DNA of 64,000 nt, taken from Prorocentrum cordatum. Its lineage: Eukaryota > Sar > Dinophyceae > Prorocentrales > Prorocentraceae. The translations under genes were made by a program, and so were the position numbers. This document shows positions 1-64,000 of this stretch, one piece after another (within the stretch, counting starts at the first letter, position 1; each line of letters begins with the position of its first letter). The notes below the pieces were generated by a model that was not told the origin of the DNA, did no database searches, and saw only the letters and a list, made by a program, of their open reading frames with translations. The stretch is taken from positions 1 through 64,000 of the forward strand of contig CAUYUJ010003424.1 of the NCBI GenBank assembly GCA_963575745.1, read 5' to 3'.

Positions 1-917
1 GGCCCATCTCGCCTGAGACATCCTCGCAACTCTGAGCTCTGAGATGCCGTGCGCAAGGTGGTCCGGCCCGTTTCGCACAAGACATTCTCGCAACTCTGAG
101 CTCTCAGACGCTGCGCAAGAGGTGGTCCAGCCTGGGGGTCCAGAAGACCACATGTTACATATCCTCCCTGGGACCCTGGAAGCCCCAGGAGGCCCCAGAG
201 AGCTTCAGGAGGCCGCAGGACGCCCAGGACAGGCCCCGGGGGTCCGCAGGATATTCCCAGGAGGCTCCCAGGAGGCCCCAGGAGGCACACTATCAGAACG
301 TGTCCAGTTAATACACATCCGGTGTCGATTCGTTGATTTTTCCTGCTCTTGTGGCCCACCCCACCCCCCCTTTTTGGGGGGCCCCGACGGCCACATGTTA
401 GATATCCCCCTGGGAGCCCCAAGAGGCTTCAGGAAGCCCCAGGTGGGGTCCAGGAGGCCACAGGAGGCCCAGGAGAAAGCCCTAGGAGGTCACCAAGAGT
501 TCCCAGGAGGCCCCAGAGGGCCCCGGCAACTCGGAGCTCTGAGACGCCGCGCTCGAGGTGGTCCGGCCCGTTTCGCCTGAGACTTCCTCGCAGCACGTGT
601 CGCCCGAGACATCGTCGCAACTCTGGGGTCCGAAATGCCGCGCGCGAGGTGGTCCAGCCCGTTACGCTGGAGACATCCTCGCAACTCTGGGCTCCGAGAT
701 GCCGTTCGGGATGAAGAGGAGGTGGAGGAGGAGGAGGAGGAGGAGGAGGAGGAGAAGGAGGAGGAGGAGGAGGAGGAGGAGGAGGAGGAGGAGGAGGAGG
801 AGGAGGCATGTTTTAACATGCCATGCCAGCCCGCACTGGACGGGCACGCAATCGACCTTGGAAACCGCAGTGGGTCTAAAAACCTGTTTGGGGATACTGC
901 ACTCCGGCTATAATCTT
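1..917. repeat. Copy A of a ~0.9-kb duplicated block
   Basis: This stretch recurs at 2860-3697 with the same order of parts: satellite-like GAGACATCCTC units, a CCAGGAGGCC-rich stretch, a unique-looking stretch around 305-345, a (GAG)n tract and a closing stretch that ends in GGCTATAATC. A partial third copy lies at about 2420-2640. Copy A differs by point changes and by an extra CCAGGAGGCC section at 430-520. No coding function is visible; the open frames here are translations of the repeat. Confidence 0.8.
718..806. repeat. (GAG)n microsatellite in copy A
   Basis: Nearly pure GAG/GGA repeat of about 90 bp. It is followed directly by an 18-bp palindrome at 804-821 (GGCATGTT-TT-AACATGCC), which copy C keeps with one mismatch. 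Translated frames give only poly-Glu, poly-Leu or poly-Ser. Confidence 0.95.
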
Positions 918-1888
918 TTGAGACGTGCGCCCGCGTACCTCTCGGTATCATCCCCGGGGGAACCATAACGACATGCCCCCCCGCTTCCGCGCCCTCCCCC
1001 GCTTCCTCTTAAAGCTGCTTCTGAGTTCACAGCATGGCGGTGGAGCCTCTCACAGTGCCGACCCGACAGCTTACTCGTCGACCAGGTGCGACCTGGGACA
1101 AAGCTCAGATGGGCAACTCTGGGCTTCGGTACGGGTTCCTCGCAAACCGGTTTTTATCTCATTTTTTAGGCGACTTGGTCTCAAAACGTTCCGAAGGAGG
1201 GGTTGGTATAGGGAGGGAGGAGAGGAGGAGCAGGCAGGAGAGGATAGGATGCAGGCATGAGGAGGATGCGGGTGGGATGGAGTTTGCATGATGAAGGGCT
1301 CAACAGAATCGAGAGGTAGAACGGCCCGTTTCGCTTGGGACATCCTTCGAATACTGAGCTCCGAGATGCCGCACGCGAGGTGGTCCAGCCCGTTTCTCCC
1401 GAGCCATCCTCACAATGCGAAGCTCCGAGATGCCGCCATGCGCGCCCTGCCTTCCGCCCTCCGCAGACATCCGACGTCACGATTTTTGTTTCGAGACGTG
1501 CGCCCGCGGACCTCTCGATCTCGTCCCCGGGACTGGTTCTTCGTCAGGGTTCTTCGAGATGCTGCGCACGAGATGGTGTGCCCCGTTCTGCATGAAACCT
1601 CTCTCATTCCCCCCACCTCCCTCCCCTTGCCTCCCGCCTGCCTCCCCTTCCCTCCTTCCTCCTCACGCCTCTCGCCTTTCGCTGCTGTGCCTCTGCCTCC
1701 GCCTCCCCGTCGCCGTCTCCGTCATTTTGCCGCCTCAACATCGGCCATGCGCGCCTTGCCTTCCGCCATCCCCAGACATCCGACGTCCAGATGTTTGTTC
1801 CCCAAACAGCTTGCTGAACGTGGTGCTGTTGTGATAGAAGCTAACTCTGGCCGAGGGAAAGGGGAGCAGAGACATCCTCAAAAAAATC
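918..1888. other. Gene-free stretch with a 46-bp dispersed repeat
   Basis: No supported gene. A segment of about 46 bp starting GAGACGTGCGCCCGCG at 918-964 recurs at 1493-1538. Two diverged units of the 64-bp satellite lie at about 1317-1440. The stretch 1610-1740 is C/T-rich. Open frames here have no recognisable domain. Confidence 0.6.
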
Positions 1889-2530
1889 TGATGGTCCGGG
1901 CCGTTTCGCTTGAGCCATCCTCACAACTCTCGTTTCTGAGTTGGCCGGGGTGGCCGTTTCGCCTGAGACACCCTCGAAAAGTTACGCTCCGGGACGCCGC
2001 GCGAGAGGTGGTCCGGGCCGTTTCGCTTGAGACATCCTCGAAACTCTGAGCTCCGAGGTGCCGTGCGAGAGGTGGTCCGGCCCGTTTCGCCTAAGACATC
2101 CTCGCAACTCCAGGCTCCGAGATGACGATTGCGAGGTGGTTCGGCCCGTTTCGCCTGAGACATCCTCGAAACTCTGAGCCCCGAGATGCCGTGCGAGAGG
2201 TGGTCCGGCCCGTTGCGCCTGAGACATCCTCGCAACTCTGGGCTCCGAGATGCCGCTTGCGAGGTGGTCCGGCCCGTTTCGCCTGAGACATCCTCGCAAC
2301 TCTGGGCCCCGAGGTGCAGCGCAAGAGGTGGTCCGGCCCGTTTCGACTGAGACATCCTCGCAACTCTGAGCTGAGATGCCCTGCGCGAGGTGGTCCGGCC
2401 CGTCTCGCCTGAGACATCCTCGCATTTCTGAGCTCTGAGATGCCGTGCGCAAGGTGGTCCGGCCCGTTTCGCACAAGACATTCTCCTAACTCTGAGCTCC
2501 CAGATGCCGCGCAAGAGGTGGTCCAGCCTG
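1889..2530. repeat. 64-bp tandem satellite array
   Basis: About ten head-to-tail units, each carrying CGCCTGAGACATCCTCGCAA, a CTCTGAGCTCCGAGATGCC-like stretch and GGTGGTCCGGCCCGTTTCG. The GAGACATCCT core recurs near 2029, 2093, 2157, 2221, 2285, 2349 and 2411, mostly at 64-bp spacing. The array continues more irregularly to about 2860. Because 64 is not a multiple of three, the minus-strand frames read through it as a cycling low-information peptide, which I do not regard as a protein. Confidence 0.9.
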
Positions 2531-2859
2531 GGGGCCCAGAAGACCATCTCTTACATATCTCCCCTGGGACCTTAGGAGCCCCAGGAGGCCCCAGAGAGCT
2601 CCAGGAGGCCGCAGGACGCCCAGGACAGGCCCTGCAACTCGGAGCTCTGAGACGCCGCGCTCGTGGTGGTCCGGCCCGTTTCGCCTGAGACTTCCTCGCA
2701 GCACGTTTCGCAAGAGACATCGTCGCAACTCTGGAGTCCGATATGCCGCGCGCGAGGTGGTCCAGCCCGTTACGCTGGAGACATCCTCGCAACTCTGGGC
2801 TCCGAGATGCCCTGCGCGGGGTGGTCCGGCCCGTTGCGCCTGAGACATCCTCGCAACTC

Positions 2860-3697
2860 TGAGCTCTGAGATGCCATGCGCAAGGTGGTCCGGCCCGTTT
2901 CGCTTGAGACATTCTGGCAATTCTGACTGAGCTCCCAGATGCCGCGCAAGAGGTGGTCCAGCCTGGGGGCCCAGAAAACCACATGTTACACATCCCCCCT
3001 GGGAGCCCCAGGAGGCCCCAGAGAGCTTCAGGAGGCCGCAAGACGCCCAGGACAGGCCCCAGGGGTCCGCAGGAGATTCCCAGGAGGCTCCCAGGAGGCC
3101 CCAGGAAGCTCCCTATCAGCACGTCAAGTTAATACACACCCGGTGCCGATTCGTTGAGTCTTCCTGCTCTTGTGGCCCCCCCCCTCATTTTGGGAGGCCC
3201 CGACGGCCACATGTTAGATATCCCCCCCTGGGAGCCCCAAGAGGCTTCAGGAAGCCCCAGGTGGGGTCCAGGAGGCCACAAGAGGCCCCCGCAACTCGGA
3301 GCTCTGAGACGCCGCGCTCGTGGTGGTCCGGCCCGTTTCGCCTGAGACTTCCTTGCAGCACGTGTCGCCCGAGACATCGTCGCAACTCTGGGGTCCGATA
3401 TGCCGCGCGCGAGGTGGTCCAGCCCGTTACGCTGGAGACATCCTCGCAACTCTGGGCTCCGAGATGACGTTCGGGATGAAGAGGAGGTGGAGGAGGAGGA
3501 GGAGGGATGATAGGAGGACAAAAAAGGCGAGGATGGTATGAGGAGGAGGAGGAGCAGGAGGGGGAGCAGGAGGAGGAGGAGGAGGAAAAGGAGGAGGCAT
3601 GTTTTACCATGCCATGCCAGCCCGCACTGGACGGGCACGCAATCGACCTTGGAAACCGCAGTGGGTTTAAAAAACCTGTTTGGGGATACTTCACTCC
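2860..3697. repeat. Copy C of the ~0.9-kb duplicated block
   Basis: Second full copy of the block at 1-917, ending at the same GGCTATAATC boundary. The (GAG)n tract (3485-3597) is interrupted. To its right the sequence changes abruptly to the decayed retroelement, so this boundary is either the edge of the duplicated block or the truncation point of the retroelement. Confidence 0.8.
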
Positions 3698-3715
3698 GGC
3701 TATAATCGTTTTGCT

Positions 3716-4760
3716 TCATCCAGGCATCAGTTGGTAGTGCTGTCTGTTGTTGTTCAGTATCGGGTGAAGTAAGTGTCGGAAATTCGGAAATAGGGGGTAG
3801 CGCGCGGCCGCGCTCAATCGAAGGGGGGGGGAGACGATCGTCATCGACGGTCGTAACCCGCCTTGGGTTTGGTCGCTGTCCCTCGCTTCCAAGTACGATT
3901 GGCGCCGGAAACTCCCAGTGCAATCGAGTACGGATGTTCGTCGCACCATTTGGTAGTGGTACATTGTACCCGATCGGTTGATTTTGAACCTGAATGTCCT
4001 GTATTAAAATACTGTCGCCGAGGATCAGCGTCACCCAGCGTGCCACATGATCCCATTGAGGGCCATTCTTAGGAGACTGGACGTAAGTCCGAGCTCCTGT
4101 GTCCACTCGTGCGTGTACGGTGAGGTGTGCAGCACTTGTATGATTTCTCTTTGCTTCACGAAAATCTATTTCATCAATTAGCCTTGCAGTCTTGATGGCA
4201 AGTGTTTTGTTTCGCCATTCCGCCCTCAGGGAGCTTTGGCAGTACCGATCTAACTCGTGTTCTGCGTGTTGCGCGGGTTTCCCTGCAGGCCCTGCTGTTT
4301 GGCATGCGCATTTCCACAGATTGGTCGGGATGCGCGTGTAGGTGGTTGCCACCTGCAGGGACGAACCGCTCGGTAAACGAATTGAACAGTCCTACTTCAG
4401 ACAGAAGTGGCCACACCGCATATGAAGGACCTGCGAGCATAAGTCCTCAATAGTATCGCGTATAGGACCTAATTTCCAGAAGTGTCCTGGAGGTCCCACA
4501 AGGACAATAGACATACGTAGAGCCTGAGATTTGGTCATAAGATTTTGGATGCGCTGGCAATGTGGCCCCGCCCGCTTCCCAGACAATCGCGCATGGCAGT
4601 CAGCGGGCGTTGCCGCCAACAGTAGTTGGTAATCCCCTGGTAGTGAGCCACCCAAGTACTGTGTACCAGTAGAGGTCATAACCTCCTCGTGTAATACAAT
4701 CACACATGTATCCTCGAGCTCGGACTTCCGCGCAAGCTGCTCGTATATCTTCAATGACAA
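3716..4760 (-). pseudogene. Conserved C-terminal region with in-frame TAG
   Basis: One frame runs from 4760 to about 3716 with a single TAG at about 4392. Before it the frame reads PPGHFWKLGPIRDTIEDL and LHMRCGHFCLK; after it LPSGSSLQVATTYTRIPTN, LWKCACQ and AEWRNKTLAIKTARLIDEI. The two halves read naturally as one protein with the stop between FCLK and DCSIR. I recognise this stretch from dinoflagellate retroelement polyproteins but not as a named domain. Past 3716 the frame runs into the satellite block. Confidence 0.55.
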
Positions 4761-4789
4761 GGGCGCGAGAGTGACAATGATGAGATGAG

Positions 4790-5505
4790 CGTTATTGTTC
4801 TTCGGCAGCCGCGCAGCCGGGTCCGCCGCCGCCCCTGGCGCGCACAGCAGCCGCCTGGGAAAAGCATGCTGGTGTCCCCGAGCCTGAAGACAGCTCCTCA
4901 GTATACCTCAGTGCGCGGCATGTCTGGGCAAGCGCGAAAGGCCGTGGCACGCGCCTGCCCCCGTCGCTCATTTTCAAGCGATGGTGGCGTCCAGACGCCC
5001 GTGCCATGGGCCCCTGAACCACTGCTCGATGTCAAGATGTCATACTTCTCGGCAGTGTCGCTCACTGCAGCAGGTTGCCCCGCATCGTTGTCGGGCGGCG
5101 CCCGCTTGCTGCCCTCCTCATAGATAGCTTGATGGACCTTCGCCTGTAAGTTCCGCAAGGCGAAGTCCTGATCGGCAGGCGTGGGGCTGCGCCCATGCAC
5201 CGTATTCCTGCGATGCCAGGTCTTGAGGTGTTGTTCACCGTAGACTGAATCGCGTAAGGAAGCGTCTCCTCGTTGATGGAGTGACTGAGGCCCCTGGTGT
5301 CCTGGGACATCATGTACGCGTGGGTGTCGTTAGGAGCGGGCGCCCCCGCGCTGCTGCATGCAGGTTGCCCCGCCATCGGCTCCGAATCTGCGACCTCCTT
5401 GATGAGTGCGGGTGTTTCCTCGCGCTGAGGGTTGGCCATGGCAGTAAGCGCCGTCGAGCCATTGGCCTCTGTTGCGACCCCGTACTCGCCGACCATAATC
5501 GCCAA
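4790..5505 (-). pseudogene. Polyprotein segment after the protease
   Basis: Two consecutive frames carry protein-like sequence: 5505 to about 5230, then 5200-4898, reading DFALRNLQAKVHQAIYEEG and EKYDILTSSSGSG. AGxPA palindromes at 5360-5373 and 5070-5083 sit in frame in both. No domain is recognised; the frame change near 5220 is another lesion. Confidence 0.45.
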
Positions 5506-6439
5506 GTGTCCTGATGGTGTCTTTTATCAGGTACAGCGCCCTGGCGCCTTTACCAAGGGGGGGCCTGTGCATGTCTGTACCTGGGATGACCATCTTCTCA
5601 TGTTCCTGCTCAAGGATCAAGATGGCGCGCATTTTTGACGTGCGCCTTAACCCCAGGGTTGCATGTCGATTCTCGCCAGATCCCTCTGCCACGCTGGCTG
5701 AGGTGTCTAAACTGGCAAGAGCGAGTGCCCCTGCGGAGTCGCCCCTTTGATTGCAATCTTGCAATGCGTCGACTTGTCGCAAACGGCGGCTCCATGCCCC
5801 ACTCCAGACACAGACGGCATCTTTGTCATATCCAGCTTCTTGATGCCGGGGCCATGGGAGCGCGAAACTCGCTCGAATGTCTGCGCAGCTCAAGCCAATA
5901 ATGTTGATATTGCTGCCAATGTCCAACAAGATAGTCAGCGTTTCATCCACCATGGTTCCACTGTTCGCTGCCAGGGCTAACTCGCGTCGTTCACCGAATA
6001 TGCCCGGCACAGCGGACAGCGTCGTGCCGTGCATGCCTTTGCGGCACCTTTGACCCAACACCCACTGATCCCTTGTCATCGACGTAAAGACGTTCATGTA
6101 CTCCCCGGCCTCTTCTTCTGTGATAGGATGCTTCTGGGAGATCCATGAAGAAGGGTACTCGTCATACCTATAGGGATGCTGTTCAGCAAATGGAATGTTC
6201 TTCAAAGTGTCCTCGTCGGCACGCACGGCTGTCTGCCCATCTGTATTGACCAGCAGCAAGGCGTGTAGCATGTCTCGCTCAGACATGGCACTGGCACCCC
6301 TGCGCGCACTCGCTGGGCTCTCGGTTCTGCGCGTGCGTAGCGGGTTTCCCCGCGCACTGCTATATGGCGTGCGAATCCAGTGCACGCTTGCCTCAGTGGA
6401 TCTCTCTATACGCCTCAGCCTCGCCTCATTGGCAGGCAA
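5506..6439 (-). pseudogene. Retropepsin-like protease region (degenerate)
   Basis: Residues 170-182 of this frame read ILLDIGSNINIIG at about 5935-5890, the flap-proximal active-site strand of retroviral-type aspartic proteases, in which the catalytic triad is normally D-T/S-G. Here it is D-I-G. Downstream the coding signal shifts frame: one frame reads HGAAVCDKSTHCKIAI (5800-5750) and the original frame resumes near SKMRAILILEQEHEKMVIPG (5600), again with small indels between. An intact enzyme would cut the gag-pol polyprotein. The Ile in the triad and the frame changes make this copy inactive. Confidence 0.6.
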
Positions 6440-6480
6440 CCCTGCTGGCGTCGTTGCGGCAGGTGTAGCTGCTGATTCGG

Positions 6481-7677
6481 CTACCTGGCTACCAGAGGCA
6501 TTTGCACTTCTGTGGCTGGCATTGCGGCCGTTGGGTTCTGCCGCGCATCAGAAGGTGCAGCAGGTTGCCCCGCAGATGCAGCTGTTGGCTCTGCAGCAGC
6601 TGTAGTGCCTGTCATCATCGCCGCGATGCGGTTCAGCTCTTCACGGAGGTCTCTGAGTTCATTTGCCCCGCGGAGTATTGCTTCATGTCGATCCGCTGCG
6701 TTATGCCCCCCAGCATGGGCACACTGAAACTCAGCTGTGATGGGGCCTACATCTCTGCAAAAAGCGCATGGTGCTTCACTTGGTGCGCCTTCCAGCTGTC
6801 GTTCCACGTGCGCGTGTGCTACGCGATCCCAGCACTGCGCACGAAACATATGACATCACTGAAGCCTCCACACCTTGTCGTGGTGTACAAACTCTTCAAG
6901 GCAGATGGCGCATTTGGTGAAATCACCGTTACTTATAATCGGTGGCGCGGCAGATGGCCTGACGCCCGTCTGTCGATCAAGCGTGGATTCTCCCATCTCA
7001 CACCAGCTCGGTGAGATTGCGGGTGCCATTGGTAGCCCCGCGGACATTGATATCATCGCAACCGCTGCTGACAGACTCATGGCGGGTTGCCCCGCAGCTG
7101 TAGGAGCAGCGGGTGCCCCCGCGCGATTCATCATGCGGCGTAGCTGTCGCTCCTGATTGCGTTGGTGGCGAGTCAGTTGCAATGAGAGGTTGGCCTGCTG
7201 CGCCTCGTGGATGGCCAATATCTCGGGACGCAACTCTGGGCCGCGTTGATTAACCTCCTGGTCCATGTGAGCTGCCAGGTACCCGTAGCGGGGCACCTGG
7301 CCTGGAATACCGGATTCGTATCCGGCTCCCCGCGTCAGCTGGGACCGATAGAAATCATCGGCAGTCGCCCGAAAGCACGGGCTTTCGGGTTGAATGCCCA
7401 CCCCAGGAATACCAGTCGCCTGACCATAGTAACCAGAAAACATAGGCGCATCCATAGGCGGTGCAAAAGGCCTCTCAGCAGCCGCCGGATCGCACGCCGG
7501 ATGGCTGAAGAATGCTGGTATGTATCCATATCTATCAGGATGATCAGGTGATGGATTCGCGTCTGGAACGTATTCCCAGGGCGGAGTCCAGCTGGCGCTC
7601 GGGAGGTCGATGCCGCCCCGCCTCATCTTCTCCATAGCCTCACGCATCTGCCTGTGCATCCACTGCTGCTGCCCCAA
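6481..7677 (-). pseudogene. Polyprotein segment with a RING finger cut by TGA
   Basis: The frame begins Gln/Met-rich, passes a Pro/Tyr-rich middle and reaches a RING-like motif at about 6915-6760: CAICLEEF...VWRLQ, then TGA, then CHMFRAQCWD and, 26 residues later, CAFC. In intact RING-H2 fingers the stretch reads C-x-H-x2-H-x2-C. Here a TGA falls in the first half, and the second ligand His is Arg (FRAQC). Both halves are in one frame, so the stop is a lesion or a read-through site, not a gene boundary. A RING would recruit E2 ubiquitin ligases. I have the impression that such fingers occur in dinoflagellate retroelement polyproteins, but cannot check it. Confidence 0.6.
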
Positions 7678-7701
7678 TAGGCTCTCGGCCCTCTGGGCAG
7701 A

Positions 7702-8550
7702 CTACTGGTCTGTAATAGCTGGTTGCCCCGCAACAGCACGCGGAGATGCAGATGGCGATGTAGCCTGCAAGGCTTGGTAGTGCTGAGGGTCCGTTCTGAT
7801 GCTGTGGAGTCTGGTCTGCAAACTGTCGGTGCTCTCAGCGCTCCGCGGGGCGCCGAACGGGGTCGCGGCCCTGTTCATGGGTGCGAATTCGGCGGGTGGC
7901 CCCGCAGGTGCAAGCAACTCCTGCGCCTGATTACGCCAGGGGTCGCTCGCGCGCAGTTCGTCGTTCAGCGAGACTCCGCTGGATGTCGTGCCAGACAGGT
8001 CAGTCAGCGCTCTGAGCTTGGATCCGTGACCGATCCGAGCTTCCCGCAGGCGCCCCCGCTGGATACGCCTCTTGCATCGTGAATAAAGGCATGTTCTACC
8101 TCCGCCGAAGGTGTCGAAAATAGGTGCCTTGAGATTACAGGGAGTCCCAGGCGCAATCCATGCTTTCAATGTCGAAGCATCGCGTGGGTACTCATCGCAT
8201 TCCCTTGGCACAGGAGTGGGACCGTGCAGGTTGCCCCGCTCGTTGTCTTCAAGATGCAATTCGTTGACCCAAACCTGCCCAACTCGATCATATTTGCATT
8301 GAGCACAATAAGGCATGATACCAATAAGTTGAACAATGTGGCTTGGCAAAATTCTGCCTTGGATGCCCGACGTCATGATGATGTCGTTGGCAGACCGCCA
8401 GACCGGGATGTTGTCGCGAAGTAGGTTCTTGAGGCACACCCTGATCAGAGCGTCGGATTCCACCCGCAGGCCTGACTGGATCCGCCCATCTATGGGCATC
8501 CGCGAAGCCACTGCCTGCCCTCCCCTCTGGGATTGCCCTCGCCGCGGCAA
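7702..8550 (-). pseudogene. Polyprotein segment before the RING region
   Basis: Open frame of 282 residues with mixed, protein-like composition: a first half with ILPSHIVQLIGIMPYCAQCKYDRVG (the CAQC could be half a metal site), then a proline-rich half with two palindrome-encoded inserts. It ends in a TAG directly followed, in the same frame, by the next segment, so the two were one protein. No family recognised. Confidence 0.45.
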
Positions 8551-8605
8551 GACAGACCGAAGTGTATTATGTTCGGGGCGTTATCCATTGCGCGCCGTGG
8601 ATGAA

Positions 8606-9405
8606 TTAGCATGGCGCTCCCGGTTCGCTCAGGTCTGCTACCCGCGAGCACAGAGATTGTGGGCGCCCGATGCCTGGATTGCTGTCCAATGCAGGGGCGC
8701 GAAAAGTACGTCGGGCGGGCTTCCCCGCAAAACTTAACTTATCCACCTGAAATCGATTCGCCTGCTTGCCGGGGTCGTTGTCGAACATCCCGCAGAGGTC
8801 GAGCACAGCCTGTGCTTGATGTGCCCAGTGCCGGCCTCGGAGGCATTTCTTGGTGACTTTCAGGTGATGAATATGCAAATGCTCGTGGTTCTCCGGCGGC
8901 CAATTCTCCAGCAGGTCTCGGAGGCCCACCCTGCCGCCGAACTCGTCGAGCGAGGTGACACAGACGATGAACCGATGGGAGAGAGCCGGTCGCTGCGAAA
9001 TGGCCTGCGCCGAGTGGCTGTAGCGAGCCACTCCGAGCAACAACGCTTATCGTGCTCACTCGGGAGCTTCGTGCTGATATGCTCCTGGCGCAGTATCTGC
9101 GCTAAGTATTCCTCCTCGGAATTGAAGCAACGATCAGGCTCTTTCCGCAAGATGTTGCGGACGCGCTGGCGGCCAAGAGCATCGTTATCAGCGTGTGTGG
9201 CGGTGCATTCTACATTGCATTGTACCACTCTGTATCGGTCAGAGCCGTCAGCGGCAGAGGGCCCGTAGGCTGGGTTGACCTTCATATGGTGCAGGTTTCC
9301 CAAGGTTTCCCAGAATCGCCTGCTTCCCTCTGCCAATTCAAGGGTAGCAGCAGGTTGCCCCGCAGACGCAGAGGATGGTTCAGCGGCTGCCCCCGCAGGG
9401 GTCAC
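8606..9405 (-). pseudogene. Polyprotein segment, frameshifted, function unknown
   Basis: The first part (9405 to about 9000) reads ETLGNLHHMKVNPAYGP..., followed by a frame change to a well-composed stretch DEFGGRVGLRDLLENWP and HLHIHHLKVTKKCLRG near 8950-8830. Composition is protein-like on both sides of the shift, and AGxPA palindromes lie at 9350-9363, 9383-9396 and 8715-8728. I recognise no domain. Confidence 0.4.
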
Positions 9406-9439
9406 TGCCGCAGCTGGCGCTGCAGATGAGCTTGCACTC

Positions 9440-10136
9440 TCAGATGGGTTCTTCCTTTCGCGGATGTCGTGGCACTGGCATCTGGCGATCTTCGGAGCAG
9501 CTCCTGGTTTTTTTTAATGTAGTCTGCAGCGCCATCTCAACCTCATCTCGCTGCGAGGAGGGCCCCATGGCTGCGCATTTCAATGGCGGGGCCCAGCCAG
9601 CTCCCCTGTGGAGCCTGCCAGGAGTTGGTCCGCGCATGTATACAGGTTCCTTCGGCGCGGGGGCACTGCTGCCTCGGAACGCCGATGCTGCCGCAGCCGC
9701 TGCGGGCCCCCTGGAGTGCTGTCTGCAAGCAGGTTCCCCCGCAGACCTGTGTGGCGCGTTGCTTCCAAGGTCGGCCCCTGCTGGGCCGGTCCTCATCCTT
9801 TGTTTAGATGATGCTGGAATTGGTGACGTTGGTGTACTTGGTGATGGAGATATATCGACGTCCTTCTCAGATCGCTTCTTCTGAGAATTCGGAACCTTGG
9901 GCGGTTCCTCAGCGGGGGCCCCCGCATTTGAAGACGCCGCAGGTTCCCCCGCATCTCTCGATGATGACATGCAAAGTGGCATGTTCTTGATCTGAGCCTT
10001 GCTTTTGATGGCCAACTTATAGTGTCCATCGTTCAGCTTGCACAGTATTTTGGCGACTGGCCATCCAACTTCTCTGGAATGATACGACACCATTGTGCCA
10101 GGCGCCAAGTCCACGTCCTCCGTCGCTGGTTGGGCA
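9440..10136 (-). pseudogene. Polyprotein segment with Tudor/SH3-like start, unassigned
   Basis: Frame changes again near 10130. The first 40 residues (GTMVSYHSREVGWPVAKIL, then a DGHYKLAIKSKAQI-type strand) have the pattern of a small beta-barrel such as a Tudor or SH3-like domain; this is shape recognition, not a family match. The rest is low-complexity Pro/Ser/Ala with three AGEPA or AGAPA inserts (9729-9742, 9912-9925, 9939-9952). No catalytic motif is seen. Confidence 0.4.
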
Positions 10137-10939
10137 TGACCAAATCAGCAGTGCGCGACTCGCTGCTGTCCGCTGCGTAAGTGTATTCGTATTCTGAACC
10201 ATGTGCAGCGGCAGTCGGGTCAACTGCCTTAGCTTGGACAGGGTCGTCATCCCTTTTATCGCCCTTCGGAGGATCAGCGCCTTCATGAGAAGAGGAGGCG
10301 GGTTGCCCCGCAGGTGATGCCTCAACCATGATTTCATGATATCCTCGAATGCATCGCTTGGGGCGGTGATTTGTGTCGGGGTTCTTCCACCTTTGCTCAG
10401 TGAGTTTTGCCTCGTTGTCGGCGATCGGCTGGTCATCAGCTTTGGCCATGCATAGTCTAGGGGAAGGGTTAGTGGGATCCACCTTGCGACCCAAACCATC
10501 TCCATAGGACCAGACCCACGGTGTCTTCTCAAAGTTGGGGCTTCTTGAAGGACGCTCCATCGGACATTCTGGTCTGCGGTCCGCAGGATTTCCGCAGCTG
10601 CAGACCTGGCACTGGCATTCTTCTCGATCCTTGACAGTGACCCTTTTTGCGTTCCTCTTGGCAAGCGCGGGGGTCGACTCAATACCAAAACCTCTGTTGG
10701 CACGGGCGATCTTGCCGTCGGCGCCCCGCGTGACATTGCGGAGTGAGTGCCAGCGGCGGATGTCGTGCTCGGCCCAGCCGTCGTCGAGCCAGCGCTGCGT
10801 GGTTGGTGCTGAAATAATGGCGAACCAGCCCATGATCTTCGTTGCTGACGAGATGCCGCAGGCCTGGGCCGTCGGATTCGCCTGGCCGGCCCTCGTCCTG
10901 AGGCGGGTTTCCCCGCGAGCGCCCCCTTCTAGGTGGAGT
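10033..10939 (-). pseudogene. Polyprotein segment with a Cys cluster, function unknown
   Basis: The coding signal moves to another minus-strand frame here. The segment is rich in Trp and aromatic residues (for example TTQRWLDDGWAEHDIRRWH near 10790) and carries a cysteine cluster ECQCQVCSCGNPADRRPEC near 10600 that could bind a metal. It ends in a proline/acid-rich part with an AGQPA insert at 10298-10311. I recognise no family. Its place between the zinc knuckle and the protease suggests it belongs to the same polyprotein. Confidence 0.45.
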
Positions 10940-12346
10940 CCTTCGGCTCCTCGCGTCAGGGGAACGCGGGCGCTGTGCGCCACTAGAACGGGCGCGCGAG
11001 CGCCTGCGCGAATGACTCCGACCATGACGCTGCGGGCGATGACTCTCAGTCCCCCATTCGTCCTCGTCGTCATCTTTACGACGCGCGCGCCTCCAAACTG
11101 GGCGGTTCGCAGGCCGGGCGTGCACTGCGAACGTGAAGTGAGGGCCTTCGTTACGTCCAAGTTCATATTGGCTACGTTGGGACATGTCACCAGCATCGCG
11201 CGGGCTTCCCCGCCAACGGTCGTCGTCGCATGGTTCTCCGCATATAGGATTACCAATGACCTGCGGCTGGAGTATCAATTGTAGCTCCTCCTCTGCTGCT
11301 GGCATTGTAGCATCGGAGTCCGCAGGTGCCCCCGCCATCTCGCGGTCCGAATCGGTGAGCACGTGGCAACCCTTAACGAACTCAATTTGTGCAGGTTGCC
11401 CCGCGATGGGGATGCCCAACCAGTCCGCCAGGTTGATCTCGTCGTGGCCAACGTAGATCTCCTCGAAGAGCTCGTCGGCATATCTCTCGAGAGACACGCT
11501 GGGGCTAAGATGCCTGGCGGCCATAAAAAGGGCGGCGGCAATGGGGGTGTCTAATAGCGTCTCCCAGTCGACATACTGGATGTCCGAATCGGTTTGTGCC
11601 ACATGTATCGACGGGCCCCTGCCTCTCCCATCGCCTCGGGGGCATTCACGACGGAATTGTTGCGTGCTAGGGCAGATCTCACATTCCATGGTTTTCCCAT
11701 GGGCATCTTTCGGGTTACCCCGACGCCCCTTGCCGTGTCCTGAAGTGCGCCTGCGGGCTCCACATGTCCCCCGGAACAAGTCTTCGCATCGTGGTCCAGT
11801 GAGGGATGCCAAGAATGCCAATATACCTCTGCCATGTAGTCGCCGTCGTTTGCCTTCACCCTTGCCTCTACCCTGACCCTTTGCTCTGAACTCCCGCCGG
11901 ATAGTGCGTCGCACCTCGCGAAGTGTTTTCTTAATAAGCGTCTCCAACGGCGATTGTGTTTCCAGTATCCTAGACATAACCACTGGACCTGTTGCTCTTC
12001 TGTCAGATACGTTGGCATGTCGGAACAATCTAAGCACCAGTTCTTTCATCTGATGAAGTGTCGGTGTCGGTACCAGAGTCAAATTCAGACCCGCCGAGCC
12101 TGCAAGGGAAGTGGTTTGGGCAGGGACCGCCGTTGCCGACGGTCCCTGATATCGAACCCAGGAGTCTTGCGACCCCGTAGGCTGGCCACCATGTTGAGCT
12201 AATGCGGTTGTAGCTTTTGTTGGTTGTGGAGCATCGTTCCAGACGCTGGTGGCAGGTTGCCCTGCATTAGTATCAGTGTGAAAGGTTTCGGTACGATGAC
12301 CGCGGCTAAATATATCACCAATGTTGCCAGGGGTTCACTCAGCAAT
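10940..12346 (-). pseudogene. gag C-terminal part with zinc knuckle
   Basis: Open frame continuing after the TGA at 12347. It starts with a hydrophilic stretch, then a very basic section (about 11900-11830, rich in GKGEGKRRR) that would bind nucleic acid. A knuckle-like motif follows at about 11683-11640: C-x2-C-x4-Q-x4-C, where the canonical CCHC would have His at the Gln position. Downstream is an acidic section with several AGxPA inserts, then an Arg/Ser-rich tail. The role would be binding the element RNA. The lost His, the lack of an intact upstream frame and the frame change near 10900 all point to decay. Confidence 0.65.
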
Positions 12347-12990
12347 GTGAGCATAAGACTTCATGCGTTCGAGTAAAGAGTCAAAATGTTGCTGGGTCCT
12401 TGGCACTTGGTGGTTGAGTGGTTGTAGTAGTTGTGGTGCACGCGGCGTAACCACACCCAAAGCCCTGAACAGGATGACTGTTAGGATCTGGAAGGGATAT
12501 TGAAGCCCCCGGTCTCGGCCTCGAAGCGTGCTATCTCAAAGCGCGCCAACGTCTGGTCGATCCGCTCTCCCGCTTGGACGCGAAACTCGATGAGATGAAT
12601 TCAATCGGCGCTCCTCCTCTAGATGTTCGAATTTACTGTTGAGGAGGAACATGATGTAGGTGGCGCCGTCAGCGTGGCGACCACCAATGTTACGCCAAAG
12701 TTGATGATTCCAGAAGGTACTCTCATGGCTATGGTCCTCGCGAACCCTCCCAGACCACGCTGTAGTGCTGCGGCCTATTGGGATGGGGTCACGGTGCCTG
12801 TGGCCACGTCGATCCAGGTGTGTACCTCGCGAACGAATTCGCGGAAAGAAACATTGCCGGCAGGGTCCCAGTGGGGGCCCGTAGTGCGTGCGTCGTCTCC
12901 GCCACGCTGCATGCGCCCCACGGCACGCCCGACAGCGACCCACTGGAGGCCAAATATGGTAATACCAATCCAATGGCCCCTTGGTCATGG
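12347..12990 (-). pseudogene. gag, capsid-like N-terminal region (broken)
   Basis: The segment resembles the first part of retrotransposon gag: a tryptophan-bearing start near 12880-12820 (FREFVREVHTWID), a region around 12640-12600 reading LNSKFEHLEEERRL, then RIDQTLARFEIARFEAE and a C-terminal part LLQPLNHQVP...LLERMKSYAHIAE near 12350. I recognise this order from dinoflagellate gag proteins. It is interrupted by a TAG at about 12775, frame changes near 12700, 12600 and 12500, and a TGA at about 12347, just before TPGNIGDIF. No start codon can be assigned because the region is broken. The product would have been the capsid-forming part of the particle protein; as it stands it cannot be made. 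Confidence 0.65.
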
Positions 12991-13010
12991 TCGGATGTTC
13001 GCGGCTGGGG

Positions 13011-13615
13011 GTTGTGATGTGTTGTGGTTAACCTGCGTGGGGGTGGAGGCGGCACAAGGTCATATCGCATGTTACCATGATTTGTATATTTAAAAAAGTT
13101 TCCAAGTGGGGTAGGAAGGTGGACTTCAGGAGTGCAGTGGCGCAGGGAATTGGGACTCATGTAAGAGGCCTACGCGAGAACGGAGGTAGCGCTGCAAGTG
13201 TCCTTGCGGTTGTGCGTAAGTATGTACATTCCTCCGAACAAACCCACTGCATCCTGATGTTCCACCATGTCAGTGGTCCACCAGAGAGTGCCGTGGATGG
13301 TGAGGAGTAGAGCTAGAGCTGACCACCTATATCCAGCTCCGCCACCAAGTTTGAAAGGGGCTGGGAGGCCCAACCAGAAGCGTCGCCTAAGGCGAGGCCC
13401 ATATCATATCCAACTTTGTACCGTAGTAGCGGTCGTCCCAAAAGTAGGAGATCGTCGCGGGAGCGACGGTCCATGTCAAGCGAAGATGTCTGCGGTCCCA
13501 GTGGCAAGTAGTGTGTCTCAAGATGAGGCGCAGTCATATATTGGCGGTCGGCCGCTTGAGCACAAACGGCCGCGGACAAACGCTCGCTATCTCTCGCCCT
13601 TGCCCCAGCCTCCTT
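13011..13615. other. Gene-free stretch upstream of the decayed element
   Basis: Beyond the first gag-like residues no further coding signal or LTR-like terminal repeat is visible. The open frames here lack any recognisable motif. Confidence 0.5.
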
Positions 13616-13925
13616 CAGAGCCCCCCCCCTTTTTCCAATGGCCCCCCCCTCTCTATCCAGTGGCGCTTACTTGCTTGCTCTTGCGTGCTTGCTATCGCTT
13701 GCTTGATCTTGTTTGCCCTTGCTTGCTTGCACTTGATCGCTGGTTCTTGCTTGCTTGTTATTGCTCGCTTGCGATTGCTTGCTTCCGCTTGCTTGCTTGC
13801 GCTTGCTTGATTTTGCTCCTTCCGTCCTCCTCCCGTCCTGATCCCGTCCTCCTTTCGTCCTTCTCCCATCCTCCTCTCGTCCTCCTCCTGTCCCCCTATC
13901 TATTTGGAGTCAACGCTAGCTGACA
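13616..13925. repeat. Dispersed TTGCTTGC repeat, copy 1
   Basis: About 310 bp with a consistent order: a CCCCCCCTTTTTCCAATGG lead, a tract of degenerate CTTGCTTGCTCTTG units, a CGTCCTCCTCCCGTCCT tract and a closing stretch ATTTGGAGTCAACGCT. The same order, in the same orientation, occurs at 60655-60985. The shared ends suggest a dispersed element carrying internal tandem repeats, not two independent microsatellites. Confidence 0.85.
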
Positions 13926-14340
13926 TTAGTTGTTACACGGGTGGGATTTCCTTTCCAAAGCACGGCTCTCGCTGAATGATAAGCGCATGGGGCGGTCATC
14001 TTCCGCGCGGATACTTCAAGTCATCAAACGTAGTGGTTGTAGCGACTGATGCGGAGGGAACTTGGGACATGAGGATGTGGGTTAGCATCGTAGGTGCATT
14101 ATGGGTTTACTCAACTCCTCCTCTCCTCCTCCTCCTGCTCCTCCTCCAACATCAACACAATCACACGACAACTCGCCGCTTGGGCCTCGCCGCCAGTCCA
14201 AACAGCGAGCATAACCTAGGCACAGCCACATCGAGGCTTCCATGGAAACATGTCTGCAACCAGCAACAGATTTGGTGCGTCCCCATCCCTGGTCACATCG
14301 CAAGATCGCAGACGCGGGCACCGAAGCTTCGCTGTTGGTT
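13926..14340. other. Gene-free stretch
   Basis: No recognisable gene or clear repeat; a short CTCCTC tract lies at 14118-14145. Confidence 0.4.
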
Positions 14341-14695
14341 GCCCACCCGCGGGTTTCATCATAAGGTGCACCATCTATGAGTTGCGCCATTGGTCGCGCT
14401 TCAGGCTTCGCCATCTCCACGGGGCGCGCCGCAAATTGCCCATTGATTGCCCGATACATGGGTTGCGCCGTAAGTTGCGCACTTGGTTGCGCCACAGGTC
14501 GCGCACGCGGAGCACTCGGTGGCCGAAAACAAAACGGCGTGCTACCGGGTGGCGACAAAAGTTGCGCACTCGGCGCCCGAGAATGAAACGGTCTGCGTAG
14601 GGATGGCGCCACAAGTTGCGCACTCGGCGGCCGATCATACCATGGCCTGTAGTCACCATCGTCACTCCGCGTAAGCCACCATCAAACATCATCAA
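14341..14695. repeat. Degenerate tandem repeat with GTTGCGC motif
   Basis: Loose tandem units carrying AAGTTGCGCACTCGG (near 14472, 14560 and 14610) and GGTTGCGCC. The last two units, about 55 bp long, are clearest and include a GCCCGAGAATGAAACGG / GGCCGAAAACAAAACGG pair. Open frames on both strands are translations of this repeat. Confidence 0.6.
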
Positions 14696-15560
14696 ATGTC
14701 TAGTTGGGTTCGTCGCCTCGATTCATGTGCCTCCCGCCCGTTTACTACGCATCACAGCCACCGTCATCGACAACACTCAATCGTCATAGTGGCTGCCTAT
14801 CAACCCTCAGCACCCATCATCATGGCTGTTGTTGTCGCCATTTAGAAACATCCCCATCATCAACAAATCATCGGAATCACCATCGCCATTTACGCGTTGG
14901 CACATTGACACATGTAAATCCCCCTTCCCCAGGAGATCGTCCTACTTAGCCGCCCTCGGCATGGCATTGTCCGTACGAAAGCCTAGATACTTCAGACTAT
15001 TACTGTCAGTCGCGTCCTTTGCAAAACGTTAGACTCACGGGCCACATTTGGGCACCGCAAGCATGCAAAAAGGTCAGCGAATGGAATACAGCAAGAGTTG
15101 AGGGAGAAGGCCCCAGCGCATTCCCTACCAATATGCATGTCGAAATGTCCGTGGCACGCGCAACGTGCAATGAAGGATCGCAACCGCACCGCGCTAAGCA
15201 AATCACTCACCAATGCTTCCTTTGACAGACGCGCGCGCACTGCGACACACATGAGCAAAGCGCGGCTGCATGCGGAGGCCGTGCAGAAAAACACTGACGT
15301 TGGGAATGTACCCCCAGATCTCCAATCGACGTCTTTTCTGTCCAGCCCGCGGGCTCAAAGATCTGCCGGCAACGCTGCGGGCGCCGGGCTGTGAAGCTCC
15401 CTGCCGGACTGCTGATGTCTTGTGTTCTTCGTGATATCTTTTGCGCTTGCCTTGTGCCTCCGATGCTGTCTCCCTTCTACTGTCTTCCGGGGAGCTCAGG
15501 CCGTCGAGCAAACATCGGAGGGGATCCCTTCAATTCCTGGCCGGTCCATGCTGCCCTGAC
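14696..15560. other. Gene-free stretch
   Basis: Mixed composition, ATC-rich at 14720-14900. No gene, long repeat or RNA gene recognised. Confidence 0.4.
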
Positions 15561-15579
15561 ATTTCCACAGGACGCCATC

Positions 15580-15860
15580 CCACGGCCAGGACGGCCCAAG
15601 AGGCCTCGAAGACGCCCCCCGAAGAGGGCTTCAAGAGCCCAAGACGGCCGACGATAGCCTCAAGATGCGTCCAGGATCATCCCGAGACGCCCCCGAGAGG
15701 GCACAACGTGGACAAAAACTGCGCGTCTCAATGTTTCTCCCCTGTCCCACGCTTTTTCAAAGATATCCCAAGGTCGTTTCAGGACTGCCCTCCAGAGTCC
15801 CAGTTTTGACAGCACTGAGATGACCTCCAAAGGCCCCGCGATGCCGCCCAAATCGTCCAG
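15580..15860 (+). repeat. GACGGCC-CAAGAG dispersed repeat patch
   Basis: Loosely periodic stretch with units such as GGACGGCCCAAGAGGCC and CAAGACGGCC. The same motif forms patches at 16100-16215, 23670-24125, 50440-50800 and 52130-52550 in this orientation and at 22440-22830 in the opposite one. Translations give Pro/Lys/Arg repeats of the type PKTAPRGPQ, in several frames, so coding use is unlikely. Confidence 0.6.
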
Positions 15861-15970
15861 CATGGTCCAACAGACCCCCACTATGGTCGTTAAAGGCTTA
15901 ACAACTTCTGCCGTCTTTCGACTCGCGCTAGAGCGGCCGCGAATTGCTCCAACTTTCCCTGGAGATCTCT

Positions 15971-16066
15971 GAATTTACTTAGATTTACCCGGATTTATCT
16001 CGATTGACTTGGATATACCTGAATTTACTTCGACTTATCTGCATTTACCTGGATTTATCTGGCTCG
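15971..16066. repeat. 12-bp tandem repeat (GATTTACTTG-like)
   Basis: About eight units of the pattern (G/A)ATTTA(C/T)(C/T)T(G/C/T)(G/C) in tandem, AT-rich against a GC-rich background. Confidence 0.75.
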
Positions 16067-16099
16067 ATCCCCACAAGTCGATTGGCGAAAAGTCCACAA

Positions 16100-16310
16100 G
16101 CCCTTAAGGATATGGCCCCAAAGCGCCCCCAAGATGGGCCGCAGAGGCCACAGGCCGAGACTGCCGAAGATGGCCCGAGAGCCCTCAAAATGCCACCCGA
16201 CCGGCCCCAAACGCCCCGGTCGAACAAAAACAGCACATTCCGCCTGTGGTTCGGCGGCGCGCACAAGGGGGTATGGGGGAGGGGGGAAGGCCTCTTAGAA
16301 GCCTTCCGCC
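16100..16310. repeat. GACGGCC-type patch followed by a small hairpin
   Basis: Units of CCCCAAGATGGGCC and ACCGGCCCCAAACGCCCC type belong to the dispersed repeat at 15580-15860. At 16284-16308 a short hairpin GGAAGGCCTCTTAGAAGCCTTCC has arms of 9-10 bp. Confidence 0.5.
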
Positions 16311-17035
16311 CTCCTCCCGCCCCCCTCTGCGCGTGGCCGAGTGGTCTGGGCCCGCACCCTCAAACTGCTGCGCAAGTTCATGTACACGCGCTCACTCAAG
16401 TCTGTGACGCGCGGGCGCATGGGAGACAGCAAGAGACGACGGAACACCCCGACGTACAGATTTGCGCAATGCAGCCATGCCCGATCGCAATACACTCGAA
16501 GGATGTGCTGCAGCGCGTCCACGGAGAATTTGCCAGGCAACAGCGGACGCATTCCGGCGTGTCGCCTTCTGGGTGAGTTTGATTTGACGTTGCATCTCGT
16601 CCAAACTCCGTTCTCCCCCCTCGGGAACGGGTTCACACCGCCTCAATGCAAGAAAACGTTCGCCAGCGTGTACTATACTCACAATTTTTGCGTTGGGAAT
16701 GCGCAAGCTGCGTGGAGGGCACGCTAGGCGGTACAACTTGTTTTTGTCAACTCATGAATTGCCAAGTCCACAGCTCGCGCAATCATCCCACCCTCTAACC
16801 CGCAACATGGTTGGCAAAACCCATACGGCCACAATTGCGGTTGCCGATTGGCACTTGGAAGCGCGACTTTGCGACCGCGGCGAACGCTCGCGCGCGGAGC
16901 AACCAGATGGTGTGGCACAACTGATGCAGTCGCGCTGGTTCTTGCCGATTGGAACTTCCCGACGCGTCTCAAATGCCGCGTTGGCGCGCGGGCACTTCAG
17001 TGCGGGTCGGTGGTTCGGGCGGGCGCGGTATCATG
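16311..17035. other. Gene-free stretch
   Basis: Nothing supportable. A tRNA-like A-box at 16333 was examined and rejected because no cloverleaf forms. Confidence 0.4.
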
Positions 17036-17200
17036 ATGACGCCGACAACGGCGACAACGATGATGAGAGTAGCGATGGTTGTGGCGATAATGGCCATGAC
17101 AACGGCAAGGGCAATGATGGCGCCGATGCTGGTGACGACGATGACGATGACGATGTCCATGCGTCGGCGACGACACTGATTTGCTGCTGATGGCGACAAA
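17036..17200. repeat. Degenerate GAYGGC/GATGAC trinucleotide tract
   Basis: Interrupted run of GAT, GAC and GGC triplets. It would read as an Asp/Asn/Gly-rich or Ile/Val-rich peptide in the possible frames; no unique flanking coding sequence was found. Confidence 0.6.
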
Positions 17201-17543
17201 CGAGGGCGAATGACGATGGCGATCACCACGGTGATGCGATGGCGCTGATGAGGGTGGTGGTGAGGAAGTGCCCGACCACAGAAATTCAAGACAACTGGCA
17301 GACATTGTGTTGACGAAGACGTGGCTTTTCTGATGATGTTGAAGAGCTCTATCTCCTGCATTTCCCAGGCTAGCCTCCCATATTTCTCCGACGGCCGCCT
17401 CGTCCTCAGATACAGTCAGACCCAGGCCATAAGAACATCCCTCAAGAACATGGGACCCTCCGTCGGCCCAAACAAACAGAACATCCGAGGGTACCCTCCC
17501 CGAGATGCACCAAAACGTCCAACAAGCACGAAGAACACCATGG

Positions 17544-17610
17544 GGGTACCCTCCCCAAACCGGCCTCGATCCTATACCCCGGTCCGACTGTCCGGTTTGG
17601 GTACGTACCC
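17544..17610. repeat. Small fold-back element
   Basis: Arms at 17544-17563 and 17592-17610 (GGGTAC...CCCAAACCGG paired with CCGGTTTGGG...GTACCC) match at about 17 of 20 positions around a loop of 28 bp. No flanking duplication is evident. Confidence 0.55.
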
Positions 17611-17859
17611 TTTTAAGCCTGCAGCCGGCGCCGTAATCTTCCTCGCCTTCCTCCCTGTCGCCGAGGCCGAGGGGGGGGGAGGGGCGGCGAGGCGGGGAGG
17701 GGGGCCCGAGGGGGGCGTCGAGGGCCGTCGGCGCCGAGCCGCGCGTGCGCGCGCTGCCGCCCTCGCGGCAACACACGGAGTAGCCGCGCGACCAGTGTTG
17801 GAGAGCGCCAGCTGTGCACCTGCAGCCATCCTGCCCATAGAAACAACCAACGATCCATA

Positions 17860-17950
17860 TACATATACATATATACAAGTGTGTATATATAGTGCATATA
17901 TATATACACATGTGTTGTGTGTAGATGTGTGTGCGCGTGTGCACATACAC
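17860..17950. repeat. TA/TATACA and TG microsatellite
   Basis: Alternating pyrimidine-purine tract with TATATACA and GTGTGT runs, strongly AT-rich compared with its surroundings. Confidence 0.8.
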
Positions 17951-18359
17951 TTTGTGGAACATCCGAAAGTTTCTGCGCCATTGCGCCGTTGTTTGATTCT
18001 CTGAGCGCACCGATCCTGCCCAGGCCGATCCTGGGCCCAGGGCCGGCGCATGCCGCGACCCTGGCCTGGCCGGGGAAGGACGGCGCACGAGCCAACCCCC
18101 GGCCCGAGGCGAGCCTGGCCAGGATCGGTGCAGGCGTCTAGCTGCCGCCCTCCAGCACGACCCGGGGGGGGGGGCGCCGGCCGCGCACCTCGGCATCGCG
18201 AGGCCTCCAGGGGGCCTTCGGCCCGAAGGAAACAGGTCCCGGAGGCCAAGGGGCCCCGGGTTCCTGGGTCGACCTCGGGCCCTCCACGGCCCTGGGCCCC
18301 CGAGGAGACGGCTGGCGAGGGAGAGCTGCTCCTGGGGGAGGCCCTGGTTCCTGGGGACC

Positions 18360-18530
18360 GTTTCCCTCGGGGCCCCTCCTCCGCTCCTTCCTGGAGGACT
18401 CCTCGCCCTCCTGGCGAGGCCTCCTGGAGGGCTCCCTGCTTCCCTCCTGGAGGACCCCTCGCCTTTCCGGCGAGGCCTCCACGCCGGAGGAGCCGCCCTC
18501 CAGGAGGGAGGGAGAGGAACGGGAGCTCCG
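18360..18530. repeat. Clustered GC-rich inverted repeats
   Basis: Several overlapping palindromes built from CCTGGAGGA, CTCGCC and GGCGAGGCCTCC. For example CTCGCC-CTCCTGGCGAGG and CTCGCCTTTCCGGCGAG form short hairpins next to CTCCAGGAGG-type palindromes. Strong secondary structure is expected; no gene is supported. Confidence 0.6.
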
Positions 18531-18591
18531 AGAAGCTGACGTCGAGCCTCCGCTCCCAGAGGTCTTGGGGCCTCTGGAGGAACACAGCACG

Positions 18592-18720
18592 GGGCCCAAG
18601 AATGTACACCACCACCACCACCTCCCTCACCCCCTCCCTCGCTCAGGAAAGAGGAGGGGAAAAGGATGGTGGAGGAGGGAGGTGGAAAGGAAGTGGTGGT
18701 GGTGTATACTCTTGGGGCCC
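18592..18720. repeat. Fold-back element, 129 bp
   Basis: Arms 18592-18619 (GGGCCCAAGAATGTACACC, then CACC repeats) and 18693-18720 (GTGGTGG, then TGTATACTCTTGGGGCCC) are imperfect inverted copies, about 24 of 27 positions. The central part is GAGG-rich. The shape is that of a MITE without a transposase; no target-site duplication was found. Confidence 0.65.
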
Positions 18721-18889
18721 GCACACAGTCGAAGCATGGCTGCAAGAAAGCGGGTCAAGCACACGAGCCCCGTCCCCATGGGCCCGCGGGCCCATGGCGG
18801 TGCTCCGAACGGAGAGATCTCCAATGTGGAGAGTCCGAGATGGGAGAAGATGGGTGCAAATCGTCGCCCTACTATGAGGAACGCCGGAC

Positions 18890-19080
18890 AAGAGACGGAG
18901 AGTAAGACGAAACCAGAACCGGGACTAGATCGAATCGGGAGAAATCGGGGACCTGCAAGATCTAACGGCTTTGGAGGATCTACTGGGCGCCGCGGCCGTT
19001 CCAAAGCGCTACGGAATGCTCTGAGAGCACTCCGGAACGCTCTGGAACTGATTTCTCCCCGTCCTTGCGAGGCGGGGACT
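18890..19080 (+). repeat. Dispersed palindromic repeat, copy 1
   Basis: The stretch around 18957-19080 aligns with 20692-20812: GATCT-n-GGC, TGGAGGAT, GGGCGCCGCGGCC, then a palindromic core with GAACGCTCTG and a closing GATTT-n-TCC-n-CGTCCT. The upstream 60 bp also show weak similarity. No coding function is seen. Confidence 0.65.
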
Positions 19081-19188
19081 TATCCATATCCACCACCTGG
19101 GAACCGACGTCCTGGTGCCCCAGCGGGCGGTGGATATGGATACATTTCGGCCCCTGGGGGCCCGAATATGTCCATATCCACCGCCCGC
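19081..19188. repeat. Near-perfect hairpin with a third arm copy
   Basis: Arms at 19123-19154 and 19157-19188 pair over about 30 positions with few mismatches (GCGGGCGGTGGATATGG against CCATATCCACCGCCCGC) and almost no loop. A third copy of the CCATATCCACC arm lies at 19084-19094, so the structure can form alternative hairpins. It could act as a fold-back element or small-RNA precursor; nothing here decides. Confidence 0.75.
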
Positions 19189-20128
19189 CGAGGCTCCGAA
19201 AACCGACCCCTAAGGGGGCCTTTTTGGCCACGGCGAGCCTCGGCCCAACGAGCGGGCCCCCCGCCCCGAAGCCCTGAGGAGCGGTCCGGAAACGGGAGCC
19301 CCTCCTGAGCCTGAGACGGCCCCATCAGCGCCTGCAGGTCACCCAACTTTGCGCGCCAGGCACCGCGATGCGCGGTCATCTTTGCGCCCTCGCATGCTGG
19401 CGCCGCCCCTTCCCCCCGCTGGAGAGCAGCAGTCGCTCTGGCCTGGGCCACGACGCAAGAAGCATGCTGATCTTCGCGCCCCCGCAGGTGATCTAGGCGT
19501 CTTGACTGCATTCATCGATCGGAAGAAGTGCGGGTAGAAGCATGAGGCAGGAAGGCGTTGAGAAAGAAGATTGCTTCCCGCCCGCCCCATACAGAGGAAT
19601 GACAATGGAGGACCACTCGAAGACTGCAGCAGGAAGGCGCCCAGAGTAGGTTGGAATCTTGGGATCCCCAGGTACCTCATTTCAACTACCCAAGAGGGAC
19701 CCCTCCAGAACTGGGGCTGCGCTTGACCCTCGCGCCAGCTGTCCAGTCGGCGTCCCCTCCCCCCGCCCCCAGAGGCGGTCGAGACGACCCGCGCCGCCCC
19801 GGCCCCACGGAAGGCGAAGGCGCGCGCTGCCCGGGCACCGTCGGCGAATCCGAGCGCGGCCGAGATCAAGAGGAGAGGGAGCGCCGAGGGGGAACGGCGG
19901 GGGGGGGGAGACTGGCTCAGGGGGGGGGGGGACCAGTGACCTGGAATCGGCGGTACATCGCCGAAACGCACGTGCCTGGGCGGGGCCCGGGCCACGCTTC
20001 GTGATGAGTGGGCGAGGTGGGGGCCGGTGCCTCCCCTCCAGGAGGAGGTTCCGCGCATCGTGGCCCGAGGGGCCAGGGGACGCGCGGAGAGAGGAAGGGG
20101 CCGTGATGTCCACCCCTCCCCCTAGACA

Positions 20129-20270
20129 AGCGCGTTCCACCACTCGCAAAGCAACTGCTCGCAAAGTGGCCTGGGTCCGCCATGGGGGATCTGTGATGCA
20201 TCACATCGGGGCAGGCCTGTGCCCTTTCGGACGTTTGCGGGTACGCACTTTGCGAGTAGAGGAACGCGCT
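20129..20270. repeat. Inverted repeat, 23-bp arms
   Basis: Arms 20129-20151 (AGCGCGTTCC...CTCGCAAAG) and 20248-20270 (CTTTGCGAG...GGAACGCGCT) match at 21 of 23 positions across a 96-bp centre. An extra GCTCGCAAAGTGG copy sits just inside the left arm. This is a MITE-like structure. Confidence 0.7.
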
Positions 20271-20639
20271 CGGTGACTCCTGGTCCTTACCCCCCTCCTG
20301 GGCGCCCCCGTCGAAAGGGTCGGAGGACTAGCTGCGCGACAAATGCCGGGTCGCGGAGTGTCGCGGGTGCAAGAGCAAAGCAGCTGCCGCCCCTGCTCTC
20401 CGCCCTCCGGCTCCTCCCTGCCCTCCCCCGACCCTGCACCGCCCCTCCTCCACGCGGCCTGCCTGCACAGCTCATGCAGGCCCGACAGGGTTGGCGCGGA
20501 GGCGTACGAAGACGGCAAGGCGGCGCGCACGCACACAAGCGATGCCGGTTGCTGCCCTGCGATTGCCGAGACGGCGAGACACGAGCGCCGAACAATGCCA
20601 TCGGAGGAGTCGGGGACAGGGCAGAGCAACCTGCTGAGA

Positions 20640-20815
20640 CGAAGCCTGGGCGAGGGTAAATTCGGGTGATGGCGAATCGAGATTCTCTGAGATCTGGCGG
20701 CCATGGAGGATGTCTCGGGCGCCGCGGCCTTTCTCAGAGCGTTCTGGAACGCTCTGAGAGCGTTCCAGAACGCCCTGGAACGGATTTATCCTCGTCCTAG
20801 CCCCGTCCGCCCTAC
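20640..20815 (+). repeat. Dispersed palindromic repeat, copy 2
   Basis: Partner of 18890-19080. Its core contains the palindrome GAGCGTTC-TG-GAACGCTC at about 20736-20755, followed by a second half-palindrome GAGCGTTCCAGAACG. The first copy has diverged within the palindrome. Confidence 0.65.
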
Positions 20816-21244
20816 GCACTACGACAGTGTGGTCTGCGCGTGAGGGTGGAGTAGCGCTGGCTTGTAGCGCAGGGGCACAGGAGAGAACGGCAAAACGCGG
20901 CCCAAAAAGTGGGGTGCCGTAGCCGCAGCTTTTCGCCGCAGACGCGGACCCAGCGGGGACATTGCATGCAGCTTGTAACTGGTCAAAGCGAGACAGCATG
21001 AATTCGAACACAATTCACAGGACCTGCTCCACGTGAGCAGGCGGGCAGAAGTTACAGACTCGTTCAACCAACACGAAGATAGCGAAGAGCCTACGTTTCT
21101 GCCGACAGGGGCCAGGGTGCCCGATGGAGCCGTCCAGCTCGGCGGGAGGACTTACCTTCGGTGGGTCGGGCGTGGCCAGAGGTGTCCCTCGCCCCAGGTG
21201 GACTCCTTCGCGCCACTCTGGGGGCCCTCGGGGCCTCGTGAGGG

Positions 21245-21649
21245 GTGTGCTCTGGAGGCCGCCTGGGCCTCCCAGGAAGTCCCGGGGGCACCTCTGGCCA
21301 GAGACCGCGGGGGACGCCTCCAGCAGCACCCGGAGAGGGGGGACGCGCGGAGCGCCGAGCGGGCAGACAGCCGCACAAGCGAGGATCCGAGCAGCAGCGC
21401 TGGCAGGCGGCAGCAGGAGCTGCGTCGGCAGCAGCGTTCACTTCGGCATGTTCGGCCGCTGCAGTGTTCGTCGGCATTCTCGGCATCTTTGTGGTCGCTA
21501 GTACGCCTGAACTGGAGGCTTTGCTGGTCAGTCATTTCGCGACGTCTTCATGTACTGTACTCCTGTCGTTGGTTATGTTCCTCGCGCTGGTCGTCTGCGT
21601 CACTTGTGTGCTATATGTGCTTGACGTTCTGCTAGATCGCCAATTGTAA
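21245..21649 (+). CDS. Possible small membrane protein (weak)
   Basis: A 134-residue frame with an Arg/Gly/Pro-rich first half and two hydrophobic stretches in the second: about residues 66-86 (AAAVFVGILGIFVVAS) and 100-128 (VLLSLVMFLALVVCVTCVLYVL). The hydrophobic half is the only protein-like signal between 13 and 31 kb on the plus strand. The start is uncertain, no homologue is recognised, and in DNA of this composition such frames arise by chance. It could equally be noise. Confidence 0.2.
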   Translation: MCSGGRLGLPGSPGGTSGQRPRGTPPAAPGEGGRAERRAGRQPHKRGSEQQRWQAAAGAASAAAFTSACSAAAVFVGILGIFVVASTPELEALLVSHFATSSCTVLLSLVMFLALVVCVTCVLYVLDVLLDRQL

Positions 21650-22135
21650 TGCTATGTCGGTACGCCCCGTATTCGTCTAGCCACCACTGCGCCGAAGCAT
21701 GACCGTCATTGCAGTGGCGTGTCGTGAACAGGAAACAATAACGTTACGTTGTAGTTCGTCAGTGCTCTGCCATCCTGTAGCGGTTGGAGCCTTTCGGTTT
21801 CAGGAGAACCCGCCACCATACCCCGAGGCACGAGTTGGAATGTCCTCAAGTGCTTTTAACATCGAGCCCTCAGGGCCCTCAGTCTTGGAACGCTGAGAAT
21901 GGAGGGTCCGGGGCCCCAGCTCAACGGGGTCGTGGATAAACCAGGGCACGGGCACGCCGGAGAATGCTGCAGCCGTGGGTCGAGACTCTCCCTCCTTCGC
22001 TCTCTCAGGGTCGGGTCCTCAAACCTCCTGGCGACACCGTTGCTCCGGCTCAACGGGGCCCTCGAGGGGTCCAGACCCCCAAATTGCCGGGTGTCCTCGG
22101 GTGTGCCGCGCGTTCCCGCAGACCTGCCCAGTTCT
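21650..22135. other. Gene-free stretch
   Basis: No gene recognised. Short direct repeats of GGCTCAACGGGG(C/T)C occur near 21918 and 22046. Confidence 0.4.
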
Positions 22136-22289
22136 ACGCGTTTGGAGGTCGGAAAGGGGTGTGGCATAAAGGGGTATGGTGCCAATTGAATGGCGATGAT
22201 ATCTGCAACAACTTCGCCAGCTTCCCCTTTGCGTGAAGTTAGCACCACACCCCTTTCTGCCATGCCCCTTCCCTACCTCCAGAACGCGT
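22136..22289. repeat. MITE-like inverted repeat, ~48-bp arms
   Basis: Arms 22136-22182 and 22242-22289 (ACGCGTT...TGGAGGT...GGGGTGTGG...GGTGC and its complement) match at about 41 of 48 positions around a 59-bp centre. This is the longest fold-back in the window. There is no coding capacity and no certain target duplication. Confidence 0.75.
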
Positions 22290-22439
22290 GGCTGACCGGG
22301 GCCCCCCGGAGCCGGGCGGAGCCCCCGCCGGCGGAGAGCGCTGGCCGCGGCGGCCCCCCCGCCTCCAATCACGGCGCGGGCCTGGCGGTGTGGGACACCG
22401 CCGCGGCCGCCGCCGCGCGTTCGTGGGGGCGTTCGCCTC

Positions 22440-22830
22440 GGGGACGGCAGGGCGACGGCGACGGCGACGAAGGGGCCTTGTCGGCCCGTCTTGGGGCCCT
22501 CTCGGGCCGTCTTGGGGCGCTCTTGGCGGCCTTGTCGACTGTTTTCAGAAGATTCGGCCTCTTAGATCGTCTTGGGCCGTGGGGAGCCTGAAGTGAGAAC
22601 CGTGAAAACCGGCAAAAACACATTGACAAGAACAATGTTTGTGGCCCTGTGAAGCCCTCTTGAAAGCCACCTGGAGGGCCTCTAGGCCTCGAAGGCTGTC
22701 TTGGGTCCGTCTTGGACAACTTCGACGCCATCATAAGTCGTACTGGAACGCTTTTGGGCGGTCTTGGGCTCTCTCGGCGCGCTCCTGGAGCCCTCTCAGA
22801 CCTCTTGGAAGCCTTCCGGGGCTGGGGCCC
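22440..22830 (-). repeat. GACGGCC-type dispersed repeat, inverted orientation
   Basis: Units such as GGGCCGTCTTGGGGCG and CTCTCGGGCC are the reverse complement of the patch at 23670-24125, about 1.2 kb away. The two patches could pair as a loose inverted repeat. Confidence 0.6.
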
Positions 22831-22949
22831 GTGTCTTACACTCTCCGCGATGACGGGCGTGATCGGGGCGAGGGGGGGGGTGCTCCCCCCCCGATCACAT
22901 CACGGCGGGCTTCGGCCTCCCAGGCCTTTCTCGAGCCCCCAGGCCCTCG

Positions 22950-23280
22950 GGAGGAGGAAGAGAAGGAGGAGGGAGAGGGAGCAGAGGAGACGGACCCCCG
23001 AGCCCGAGGAGGAGGATCAGGAGGATCCCAGAGGCCTCCCCCTCCCCATCCTTCACGTGTCCCCCCAATCGGGGGCTTCGAGTGTCATCGGAATCGTCAT
23101 CGTCGTCGAAGTCGTCGTCATCGTCGGAATGTTCGTCGTCGTGGTCGTCCTTGGCATCGTCGTCGTCCAATCGGAGTCGTGGGAGTTGTCGTCGCCCCCC
23201 TCCTCCTCCTCGTTCTCGTCATCCTCCTCCTCCTCCTCCTCCTCCTCCTGCTCCTCCTCCTCGAGTAGCTCTCCCCATCC
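22950..23280. repeat. GAGG, GTCGTC and CTC trinucleotide tracts
   Basis: Three consecutive simple tracts: GAGGA-rich (22965-23035), TCGTCGTCG-rich (23085-23175) and CTC-rich (23200-23265). Frames across them give homopolymer-like peptides. Confidence 0.75.
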
Positions 23281-23669
23281 TCCCTGTCTCCCCTCGAGGA
23301 AAAGGGGGAGCCATGCGGGGAAAACAGCGTGACGTGATCGGGGGGGAGGGGCGGGGGCGATCACGAGCGTTATCGCCCGAACTAAAAAAACAGGCTCCTG
23401 GTCGTGACCCGTCCTGGCTGTGTTTTCGGGTACTCGGAGCTGTCCCGAGGTCGTCCAGAACTCACAAGAAGGTGCCGCATTACGTGACGCTCATCTGCTT
23501 ATTCCCGTACAACGGAAAGAGCGAGGTACGAGTGATGACGTTCTGGTGGGGCGAAGCCCTCTAGGGAGGGGTCCAGGGGGGCGAGGGCCGCGTGTTTGAG
23601 TGTTAACAGCCGCCGGGGGGCCGGCGCCATCCACAGCCCGTTTCCACGTATTTTTTTTTTTAATTAAGC

Positions 23670-24125
23670 GGCTCAAGGGCCCCAAGACGGCCCAAGAGGG
23701 CACCAAAACGATCCAAAGACGGCCCCAAAAGAGCTCCGGATGGCCTCCAGACGGTCCAAGAGAGCTTCGAGACGGCTCCAGAGACCCTCCAGATGGCCCT
23801 CGAGAGGGCCTCCCGAGGCCGAAAATATTGATTTCCATACGGTTTTTAACAATTTTTCGGGTTCTCGCCTTTTCGGGCCCAGACAGGCCCAACACGGCCC
23901 ATGAGGTTCCAAAGCTCGTCCGAAGACAGCCCCCGAGGCCCCCCAAAGAGGCGGAAAACTGGATAAGAGGGCCCCCAGCCAGCCCAAGAGGGCCCCCAAA
24001 CAGCCCCAGATGGCCCCAAGAGAGCCCCAAGACGGCCCCAAGAGAGCCCCAAGAGGCCCAAAAAGGCTCCCCAAGCCCCAGAGACGCCCCTAGACGGCCC
24101 CAAAGGGCCCCAAGACGGACCAGAA
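23670..24125 (+). repeat. GACGGCC-CAAGAG dispersed repeat, longest patch
   Basis: About 450 bp of degenerate CCCCAAGACGGCCCCAAGAG units, interrupted at 23815-23880 by a T-rich stretch. Spacing is irregular (17-21 bp), unlike a clean satellite. See 15580 for the other patches. Confidence 0.65.
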
Positions 24126-24129
24126 TTGC

Positions 24130-24305
24130 CCGTGACGTAACAAGCTCTTGACACCAAGGCTCCGCAGAGCGCGGGGTGACATACACAGCTCGTGACACCA
24201 AGGCTCCCAAGAGCGAGCGGCAACGTAACAATCTCTGAACACCAGGGTTCCCAACGGAGAGCGGCGACGTGACAAGCTCTTCACACCAAAGCTCCCAAGG
24301 GCGCA
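24130..24305 (+). repeat. Tandem repeat of about 55 bp, three to four units
   Basis: Repeated ACAAGCTCTTGACACCAAGG-like unit followed by CTCCCAAGAGCG and a GTGACGT step, at about 24142, 24188, 24230 and 24270. Units are diverged by about a quarter of positions. Confidence 0.65.
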
Positions 24306-24549
24306 GGGTGCCATGAGCCCTCTCGGGCCAGTTCCTGCGGCGCTCTTTCCGTTTCCGTGCTGGCCCAGGTTGCTTGGTAGGAAACATGGATATGTCTATT
24401 GGTGATCAATCGTTGGTCATACGTACCTGTTAACGTGTTGTTGCAAAGTGTTACTGCTGTCACGATTGAGCCCATTGTTGTGTCATAGAGTTTACTTGTG
24501 CTGTTGTTCATGGTCCTTGCTGTTGGTACATGTGTGTCCATTGCGTTGT

Positions 24550-24750
24550 CACTGTTGTTTGCCCCGCAGGGCGCATTTGTTGTACGTGTTGCATTCGCAG
24601 GGCGCATTTGTTGTAGTGTTCCCCCTCGCAGGGCGCATTGTTTGGGTATTACAGTCTCTGAGAGCGCTTCTGTTTGCTATTACCGCCTCGCGAGACGCAT
24701 GCTTGATGTTAGTACGGCCTGGCAGAACGTTGCCAGGGTATATGGCCTGG
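24550..24750 (+). repeat. Short tandem repeat CGCAGGGCGCATTTGTTGT
   Basis: Three clear units (24568, 24597, 24627) and weaker ones up to 24720 (CGCGAGACGCATG), with spacing of 28-30 bp in the clear part. Confidence 0.65.
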
Positions 24751-25565
24751 AAGAACAGCCCACCTTACCGTACGAACGACCCTCTCGTATCACAAGGACT
24801 CATCCTTGTCATACGAACGACTCCCAGAATCGTGAGAACAGGCGATGCTGAGCCATAGAGCTTCAGGGTGTTAGGGTCTTGGGCCCCAGGGCCTGAGGGT
24901 CTTCACGCCTTGGGGCCTTGAAGTCTTAGGTGTTCGAGTTTTTAGGGTCTCGGGACCCAGGGGCTTCGAGTCGCATGGCCTCGGAATCTAAGGACGGAGG
25001 CTGCTTCCATGAGCCGACAAAGGAGAGGAGGGGTCTTCGAGCCGGGGAGGTCCAAAAGGAGGGGGGCCCCTCTGGCCCCCTGCTCCTTCTCCCCCCACGG
25101 AAGCTCCTATCCCCCTCCCTTTGGACCTCCCTAACCCGAAGACCCTTTCCCTTTGCCTTCGCGCCACGGAAGCTGCCCACCCCCCCGTCTTCACGGGGGC
25201 GGGGGGGGCAGCTTCCGCGGGGCGAAACAGAAAGGATGGCGAGAAAGGGCGTCGGGCGGAGGGGGCGGGCGGGAGCTTCGGTGGGCCATGGGGCGACAAG
25301 ATGGGGTAAGAGGGGGGGCTTCCGGCGGGGGGGGGGTCCAGAGAGGGTGGCTCGACGTGTACCCCGCTTTGCTGCCGCCCTGTGGGTCTCCAAGTCTCAG
25401 GGCGTAGGGTATTACAGTCGTCGGGTCTTCGGGCGTCGCCCACGAGGCATCCGAGCGCCCAAAAACAGCCCCACGCCCCTGCCCTCGAAGCCTCTGCGGC
25501 AGTGACGACGTCGCCGGCAACCGACGGCGGGGCGCGGGCGGCGAACGACGACGGCGACAATTACG
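24751..25565. other. Gene-free stretch with purine-pyrimidine asymmetry
   Basis: Contains a GGGTCTTGGG-type stretch (24865-24965) and G-rich and C-rich blocks around 25190-25340. No gene supported; frames on both strands look alike and carry no motif. Confidence 0.4.
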
Positions 25566-25569
25566 AACG

Positions 25570-25755
25570 AGCGACAACGACCGACCGACCGACGAAGGAC
25601 GACGAGCACGACGAGGACGAGGAGGAGGAGGACGACGACGACGACGAGGACGACGACGACGACGAGGACGACGAGGACGACGAGGACGACGAAGACAAGG
25701 ACGACGAGGACGACGAGGACGAGGACGACGAGAACGACGAAGACGACGGCGCCGA
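25570..25755. repeat. (GACGAC/GAG)n tract
   Basis: Imperfect triplet repeat that would read as an acidic Asp/Glu run on the plus strand. The flanks give no recognisable protein. Confidence 0.85.
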
Positions 25756-25974
25756 AAGCGAGACCCCGACCGAGACCGAGGCCGAAGCCGGCCGACGACG
25801 GCGACGACGAACAGCGGCGGCGCGGGCCGTGCTCGCCGTTGCCGTCAGCGCAAACGTCCGCCGGCGCCGTCCCCGCGGCGGCGCCGGCGGCGTGGCCAAA
25901 CAGGGGCTCCGCCATGGCGAGCGAGTCGCGGTGGCGCTTGCTGACGCGCACGGCGGGGAGCCTCTTCCTGCGGC

Positions 25975-26130
25975 ACCTCCTCCTCCTCCTTTTCTTCCTC
26001 CTCCCTCTCCTCTTCTCCCTCTCCTCCTCCTCCTCCTCCGTCTCATCCTCCTCCTCCTCTTCCTCATCCTTCTCCTCCTCCTTCTCCTCCTCCTCGTCCT
26101 CTTCCTCCTCCTCCTCCTCCTCCCCCCCTC
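25975..26130. repeat. (CTC)n tract
   Basis: CTC/TTC triplet repeat about 155 bp long. Confidence 0.9.
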
Positions 26131-26335
26131 TTCTTGTGATTATTATTAGTAGTGGTAGTGTTAATATTACTACCATTATTGTTCATAGTAATATTACTAT
26201 AATTATCCGTCTTACAATAATAATATTATTATTGCTATTATTAGTATCATTATGTGCATTGTTACCATTCTTATGATGAGTATCATGATGATGATTCGTA
26301 TTATTATTCGCATTCGTATTATTATTACTAGAGAG
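26131..26335. repeat. AT-rich ATT/AAT triplet zone, left
   Basis: TATTATTAGTAG and ATTATTATT-type imperfect triplets in otherwise very GC-rich DNA. It mirrors a similar zone at 29490-29950. Confidence 0.75.
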
Positions 26336-26339
26336 AGCG

Positions 26340-26860
26340 CGCCCACAGCGCCGGAGCAAAGGAGGGGGGCCCCCCCATAGCTACCCTCCTCCTTTCCACC
26401 TCCCCTGCTGGAAGCTCCCCCCCCCTCCACCCCTTTTTCGCCTCCCCCCTGAAGCTAACCCCCCCTCCCCCCCCTTTCGCCACTCCGAAGCTATCCCCCC
26501 CTCACCCCCTTTCCACAGGGAGGGGGGGCTTAGCTAACCCCCCCCTCCACTTGACCCTCCTCTGCCGGAAGCTACCCCCCCTTCCCCCTTTGGTTCCAAA
26601 AGGGGAGGGCTTAGCAGTCCCTTCCCCCTCCCCTCCCTTCGGCACCCGGAAAGCTACACCCCCCCTCCCCGCCTTACGAAAGGGGAGGGGAGCTCAACTA
26701 CCCCCCCCCTTTGACCCCCCTCTGCCGGAAGCCCCCGCCCCCTCCCTCAATTTTTCCTCCCCCCTGCCGGAAGCTGCCCCCCCCCCCTCCTCTCCTTTTC
26801 CAAAAGGCGAGGGGCGGCTTAGCTACCACCCCCCTCCCTTGAACTCCCACTGCCGGACGA
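26340..26860. repeat. Poly-C block repeat with CCGGAAGCTACCCCCC
   Basis: Blocks of 6-9 C separated by GGAAGCT(A/T)(A/C)CC and CTTTTCC motifs, at intervals of about 60-80 bp. Runs of C in this density predict G-quadruplexes on the minus strand. The reverse complement of the motif (GGGGGGTAGCTTC) forms the block at 29100-29470. Confidence 0.75.
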
Positions 26861-26864
26861 TCCT

Positions 26865-27060
26865 CACCCGTCGCCGTCGTCGTTGCCGTCGCCGTCGCTC
26901 GACGTCTTCGTACGACGCCGTCGTCGTCCTCGTCGTCGTCGTCGCCGCCGCCGTCGCCGTCATTGTCGCCGTCTTCGTATGACCTCGTCGTGGTCGTTAC
27001 GACGAGGACGAGGTCATACGAAGACAGCGACGGACAACGGACGACGCACGACTGACGACC
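26865..27060. repeat. CGTCGT/GACGAC triplet zone
   Basis: Imperfect CGTCGTCGC repeat changing to GACGAGGACGAGG at about 27000, so the two halves are partly inverted copies (GACCTCGTCGTGGTCGT... and ACGACGAGGACGAGGTC). Confidence 0.7.
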
Positions 27061-27061
27061 G

Positions 27062-29075
27062 ACCACGACGACGACCCAGGGTCAGAGAAAACGAGACCAC
27101 GACCCAGGGTCAGAGAAAACGAGACCACGACCCAGGGTCAGAGAAAACGAGACCACGGCCCAGGGGCTGAGAAAACGAGAAAGTGAAGCAGGGTCAGAAA
27201 AAACGATCCAGGGGCCGAGAAAACAAGACCACGACCGAGGGGCAGAGAAAACGCGAAAACGAACTAGGGTCCGAGACAACGAGACCACGACCCAGGGTCC
27301 GACAAAACGAGTCAACGGGAAAACAAATCAGTGCCCGAGAAAACGAAACCACGATCAAAACGAAACAAAACCCAAAGCCGAGAAAACGAGAAAACGAAAC
27401 AATGAACCAGGGTCCGAGAAAACAAGATAACGATCCAGGGGCCGAGAACACGAGAAAACGAGAAAACGAACCAAGGTCCGAGCAAACGAGACCACGAACC
27501 AGGGCGAGAAAACGCAAGCATCGGTCCGAGAAAACGAGACCACGACACAGGGGCCGAGAAAACGAGAAAACGAACCAGGGTTCGAGAAAACGAGACTACG
27601 ACCCAAGGGCCGAGAAAACGAGAAAACAAACCAACGTCCGAGAAAACGCGACCACGACCAAAGGGCCGGAAAAACAAGAAAACGAGAACACTAAACAGGG
27701 TCCGACAAAACTGGACCACGACCCAGGGGCCGACAAAACAAGAAACGAGAACACGAACCAGGGTCCAAGAAAACATAACCACGACCCAGGGGCCGAGAAA
27801 AAGAGAAAACAAACCAAGGTCAGAGAAAACATAACCGCGACCAAAGGGCAGAGAAACCGAGAAAACGAGAAAACGAAACGGGGTCCGAGAAAACGAGACC
27901 ACGGCCAAATGGGCAGAGAAAACGCGAAAACGAACAAGCAAACCAGGGTCCGAGAAAACTTGACCACGACCCAGGGGCCGACAAAATAAGAAAACGAGAA
28001 AACGAAACGGGGTCCGAGAAAACTGGACCACGACCCAAGGGCCGAGAAAACGAGGAAACAAGACAACGAACCAGCGCCTGGGAAAACGAGACAAACAACA
28101 GGGGCCGAGAACACGAGAAAACGACCCAGGGGCCGAGAACACCAGAAAACGTGAAACGAACCAGGGTCAGAGAAAACTAGAAAACATTAGGCAACGACCC
28201 ATGGGCCGAGAAAACGAGAAGACGAGAAAACTAACCAGGGTCCAAGGACACATGAGACCACGACCCAGGGCCGAGAAAACAAGAAAACGCGAAAACGAAC
28301 CAGGGCCCGAGAAAACGACACAAGCACCCAGAAGCCGAGAAAACGAGACAACGAACCAGGGTCCGAGAAAACGAGACCACGACTCAGGGGCCGAGTACAC
28401 TAGAAATCGAGAAAACGAACCAAAGTCCAAGCAAACGAGAACACGACCCAAGGGCGCAGAAAACGCGAAAACAAACCAGGGTCCGAGACAAACGAGACTA
28501 CGAACCAGGGGCCGAGAAAACTAGAAAACATTAGGCAACGACCCATGGGGCCGAGAAAACGAGACCGCGACCCAGGGGCCGAGGAAACGAGAAAACGCGA
28601 AAACGACCCACGACCCAGGGGCCGAGAAAACAAGAAAACGAGAAAACGAACCAGGGTTCGACGAAACCACGACCCAGGGGCCGAGATCACCAGAAAACGC
28701 TTGGCTCGAGAAAACGAGACCACGACCCAAGAGCCGAGAAAACGAGGAAACGAGAAAACAAAACAGGGTCAGAGAAAACGAGACCACCACCCGGGGGCCG
28801 AGACAACGAGAAAACGGGAATACGAACCAGCGTCCGAGAAAACAAAACCACGACCCAGGGTCCAAGAAAACGAGACCACGACCCAGGGGCCGAGAAACGA
28901 GAAAACGAACCAGGGTCAGAGAAAACGAGACCGCGACCCAGGGGCCGAAAAAACGAGAAAACAAGAAAACGAACCAGGGGCCGAGAAAACGAGAAAACGG
29001 TAAAAAGGAATCAGGGCCCGAGAACGAGACTACGAACCAGGGGCCGAGAAAACAAGACAACACGAAAACGAACCA
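27062..29075 (+). repeat. 2-kb minisatellite of GAAAACGAGA units
   Basis: Two alternating modules, GGGTCCGAGAAAACGAGACC-ACGACCC and AGGGGCCGAGAAAACGAGAAAACGAACC, repeat with variable spacing of 25-60 bp for 2 kb. The plus strand is strongly A/G biased, with few T. Some frames stay open for 270 codons but consist only of RENEK/PRKRD-type repeats, and their frame changes between units. Confidence 0.9.
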
Positions 29076-29099
29076 GAGGTCGTCGTTATTCTCCTATGC

Positions 29100-29475
29100 G
29101 TTCTCTAGCGCTGCGGTGCGCACCTGTTTGGGAGGGAGGGGGGGGTAGCTTCGGAAGCCCCCCCCCCTCCCTTGCAAAGGAGGGTGGAGGGGGATTGCTT
29201 GAAGCAGCCCCCCTGTGCCCAGACCAAACAAGGAGAGGGGGGGGTAGCTTCCGAAGCCCGCCCCCCTTTGAAAGGAAAGCCCGGGCCCACCTTCTGCTCC
29301 GGAAAAAAGGAGGGAAGGGGGGGATAGCTTCGAAGCCCCCCCCCCTTTAGCTAGGGCCCCCCCTTGTTTAGAAACCCTTACAGAAGGGAGGGGGGGGGTA
29401 GCTTCGGAAGCTCCCCCCCCTTGTGTAAGGGAGGCGGGGGGGCAGCTTGAAGCTTGGCCCCCCCTTCCCTTATTT
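29100..29475. repeat. Poly-G block repeat with GGGGGGTAGCTTCGGAAGC
   Basis: Complementary partner of 26340-26860: blocks of 6-9 G followed by TAGCTTC(G)GAAGC and blocks of C. Each unit is itself a hairpin (GGGGGGTAGCTTC-GGAAGCCCCCCC), predicted to be highly structured. Confidence 0.75.
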
Positions 29476-29489
29476 CTGGCTCTGCGGGC

Positions 29490-29950
29490 TCGCTGTATCA
29501 ATGTTATTATTACTTATTTTCATATTTTATTATTACATGATTCTTATTATTGTAATTATTATTGGTCCGTTCCTGATGACTATTCCTTTGTAGTTTTCGT
29601 CTTTATGCATTCGCATGGTTCCTATTATCAGTATTATGTTCCGCTTTCGTTGTTTATTATTATTGGTATTATTCTTCTTATTCGTATCATTATGTTGCGT
29701 AATATTGTTATTGTGCTGTTTACAAATTATTAGTATCAGTATTGTGTTGATTGTTCTTAGCCTTCGCATTCGTATTCTTGGTATTCTTACTATCATGACT
29801 ATTTTTCTTAGTTTGATACATATCATTGTTCGTGTTATTCATATCATTAATACTGTTGTTAGTGTGATTGTCATTCGTCTTCTTCTTCTGAGTACTACAA
29901 TCCGTGATAACAATACAAACCTTGCTCTTATTATTAGTATTATTCTCAAT
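29490..29950. repeat. AT-rich ATT/TATT zone, right
   Basis: About 460 bp of TTATTATT, TTCTTATT and GTATTATTG-type triplets, the mirror of 26131-26335. Confidence 0.75.
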
Positions 29951-30084
29951 CGGAGGTTGGGGGGGTGAATCCGACGTGAAACGAAGACCCCCCCTACCGG
30001 GGAATCGATTTCGGATTCGGGTTCGTGTCGTGCGTGCTGTGCGTGCGTGTGTGCGGGCGAGGCGAAGCTGCGTGGGCGGGCGAG

Positions 30085-30280
30085 AGGAAATCCTCCTGTG
30101 GCTGGGCCGCGGCCGGACCAAATGTTCCTCCTCCGGCGGCCGGTGGCCCGCGGTGTCCCGCCGGTGGCCCGCTGGTGTCCCGAAATGCTCCTGTGGCTGG
30201 GCCGCGGCCGGACCAAATTATTCCCCCCCGGCGGCCGGTGGCCCGCGGTGTCCCGCTGGTGTCCCGTGGTGTCCCATTGA
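30085..30280 (+). repeat. Duplicated ~95-bp GC-rich unit
   Basis: GTGGCTGGGCCGCGGCCGG...GGCGGCCGGTGGCCCGCGGTG occurs at about 30097 and again at 30191, with ATGTTCCTCCTC replaced by ATTATTCCCCCC. Confidence 0.75.
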
Positions 30281-30625
30281 GTGAGATCGATAGTGAGATC
30301 GATAGCGAGATCGACAGGTGTCCCGTGATGTCCCGTGGTCCCGTTGAGTAAGATCGATAGTGAGATCGATAGTGCGATCGATAGTGAGATCGATGTGGTG
30401 TCCCGAGGTGTCCCGTGCTGTCCTATGGTGTCTCTTTGAGTGAGATCGATAGTGAGATTAATAGTGAGATCGATAGTGAAATCGATAGTGAGATAGAGAA
30501 ATGTCCCGCGGTGTCCCGTTGAGTGAGATCGATACTGAGATCGACAATGAGATCGACAAGTGTCCCGTGGTGTCCCGTGGTGTCCCGTTGAGTGAGATCG
30601 ATAGTGAGATCGATTGAGTCACATG
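30281..30625 (+). repeat. GTGAGATCGATA and GTCCCGTGGT compound repeat
   Basis: Blocks of (A)GTGAGATCGATA alternate with blocks of TGTCCCGTGG, as five compound units of 60-100 bp. Because GAT/ATC triplets alternate, the minus strand stays open as a Ser/Ile/Asp repeat. Confidence 0.8.
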
Positions 30626-30764
30626 TTGGTTCCCCCCCCTCCCTCTCCCCCCCCACAAACTCCTTATCACCCGAAGGGTGGTCGTATAGGTAATAAGAAT
30701 GCTAATAAGAACAACAATTACCGCAGTGCGACCCTACCTAGAAGTTGGAGCCCTTAGCAAAGCA

Positions 30765-31055
30765 GCATTAGTTGCTATGCTATGCTATGCTATGCTATGC
30801 CATGTTATGCTGCGCTATGCTATGCTATGCTATGCTATACTATGCTGCGCTATGCTATCCTATGATATGCTATGATGTGCTAATATATGCTATGTCATGC
30901 TGCGCTGTGCTATGCTAAGCTATGATATGATATGCTTAGCTGCGCTATGCTATGCTATGCTATGATATGCTGCGCTATGCTGCGCTATGCTATGCTATGC
31001 TATGATTGGCTATGTTATGATATGCTATGCTAATGCAGCGCTGCGCTATGCTAAG
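30765..31055 (+). repeat. TATGC pentanucleotide array
   Basis: About 290 bp of (GC)TATG units with frequent CTGCG and TGATA variants. Confidence 0.9.
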
Positions 31056-31488
31056 CTAACCCTCTAGGCAGAACCTAGGTAGGGAATTGCACCCATGCTA
31101 ATGCTAAAGCTCAGCGAAACTAAGATGAAGGTAAGCTAAGCTAATATAAAACTGAGGTAAGATGAAGCTAAGCTAAGATAAGATGAAATAAGTTAGGCTA
31201 AGATGATATAAGCAACGCGAAGCTAAGGGAACGCCACTGGGGGAACCGCGAGGCGGATGCCGGGGGAACCGCCCGGGGCGTGCCCCACTGCCCGGCCCTT
31301 GAAGCCTAATAGTAAGAACCCTTTTAGGCAGAGCCTAGGTCGGGAACAACAATAATATTACTATGACTAAAACGAAGAATAATAACACGAGAAATACTAG
31401 CAATACTAACACTAAGAATCAGAAGAGGAGGAGGAGGGGGAGAAGGAGGAGGAGGAGGACGACGACGAGGAGGAGGACGAGGAGGAGG
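31056..31488. repeat. AAGCTAAGAT-type repeat and GAGG tract
   Basis: AGCTAAG/AAGATGA pentamer-like repeats (31100-31215), a GC-rich 60 bp, then an AAC/AAT stretch and a GAG tract (31425-31488) against which the YR element abuts. The 21-bp motif TAGGCAGARCCTAGGT occurs at 31066 and 31325. Confidence 0.6.
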
Positions 31489-31646
31489 ATTCTCCCGCTC
31501 GCGCGCTAGCGAGCTGTCTCCGAGCGCGGCCGCGGCTCGCGCGCGCGGGGCGGCCCAAAATGGGCAGGCCCGTCCCGCGCGCTCGTGCCGGGGCGCCGCG
31601 CGTCAGGCGGGGGAGACCGCCTGCTCGCCGACGACGGCGAGGCAGC
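31489..31646 (-). repeat. Split direct repeat B2 (element 3' end)
   Basis: 158 bp identical to B1 at 31735-31892. It begins (plus strand) AT-TCTCCCGCTCGCGCG. Outside it lies a GAG tract. With B1 it brackets A2, as expected for a copy that lets reverse transcription rebuild both element ends. Confidence 0.95.
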
Positions 31647-31680
31647 GCCCATCAGCCTTAGATTGGGAGAGGAGGGAGGG

Positions 31681-31736
31681 GGGCAGAGAAGCTGCGGAGA
31701 CAGCAGGAGCTTGCTCACAGAGAATAGAAGAGGCAT
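31681..31736 (-). repeat. Split direct repeat A2
   Basis: 56 bp identical to A1 at 42109-42164. It overlaps B1 by the dinucleotide AT, the presumed crossover core. A 34-bp linker (31647-31680) separates it from B2. Confidence 0.95.
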
Positions 31737-31892
31737 TCTCCCGCTCGCGCGCTAGCGAGCTGTCTCCGAGCGCGGCCGCGGCTCGCGCGCGCGGGGCGGC
31801 CCAAAATGGGCAGGCCCGTCCCGCGCGCTCGTGCCGGGGCGCCGCGCGTCAGGCGGGGGAGACCGCCTGCTCGCCGACGACGGCGAGGCAGC
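31735..31892 (-). repeat. Split direct repeat B1
   Basis: 158 bp identical to B2, starting 11 bp after the stop of the recombinase ORF. Confidence 0.95.
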
Positions 31893-31903
31893 CATACCCG
31901 TGC

Positions 31904-34597
31904 TCAAGGACCTTGCGAAGTGACAAGGTTTCGGCGGGCGGCCGCAAGTAGGGCAGGCCAAGCGGCGGGGCCGACTTGGAGAAATGAAGCGACAAGGCGG
32001 TCGCTGGCGGTGGCGAAGAACAGGATCCGCGCCCGTGCGGGCACGGGCAGCGCAGCAAGAACTGTGGAAGCGGCGGCGGCTTGCAGGTAGCGCTCAGCAC
32101 TGGAAGCCTGACGCCAACGCCCCCGCCAGAAGACGCGAGGGACGTCTTCCGTAGCGATATAGAAGTCTGTTGCGCCAGAGCCCCGCAGACATGCGGGCGT
32201 CAGGTTGAGCCCCTGACCCGCTTTGGCAAGAGGGACGCCCAGGGCCGAAAGCAAATGATTCCACCGAGTACGGAAGCCGCTCGCACCGAAAGGGGCGAGA
32301 GGATCGGTGGAAGCCAACCGCCCAAACACTTGATTCAGAATCTTCACCGTGCCCCGATCGGAGCAGCGAGCATGCTGCGTCGGGTACGTTCTCCTGGTCT
32401 TGGGAACAAGAATCGAAAGAAAAGCATCCCCTTCAACTTCGAGGCGGTCGCAAGGAAGCGACAAGTCACAGCGGCGTGACGCCAGCAGCTCGCCAGGCCT
32501 GAGGAACATCGTAAAGCCCATGAGCAGCAAGGCCGCCATCACAGGCCAGTCCCAGGCGAAACAGAGACCGACCATAGCGCGCAGCAGAGCGCGAGGTAAG
32601 GGCGGGCGGAGCTTTGGCGGCTCCGCGAGCTTCCATTGTTTCGCTACGTCCCAAGCTTCTGTTAGAAAGGCCTTCCAATGCGGATGAGCGCTCTGGATTC
32701 CCAAGATGGCATGAACCAGAATATAATGAGGGAAACCTGCATCATGAAGCCACACGCCGAAGGTCGCGAGGAAGCGGGCGAGAAGTATCCCGCTACGGTA
32801 AAGAGTGGCGGGCGGCACGCCAGTGTGTTCTGCTAACCACAGTTCGAACGCATCAATCGATCTCGAGCGACGATCGAGATACGCGGAGGTGAGGTGAGAA
32901 TCGCGCACGAAGGGAGTGCGCGGAGGGCGAGCGGGCGCAAAAGGCGCAGCCCGACTAAGCCCTTGGCCTGCGGTCGGCGCCGCGGCTCCCAGAGAGATGC
33001 AGAGGCCGCAGACGCACCACAGGATGAGCGCAGGGCGGCCAGGGCTGGGAGAGCTGATCAGCGTGGCGGCCCTCCTGCTCCTGGACGCGTAGAAGGGCGG
33101 AACGAGGGTGTCCCGCCCGTCGGTCTCGAACCCCGACGCCTCCGCCAGCATCGCCCGCGCCGAGGTGAAGGATCCGCCCATGTTACGGTGAGCACGGCGA
33201 GCCCCTGCTTCGATCTCGGCGGGCAGAGCGCCCCCTCCCTCGAGGGTCGCCCAGTCAAAGGGCGGGCGCGGCTCGGCGCGCGCAGCTGCGGCCGATTCGG
33301 CGAGCTCGGAACGAGCTGCCGAGGACGTGAGGCCCGAATGATGTGGAACGGGCACCACCTCCGCGAACGCGTCGAGGATCTCGGACGGAGGGGAATGAGA
33401 TCCCCACAGCGCTGCTGGGATGGCGCCGTGACCGTCCTGCACGTGGTACAGAAGGTCGAAAAGGCAGGCCAACTTGCCCGCGCGCCTCCTGTGCTCGATC
33501 TTTGAGCCGAGCCCGATGCCACGGATGGCGCCCGCCCCCATGGCTTGGAGGTCAGCGCCCGCGGGGATAGCCTCGGGCTCGACGGCGGCCACGTAAGGAT
33601 GCAACCACGAGGCTTCGTCGATCGGCTCGGCGCCGCCTGTCTGAAACAGGCGCTTATAGGCGTGCAAGGCCTGCAGGAGGCAGTGCAGGTCATCTCTGCC
33701 TTCGGGCTCGGCGGCCCCTGCGGGTGCGAAAGACCTCAGCCACGACGCCGCGCTCTGGAAGGCAGCTTGCCAGGCGGGTCCCCACCTCACCACTGTGACC
33801 TTCTCACCGCCGAGGTTGAGACGCCACGCTAGGGCGGTGGCGGCCCCTGGAGGCAAGGGCTGCTCAACGGCCGCGGAGGCCGTGCGCCGCGCTGCGAAGG
33901 CTGCAGCCGCGGCGCTCCCAGCGTCGCCGCTGTGGGAGCCGCTGGGATGCAGCTCGTGCCCTGAATCTCGGCCAGGCGCGGGGCCGCTCGAAGACCCCCT
34001 TTCCTCGGCGGCACGCCCTCCGCCCTGCGGGGCCGCAACAGCATCGCTGGAGGAGCGCGTGCCTACCGAAGACTGAGGGGCCTGAGCAGCGGAGTCCGCG
34101 CGGGAGCTGCCTGCGTGGGCGTCGCCCGAGCTCGCACCATGGCGGGACGTGGCTGGCCGCTGCGCAGTAGCGGGGCTCGGGCGCCGCTTCGGAGCGACTC
34201 GAGGGGAGCGCACCTCGCGACGCCGAGGCGACGTCGCCTGACGCGAAGGCGCGCGAGAGGAGCCGCGCGCGACGGCCCGACTAAGCCCCTGGCCTGCGGT
34301 CGACGCGCGGGATCGCGACGCCGCACGCCCACCAGAGTGGTGAGGGGGCGGCGGCGGCGGCGGGGGCACGGGCCGCGGAGTCTCGGAGCCTAGACGCGTG
34401 CCGCGGCCCCGAGAGCGACTGCGAGCCGAGGCCCGAGCGGCGGGCGGAGAGGCCCCCGAGCGGCGAGGGAAGCCGCCTGCAGGCGGCGGAGGACCTCGGG
34501 GTTCAGGCCCGCCACGACGCGCTCGAGGTCCATCGAGGAGTCTGCGAGGGCACTCAGCACGACGTCCTCGAGCTCCGTCGGAGAGTCCTCGTCGCAC
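31904..34597 (-). CDS. Tyrosine recombinase of the YR retrotransposon
   Basis: 897 codons. The first 500 residues are disordered and basic (RSRSRG, proline run, Ala-rich); the C-terminal third is the catalytic domain. Visible catalytic positions: Arg about 700 in FLRPGELLA, Lys about 733 in LVPKTRRT, Arg about 805 in ACLRGSGATDF, Trp about 828 in GRW (the His/Trp position) and the nucleophile Tyr about 837 in ERYLQ. The usual His of the H-x-x-R box is replaced (A-C-L-R). It would cut and rejoin the circular cDNA at a short homologous core. The start is uncertain: the ATG at 34597 is the first in this frame, but a well-composed frame upstream (34390-35618) may supply the true N-terminus through a frame change. 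A 25-bp sequence encoding AGQGLSRA occurs twice (34279-34303, 32951-32975). Confidence 0.85.
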   Translation of the reverse strand: MRRGLSDGARGRRAECPRRLLDGPRARRGGPEPRGPPPPAGGFPRRSGASPPAARASARSRSRGRGTRLGSETPRPVPPPPPPPPHHSGGRAASRSRASTAGQGLSRAVARGSSRAPSRQATSPRRREVRSPRVAPKRRPSPATAQRPATSRHGASSGDAHAGSSRADSAAQAPQSSVGTRSSSDAVAAPQGGGRAAEERGSSSGPAPGRDSGHELHPSGSHSGDAGSAAAAAFAARRTASAAVEQPLPPGAATALAWRLNLGGEKVTVVRWGPAWQAAFQSAASWLRSFAPAGAAEPEGRDDLHCLLQALHAYKRLFQTGGAEPIDEASWLHPYVAAVEPEAIPAGADLQAMGAGAIRGIGLGSKIEHRRRAGKLACLFDLLYHVQDGHGAIPAALWGSHSPPSEILDAFAEVVPVPHHSGLTSSAARSELAESAAAARAEPRPPFDWATLEGGGALPAEIEAGARRAHRNMGGSFTSARAMLAEASGFETDGRDTLVPPFYASRSRRAATLISSPSPGRPALILWCVCGLCISLGAAAPTAGQGLSRAAPFAPARPPRTPFVRDSHLTSAYLDRRSRSIDAFELWLAEHTGVPPATLYRSGILLARFLATFGVWLHDAGFPHYILVHAILGIQSAHPHWKAFLTEAWDVAKQWKLAEPPKLRPPLPRALLRAMVGLCFAWDWPVMAALLLMGFTMFLRPGELLASRRCDLSLPCDRLEVEGDAFLSILVPKTRRTYPTQHARCSDRGTVKILNQVFGRLASTDPLAPFGASGFRTRWNHLLSALGVPLAKAGQGLNLTPACLRGSGATDFYIATEDVPRVFWRGRWRQASSAERYLQAAAASTVLAALPVPARARILFFATASDRLVASFLQVGPAAWPALLAAARRNLVTSQGP

Positions 34598-35618
34598 GCG
34601 GGCTCCGCTCTCGAGCGGCTGCGAACGCTCGCGGGCGGGGACCCGTCAGGAGTGTGCGGGCCCTCCGATGCCTCCCCCGCAGGCGGCTCCGACGGCTCCT
34701 CGGGCGAGATCGGGCCGTCGACGGGAGGCGACGAGCAGCCCCCCGAGGGAGAGGTGCGGTCGGTCCCGTACGGGTTTGGAGACCGCGTACGGCTGCGGGC
34801 AGGGCTGCGGCTCCGCGGTGGGGAGCCCACTCCCGCTGCGGAGCTGGGGCGTGCCGCGCCTGCCCAGCGGCGCGCATTGGCAGTGCGACGCGCCCTGCGG
34901 CCAGGCGCCGTGGCGGCCCCCCCCTCAGGGGCGGGGAGCGCCGCCATCGAAGCCCGCCGCTGCCTGGCGGCGCGCCTGGTGCGCGCGGCGCCCGTGCGCG
35001 AGGCGGAGTGCGGCGCGTGACCACCGCGGTTGGGCTGGTCCTCGACCGCCTCATCCCGCGGGCCCAGGCGGGCGCGGACCGCGCGCCGCTCACGACGGCT
35101 GAAGCTGGACGCAGGGTCGTCGGCGGGCCTTGCCAAGGCGCGCGGGTCCTCAGCCTCCACCTCGGCCAAGGAGCGGCCAGTGGACGACGCGGGTGCGTCC
35201 CCAGCACGAGCGGCACGGTCTGCGATGGCGAGGCCCGTCGAGACCTCAGCGTTGTGCAGGACGGCGCGCAAGGTCTTGCGCCAATCCCGACCCAGCTGGA
35301 CGGGAGCAGTGCGCGGCAAGCCCGCGGCCTCTCGACTGGCGGCCTCGCGCCCGCGTCGGAAGTAGGCGCGATCGGCCATCCCTTCCGCGAGCTCGGCACG
35401 AGCGACGGCACGCTCTCCTTCGCCGCGTGCAGGAGCCTGCACCGTGCGCCTGGTGGCGGCGGCACGCGCGGTGCGGAGTGCGTCGAGCTCCACGCGGCCG
35501 CGCGACACGGCGGAGACGAGGGTGGCATCCGACTCAGCCGCCCGCCCCTGTTTTCCCCCCCGGCGAGGGCAGACGAAACCCCCTCCCCCTCGGGAGAGGC
35601 GCGCCAGAAGGCGCGTGG
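34390..35618 (-). CDS. Possible N-terminal part of the recombinase ORF
   Basis: Open frame between the poly(A) tract and the recombinase. It contains Ala/Arg-rich, helix-like stretches (LGRDWRKTLRAVLHNAEVS, SLAEVEAEDPRALARP) followed by Ser/Pro-rich sequence and DSPTELEDVVLSALADSS. It overlaps the recombinase frame by 208 bp in another frame, so joining them would need a frameshift or splicing. No family is recognised. It may instead be a separate small ORF, or an accidental frame of GC-rich DNA. Confidence 0.4.
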
Positions 35619-35635
35619 AGTGCACAAAGAAAGAA

Positions 35636-35760
35636 AAATACAAAAAAAATAAAAAAAAAAAAAAAAAAGAAAAAAAAAACAAAAAAAACAAAAAAAATAA
35701 AAAAAAAAACAAATAAATCTAAGAAAAAAAAAAAAAAAAAAAAAAACAAAAAAATTTAAA
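35636..35760 (-). promoter_or_regulatory. Poly(A/T) tract between ORF2 and the recombinase
   Basis: About 125 bp of nearly pure A on the plus strand, hence a long T-tract in the sense direction, starting at the ORF2 stop. In the sense RNA this is a U-rich polypyrimidine tract and could precede a 3' splice site (cis or trans) for the downstream ORF; no specific AG is decided. Alternatively it is an old poly(A) insertion in antisense. Confidence 0.35.
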
Positions 35761-38700
35761 CATAAAACCATGAAAATAACAAAATTGCCCGAGGGGCCAG
35801 CTCGGCGCTCGCAAGGGCGACCCGCGAGGAGACCGCCTCTTCGAGTGCCTGAAGGGCAATGGTCGACCCTGGAGCCAGCTTGCCCTTGCGGGCGCCCTTT
35901 CCTGCCGCCTTGGCCCGGGCGTAGGCGCGGGCGGCAGGACCGTCGCCGCCCGTGCTAGGAACATCGGGCGGCGCGGCGGCCTGCGAGACGGCCTGGAGCA
36001 ACACTGACTGGGCGTCACAGAGCTGCTTCCACTTCAGCGCGCGGGCTGCTCGCTCGTCGGCGCCCAGGTGCGCGGGAGTCCTGTCTGGATGGTAGACTAG
36101 GGACTGGCGCCTGAAGGCGGCCACAATTGTGCCGCGCGAGGCCCCGTCCACTACGCCAAGCAGTTGGCGAGAGGCGCTCACCCTGGCCGCTCGCTGGAAG
36201 GTGCGGGGGGTAGCTGCTGAGGCCCCCTTTGGCGCTTCCCGCGAGCCGACGCGCGACGAGCCCACCCCGATAGCAGGCGGAGGGGCCGCCGCGGCCTTGG
36301 AGCGGAGGGCCAGTGGCGGAGCACGCTTGGCGGCCTGGGGAGCCGATCCTGCGCTGGCGGCGCCAGGGTCGGGGCCGGGCGAGCCGCCCTCCGCGGAGGC
36401 AGACGCTTTTGGCGTGGCGTCTGCCGAGGACGCGAGAGGCCGTTCGCTGTCAGCGAAGAGCGCGTTGCGAGGCCCGCGACGCTCTCCGCTGGCGAGAGCA
36501 GCTTCAATGCTGCTCTCGGCGGCGCCCGAGGGGTCAGGTGCCTCCCCCTGGGCGCCGTCGCTGGCGGCGTCGGCGGTCATCCCCGCGCCCTCCGAGGGGG
36601 GGGGGGCGGCCGCCCAGCGGTGGCTGAGCAGCCCCTCGGGGCCTCGAGCCACAAGCTGCGCAACAAATCGGCCCCAGAGACAAGTAGGGAATGACGAGCG
36701 GGAGTCGGCGTACGCAATGCAATCAAAGCGAGTAAATTCTCCTCTCTCTGCTTCAACTAACCAGGCGGGAGGGTCACGGGACGGGGGCCTCACCGCACGG
36801 TTCCGCGTGGGGTCGTCGGCCCTGTGCACGTCCGTAGGCACGTACATGCCTCCCATATATAAACCTCCTCCTATCACATAGGGCAAAGTGGTCGAAAGAA
36901 CGTGAGATAGACCAGGAGAGCTACTGCGCCCGTGAGCGGTCGCGCCCAAAGCCACTTTTGAATCCAAGAGAACGGGGATACGAGAGTCAGGGAGGCGAAT
37001 ACAGCAGTACTTGCACAAGCTCTTATACACCGTTGTCTCAAGGATATTGATGTGACGGGGCATGCGAAACTCCCATTTGTACGCGAGCCGAAAGCGCAGC
37101 GCCTCTGATAGCTCGGTGACCCAACGCGGCGCGACGGGGGGCTCAATAGAAGGGAGCCCCAGGTCGCGATGCAGTTGGGTGAGCTCAGGGCCCAAGGGCA
37201 CGCCGCGGCTGAGTACGGCGAGGAGGCTCCGATTGTGCAGGATCGTGTGCCACCCCCCGTGCTCCGATCTGCGCCACAGCTCGGCGGAGAGCTGCGGGCT
37301 GATAGGAGCGCGGACAACGCCCCCCCAGCCGAGAGACGCGTCCGTACCGAACACCTCGGGGCAAGGCTGCGCCCGAAGGTCGGTTATAGCCGTAAAGGCT
37401 AAAAAGGTGCAGGCCAAAAGCTCGTCGCGAACAGAAGGAGGCAAGTCGTATTCAATGCCCTCCTCGGTCGCCAGGCGCGACAGGAAGTTGTAGACGTGCG
37501 TGAAAATGGCGAGCATCGGACGGCGATAGAGGAACACCTGGACCCAGCAGCCCACAAGAGAGGCTAACAGGGAGCGTGTGGTGATGCCGAGGTAGATTTG
37601 GATCAGGGTCAGCCTGCACAAGGCCACCGTCCGCACTAAGGGAGCGCAGACGATGCCTATGCGCCCTTCCACCTCGGCGCCCACCACCACCTTGTGCGTT
37701 TCGCCGCGCGCGCGCTTGCCTGGATGCTGAATCAGGCCCACGCGCGGGTAGCCTGCATCGCAGGCGGCGAAGACCTCACGATCACGACGACAGGGGTCGT
37801 CGGGGCGAGGAGCGGAGCCATGCCACGAGAGCTTCTGAAAACCTGTATGGTCATCAATATTCAGCATCTCGACAAACGGGCCCCGCGGGAAGGGCGAGCG
37901 GTGGACAACCTGCTCGTGAGGCCGCAAGGCCCCGAAGCTGTGCAAGACGCCTTCATGTGCAGAGTTGGCAATCTCCACCGCCATGTTGTCGCCCATCGCT
38001 AGAGCATTGAGGCAAGGCGCGACGTCCACACCTTCGAGCTCGGGGCGCCAGGCTCGAAAGGCCTTGAAGCGGGATGATGGCAGACGAACGCGAAGGGCGT
38101 TACGCCTGGCGCGCGCGGGAGGAACGCGGAAAGTGTAGTAAAACTCCCGTAGGTCGTCGCAAGAAACTGCCAGCCACTCCCCAGGCGCCAGACCCAAACG
38201 GCACAGCAGGAAACCCTGGCCAAGGCGCTGGGTGCTGGACGAGATTGAGGCACAGCGGCTGTTCACGACCGTTGGGTTCAGGATCAGCCTGTCGTAGTCG
38301 CTGTCCTTCGGTACCCTGAAAGCTCCGCAGGCTTCATCCCAGGCGAGGTCCGAAGCAGGAGTCAGGTACAGGGCGCCGCAGGCATCCCACTTCTGGAGCA
38401 GGGCCCACAGCTCGGCGCGGTCCATATGGACACGCGCCCCCTTTTGGCCAGCAGGCCACTCTGACGCCGGGAGCCGCATCTCCTCTGGATTGATGAACGC
38501 TTCGCGGACTCGAGCGTCAGAGAGAAATGGAATGGGATCAAACACTGGCGAATAATCCCACTTAATGCGAGACGCCCTGACTTTAAATCGAAGGGCTCGA
38601 CCTGGGTGGAGTCCCAAGCCGCCGCAGACGCCAGCGAACCAGGCACGGAAGGAGCGCTGGTCGGGCAGTGCCGCATGGGGGCGGGCACGGAAGAAGAGGA

Positions 38701-39606
38701 GGTGAAGGGGGCCTCCAAAGCTGCAACATGGGTGGCCAGGCCATGGAGCGAGACCTCAGTAGAGTCGAACTTGGCGAAGGCTCGACCTAAGTCGCTCTTG
38801 CCACCGCGGGCGAGGCGAACTGCGATCCGACACAACCGTTCGATACGGGTGCGGACGCCCTCCTGGCAGGGCGAGACCGTGGCACGGACGCGAGCCTCGG
38901 CGGGAGCGAGGCTAGGATGACCCAAAGTGAGCCAGTTCAACGCAATAACAGAATACTGCGCGAGCGTCCGCGCCGCGCGCCGCAATCTCCAGCGCTCCCT
39001 GCGCCTCGCCGACAAGCCGTCAGGCGGGGGACCAAGAGGTGGAGCAGGCGGGCACGGCCAAGGATCGCGGGGAGGCGGCCCCAAAAGGCACGGGTCGTCC
39101 CTGTCCATTGCACGCATAGATGAGCGGGAGAAAGATCCAAGAGAACATCGAGCACCCATCCCAACCTGGGACAGCGCTGCCGCCCAGTGGGTGATATCAA
39201 TGTTCGCACCTGGAAACAGGCGCAGCAAGGCAGACAAGTCAGCGACAAATGGCGCGACGTTGGCAAGAGCAGCAGGGGTGCTTGAAGGAGAACAAGCACC
39301 AGCAAGAACACCAACCTCAGGGGCTGCAGGCCCCATGGGGGGAGCGCTCGACTGAGGCAGGTGACGGCCAAAATGGCCGAATGGATCCGAGGGGCGGTTC
39401 GGAGCAGAGCGAGGGGCGTGGTGGCGGAACGTACTCCTCCCTGCGGGGCCGCAACAGCATCGCTGGAGGAGCGCATTCCTACCCTCACGCCCTCGCTGCG
39501 CCCAAACACGCCTAGCAGCCGTAGCAGCGTCGGTGCAGACTGTCTGCGGCGGCGTACCTCGGCCACGCGAAGGCCCCCCCTCCAAGAAGGCGGGCGCCAA
39601 GGGCAT
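35756..39606 (-). CDS. RT-RNase H-J-domain protein (ORF2)
   Basis: ATG at 39606 starts two bases after the ORF1 stop (TGAAGATG). About 345 codons of N-terminal region are followed by a +1-type frame change near 38575; from there the frame ending at 35756 is uninterrupted. Numbered from its first Met (38617): template-contact RLILNPTVVNSR 110-121; RT motif A CDDLREFYYTF 153-163; motif B AMGDNMAVEIAN 207-218; motif C NIDDH 253-257; RNase H GTDAS with Asp426, Glu527 in INILET, Asp552 in LLDSK, and Asp601/602 in RADDPTR; a low-complexity linker 670-810; a J-domain 814-873 with HPD at 843-845; a basic tail. It would copy element RNA and remove the template strand. The J-domain predicts Hsp70 recruitment. 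Confidence 0.85.
35996..36178 (-). other. DnaJ J-domain at the C-terminus of ORF2
   Basis: Residues read RQLLGVVDGASRGTIVAAF, then RRQSLVYHPDRTPAHLG, then RAARALKWKQLCDAQSVLL. Helix I ends in LLGV, helix II carries basic residues up to the invariant HPD (codons 36091-36083), and helix III/IV follows with the K-W-K-x-L-x-D-A-x-S-x-L pattern of J-domains. J-domains stimulate Hsp70 ATPase. The domain is in frame with the RT-RNase H, separated by a 140-residue Ala/Pro/Ser linker. Confidence 0.85.
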
Positions 39607-39608
39607 CT

Positions 39609-41549
39609 TCAGTCCTTCTTGGGCACCGCCTTCGGGGCCTTGGGAGCACCCTGAGATTTGAAGGGGGGCTTTGAGACCTTGGGCTGCTTGGGCTGATGAG
39701 GTGGATGCTTGGGGAGCGCGACGGCGCGCTCGGCGTCGAGGCGCGCCCGAAATGCTTGCAGCTCCTTCATGTATTCGCCCTGCGCCGACAGCCAGCGAGG
39801 ATCCACTAGGGGTGAAAACGGGGTCTGGGCCTCGCGCTCCGTGTGACGACTGGTCACGCGACACGGGGGAGGCTCCAGCCCCGTGAGGAACCAAGCGGCC
39901 TCGAGGTAGCCGCGGTCCCCCGCCAACTGGTCGATGAACATGCACTGGCAAGTCAGCAAGGTCTGGACCCTCTCGGGGTTGCCCTCCTCGCAGGCCCGCC
40001 ACAGCTCGGCGCTGAGGAAGGCAAAATGCGTCAACAACTCGTGCGTCGACGGCTGAGTCCCGAGGGGGCTGTGCTCGCGAAAGTACTGATGCATGGCCAT
40101 GGGGGTCACGGCGCTGACTTCCACGCCCAGAACGCGGGCCAAATTCTCCTTCATCAGTCCTCGCACGTCGGGGCCGTGCTGCATCAGCGCTTGCTGCCAC
40201 TCGCGCCTCCGAGCGATTCCCCCCATCTGAGCCGATGCGTGCGCGGGGTCGCCCGAGGTCGCGGGCGGAGTTTGAGCTTGGTCGCTCAGGGTCCCCAGAA
40301 GCGGGTGGAAGGCTGGGCGATGGCCCCGCCCCTGCTGCAAGGAAAGGGACTGGTGCAGGCACTGAAGCATGAGGCTGAAGTCCGTCGGATTGGCCGCAAG
40401 GGGCGGCTCTAACCCGTCGGCGCCGCCCACCTCGGCAAAGCCGTCGACCGCAGCGGGATAGGCTAGCCCAGGCGGCGGCGGGGGGCCCATCGGTCCGAAA
40501 GCGGACGAAGGGGCCCGAGGGACAGCAGAAGAGCGCGCCTTCTCCCACGCCGAGACCAGCGCGGAGGTGGGTCCCTTGGGGCGCGCGGAGACCCGATGAG
40601 GGGCCACGGGTGCGTGGGACAAGACGGCCTCGATCCCCGCAGGATCCAGCCCGAGGCGCGCCGCCTCGTCGCTGAAAAGCTGAGGCACCTCGGGCCGAGC
40701 GCTCTGGGCAGCCGGAGCGGGGCCCAGCGGTTCGGGTCCGCCGACCATCGTGGAGGCCGCGTGGGCTGCAAGCAGGGCGCGCATTTCGGCAGCTACCTCG
40801 GCGCGGGTCATGGGAGCCCCGTCGTCCAGAGACGCCGCAGGAGCGCCAGGAGCAATCGGAGCAGGACCCGCGACCCGTGGCGGCGCGGCGGCGCCAGCGC
40901 GCTTGGCGGGCGGGCCGCGCGGCGCTCCAGCGACCGCGGGGGCTCGCGCACTTGGGGCCGCGCGGTCGGCTTCCCCGTCGGCCGCGAACCCCTCGGGCTC
41001 CTCCATCTCGTCGGCAGAGTGGTAGGGGGTAGCCCGATCGGCCCCTGGGAGAGGCTCTTCCCCTGCGGTAGGCGGGGCGCCGTGCAAACGAGCGTAGCCC
41101 TCGCGAAGCACCCGAACCCCCGAAGGATGCGGCCAATAGACGCGGCTGCGCACCTCGGCGAAGGGAACGATGCCTGCGTCGTCGCCGACCTCTAGAGGGT
41201 ACAGCGACTCGAGCTCGAGCTCGGCAACCTCGATATCTATAACGAGGACGGATGCGGTAGTGGCGAGCGGCCGTGAAGCGGCCCCCTGGAGCTGGACGTC
41301 CACTAGCTGGAAGGGGCCTATCATCCCAGCAAAGCCATCCGCCTCGGCAGCCTCGAGCTCCGCTGTAGAGCGAAAGGCACCAGGCAGGGCCAGCAGGATG
41401 CCCCCTTCTCGAGAGGCGAGGGGGATAGCCGCCCAGCTGGTGTCGCCGTCGTCTAGGCGCCATCGTGCGTAGTCGCGCGCCGTGGGCGCAGCGAAAGGGT
41501 AGAGCTCGGGCCAAAGGGGCCCTCCGCCAACTGGTGGCAGCTCCGCCAT
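39609..41549 (-). CDS. gag-like protein of the YR retrotransposon (ORF1)
   Basis: 646 codons. The N-terminal 150 residues are mixed and globular-looking; residues 180-330 are Ala/Pro-rich linker; the C-terminal half has helical stretches (REWQQALMQHG, LMKENLARVLGV) and a conserved-looking end: AELWRACEEGN, LLTCQCMFIDQLAGDRGYLEAAWFLTGLEPPP, then FSPLVDPRWLSAQGEYMKEL and a Lys/Pro tail suited to binding nucleic acid. I recognise this C-terminal pattern from dinoflagellate YR elements, where it precedes the RT ORF. There is no zinc knuckle. Its ATG overlaps the stop of the upstream membrane-protein ORF (TGATG), which fixes this start. Confidence 0.75.
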   Translation of the reverse strand: MAELPPVGGGPLWPELYPFAAPTARDYARWRLDDGDTSWAAIPLASREGGILLALPGAFRSTAELEAAEADGFAGMIGPFQLVDVQLQGAASRPLATTASVLVIDIEVAELELESLYPLEVGDDAGIVPFAEVRSRVYWPHPSGVRVLREGYARLHGAPPTAGEEPLPGADRATPYHSADEMEEPEGFAADGEADRAAPSARAPAVAGAPRGPPAKRAGAAAPPRVAGPAPIAPGAPAASLDDGAPMTRAEVAAEMRALLAAHAASTMVGGPEPLGPAPAAQSARPEVPQLFSDEAARLGLDPAGIEAVLSHAPVAPHRVSARPKGPTSALVSAWEKARSSAVPRAPSSAFGPMGPPPPPGLAYPAAVDGFAEVGGADGLEPPLAANPTDFSLMLQCLHQSLSLQQGRGHRPAFHPLLGTLSDQAQTPPATSGDPAHASAQMGGIARRREWQQALMQHGPDVRGLMKENLARVLGVEVSAVTPMAMHQYFREHSPLGTQPSTHELLTHFAFLSAELWRACEEGNPERVQTLLTCQCMFIDQLAGDRGYLEAAWFLTGLEPPPCRVTSRHTEREAQTPFSPLVDPRWLSAQGEYMKELQAFRARLDAERAVALPKHPPHQPKQPKVSKPPFKSQGAPKAPKAVPKKD

Positions 41550-41551
41550 CA
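41547..41551 (-). promoter_or_regulatory. TGATG stop-start overlap
   Basis: The stop TGA of the membrane-protein ORF (41551-41549) and the ATG of the gag-like ORF (41549-41547) share one base. This arrangement is the classic layout for termination-coupled reinitiation and suggests one RNA serves both ORFs. Confidence 0.7.
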
Positions 41552-42106
41552 GTGGGCGCCGCCGTGGACGCCGCCGCCCGCACGCTGGGCGTCTGCCCGC
41601 TCGAGCGCTTGAGGTCGAGGCGGAGCCCCGTAGGCCAGCGCTCGCGCCGCACGGCGGTCCTGCTCAGGTGAAGCAGAAACCGCGCCGCGCGGCCAGGCGG
41701 AGGGCCAGAGCCTCCGCCACACGTACGGGCCCAGCAGCCCGAGGCAGCAGCCCGCGCAGGCGCTGCAGGCGGCCGTCACCCAGAGGAGGGCGGCGACCGT
41801 GCTGAGCAGCCAGGGAGAGACCCCGCCGCTCAGGTCCACCGCCAGCCCGAGGCAGACGGTGGGGCAGGTGGAACCCGCCGAAGGGAGAGGGCAGGAGGCC
41901 CCCTCGCCCTCGGACGAGTCCGCCTGCAGGATGGACCAGGCAGGAGCTGGAGGCCCCTGGTCCTGAAGCACAGAGCGGGGGGCAGCCACGAGCCGCTCGT
42001 AGAGCGCGGCCCGCAGCCCCCTGAACAAAATCTCCCCCGCGCCCTGGAGAGCCGCTTGTGCGACCGCCTGCATAAGGCGCCCGCACGCGCGGCCGACGGG
42101 GGGCAC
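41549..42106 (-). CDS. Small membrane protein of the YR retrotransposon (ORF0)
   Basis: 185 codons starting three bases after repeat A1. Residues 10-45 are Ala/Arg/Leu-rich helix; 60-90 are Ser/Cys/Pro-rich; 96-126 form one hydrophobic segment (PWLLSTVAALLWVTAACSAC, then AGCCLGLLGPYVW) followed by Arg-Arg, consistent with one transmembrane helix; the rest is polar. The stop overlaps the gag-like start codon by one base. I have an impression that small membrane ORFs precede gag in dinoflagellate YR elements. Function unknown; an envelope-like or membrane-anchoring role would be speculation. Confidence 0.6.
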   Translation of the reverse strand: MPPVGRACGRLMQAVAQAALQGAGEILFRGLRAALYERLVAAPRSVLQDQGPPAPAWSILQADSSEGEGASCPLPSAGSTCPTVCLGLAVDLSGGVSPWLLSTVAALLWVTAACSACAGCCLGLLGPYVWRRLWPSAWPRGAVSASPEQDRRAARALAYGAPPRPQALERADAQRAGGGVHGGAH

Positions 42107-42108
42107 TT

Positions 42109-42164
42109 GGGCAGAGAAGCTGCGGAGACAGCAGGAGCTTGCTCACAGAGAATAGAAGAGGCAT
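42109..42164 (-). repeat. Split direct repeat A1 (element 5' end)
   Basis: 56 bp identical to A2. It abuts the first ORF on the inside and a CAT microsatellite on the outside. The final AT (plus strand GGCAT) matches the AT at the outer edge of B2. Confidence 0.95.
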
Positions 42165-42457
42165 CATCATCATCGTCATCATCATCAGCATCATCATCAT
42201 CATTATCATCGTCATCATCATCATCAGCATCATCATTAACATCATCATCGTCATCATCATCAACAACATCATCATCAGAATCATGATCATAATCATCATC
42301 AACATCATCACCATGATCATCATCCCCCTCCTCATCATCATCCTCATCCTCATCCTCATTCTCATCTTCACCCTCATCCTCATCCTCATCCTCATCCTCA
42401 TCCTCATCCTCATCCTCATCCTCATCCTCATCCTCATCCTCATCCTCATCCTCATCC

Positions 42458-42490
<33 letters not shown>

Positions 42491-42510
42491 CCATCATCAT
42501 CTCCCTCCCC
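42165..42510. repeat. (CAT)n and (CTCATC)n microsatellite
   Basis: CAT triplets with variants to about 42340, then a clean (CTCATC)n hexamer run at 42343-42450, then CAT again. It flanks the 5' end of the YR element and may be its target. Confidence 0.95.
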
Positions 42511-42775
42511 CTCGCACCTGCTCGCCCCTCGCCCCACCCCCCCACCCCTCCGCCCCCGCGGGGGGGGGGGCTCCATCCTCAGCCATCCTCCTCCCCCCTT
42601 CCTCCCTCCTCCCCTCCTCCCTCTCACCTCCTCCGCTCCTCTCCTCCTCCTCCTCCTCCTCCTCCTTCTTCTCATCCCCTCCTCCTCCTGCTCGTACTCC
42701 TCCTCCCTCCTCCTCCTCCTCCCTCCTCCTCCTCCTCCTCCTCCTCCTCCTTCTCCTCCTCAGCATCATCATCAA
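42511..42775. repeat. C-rich stretch and (CTC)n tract
   Basis: A CCCCCACCCC / GGGGGGGGGG hairpin-prone stretch (42530-42575), then CTC triplets. A near copy of the first part is at 45950-46035. Confidence 0.8.
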
Positions 42776-43157
42776 CGCAACAACATCATCATCCGCAACT
42801 CACCATCATCATCAGCAGCATCATCAACATCAGCATCAGCATTATCACTATCATCATCATCAGCAGCAGCATCATCAACATCCCCATAATCATCAACGTC
42901 ACCATAACCATCATCATCACTATCGCCATCATCATCACTGCCCTTCCTTCGTGCCCCCCCCTCCACCTGTACATGCGACCATGCTCGCCCCACTCTCCTC
43001 CTATCCCCTGTGTTCCTACTCCTCCTCATCCACCTCTTCTTCCTGTCCCTCTCCTCATCTTCCTCCCCATGCTCCGCGCCCTCCTTCCAAACCTCAGGGT
43101 CGGCGGCACCGGCCGTAAGGCCTTCGCAATCACCATCACTATCACCATCATCATCAC

Positions 43158-43193
<36 letters not shown>

Positions 43194-43650
43194 GATCATC
43201 ATCGTCATCATCATCATCATCATCAGCCTCATCATCATCATCATCAGCCTCATCATCATCAGCATCATCATCACCACCATCATCACCATCATCATCAGTA
43301 TCATCATAATCGGCATCATCATAATCAGCATCAGCATCAGCATCAGCATCAGCATCAGCATCAGCATCAGCATCAGCATCATCATCAGCATCATCATCAT
43401 CGTAATCAGCATCATCACCATCATCATCATCAGCATTACCATCATCAGCATCGTCATCATCATCAGTATCATCCTCACCATCACCATGACCAGCAGCATC
43501 ATCATCATGACCACCACCACCACCACATCATCATCATCATCATCAGCATCACATCACTATCACCATCACAATCAACATCAGCACCATCATCATCATCAGC
43601 ATCATCATCAGCATCAGCCTCAACATCAGCAACAGTATCAGCACATCATT
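42776..43650. repeat. CAT/CAG compound microsatellite
   Basis: About 870 bp of CATCAT with AGCATC variants, including a clean (CAGCAT)n run at 43325-43385. A unique-looking stretch of about 190 bp (42940-43130) interrupts it. The very long open frame across it is only the repeat read in one frame. Confidence 0.9.
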
Positions 43651-43734
43651 TGAGGAGTTTTCTGTGGAACTCACTCCATCCTCACCCCCCCGCGAAGAGC
43701 ACGGAGCCCAAGCGGCCTCCGGCACCGGTTTCCT

Positions 43735-45510
43735 GAACGATCCGCTGGATCCGCTGGATCCGCTGGATCCGCTGATCCGTGACGGAAATCCCCAAACCGG
43801 CGCCCTCCGCCTGAGACATCCTCACAAACGGCCCCGGGGGATGCCCAGAGACCCAGAGCGGCCGTCCGGCACCGTTTCCGTGGACGGATCCGCTGGATCC
43901 GCTGGATCCGGTGACGAATCCCAAACCGGCGCCCTCGCCTGAGACATCCTCACAAAACGGGCCCCGGGGGGGATGCCCAGAGGAGCCCAGAGCGGCCTCC
44001 GGCACCGGTTCCGGACGGATCCGGTGGATCCGCTGGATCCGCTGGATCCGGTGACGAATCCCAAACCGGCGCCCTCGCCTGAGACATCCTCACAAAACGG
44101 GCCCCGGGGGATGCCCAGAGGAGCCCAGAGCGGCCTCCGGCACCGTTTCCGGACGGATCCGCTGGATCCGCTGGATCCGGTGACGAATCCCAAACCGGCG
44201 CCCTCGCCTGAGACATCCTCACAAAACGGGCCCCGGGGGAGGTGCCCAGAGGAGCCCAGAGCGGCCTCCGGCACCGTTTCCGGACGGATCCGCTGGATCC
44301 GCTGGATCCGCTGGATCCGGTGACGAATCCCAAACCTGCGCCCTCGCCTGAGACAACCTCACAAAACGGGCCCCGGGGGGGATGCCCAGAGGAGCCCAGA
44401 GCGGCCTCCGGCACCGTTTCCGGACGGATCCGCTGGATCCGCTGGATCCGCTGGATCCGGTGACGAATCCCAAACCGGCGCCCTCGCCTGAGACATCCTC
44501 ACAATACGGGCCCCGGGGGGGATGCCCAGAGGAGCCCAGAGCGGCCTCCGGCACCGTTTCCGGACGGATCCGCTGGATCCGCTGGATCCGCTGGATCCGG
44601 TGACGAATCCCAAACCGGCGCCCTCGCCTGAGACATCCTCACAAAACGGGCCCCGGGGGGGATGCCCAGAGGAGCCCATAGCGGCCTCCGGCACCGTTTC
44701 CGGACGGATCCGCTGGATCCGCTGGATCCGGTGACGAATCCCAAACCGGCGCCCTCGCCTGAGACATCCTCACAAAACGGGCCCCGGGGGGGATGCCCAG
44801 AGGAGCCCAGAGCGGCCTCCGGCACCGTTTCCGGACGGATCCGCTGGATCCGCTGGATCCGGTGACGAATCCCAAACCGGCGCCCTCGCCTGAGACATCC
44901 TCAAAAAACGGGCCCCGGGGGGGGATGCCCAGAGGAGCCCAGAGCGGCCTCCGGCACCGTTTCCGGACGGATCCGCTGGATCCGCTGGATCCGGTGACGA
45001 ATCCCAAACCGGCGCCCTCGCCTGAGACATCCTCACAAAACGGCCCCGGGGGGGATGCCCAGAGGAGCCCAGAGCGGCCTCCGGCACCGTTTCCGGACGG
45101 ATCCGCTGGATCCGCTGGATCCGCTGGATCCGCTGGATCCGGTGACGAATCCCAAACCGGCGCCCTCGCCTGAGACATCCTCACAAAACAGGCCCCGGGG
45201 GGGATGCCCAGAGGAGCCCAGAGCGGCCTCCGGCACCGTTTCCGGACGGATCCGCTGGATCCGCTGGATCCGGTGACGAATCCCAAACCGGCGCCCTCGC
45301 CTGAGACATCCTCACAAACGGGCCCCGGGGGGGATGCCCAGAGGAGCCCAGAGCGGCCTCCGGCACCGTTTCCGGACGGATCCGCTGGATCCGCTGGATC
45401 CGGTGACGAATCCCAAACCGGCGCCCACGCCTGAGACATCCTCACAAAACGGGCCCCGGGGGGGATGCCCAGAGGAGCCCAGAGCGGCCTCCGGCACCGT
45501 TTCCGGACCG
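43735..45510 (+). repeat. Nested satellite with variable GGATCCGCT subrepeat
   Basis: Thirteen units anchored by GAGACATCCTCACAA at 43813, 43941, 44081, 44210, 44350, 44490, 44630, 44761, 44892, 45024, 45172, 45303 and 45433. Unit sizes of 128-148 bp differ mainly by one 9-bp GGATCCGCT step (two to four copies). Unit parts in order: CGCCTGAGACATCCTCACAA, CGGGCCCCGGGGGG, ATGCCCAGAGGAGCCCAGAG, CGGCCTCCGGCACCGTTTCC, BamHI-site subrepeats, GTGACGAATCCCAAACCGGC. Confidence 0.95.
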
Positions 45511-45544
45511 GACGGACCTGACAGCATAACACGCATGGATATGC

Positions 45545-45660
45545 CGACGGGGCGAAGGAGGAGGAGGAGGAGGAGGAGAGGAGGAGGAGGAGGAAGGAGG
45601 AGAGGGAGGAGAGGAGGAGAGAGGAGGAGGAGGAGGGGGGAAGGGGGCAGGCGAGGGTCC
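45545..45660. repeat. (GAG)n tract after the satellite
   Basis: GGAGGA repeat of about 110 bp directly after the last satellite unit. Confidence 0.9.
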
Positions 45661-45939
45661 CCGCCCTGGGTAGGGTGCCCAGAGGGAGCCCTGATGGGCA
45701 TCCGTGCACCATGGAGAGGTCCTGTGGGGCGGCGGGCCGCCCCTTCTTCTACTCGTCGTTTCCCTCTCGGCCCAGAAGCGGCCGCGCCCCTCTTCAATAT
45801 ATAAATATATATAAGACAGAAAACTCCCGATCAACCGCAGAGCGTGCGGATTTTATGTAATTCCATCGTCCATCGACATCGTCATCGTCGTCGTCGCATC
45901 GACAGTCGTCGTCATTGTCTCATCATTATTCCCCTCCCC

Positions 45940-46190
45940 CTCGCACTAAATTCTGCCCCCCCCCTCCTCGCCCCTCGCCCCTCCCCCCCATCCGCCCCCT
46001 CGGGGGGGGGGGGGGGGGAACTCCATCCCCAGCCATCTTTCTCCCTCCTTTTTCTCCCTCCTCCTCTTCCATTCCCCTTCTCCTCTTCCTCCTTCTCCTC
46101 CTCCTCCTCCTCCTCATCCTCTTCCTTCTGCTCCTCCTCCTCCTCCTCCTTCTGCTCCTCCTCCTCCTCCGCCTCCTCCCGGTAACTGGC
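45940..46190. repeat. C-rich stretch and (CTC/TTC)n tract
   Basis: Starts with a CCCCCCCTCC...GGGGGGGGGGGGGG hairpin-prone stretch that resembles 42530-42580, including the following CTCCATCC-n-CAGCCATC. This shared order suggests a duplicated block. Confidence 0.75.
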
Positions 46191-46228
46191 TACGTGGCCA
46201 AGCTCAGGGGACGCACGGGGAGCCACTA

Positions 46229-46365
46229 AGAGTTGCCAGAACTTGAAAAGCACCCCTGAGTAGCCCCATAACCGGTGAACGGCCGGGCGACAGTGGCTGA
46301 GGCTCGAAGAGCACCCCTGAGTAGTCCCATGACCGGTGAACGACCCGGCGACATGGCTGAGACTC
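46229..46365 (+). repeat. Tandem duplication of a ~68-bp unit
   Basis: AGCACCCCTGAGTAG-CCCAT-ACCGGTGAACG-CC-GGCGACA-TGGCTGAG occurs twice in tandem with few differences. Confidence 0.85.
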
Positions 46366-46870
46366 CTAACGTGCAACTGCGACCCACCACCCTGCGCTGG
46401 CCGGTAGTACTGCGTCAATCAGCAATCCCCACCCGGCCCTGGCAAGCCAGACGTGGCCCTCCCAAGTGAGGTCGACACCAGCCGCCAGCTACAGGCGAAA
46501 TGTCTCATTGGGGCAAGCGGGCACCCTCTGACGCAGCGCCTCTGGGCACGGAGTGTGGCGTGCCTCTGGGCACGGAGCGGGCGTGTCCTCAACTGCTTTG
46601 CCTACAAAAGTCCGATTAGCCTCAGTCCAGTCTGCCGTGCTGGTCTCTGATAGCAATAGCAAGGCGATGTCGAAATCAACTCAAATGTTTTACGATGCCC
46701 AAAACCAAAATTTCAAATGTTAGAAAGACGTGGAAGCGTTCAAATATTTTGGTATGCCGTGCTTTTCTCATTTTTTGAACATGTCTGCAGCGAGATGAGA
46801 GATAGTGCAGCAGCGTTGTCTACGAAGTCTGATGGAACGTGTCGCCGAGAACTCTGGACAACAAAAACGC
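46366..46870. other. Gene-free stretch
   Basis: AT-richer around 46660-46800. No gene or clear repeat recognised. Confidence 0.4.
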
Positions 46871-47040
46871 TGGTCTGATGTGCTGGTCGGTCGTGTTGGT
46901 ATGCGAAACTGCGTGCCGTGCTGTTGTGCCGTGATCGTGTGCCGTGCTGGTGTGCCGTGTAGGTTTGCCGTGTTGGTCTGCCAGGCTGGTCAGCACATCT
47001 GGTTTGCCGTGCTGGTCTGCCATGCTGGTCGGCCGCTGAA
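46871..47040 (+). repeat. GCCGTGCTGGT tandem repeat
   Basis: About twelve degenerate units of GTTGTGCCGTGCTGGTCTGCC type, of 12-21 bp. Confidence 0.7.
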
Positions 47041-48015
47041 GTGGCCGCGCGTGGGAGGGGCCGCCTCGGGCCGCGCGCCGAGACCCCGAGACAAGACGGC
47101 CCAAAACACGAGCCGGGGCGGCGGTGGCGGAGTTGCCCAAAACAAGAAAACACTACATTGGCCCAGCCCCCGCGCTGGTCCACCCTGTCTCAAACATGCG
47201 AATGTCTCAAGCGCACCGTGACACGAACGCATGAAGACGAGGCAGGATGGGCCACACTCGCAAGACGCATCCATGTGAACGTGTTTTTGCCGAGGTCAGC
47301 GCGCGCCCTCAAATGGGATGCTAGCGCGAGGCTCAAGTGGCCCACGGCCCGCTCTGGCCTGCAGCCGCTCATTCACGTCCGGCAATGGCCGTTGCTGAAG
47401 CCCCGGCCGCGTCGCCCTGCCAGCGGCGGCTCGCTCTCCGCTCCGCTCGCCGACCGCGTGCGCAGCGCCCGCGGGCACCTCGGCCAACGTCAACGCTGCC
47501 GATATCTCCTCCTCCGCGGCGCCGCAGACGGCGGCGCCCACGCGCGCCCTCTTGGGCGCGCGCCGCAGCCGCCGCCCAGTCGGCCATCTCGCCTTCGTCG
47601 AGGCCGCGGGCCGCGAAGCGGCGTCGCTCGGGGCCGCGCGCGGCGCGCTCGGCGAGGGGCCCCCTGCTCCGCCAGCGCGGGCGGCCGCTCCAGGTGCGTC
47701 GCCCGCGTCGCCCTGGAGGCCGAACCAGGCCAGGTAGCCCAGGCGCGCGCCCTCGGAGACGGGCGGCGCCTTGCGGAGCTCGCGCCCTCCAGGGGGGGGG
47801 GGCGCGCGCTGCCCGATGTCTCCGCTGGTTGGCCAAGGCCTCGGCAACTGTGATCCGAGCGCGACTGACGCATGGGTGCTTCAGCCTGGGCTTCGCTCCG
47901 CCACGCCCCCCAAGCCGCGCGTGGGCCGCGCGGCCGGCGCGCGCCGCGACCTCATCCTCATCGCCGCATTGTCCGCAGCGGGCGCAGGCGAGCGCGTGGC
48001 CGAGGATGGCGAAGG

Positions 48016-48549
48016 TCATCGCGCCCACCACCGCGCCGCTTGCTGCTGCTGCTGCTGCCGAGCGGACCTCCTCTCGCCGCCGGCGCTTGGCCTCCTGCGC
48101 GGCGGCCGGGGCATCCGAGGCAGGCTCCGCGAACTGGGCGCAGTGCCTCTCGTCGCCCTCGAGCGGGCCCCCTGCGCCCTTGGCCTCGACGCCCTGCTGC
48201 GCGACTGAGGCCTGGCCCGTCGACCTCGCCAGCTCGCGGGCCAACGCGGCGCAGGCGTGGTGCCCGCTGACCGTGGCCTTGTCTCGTCGACCATGCGCGG
48301 CGGAACTCCTGCCTCGGCCAGCCTGTCGGCGCGCTTGTCTCCGCGCCGCTGGGCCCCTGTCAGCTCCCCGCCCAGGGCGGGCTGCCTGGCCGAATGCGCT
48401 GGCACTTCATTCGCCGCGATAGCCACCCACAGGTGGGCGCCCCGCCCGTTGGCGGCAGCGGCGCAGGCTCTCCCGCGCTCCAGGCGCGACATACTGGAGC
48501 CGCAATCGACGTTGAGCACCTCGGCCGCGGGCCCCGCATGGGTGCGCAA
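48016..48549 (-). pseudogene. RNase H-like domain of the truncated non-LTR element
   Basis: One frame reads AEVLNVDCGSSMSRLERGR, with the first catalytic Asp, a middle part with ANGRGAHLW and a His-bearing VPAHSARQP, and a final GDKRADRLAEAGV, with the last Asp. The spacing fits an RNase H fold. The glutamate of the DEDD set is not obvious. Confidence 0.55.
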
Positions 48550-48749
48550 CGCTCACGCCGCGAAGTCCTCGCCGCCCTTGGCCGTCTGCTGCGGGCGCAG
48601 GCTCCGCCGCGCCGCGCCGCGAATCCCAGCCGCCAGGTCGCCGCGGGGCCGCCAGTGGCGCCCCAGGAGAGGGGCCCACGGCGGCCCTCATCCTTCGCAA
48701 AAGTTGCTAGCTCGCGGCGACCGCAGGCATGCCTCGCCCGGAAACCTGC

Positions 48750-50265
48750 CTAGACGCTGGGCCCCCTCAGGCCAAGAAGGGCGAGGTCGAGATTGCGCCC
48801 CTTGTCCGCGACGAGGAGCCCGTCGGCTTCAAAGTGCCAGCCCATCAGCGACGTCGCCGGAGCCGCGGCATCCACGGGCGAGGTGCAGTGCGCCAGGGGA
48901 TTGGTGGCCCCTGCGCGGCGGGCCGCCGCTGTCTGCAGGCTCTCGGCTAGCACGCGACTGCAGCTTGCCCGGCTGGTGGAGAGTCGCCAACATCTGCGCT
49001 GCGGAGCCAGCCGCCAGCGCCCCTGGGTCGAGGCAGCGCGCCGTAGACGCAACCCCTGCGCAGCGCCGCTGGGCAGCCTGCGCGCGCTTCGAGCCGCCGC
49101 CGCCCGCCAGCCGTGCATCTTGCCGGCGGAGATGCCCCTTTATGGCGCGGCCCCAGACCATGCCGGCTGCGGGGTCTGCCTGATGAGCCCAGTGCCCCTG
49201 CGCGCCGGCCGCCTTGAGGCGCCGCGTCCTGCGTGCCCTCGAAAGAGCCCCGACCGCCCTGCGCCGACCCTCGAGGGCGCCGCGTTTGGTGATGCTGGCG
49301 TCGGTGCTGACGCTTCGAGCCTGCAGGGCACGGTGGGTGGCCCAGCCGCGGCCCTTCCAGAAGTCGACGAGAAGTTTCGCGAGCGCGGGGCTGGAGGCTA
49401 GGAAGCTGGTCTTCGCCGCGCTGCGGGGCGGGTGCTCCTCCCCCTGCAGCCCGGCGACCTCCGGGCCTGTGCTGCCGAGCCGCCGCGCCATCAGCCGCGC
49501 TGCGCCGACCGCCTGGAGCTTGATGTCGCCCACCACGTCGCGGGCGATCGCCAGCCGACGACGCGGCCCGCAGCGATCCCAGCACTGGCAGCGTGGCCAC
49601 CGCGGTCGCTCGGGCGCACCCCGCGAAGACCGCGCCCGGCGTGGTGAAGGTCGACGAAGCAAGGCCCACGAAGCTCAGGAAACGCGGGCTCTGGTACATC
49701 ACCAGCAGACCTCGGAGAAAGCGGAGGTTGAAACGATAAACGATCGCACGCCGCCAGAGCGCGTCGCGCCGCAGGTTCTCGTAGAACTTGGCGGAAGGCC
49801 CCTCTCGCACCCTCTTGCGAAGGCAGCGGAAGCGTTGTGCAGCCAGCCGGCCTTCTCGCAGCCTCGGTCCGCCTTGCCCCAAAAGAAGCGGTGGTCGCGC
49901 TCCGCCTCACATTGCGGGAATATCGGCTGCCGCAGCCTGCTCCACAGCCGAAGGAGCAGCGGAATCCGGGCGATCGGCAGAACCCCTCTACCGACCTCGG
50001 GGATGAAGACGATCATCGTGGCCAGCTCTACCAGGCGCCTCGGCTCATCCTCGAAGGCCGCCAAGAGGTCGAGGAAGCGCAGCTGGGGCGCTACGGGCAG
50101 CAGGGGCGCCTGCCTCGGGTGGAGCTGGTCGGCGCCGAGGCCCAGGCTCAGCGGCGGGAAGGTCCAACCACACGTGTCCCAGCGCTCGACGCCACCGCCT
50201 GCCAGGAAGCTCTCCTGCTGCCAGAGGGCCTGCCAGCTCGCCTCCAGCTGGCCGATTGTAAGCAT
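48750..50265 (-). pseudogene. Reverse transcriptase of the truncated non-LTR element
   Basis: Contains the RT finger, palm and thumb described for the element, in at least three successive frames. Two catalytic aspartates are missing (motif A position and the first Asp of motif C, VGD for V/I-DD). An intact enzyme would prime cDNA synthesis from nicked target DNA. This copy cannot. Confidence 0.65.
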
Positions 50266-50439
50266 GCCCGCCAGCGGTCTCCCAGCGATGGGGTCGATGA
50301 CCTGCGGAGGCGGGGCCGCCTTCGCAAACCTGCGGGCCGGGCGGCCCCCCAGCTACACAGCCTCCATGGCCCAAACCTCTCAGAACGCCGAGCTCGCGGC
50401 ACCGTCGCGGCGCTGGGAACTCGCGGGCCGCCGCTGCAA

Positions 50440-50800
50440 CGCCATGATGGCACCTCCAAGACGGCCCAAGAAGCTCCCAAAACCACCCCGAAACGGCAAA
50501 AGAGGCTTCCGAGAGGGCCCCAAGATCGCCTAAGAGCCCACCAAGACTGTCCAACAGGCGCCCAAGACGGCCCTAGAATACCCCAAGACGGCCCCGAAGG
50601 GGCCCAAGAGAAGGAACATAAACCGACAATCCGAGCGGTCCGTCCCAACAGGCCCCCAAAAGGCTCCAAGAGGGCCCTAAGAGGCCCCCCAAAGGCCCAA
50701 ACGAGACACCTAACAGGCTCCAAAGCGGCCCCCCAAAGGCCTCCAAATTGCCACCAATAGGCCCCCGAGAGGCCTCCAACTAGATTCCAACGAACATCTA
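50440..50800 (+). repeat. GACGGCC-CAAGAG dispersed repeat patch
   Basis: Same family as 15580, 23670 and 52130, with units CCAAGACGGCCC and AGAGGGCCC. It abuts the truncated 5' end of the non-LTR element. Confidence 0.6.
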
Positions 50801-51300
50801 GTAGGCTTCATAACTACAACCCAGGCACGGTGGAGGGACTTGCCGTAGGCAGCTGGATACAAGTGATCTGCGCTCTCAGGCGTCTGGGACACGTACAAAA
50901 ATAGCAGGTGGGCCTCGAGGCTCCTGGGAGACGCGCAAATACGAGCGAATTGCCTTTCCATGTTGATGGGGACCTCAATTCGGCACACCCTTCACGCTCT
51001 TCGTGATTGTTGGGCAAACCCGTCACGCTCTTCATGAATGTGGGGTTCCTTGGAGACTCAATTCGGCACACCCCTTACGCACGTCGTGCCCCGCGGACAC
51101 CCAAAGGCCCCTAGCTGGCCTCCAGGACCGCCTAATCCCACCAGCCCTCTGGGCGTAGGTGGTCTACAGAGGTTGTCCTTCCAACCCCCTTCTTCCTCCT
51201 CGGGCAAGGGTGCGCCAATGTTCCGTATTAAATGGCCACCCCCTCCCCCAGGCGACCGGCAGCCAACTAGGGAGAATGAGGGCACCATGCTCACCCCCTC
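50801..51300. other. Gene-free stretch
   Basis: Direct repeat TTCGGCACACCC-TTCACGC-type at about 50980 and 51062 (CTCAATTCGGCACACCC). Otherwise nothing. Confidence 0.45.
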
Positions 51301-51307
51301 CCCCCAC

Positions 51308-51558
51308 CATCCCTGTCAAAAAACAATACAAACCACACCATGCCTCTACATTTTGAGCATGCACGGCCAACCCGATGCGCCGCTACCAAACTATCCCTTT
51401 CGAAAAACAATGCAAAGTACGCGGTGGGGCAGAAAGTCTTGAATCATGTTCGCGAGGCCCGCGAGCACTGTGTATTGTTTTTGACCGGGGCGGCGGAAGT
51501 GTCAGCATGTTGCCTGCTGTGCGCAGGGCGTCATCCCTAACCAAAAAACAATACAAAA
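51308..51558. repeat. 26-bp motif ATCCCT..AAAAAACAATACAAA, four copies
   Basis: Copies at 51308-51333, about 51392-51417 and 51531-51556 are direct; the core also occurs inverted at 51470-51485. Spacing is 70-140 bp. The A-rich core stands out against 60% GC DNA. Confidence 0.65.
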
Positions 51559-51769
51559 TGAACCTCGCGGCTAGATCTGGATCATGCGCGGGCACCCCGC
51601 GATCACGGTCAAGTCGTTTTTGGCAAGAACGGCGGGGGTGGTGGCGTATGGAATGCTGTGCGCAGACCCACCAAACGCAATGATGGGTATTGGCTTTCGA
51701 CAAGGATAAGGGGGGCCCGATATGTTTCCCGATGTGTGCTGTCACGTGGACCAGCGCACCTGACACACT

Positions 51770-51945
51770 CTGCACGTTCCCCGAACGTGGCGCACCTGGC
51801 GCGGCTGGAGTATGCGGCACACCTGGCGCACGCGGAGCACGTGCGCATCTGGCGCACCAGGCATGCCCTACACGCTCGGGCCCTAGGGGTGCCTGGCGCG
51901 CGTGGCGCGCCTGGCACGCGTGGCGCACCTCGCCCCAGCGCTGCG
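51770..51945. repeat. TGGCGCACC degenerate tandem repeat
   Basis: Loose repeats of GGCGCACCTGGCGC with CACGCG variants. The possible frames give Ala/His/Arg-rich peptides only. Confidence 0.6.
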
Positions 51946-52129
51946 CACATGGGGTCGGTGTGGTGCCCGGTAGCTGTCCATCCAAAGACGGCCGTTGAAC
52001 ATGCTCAGGCTCGAGTGTTACGTATGTGTTGGGAGGGCGGGTGGGAGTGAGCTCGACGGCTTGCTATCTTTGAGGATGTCTTGACCTCTCGCCCCGCCCC
52101 CTCCCCCGGACCTGTACGGGGCGCCCCGC

Positions 52130-52550
52130 GAGCGGCCAGAGCATCTAAGATGGCCCATGACGGCTCGGAGAGCCCTGGGGGCCCCAAGAGAAGCCCAAGA
52201 GGGCCCCAAGACGGCCCCAAGAGCGCTCCAAGAGCGCTCCGAGAGGGGCTCAAGAGGCGATTTCCAAGGCTCCCGAGAGGGGACACAACTGGAGCTTCCG
52301 CTTGTCTTGTGATCGATCTCCTCCAAGATGGCCCCAAAAGCGCTCGCAAGGCCCCCGAGAGCGCCTCGAGAGGGCCCCGAGAGGCGCCCAGGAGACCCCA
52401 AGAGGCGCCAAAGAGGCCTCCAAGAGGCTCCCAGGATAACCAGAGGCCCCAAGAAGCCCCCCGAGGCACCAAAGACGCTCCAAGGGGCCCCCGTGACCGC
52501 CACGAGGCCCCCAAAACGCTCCAAGAGGCCTCCAACCACTTCCAAGACAC
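52130..52550 (+). repeat. GACGGCC-CAAGAG dispersed repeat patch
   Basis: About 420 bp of GGCCCCAAGACGGCCCCAAGAG and CCCCAAGAGGC units, interrupted near 52270-52320. Confidence 0.65.
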
Positions 52551-52559
52551 ATCCGAGGT

Positions 52560-53690
52560 GACTCCTAGAGGCAACTCGGCTGGGCATCGTTTATGGATGG
52601 GCTGGCGGAGATGCGCGAAGCGTCAAGGATTGGCACCGACCCTCGTCGAAGCAGGATCCTTAACACCCACTGGTTGCAACGTCTGCATGCGAACTTGCCC
52701 CTGGGGGCCCGTCGTGACTCCCGCTCTGCGGGCTCGATAACACGAGGATCAGCGCTGGCGCAACTGGACACTGAGCCTGGCGACCGCCCCCCGCGTAGCA
52801 AACACAAGGCGCTCGCTGGGCCGTGCTTCGCACGATTCAGCAAGAAAACAAACGCATGAGCCGCGCACCAGCGGACGTGAAACTTCGGCAGATCCATGTG
52901 TGCCCCTTCCGCGAAGGCACGGCTCAGCCCTCGCGCGCGCTGCCGCTCTCGCGATGAGAGCGGCGATGCTGGGCGGCGACATCCGGGCCCTATCCCGGGC
53001 ACCCTTTTTTTGATTCCGACACGCGCCCTGGACCCAAGCCGCGTCTCAAGTCAAACGCAGGCAGCTGGGGCCCGACGTTGCGGCCGGCTGCCTGAGGAGA
53101 GGCGCGTTTACCCGAACTCCTCTTCGCAAGCGCGAAAAAACATAAACCAAAAAACACCGTTCAGCGCCCCCAATAACACAAACAACACCGCGCAAGGACG
53201 ACGAGGCCCCGCCGCCCCAGGTGCTGCAGCGCCAGGACGGCGGCAGGGCCCCGCCCCAGATACGGGGCAAGAACGCGGATGCCTGCCCGATGGGGTCAGT
53301 CGCACCGGGCCGCGCGCGTGCAAGGGGATGCCCAGCCGCAGCGGGGGGCTGCAGCTAGCCGCATCGGGCCCTGCGCCAAGGGCGCTGAACAGGCTGGGGG
53401 ACAAAATCTCCAACTCGAAACAATAGACACCAACACCAATCAAACAGTCAGTGACCCTTGAACAAAAACAACCACCCGCAACAGGACGACGAGACCCAGC
53501 CACCCCTGGTGCTGGTGCGCCAGGAGTGTCGCGCACCTGGGTCAGACGGTCGAGCTCCGGCGGAGTCCCGCTGCCAGGCCCACGTTCTTCGGCCGAGATA
53601 TCGCAAAATTCACACGGAACGCCAGGGAGCCTGGGGTGTCTGCCTCGACGGAGGGCCCTCAAGACTGACGCCGCGAATCTAGACCTGGCC
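52560..53690. other. Gene-free stretch, possible 3' region of the non-LTR element
   Basis: No domain recognised. Two related segments (ACAACCACCCGCAACAGGACGACGAGACCC near 53465 and ACAACACCGCGCAAGGACGACGAGGCCCC near 53178) suggest an internal duplication of about 290-bp period. It may include the 3' UTR of the element at 53.7-59.4 kb. Confidence 0.45.
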
Positions 53691-54030
53691 ACCTAGGCCT
53701 CAGTCTTGCAGACTTTGCGACGTTTCTGGAAACGGCCTCCGCAGCTGCATCCGCAGCGGAGGTGGCAGAAATACAGCATGCTGGCATTGGAAAACTGAAG
53801 GGGCGGTGATCTGGTGCCCTCTCTCCAAAATGGTGAGTGCCACTTCGGGAGGCCGGCCAGAGCACCATTCGCCTGAAGGCTTATGGCCCGAGCGACGGGA
53901 GCGGAGGCAGGAAGCGCAACGCCAGAACGTGGCACACCAGATCCATTCCACTCATGATGGTGCTGCTCGGCAGGCGGGGGGGGGGGTCCGCAACTTTGGC
54001 AGGGGCCGCAAATTCGACCCCGTCCAGGTC
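53690..54030 (-). pseudogene. Cys-rich C-terminus of the non-LTR element
   Basis: A frame ending LYFCHLRCGCSCGGRFQKRRKVC near 53720-53770, with paired cysteines and a basic end, suits a C-terminal zinc finger as found in several LINE-like proteins. The upstream part is low-complexity. Confidence 0.4.
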
Positions 54031-54039
54031 GAGCTTGGG

Positions 54040-54870
54040 CCACTATGGTAAAAGTCTGGCGGCGAGTCGAGAGACATTCTCGGCAACTTCGGGCTGCCAG
54101 TCGACGTGGTCCACCTCGGCCTCGGACCCGCGCGGATGGAGAGCAGCTCCTCGATTGGCAGCCCTGTCCGCCTCGTCGCTGCCTTCCTTGAGGAAGCGCT
54201 GCTCACTTGTTAAATCACGGGAATCTGCGACATGGGCCTTCACTTCGTGAAGGGCTGTCGGATGAGGCCCAAGCGCGTTTAATCATGAGCCCGCATCGGG
54301 TCTGTAATAAGCGAGCGTCTCGGCTCTCGCGCGGGAGAAGGCCTTGGCCACATCGAGGCAGTAGGCCAGACTGCCAAACTCGGCCGCCTGGGAGGTCTGG
54401 GGGAACCTGTCCCACTGGGGGGCCCACGTGATCCATTGGAAGTTTCTGTTAGTATCATGCGCAGCTGTGCCCCATCCTGCCCTGCTTAATTCCTCAATTG
54501 CGCGGCGCCCACAGGATCCGTCGAAGAAGATCTCACCCGGGAAATGCTGCTCGTCAACCTCGCCACGTCGAGGAGCTCCCCAATGGGCCACAAGAGGGCC
54601 CTCTGATGCAGGCCCGGGGAAGGAGTCGGACGGGCGCGTGGGAATCCCCTCGGCGAGCAAGTGGGAGGCGCCGAGGCTCGCGGAGGCGAGGTCGATCTCG
54701 CAGCTAGCCTGCAAGACGTCTGGGGCACTCATGTCCTTCCTGAGATCCTCGACCGCTGGGCGCGCCCACATCCGACGCCAAATTGGATCCGAGGGCCCTC
54801 CACGTGAAGAACAACGAACCATCTGGATGTGGTACCCAAGGGAGACAGCGTTTCCCTGGGCCAAGCACGC
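54040..54870 (-). pseudogene. RNase H of the non-LTR element
   Basis: GEIFFDGSCGRRAIEELSRAGWG (Asp at about 54523), then WAPQWDRFPQTSQAAEFGSLAY (Glu near 54385); after a frame change, KAHVADSRDL and GSDEADRAANRGAALHP (last Asp near 54165). Three of the four DEDD residues are visible, and the His before KAHV-type segments fits. A frame change near 54270 separates the halves. Confidence 0.65.
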
Positions 54871-55231
54871 CCCGCAAACGTTGGCTCGGATGCAGCCCCT
54901 GTCGAATCGAAATAGCGTATTTCGGACTCAGTATGCCTCGAATCGCGGAGTCGTAACAAGCCCGCCCTTGAAGTCCGAGCTTCCGCCATGAGAGACGGCG
55001 CAAAGTCCCCGGCCACGCCTTCGTGCAGCGACATATTGACGAGCCGGGGGTGCGCGATGGCGAGGGGGACGGCCACTCCGAGGTCATTCTTCAGCAGCGC
55101 GAAATAAGGCATCGACCAAACGATGCGGGACAGGGGAAGGCACATGCCGCCCATGGGTCCTCTGATCTGCCTCCAAGACTTTGGCGGGCTGGCCCATGCA
55201 CTGCCCCGTGCATCGGGGGGAGACGCAGAAC

Positions 55232-56755
55232 CTAAAGCGACAGGGCGTCTGCTGCACTTGGGCGCCCCAGGTCTCCCTGGAGTATTTGCCGGTCGGAGCA
55301 GTGGCTGCATGGCAACGGTGAGTCATTCTCCAACATGCATAAACTGGTCAGGGACCTCGATCCAGCAGTGGGTTGGACTGACTTCCCGAGACCTGCACGC
55401 AATATTTCCAACTCGTAATCCGATGTCCCGAAGACAGGAGGGACATAGGTAACCGATGCCAGCGGTCCTGGAACGAAAACCCACCTGGAAAAATGTCCCA
55501 AGGCTTGCCGACGCCTGATCACTCGTTTCACCCTCTGACGGAAAATACGCATTCGTGCAGCCGCTGTCTTGCCTCGACCTTTGGTGCGACGGGCCTGTCC
55601 AGCCCCGTCATCGGCGCTTAAATTGACGGCGGTGTGAACTTGATCCTCTGGACCGCCGTGAGCTACTAAGCATTTGTCCAGAACCAGCCCGACCCATTTG
55701 GTGGGGGCCACCACTGCGGCCTTACCAGGAGAGATACAAGACCCCATATCGTCTTCCAGGGCCAGGGCCAAGGAAAGGGAAGCCTGCTTTAACGACGACG
55801 CGACCGACTGCCCAAGGAGCCGGTGGACCGCCGTCGTCAATGTAGATGTCTAGCTGGACCTGGTAGGGGGGGCTACATTGTGGGGGTGATATAGACCCTG
55901 ACGAATGACGTGGCAAACCCGCATCCAGGCACCACCCCGTGCCCACAACAATGAAGCCAGTGGAGCATACTTCGCAAGGATATACAGCAGGCTCCACGCT
56001 CGGCCTTGACAACAGCCCTGTGTATCTACTCAGGGAAGTTGGGGGCCTCGCACCTGTCGGCGAGCTTGGGGAGCCCCACGGACCCGTAGAATTTGTGGAG
56101 GCCCCATCGGACCTTGCAAGCGCTTCTGCCCTTCCCCACGGCGTTCCCATTCCGAATCGGTTGGCGGTGGACGACGTCCAGGGCAGATTTGAAAGCGCCC
56201 GCGGCGAGGTAAGTTCTCTGATTTTCGGTTCCCCACAGCCGAGCGCAATGCCTGCGGGCGCGAGCCCACATTCCACGCACAAAAAAAAAAACGAGCAGAG
56301 GCCGATGGGCCTATACCCTCGCGCGGCTTCGCAAGAACCACGGTGGCAATGACCTGGGCCTGGTTGGGCATGAGCCCCGCGCGCTCCATCATGTGGAACA
56401 TGGCGCACACAGCTGATAGGAGCTCCGGTTGCAGAACAAAAGAATGGCGCACGTGGAAGCCACCCACGCCAGATGCGGACCCCCTCGCATACGAATTACT
56501 CACAGCGATCACATCGCCCGCGCAAAGCGGCCTCAGCCCTTCCAGATACTCAATGGGGAACCCTTCGGCATCAGGAGGCTGCGTTTTCAAGTTTCGAAGC
56601 TTCCCGAACCGCGCGCCCCCGGCCCGGGGCAGGGAGAGGGGGCCCAACAGACGATGCCCTCCGTGGAGAGGGTAGTCGAAGCAATCCACGGCTTCGACAC
56701 CCTGGTCCAGCGGCGCGCATTCTCCCCGCCCCTGTCGATCCCATCCAAGAGCCAA
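55232..56755 (-). pseudogene. Reverse transcriptase of the non-LTR element
   Basis: Frame 1 (56755 down): SASGVGGFHVRHSFVLQPELL, MMERAGLMPNQAQVIATVVLAKPREG, then a frame change into IGLCSFFFLCVECG. Another frame carries RT motif A as RWGLHKFYGSVG (about 56110), where F/W-D-L-x-K-F-Y is expected, so the catalytic Asp is Gly. Motif C is intact: LDIYIDDGG at 55826-55856. The thumb (GRGKTAAARMRIFRQRVKRV, ASVTYVPPVFGTSDYELE) follows in the frame ending 55232. At least four frame changes. Confidence 0.7.
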
Positions 56756-57039
56756 CTGTGCCGAGCCATCAATGACCGCTGCGAGGACGACCTAGCATAT
56801 TCTTCTACTCTAGGTTCGAGAAGAGCTTGAACTTCGAGGGGGTCTCCTGGATCTCCGTGGACGCCCCCAATCCCAGACGCCAATTCCAGACATTGCTGAT
56901 ACAGCTCCAGGAACTCACCCAAAGACTGGAAGACGCTGGAAGGTGGATCCTGGAGATGGGAACGACATCGATTGAACGCGCAAGAGCTGCTGCCGGCCAG
57001 CCCCCAATATGAACCTGGTAGTCATAGAAAGCCATCTAG

Positions 57040-57842
57040 CCGAGTGCAGTCGAGGGCCCCTTCAAGAAGCCTGGGAGTCCTGATCGAGGGCGGAGGTCCA
57101 AGCAGGCGGCAGATCCATGTCGACATTAGCACGCTCCAATATAGCACTGCGATCTGCAGGTCGAGGCCGCGGACCGATCGGGCGCTCTACGGGCAGCTAG
57201 GGGGGTCGAGGAAAGTGAAGGCCTGCGCGCAGCCAACGTCGGGCGAAAGAGAAGGCGAACTGGAGCGTGGGCCCTGATGTCCGTGCCGAGCACGGGCCCC
57301 ACGGCCTGCAAGCAACGCGTGGGGCCTGGCGAGGGAATGAAAACATCCAACGTCCTGACTCCTGAGCCAAGCCAGCCTGGGACAGGGGAGGTTGCCAGCA
57401 CATGTGGCGCCATGTTAGAATCGCCCCCGATGCAGCGCGGGCCCTCGCGCTCGCCGCGCCGAGCTCCGACCTCGGCGAAAATGCGGAGGCCCCTGTCCGA
57501 GAGATCCTCGCAATTGTAAAGGCAAACCGAATTGAACGAGGTTTGGGCCGCTCCAGAGACCAACGCGATACCACTGAGAGCCCTGTGGGGGGCAACGACA
57601 GCATCAACCTCAGGATCGTAAAATCCGAAGTGCTGCCGAACCAAAATTGCCACCCCAGCGGACATTCCCCCATCTCTGAGCGCGGGCGCGGAACGAGCTT
57701 TCCATCCCCTCTTCATCGCCCATTGTCCTGCCATCGCAATCTCGCCAACGGCAACGAGGCGACGCCCCTGGATCATAAGTGCGTCCGAAATCGAGGTAGC
57801 GACCGAGGGCTCCACGGCAGACCGCGCCGCACAGCCGATCAC
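57040..57842 (-). pseudogene. Endonuclease (EEP type) of the non-LTR element
   Basis: Reads SDALMIQGRRLVAVGE, WAMKRGWKARSAPALRDGG, MSAGVAILVRQHFG and RCIGGDSNMAPHVL, ending RTLDVFIPS. This matches the exonuclease-endonuclease-phosphatase fold of LINE elements: MIQ-E-x-R/H-L (catalytic Glu), GGDFNM (Asp, Asn) and TxIDYF. Here the Glu is Gly (MIQGRRL) and GGDFN is GGDSN. The enzyme would nick target DNA; the Glu loss predicts it is dead. The final catalytic His is not identified. Confidence 0.7.
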
Positions 57843-59397
57843 TTCAGCCGCTCACTGGAACGCGCAGGCAGGGCAACGCGGCACTGGAAGAAAATTGGCC
57901 GGGTCGAACGATAGCGCCCCCCCCCCCCCCGCCGGCGGGGTGCCTGAAACACTCGCTGGTCCAATGACTGGCGTCGGCGGAGGCGGCGCCGGCGCAAGTG
58001 CCCCCCGCCCGCCCGGGGTGGCCCCATTGGAATGGCGGCGGGGTTTCGACGGCGAGAAGCGAGAGAGCCCCCCCCCCTGCCGAGTGACCAAGACACACGC
58101 GGCACTCCCCGCGGCGACCAATCGGACGTCATCGGCAGGGGGCGCTGGGAGCTGCTCTGCAAAGCGGCCCCCTTGGCGATGCGAGCGGCGCCCGCCCGCG
58201 CACTGGCGAACAACGCCTCGCCTGCGACTGAGTCGGCGACTGGGGCCGCCGGACCGGGGCAATCCCCAGCTCCATCACTGGGCCCCGCTGCCCCTGCGCC
58301 CCCCGAAGCGCGCGCCCCGCCAGCAGCGGCGGCGTCAGGGGCGCCCGCAGTGGCCTGGCCGTCGTTGGTATTGTGCTTCTCGTCCGACAAGCGCGCGACC
58401 TGTGCGCGGCGGGCCTCGTCGGCGTTCTCGACGGTGTCGGCTGCGGACTGGAACGGCTCCTTCGCCGTGGCTTGGAGCACGGCGACGAGGCGGGCCTGTC
58501 TGGCGTTGAGCTCTTTGATGTCGTCCTGCTCCGCCAGCCGCGTGGAATCGCCAACGTCGAAGGCGCCCCCGACATCGATGTCGAATGCGTCAGCGGAGCC
58601 CGCCGGCAGCGCGTCCAGGGCAATGGGCAGAGCAGCCGACTCCCTGGGGCCTCCCCGCTTGGCCACGCTGGCAAGCTTGGCGGCCATCTCCTCGTACTTC
58701 TTGTCATGTTCGTCCAACTCGGCGTTGGGCGCGCCGACCGCAGCCCGCCGCTCTTCGAGCTGATTCTCCAGCGAGGCCACGTTGGCCATGGTCGCCTGGA
58801 GCTCGCCGGCGCGCTGGATGCGTGCCTTTTGCACCTGGGCCAGCTGATCCTCCACGGGAACAGCTTTGGGCACCGCCTGAGACTCGGCCTTCGCCAGCGA
58901 GTGGGCCAGCTGCAAATATCGAGTGATCTCCGCTGCGGGCCTGCCCTCCTTCGCGCGGAGCGCGGCCATCTGCGCCGCCTCCGCGGTCGCGGGAGACTGC
59001 AAGACAGGCCCGGGAGGAACGGGCTGCCCAAGACCGCCAGCACCACCTCTGCCAGACGCCCTGTGGTCTCCTTGAGCCTGCCCCTTGCCGAACCACCTCC
59101 TCCCCCTTTCCTCGCCGCAGCCGAAGAGCGCGGGGGGGGAGGGGGGGCGGGGGGCTGGTCGACCGCGGCGAAAGGCGAAGAGGCCCACGCGCCGCCAGGC
59201 GGTTTGGGCTCGGGGACTTCCACCCCGGCCAGCGGCGAGTAGCAGGCTTTGCACCTCTTGTAGTGGAGCAGGTTCTTCTTGCAGCCGCGCGCCGCGCATG
59301 CGGCCGCCTTGGGCTTGCCGCCCCCTCCTGGCCGCCCCCTCCTGGCCATTTCCACTGCTGGGAGGAGACCGAAAACCGAAAACCGAAGGAGGACCAA
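57839..59397 (-). pseudogene. ORF1 of the non-LTR element
   Basis: The N-terminus (frame beginning MARRGRPGGGGKPKAAACAA near 59350) has a Cys motif CAARGCKKNLLHYKRCKACY, a likely zinc-binding site. After a frame change near 59050 the other frame carries a helical stretch VEDQLAQVQKARIQRAGEL, then SLENQLEERRAAVG and DEHDKKYEEMAAKLA, a coiled coil of about 90 residues, then Ala/Gly-rich linker. ORF1 proteins bind element RNA and form RNPs. Because the zinc motif and coiled coil lie in different frames, the copy is broken. The start is tentative. Confidence 0.6.
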
Positions 59398-59569
59398 AGA
59401 CCGAAGGAGGTGCCATCTCTTCGTCGCCTGGAACTGAAGAAGCCCGCCCCCTCGGTGAAGGCTGAAAAGGATGCCAGGTTCAAGAGCCTTGAACTAGCCT
59501 CGAAATTGAACCTCCTGAGTCGGTGGGAAGCGCGGGTTGGGCCCCCGCGTCTTCGGCGAAATCCGTGCC

Positions 59570-59632
59570 CTACCCCCGCCGCCCATCGAAGTCTCTGAAC
59601 CGTTGATCGGCGAGGGTGAGGTTCGGACGTCG
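59570..59632 (+). repeat. Short dispersed repeat, copy 1
   Basis: CGCCGCCCATCGAAGTCTCTGAACCGTTGATCGGCGAGGGT is closely similar to 62598-62640. It lies about 200 bp upstream of ORF1 of the non-LTR element and could be part of its 5' region. Confidence 0.65.
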
Positions 59633-59639
59633 CCGTCGA

Positions 59640-60650
59640 GAAGCGGGAACGCCACTCTGGGGCGCAGTCTGCGCGCTCAGGTGGAGGCGAAGAGTTCGCC
59701 CGCTCGGCGCGCGGTCCCGTTCCTGCTTCCCTGGCGACTTGCCGAGCGAGAACAGGCCCGACGCAGCCACCACATGCAGGGGCATCTGCGCGGCGCTTGC
59801 GCTCGGCACGCCCGGGCTGGGCAGGGGAACGTCGGGCGCGACAACCAAACGGCTGATATCGCAACAGACAAACAACGGCAGCTGAAACACCATCGCCTTT
59901 TTGCATCCAGTGGACTGCGTCCGCGGCGATACCGATAGCGAGTCCGGTTCAAAATGGGGCAGGGACGGTTGCAGGTATTAGTCACAATTCTTGCCATACC
60001 GCTTCTGATCCTCAAGAACAACATTTCGACCGCTCACGCGCGCCTGCTGCTTCCAAGGACTGAACAATCGAAGACATGTGGAGCGCGTCCAAACGGCACC
60101 GTCATTCGCGAGCGAAAGCTGCTTCGAACAAGTACGCGCGGCACTGCGGCGATATTGACATGTCGCGTTTCTTTCGCGCGTGGTCCACGAAGCGGGAGCG
60201 CCTCTTTCAAGCGGAATCTGCGCGGTGCTCAAACTAGGGCCAGGGCTGCATTTTGCACGCTCGCACGCGATCCCGCTTCTGGCGGGTTGGCGATAGGAAG
60301 AAGTGTACCGCGCCTGGGCGAGAACATATCATGGCGAACTACACATGCAATGCGCTGAGGCGAGAAATACATTCCTGCGTTCGATCGCGCGCGATGCGCG
60401 CCGCATCCCATCCCTGCCCCGCCTTTTGCCACGTCGCGAACAAAACGCCCATGCTGACGATAGGAACCGAACAATTACATGTACCACCTCTTTCCTCCTT
60501 CCATCTCCTCGGATGCCGCCCCATGTTTGGGATCGGGGAGGAACGGTGTGGATGTGTAAAACCGTCCTCCCCCAGCGACAGGAGGACGCCGTCTGAGTAG
60601 TTTCTCCAAATAGGCTTGCCCTAAAAGTGTCCTAGCTCATCATAAGTACG
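59640..60650. other. Gene-free stretch
   Basis: No gene, RNA gene or strong repeat recognised. CGATCGCGCGCG-type CpG-rich stretches occur at 60250-60400. Confidence 0.4.
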
Positions 60651-60654
60651 TGGT

Positions 60655-60985
60655 CTTTAGGACACCCCCCCTTTTTTCAAATGGCGCCCCCTTTTTCCAA
60701 TGCCCCCAACATTGTTTCCAATGGCACTTGCTTGCTTGCTCTTGCGTGTTTGCTCTCGCTTGCTTGCTCTTGTTTGCCCTTGCTTGCTTGCACTTGATCG
60801 GTGGTTCTTGCTTGCCTGTTATTGCTCGCTTGCGCTTGCTTGCTTCCGCTTGCTTGCTTGATGTTGCTCCTCCCGTTCTCCTCCCGTCCTGCCCCCGTCC
60901 TCTTTTCGTCCTCCTCCCATCCTGCTCTCGTCCTCCTCCTGTCCTCCTCCTGTCCTCCCATCGATTTGGAGTCAACGCTGGCGGA
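60655..60985. repeat. Dispersed TTGCTTGC repeat, copy 2
   Basis: Same order of parts and same orientation as 13616-13925, with about 85-90% similarity by eye in the CTTGCTTGC core and the ATTTGGAGTCAACGCT end. Confidence 0.85.
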
Positions 60986-62275
60986 TATTTCTTGTTGCGG
61001 CCCGCACGGGCACAGGCGCAGACGCCAGCCGAACTGGGCGTGGCAAGCGCGCGTGCGCACACGCCCGCGGGGACCGTACCCGGGACCCCCTTTTGGGCGG
61101 GGCGAGGCGACATGGGGAGTACTGAAGGGGAGGGTTCGCGAACGAGCGGAATAGGAAACGGGGCAAAAACAACAGGGGAATCATGGAGCGGGAAGGAGTA
61201 CATGGGGGGAGTAGTGAAGAGAGCAGTAGCGAGGGGGTCGCAAACCTCCCGGTGCCGGAGGAACCACCGTATCGAGGACGGCGCCCGGCGGCGGACGGGA
61301 CCAGCTGCGTGCCAGCTGGGGCACGGCGCGTGTGAGGGGTGCGCCGAGTGCCCCGCAGCCCCGACGTCATGATTGGTTCCCCTCTACCAGGGGGACGTAA
61401 GACCCGGGTACCGGGGACTCGGAAATCACCGACGAGGTCGTCAACAAAAATGACGAGGCCGAGCCTGCATTTTGACGAGGCCTCCCGCTGCAGACATCCC
61501 ACGAAACTCCTCCTCGTCAAAATCCGAGGCGCGGTCGTCAAAAAACGATGGCGAACCCGAGTCCTGGCAAACCCGGGTCTTACGCTCCCCCGACTATAGC
61601 TCTCTGAGGGCCACGAGGGCCCCAGATGGGAAGCAGGACCGGGCAGCCCTACGGGCGAGCACGGGCGACAAGTGGGGGGCAGCGCGGGCGGCAGAAAAGG
61701 GGCCATCTGGGGCCCCAGAGGGGGCCTCGGGGGCCCGAGAGGGGCACCTCTCTCCCCCCCCCCACTCATCGCCCCCCATAAATAGGGGGGAAACAAACCT
61801 ACCTCGCTTCTGACCACCCTCGCTTCCAAGAGATACCAAACGATGCCAGATTGCAGCCTGTGCTGGTCAGGCCGCTTGACGAGGAGGCGCGTGGTACGGC
61901 TTGGTTTTGCCTGGAAGCGAAAGCGGGGTAGGTAATTCACGCTCTGAATAAAGTCGCGCCCAAAGAGCCCTGGAGCTCTTTCCGGCGCCAGTCAGGGAAC
62001 GTCGCAAAAATTTGCCGGAACTTCCAGCGTGTCCCAGACGCGTCCTCCGCTTCGTTTCCAATACGCTTGCCGCACGCCTTTCCGCAGCTCCTTCGAAGCC
62101 CTTCCGGGGCTCCTGCGAAGCCCCTTCACAACGTGGGCCTCCAAACGTCTCGACAATTCCCCGGGACCCGCTTTTCATCCTGCGTCGTTCTTGGGACGAG
62201 CCCGAAGCCCAGCCGAAAACAGCGAGAAACCTTCCGACTCGAGGTGGTCTGGGTTGGGCGGGACCGAGGCTGGGG
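60986..62275. other. Gene-free stretch
   Basis: No supported gene. A short hairpin CCCCCCATAAATAGGGGGG occurs near 61775. The open frames, including long minus-strand ones, carry no motif. Confidence 0.4.
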
Positions 62276-62281
62276 CTCAAC

Positions 62282-62345
62282 GAGGACGAGGAGGAGGAGG
62301 AGGAGGAGGAGGAGGAGGAGGGGGAGGAGGGGGGAGGAGAGAGGT
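62282..62345. repeat. (GAG)n tract
   Basis: GAGGAG repeat of about 60 bp. Confidence 0.9.
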
Positions 62346-62529
62346 GGGCTCTCCTCTCGCCGACGCCCCAATCCAGAAGTCTTACGGCACGCGGCCGAGG
62401 CCGCGTCGGCGATGCATCGGCGACGCTGGTGTGAAGACGCGTCGCCGATCTTCCAGACGCACACGTCGGTGGTGTCCAGCGGAGATGCGGTGCGCTGGGC
62501 ACTCCGTGTGCTCCTCGGCGGCATCCGAG

Positions 62530-62665
62530 CCCTGCCCCCACCAACCATCGATCCTCCTGCATCGATGGGAGGCGGGGGTAGGGTTCAGATTCCACGCCGC
62601 CGCCCATCGAGTTGCCTGAATCGTTGACCGGCGAGGGTACGGTTCTGATTGCGCCGCCGACTGGA
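62530..62665 (+). repeat. Short dispersed repeat, copy 2, with inverted ATCGAT half
   Basis: 62598-62640 matches 59577-59620. The preceding CCATCGATCCTCCTGCATCGATGG (62545-62570) forms a hairpin and shares GGCGGGGGTAGGG with the complement of the first copy. Confidence 0.6.
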
Positions 62666-62754
62666 GTCACCGCAGCTGCTGCTGGACGTGTCTGGACGTC
62701 CGCCACGACCTGTTTGGGCCTGAGGGGGGACGATCAGGGGGACTGATTCAGGGG

Positions 62755-62815
62755 GGAATCGGCGACACATTGGCGATACATCGGCGATACAGTAGACACA
62801 CACACACACACACAC
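62755..62815. repeat. GGCGATACAT repeat and (CA)n
   Basis: Three GGCGATACATC-like units followed by (CA)9. A related GGCGATGCATCGGCGACG is at 62408. Confidence 0.75.
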
Positions 62816-63420
62816 GGTAACAACTTCTGCTGTAAACATTCGTGGGGCACATTTTTCGCCGAGCTTTGAGGGGAAATACACTTAAGTTTCTGTGGGTCCT
62901 TGGGGCCCCGAGAGGGGAAGAAATTTCCGTGGGGCACCTGCTAGCATGCCGAATGTTGATGTGATGTGCCTCCTGTAGGCCCCCGATCGCGCATTCGGGC
63001 AACTATCGGCGATCAATGGGTGATAGAGGGGTTGATACCCCAGAGCATATCCCTCCTGGACATTGCCATAGATATTCCCTCCCCATCCCCCCCTAGGGAA
63101 CAACAATGTACCAATACTGCTACTCCCTGGACCTCTCCCAGGGCGCGTTCTGACCAGAATTCCAAACAGATTCCAGCCCGCGTGGCGACGATGGACTCCC
63201 AGGAGGCCCAAAACAGGCCAAGGAAGGGTAGCACGGGTGCCCATTCCTCCTCAATCCGCCCCCGCCCCGTGGTACCCCCCCGTCCCGCCGCTGCTTGACG
63301 TGCGTGGTGAAGTCGAAGTCGTACGGTTCGATGTGGCGCAGGCCTTTCGGGTGGGTGCCAATGGGGGGTGACCCAAATCGGGGGTGAAGGGAAAAACCCC
63401 CAAAGGGCCCTGCAGGGCTA
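62816..63420. other. Gene-free stretch
   Basis: No gene or clear repeat recognised. Confidence 0.4.
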
Positions 63421-63522
63421 CCTTTGGAGCCGGCAGGGGCCCAAAAGGGGCCCTACAGGGGCGAAAGAAAGGGCCCCGGGGCCCCTTGAGGCGCCTTTTG
63501 GGTACCCGCCGGCTCCCGAAGG
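63421..63522. repeat. Fold-back element, 102 bp
   Basis: Arms 63421-63448 (CCTTTGGAGCCGGC...CCCAAAAGG) and 63494-63522 (CCTTTTGGG...GCCGGCTCCCGAAGG) pair at about 25 of 28 positions. Inside are further GGGGCCC palindromes, so the whole is a near-continuous GC hairpin. Confidence 0.75.
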
Positions 63523-63724
63523 GGCCCGGGCCCCTTGAGGGCTCCTTTCTTCATCCCCCATTTGACTCGGGTCTTCCCCCATCAGCATGCGCCCGAAAGC
63601 CTCTCTCCACCTTGTAGGTCACGCTCTCCGGCCTGGTGGCTCCCGCTGCGCCTGTGGCAGGCTGCTGCTGCTGCTCCCCCTCCTTCTGTGCTCAAGAGCT
63701 CCTGCTGTGACCGCTCCGCGCCCC

Positions 63725-63840
63725 CTCCACCTCCTCCTCCTCCTCCACCTCCTCCTCCTCCTCCTCCTCCTCCTCCTCCTCCTCCTCCTCCTCCTCCTCC
63801 TCCTCCTCCTCCTCCTCCTCCTCCCCCTCCCTCTTCTCTC
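63725..63840. repeat. (CTC)n microsatellite
   Basis: CTC/CTCCAC run of about 110 bp. Beyond it (63841-64000) nothing is recognised. Confidence 0.95.
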
Positions 63841-64000
63841 CTCCTCCCCCCCCTGCCGCCCCCTCCCTCAAGCCCGCTCGTCGGATCCTACGACGACATG
63901 CGGCTCTCAATCCCGCCGCTCGTCCTCGCTCCCGGCCTCCGGGGCCCGTGGCCCGGCCCTGGGGCCATTCGGCATGGCTTCTGTGAAGGGAAACTGGGAC

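Follow-up and report, generated by a model that had tools for sequence, protein, structure and literature searches.

We identified a J domain that is carried in frame by many copies, and by several lineages, of a clade of retrotransposons within one genome, possibly that of a dinoflagellate alga. It was found in a DIRS-like tyrosine-recombinase retrotransposon on the minus strand of the window, i.e. the whole 64-kb stretch of DNA analysed here, where the C-terminus of ORF2 could be confirmed as a genuine J domain in frame with reverse transcriptase (RT) and RNase H. A first-pass annotation had described the locus as an RT-RNase H-J fusion. The in-frame fusion and its occurrence in many copies hold, but the element also carries a predicted tyrosine recombinase and is DIRS-like. 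The annotation had further noted that it knew of no described retroelement with a J domain; likewise, none was recognisable in the accessible parts of the open-licence literature searched, including PMC11453091 and PMC12220804, the latter of which, in the text available, deals with polinton-like viruses and other chaperones.

The J domain (35993-36178) is part of a stop-to-stop frame of 999 codons (38755-35759, minus strand), which encodes RT and RNase H as well, and it starts ~155 codons past the end of the RNase H homology. Its hallmarks are located at the nucleotide positions proposed initially, with LLGV starting at 36163, a basic helix II, the HPD tripeptide at 36091-36083 (minus strand) and helix III containing KWKQLCDA; counted in codons they occupy 865-921 of the stop-to-stop frame and not 814-873 as first given. 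The Pfam DnaJ model (PF00226; cut-off 27.8 bits) matched the C-terminal piece of ORF2 with E 2.2e-6 and 28.1 bits, just over the cut-off, which rules out the absence of a profile match, whereas the whole window ORF scored 24.8 bits (E 2.4e-5), below it. The profile match covers 35993-36163. NCBIfam DnaJ models also recognised the domain (best E 5e-5, others weaker), and a PDB sequence search returned WBSCR18 (E 4.4e-4), which we take to be DNAJC30, and human HSP40/DNAJB1 (E 7e-4), the remaining matches being weaker. A single-sequence structure model predicts a helical domain, for which fold comparison returned no significant match. GC content by codon position is coding-like in J (0.73/0.54/0.79), compared to 0.77/0.74/0.79 in the preceding linker. 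Domains typical of class A/B Hsp40 proteins, i.e. G/F or C-terminal substrate-binding domains, had no Pfam match in the tail, region X or the part N-terminal to the recombinase, and an NCBIfam scan of the latter two did not detect them either.

High-GC frames in the window are often open on both strands, which leaves room for the idea of a chance HPD or of an assembly artefact joining two unrelated genes. We give this idea virtually no weight: it is ruled out by the E-values of the profile matches, by at least 150 matches to the J region, nearly all of them on other contigs, and by diverged lineages carrying the domain. A J-like pattern occurs once across the six frames of the 64-kb window and in 0/20000 codon shuffles of the ORF.

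The whole element spans 42164-31491 (minus strand) and is bounded by split direct repeats in the order A1-coding-B1-A2-B2, which enclose the J domain. The 5' terminal repeat A1 (42109-42164, 56 nt) is identical to the internal repeat A2 (31681-31736) at 56/56 positions, and the internal repeat B1 (31737-31892, about 156 nt) is identical to the 3' terminal repeat B2 (31491-31646) up to the flank. This identity of terminal and internal repeats suggests a young insertion. The junction between B1 and A2 reads GGGAGA-ATG-CCTCTTC, and a B-A-B arrangement was present in 5/5 other copies fetched to the 3' end. The element is flanked by an (ATG)n array on the left and by CCTCCTCC on the right, triplet repeats in which a short target-site duplication is indistinguishable. 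Indeed, all ends seen, that is both ends in the window, the 3' ends of five copies and the 5' end of one, abut triplet arrays of CAT/ATG/CCT/CTC type, suggesting a target preference for triplet repeats. Outside the element, the window contains further repeat arrays at 43703-45508, 27064-29085 and 1-3711. A spliced-leader pattern had 0 matches in the 64 kb.

Following A1, a gag-like open frame of 684 aa (39612-41663) without family match is encoded in a separate frame with its own stop. RT-RNase H of the DIRS type (36630-38578) retains SCDDLREFYYTF, NIDDH and GTDAS as well as 116 of 129 columns that are invariant among 13 relatives (at least 8 of them with letters), and the predicted model of the RT matches retroviral RTs (E 7e-15). 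An Ala/Pro-rich linker with weak codon periodicity (36194-36629) leads to the J domain, which is succeeded by a basic tail starting with AYARAKAAGKGARKGK (35780-35992) and directly thereafter by a T-rich tract with scattered other bases (35600-35765); the window frame ends at 35756, ahead of this tract. Farther downstream are region X (34471-35544), for which neither Pfam nor NCBIfam returned a match, a coding region N-terminal to the recombinase (32894-33850), which shows codon bias and likewise has no match in these two collections, and the tyrosine recombinase (31970-32893), in which RGSGAT, WRGRW and the following Y are kept. The recombinase is at most 40% identical to the recombinases of relatives, and the window stretch did not reach a match to PF00589, which the recombinases of four relatives reach with E 0.065-1. 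Homology to the recombinases of relatives and motif conservation nevertheless point to a tyrosine recombinase in place of an integrase. Pfam methylases were not found in the window frames scanned.

Two kinds of short repeats were observed within the coding part. A 32-nt repeat, 94% identical, is located ahead of the recombinase (32949-32980 and 34275-34306). A 61-nt repeat is present past the gag stop (39423-39483) and in frame with the recombinase part (34007-34067), the two copies being 90% identical; it can read (V)GxRSSSDAVAAPQGGxRAA in the window as well as in L075, L076, L077, L078, L079 and L080, six loci of sister lineages. The pattern precedes the recombinase in frame and, in the sister lineages, is situated near J, and it is found in 0/94 of the database relatives described below. 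At 39423-39483, RSSSDAVAAPQGG is obtained only if the gag frame is continued beyond its stop, and the pol frame does not give it. This weakens the idea that the repeated RSSDAVAAPQGG motif represents a processing site, and a protein motif seems no more likely than a signal at the nucleotide level.

We searched the 4.13-Gb assembly containing the window, whereby all copy numbers are lower bounds. The J region had at least 150 matches with 96-100% identity, 119 of the matches listed sharing one score. No stop codon interrupts J in any of those listed, and 39 of them are part of an open frame that measures exactly 3230 codons from stop to stop. In 4/4 copies read (L069, L070, L072 and L073), J and the recombinase share this frame, and in the three pieces reaching that far (L069, L070 and L072) the RT is included as well, the piece of L073 stopping short of it. 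A further locus, L071, has a frame of 3912 codons, which ends before the recombinase motif. A nested insertion of J beside an unrelated element is ruled out by this common frame of RT, J and recombinase in other copies.

The frame of L069 covers the window pieces 38062-35780 (including the basic tail; 99.3% identity), 35544-34471 (region X; 99.2%) and 34471-31907, overall at 98.8-99.3% identity, and region X is there in frame with J and recombinase. A T-rich tract behind J is present in 0/63 other J loci looked at. Since the sister copies share one frame and the tract is found in the window alone, we conclude that pol, J and recombinase make up a single long frame in this family and that the copy in the window has been damaged. 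On contig C18031 the 3230-codon frame corresponds to 150686-160375 inside an element of 10.5 kb. Gag was considered as part of this frame, which is wrong: both in C18031 and in the window it occupies another frame and ends at a stop of its own, with 96/96 end residues identical between them. The first part of the 3230-codon frame overlaps the gag ORF, leaving about 2500 codons behind the gag stop. The frame change between the N-terminus of pol and the RT, which the first-pass annotation had assumed, is missing in C18031, the single sister copy followed in this respect. Provided that the cell uses this long frame as it stands, the J domain would be part of the translated polyprotein.

In protein databases, the scored candidates included 94 homologues of RT-RNase H (best E 1e-156, 47% identity), three of which are named Amphidinium carterae and one Skav. 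Searches of viral and of prokaryote contigs gave no relatives. PF00226 was detected in 0/94 at E <= 1, and the HPD tripeptide occurs in 13/94, by eye never in the context of a J domain. Many of these sequences are fragments, RNase H and recombinase both being visible in 64, and therefore the absence of J is weaker evidence for the rest. Residues 600-999 of the frame had no match in a protein-database search (0/7997 candidates scored). The gap between RNase H and recombinase measures -12 to 181 residues in 54 of the 64 relatives and 412-506 in the other ten, whereas it comprises about 1200 codons in L069, holding J and regions without assigned function. A further difference concerns the 2A-type NPGP motif, which is present in 56/94 relatives but absent from the three sense frames of the window element. 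Relatives with a full RNase H region (P0001 and many long ones) contain an insert of ~280 residues there with GPPCxxFG and EQPGS motifs, which by eye we take to resemble a cytosine methyltransferase, although no Pfam methylase is listed among the 94; the window element has no insert at this site.

Within the genome itself, related elements do not all lack the domain, although 0/94 database relatives matched PF00226. Using the RT-RNase H of A. carterae (P0051) as query, we found at least 71 elements with other frame lengths, and a J segment follows RNase H in 9/9 RT-selected copies sampled from those listed. These nine, selected according to frame length or score group, were read over short regions following RNase H; L082-L084 comprise 301 nt each, and two of these three end before helix III is complete. 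Six sister-lineage J segments and the commonest main-family form all match PF00226 (7/7; E 8e-8 to 5.3e-4), the main-family form with 32.7 bits, above the cut-off, and the six with 20.5-27.3 bits, under it; these six and the whole window ORF, likewise under it, span E 4e-6 to 5e-4. LL, RR of helix II, HP, W and CDA are invariant across the seven aligned segments. A joint profile built from them finds human HSP40 with E 5.4e-9 and recovers 7/8 DnaJ loci of the same genome, and its best 60 PDB matches are J-domain proteins apart from uS9, which ranks last among them. The contig G000:C1558 (L079, L081) has RT residues 189-387 that are 97.5% identical to the window, while J is only 53% identical, which gives the element containing L079 a mosaic appearance.

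A J domain with intact HPD should be able to engage Hsp70, and the first-pass annotation had proposed recruitment of host Hsp70. In agreement with this, HPD is kept in 60/60 main-family loci fetched, two of which represent the window copy, with some copies in both sets and all picked by J similarity. Against it as a general rule, only 3/9 RT-selected copies (L075, L078 and L079) keep HPD, the others having HPG (L077, L084), HPT (L080, L082, L083) or HPA (L076), and the RT scores of these copies recur in several further elements. Stimulation of Hsp70 therefore cannot be needed in every lineage, and we argue that the use of Hsp70 may be dispensable or changed in the lineages without HPD. These replacements in 6/9 copies, together with the invariant LL, RR, HP, W and CDA, would fit a J domain that derives from a host Hsp40 and still folds, serving as a non-catalytic module that spaces RT and recombinase, binds the polyprotein or RNA, or determines localisation, all without need for Hsp70. 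We regard this as rather unlikely, because the amplified main family retains HPD, as do the L079 and L075/L078 lineages, and the HPD-bearing comparison reveals purifying selection.

The latter became apparent when J of the main family was compared with L079 (dN 0.39, dS 1.49, dN/dS 0.26, Fisher 1.4e-5): J is under purifying selection between two lineages in one strong comparison. Between window and L079, the linker had dN/dS 0.57 and the RNase H tail dN 0.15 with saturated dS, and the RNase H tail is hence more constrained than J. In 14 other J pairs, dN/dS was 0.28-0.77 in 12 and undefined in two, and p was < 0.05 in 9/14, values which are uncorrected and come from pairs that are not independent and mostly saturated in dS. 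Within the main family, J varies by 1 nonsynonymous and 0 synonymous changes; at the young age of this family, selection on J would not yet be visible, and since the copies are nearly identical and were chosen by J similarity, they cannot be used for this purpose. Linker and region X gave pN/pS 0.77 and 0.90 within the family, after sequences at least 6% off the commonest had been dropped (RNase H 62 to 51, linker 63 to 55, region X 63 to 54; no J or tail sequences fell under this threshold). Freely varying neighbouring regions and the lack of measurable selection on J in the young family are what would be expected if a fragment of a host gene had been captured once and carried along by amplification as a neutral passenger. 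We consider this improbable, given that the frame stays open between lineages despite saturated synonymous divergence, that dN/dS of J is 0.26 in the above comparison and that J is present in 9/9 sampled copies.

With moderate confidence, we favor the reading that J is a captured host module acting as a built-in Hsp40 that engages host Hsp70 at the polyprotein. A clade of DIRS-like tyrosine-recombinase retrotransposons probably acquired J, the likely source being a host protein of the Hsp40 type, and has retained it in a single long reading frame, with RNase H on one side and the recombinase on the other. There, J may engage host Hsp70 beside the nascent or assembled polyprotein, which could aid folding, assembly or release of the large protein with its RT. 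In lineages without the HPD aspartate, J would have a non-catalytic binding role or be decaying. A more far-reaching version, which we put forward tentatively and hold to be less probable than the captured module as such, states that the clade encodes its own Hsp40 in a giant polyprotein, under selection and swapped as a cassette between lineages by recombination, like the DNA methyltransferases of sister elements. Some viruses use J domains to redirect the Hsp70 of their host, e.g. SV40 with large T, and J could by the same token interfere with the host, for instance by titrating the Hsp70 of heat-shock control or silencing; however, J resides within the frame of the replicative proteins and is not a free protein, and we deem such interference very improbable. 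Retroelements are thought to borrow chaperones from their hosts. If an element does encode its co-chaperone, its reliance on chaperones would become heritable and open to testing, and a natural experiment is provided by this genome, in which some sister lineages have HPD and others do not.

Among known J-domain proteins, DNAJB1 and DNAJC30 resemble the window J in sequence, sharing basic helix II, the HPD loop and a helix III of KWKxLCDA type, but here J is embedded in a retroelement frame and no G/F or C-terminal client-binding region was found with it. As for the element, the available part of PMC5890265 describes SymbioDIRS-Dnmt3 of Symbiodinium with similar features: an RT-RNase H of DIRS type missed by Pfam models, a tyrosine recombinase, A-coding-B-A-B repeats and an extra domain within Pol. 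SymbioDIRS carries a cytosine DNA methyltransferase as its extra domain, in contrast to the J domain of the window element. The resemblance of the 94 homologues to SymbioDIRS is by description only (PMC5890265, in part). Ngaro and PAT elements share the split direct repeats, which in Ngaro have the order A1-B1-A2-B2, the internal pair following the recombinase, and Ngaro, like the window element, has no methyltransferase (PMC4157794, text available). From these two the window family differs by its J domain, by one long frame from RT to recombinase and by ends that abut triplet arrays.

Accessory domains of retroelements include chromodomain, exonuclease and helicase (PMC6338049, in the parts available) as well as the DNA methyltransferases mentioned above (PMC5890265); if our interpretation is correct, a protein-folding module would be added to these. 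For Ty1, the host factors surveyed in the accessible sections of PMC3522557 include the ribosome-associated chaperone Zuo1 and the HSP70-family member Sse1. A functional parallel is the RT of duck hepatitis B virus, for which the accessible text of PMC5541001 states that priming activity of the full-length protein needs Hsc70 and Hsp40. On account of this requirement, help in folding of the RT or the polyprotein appears to be the likeliest use of J. Hepadnaviruses obtain their Hsp40 from the host (PMC5541001), whereas the element analysed here encodes a J domain of its own, which may exert a comparable effect.
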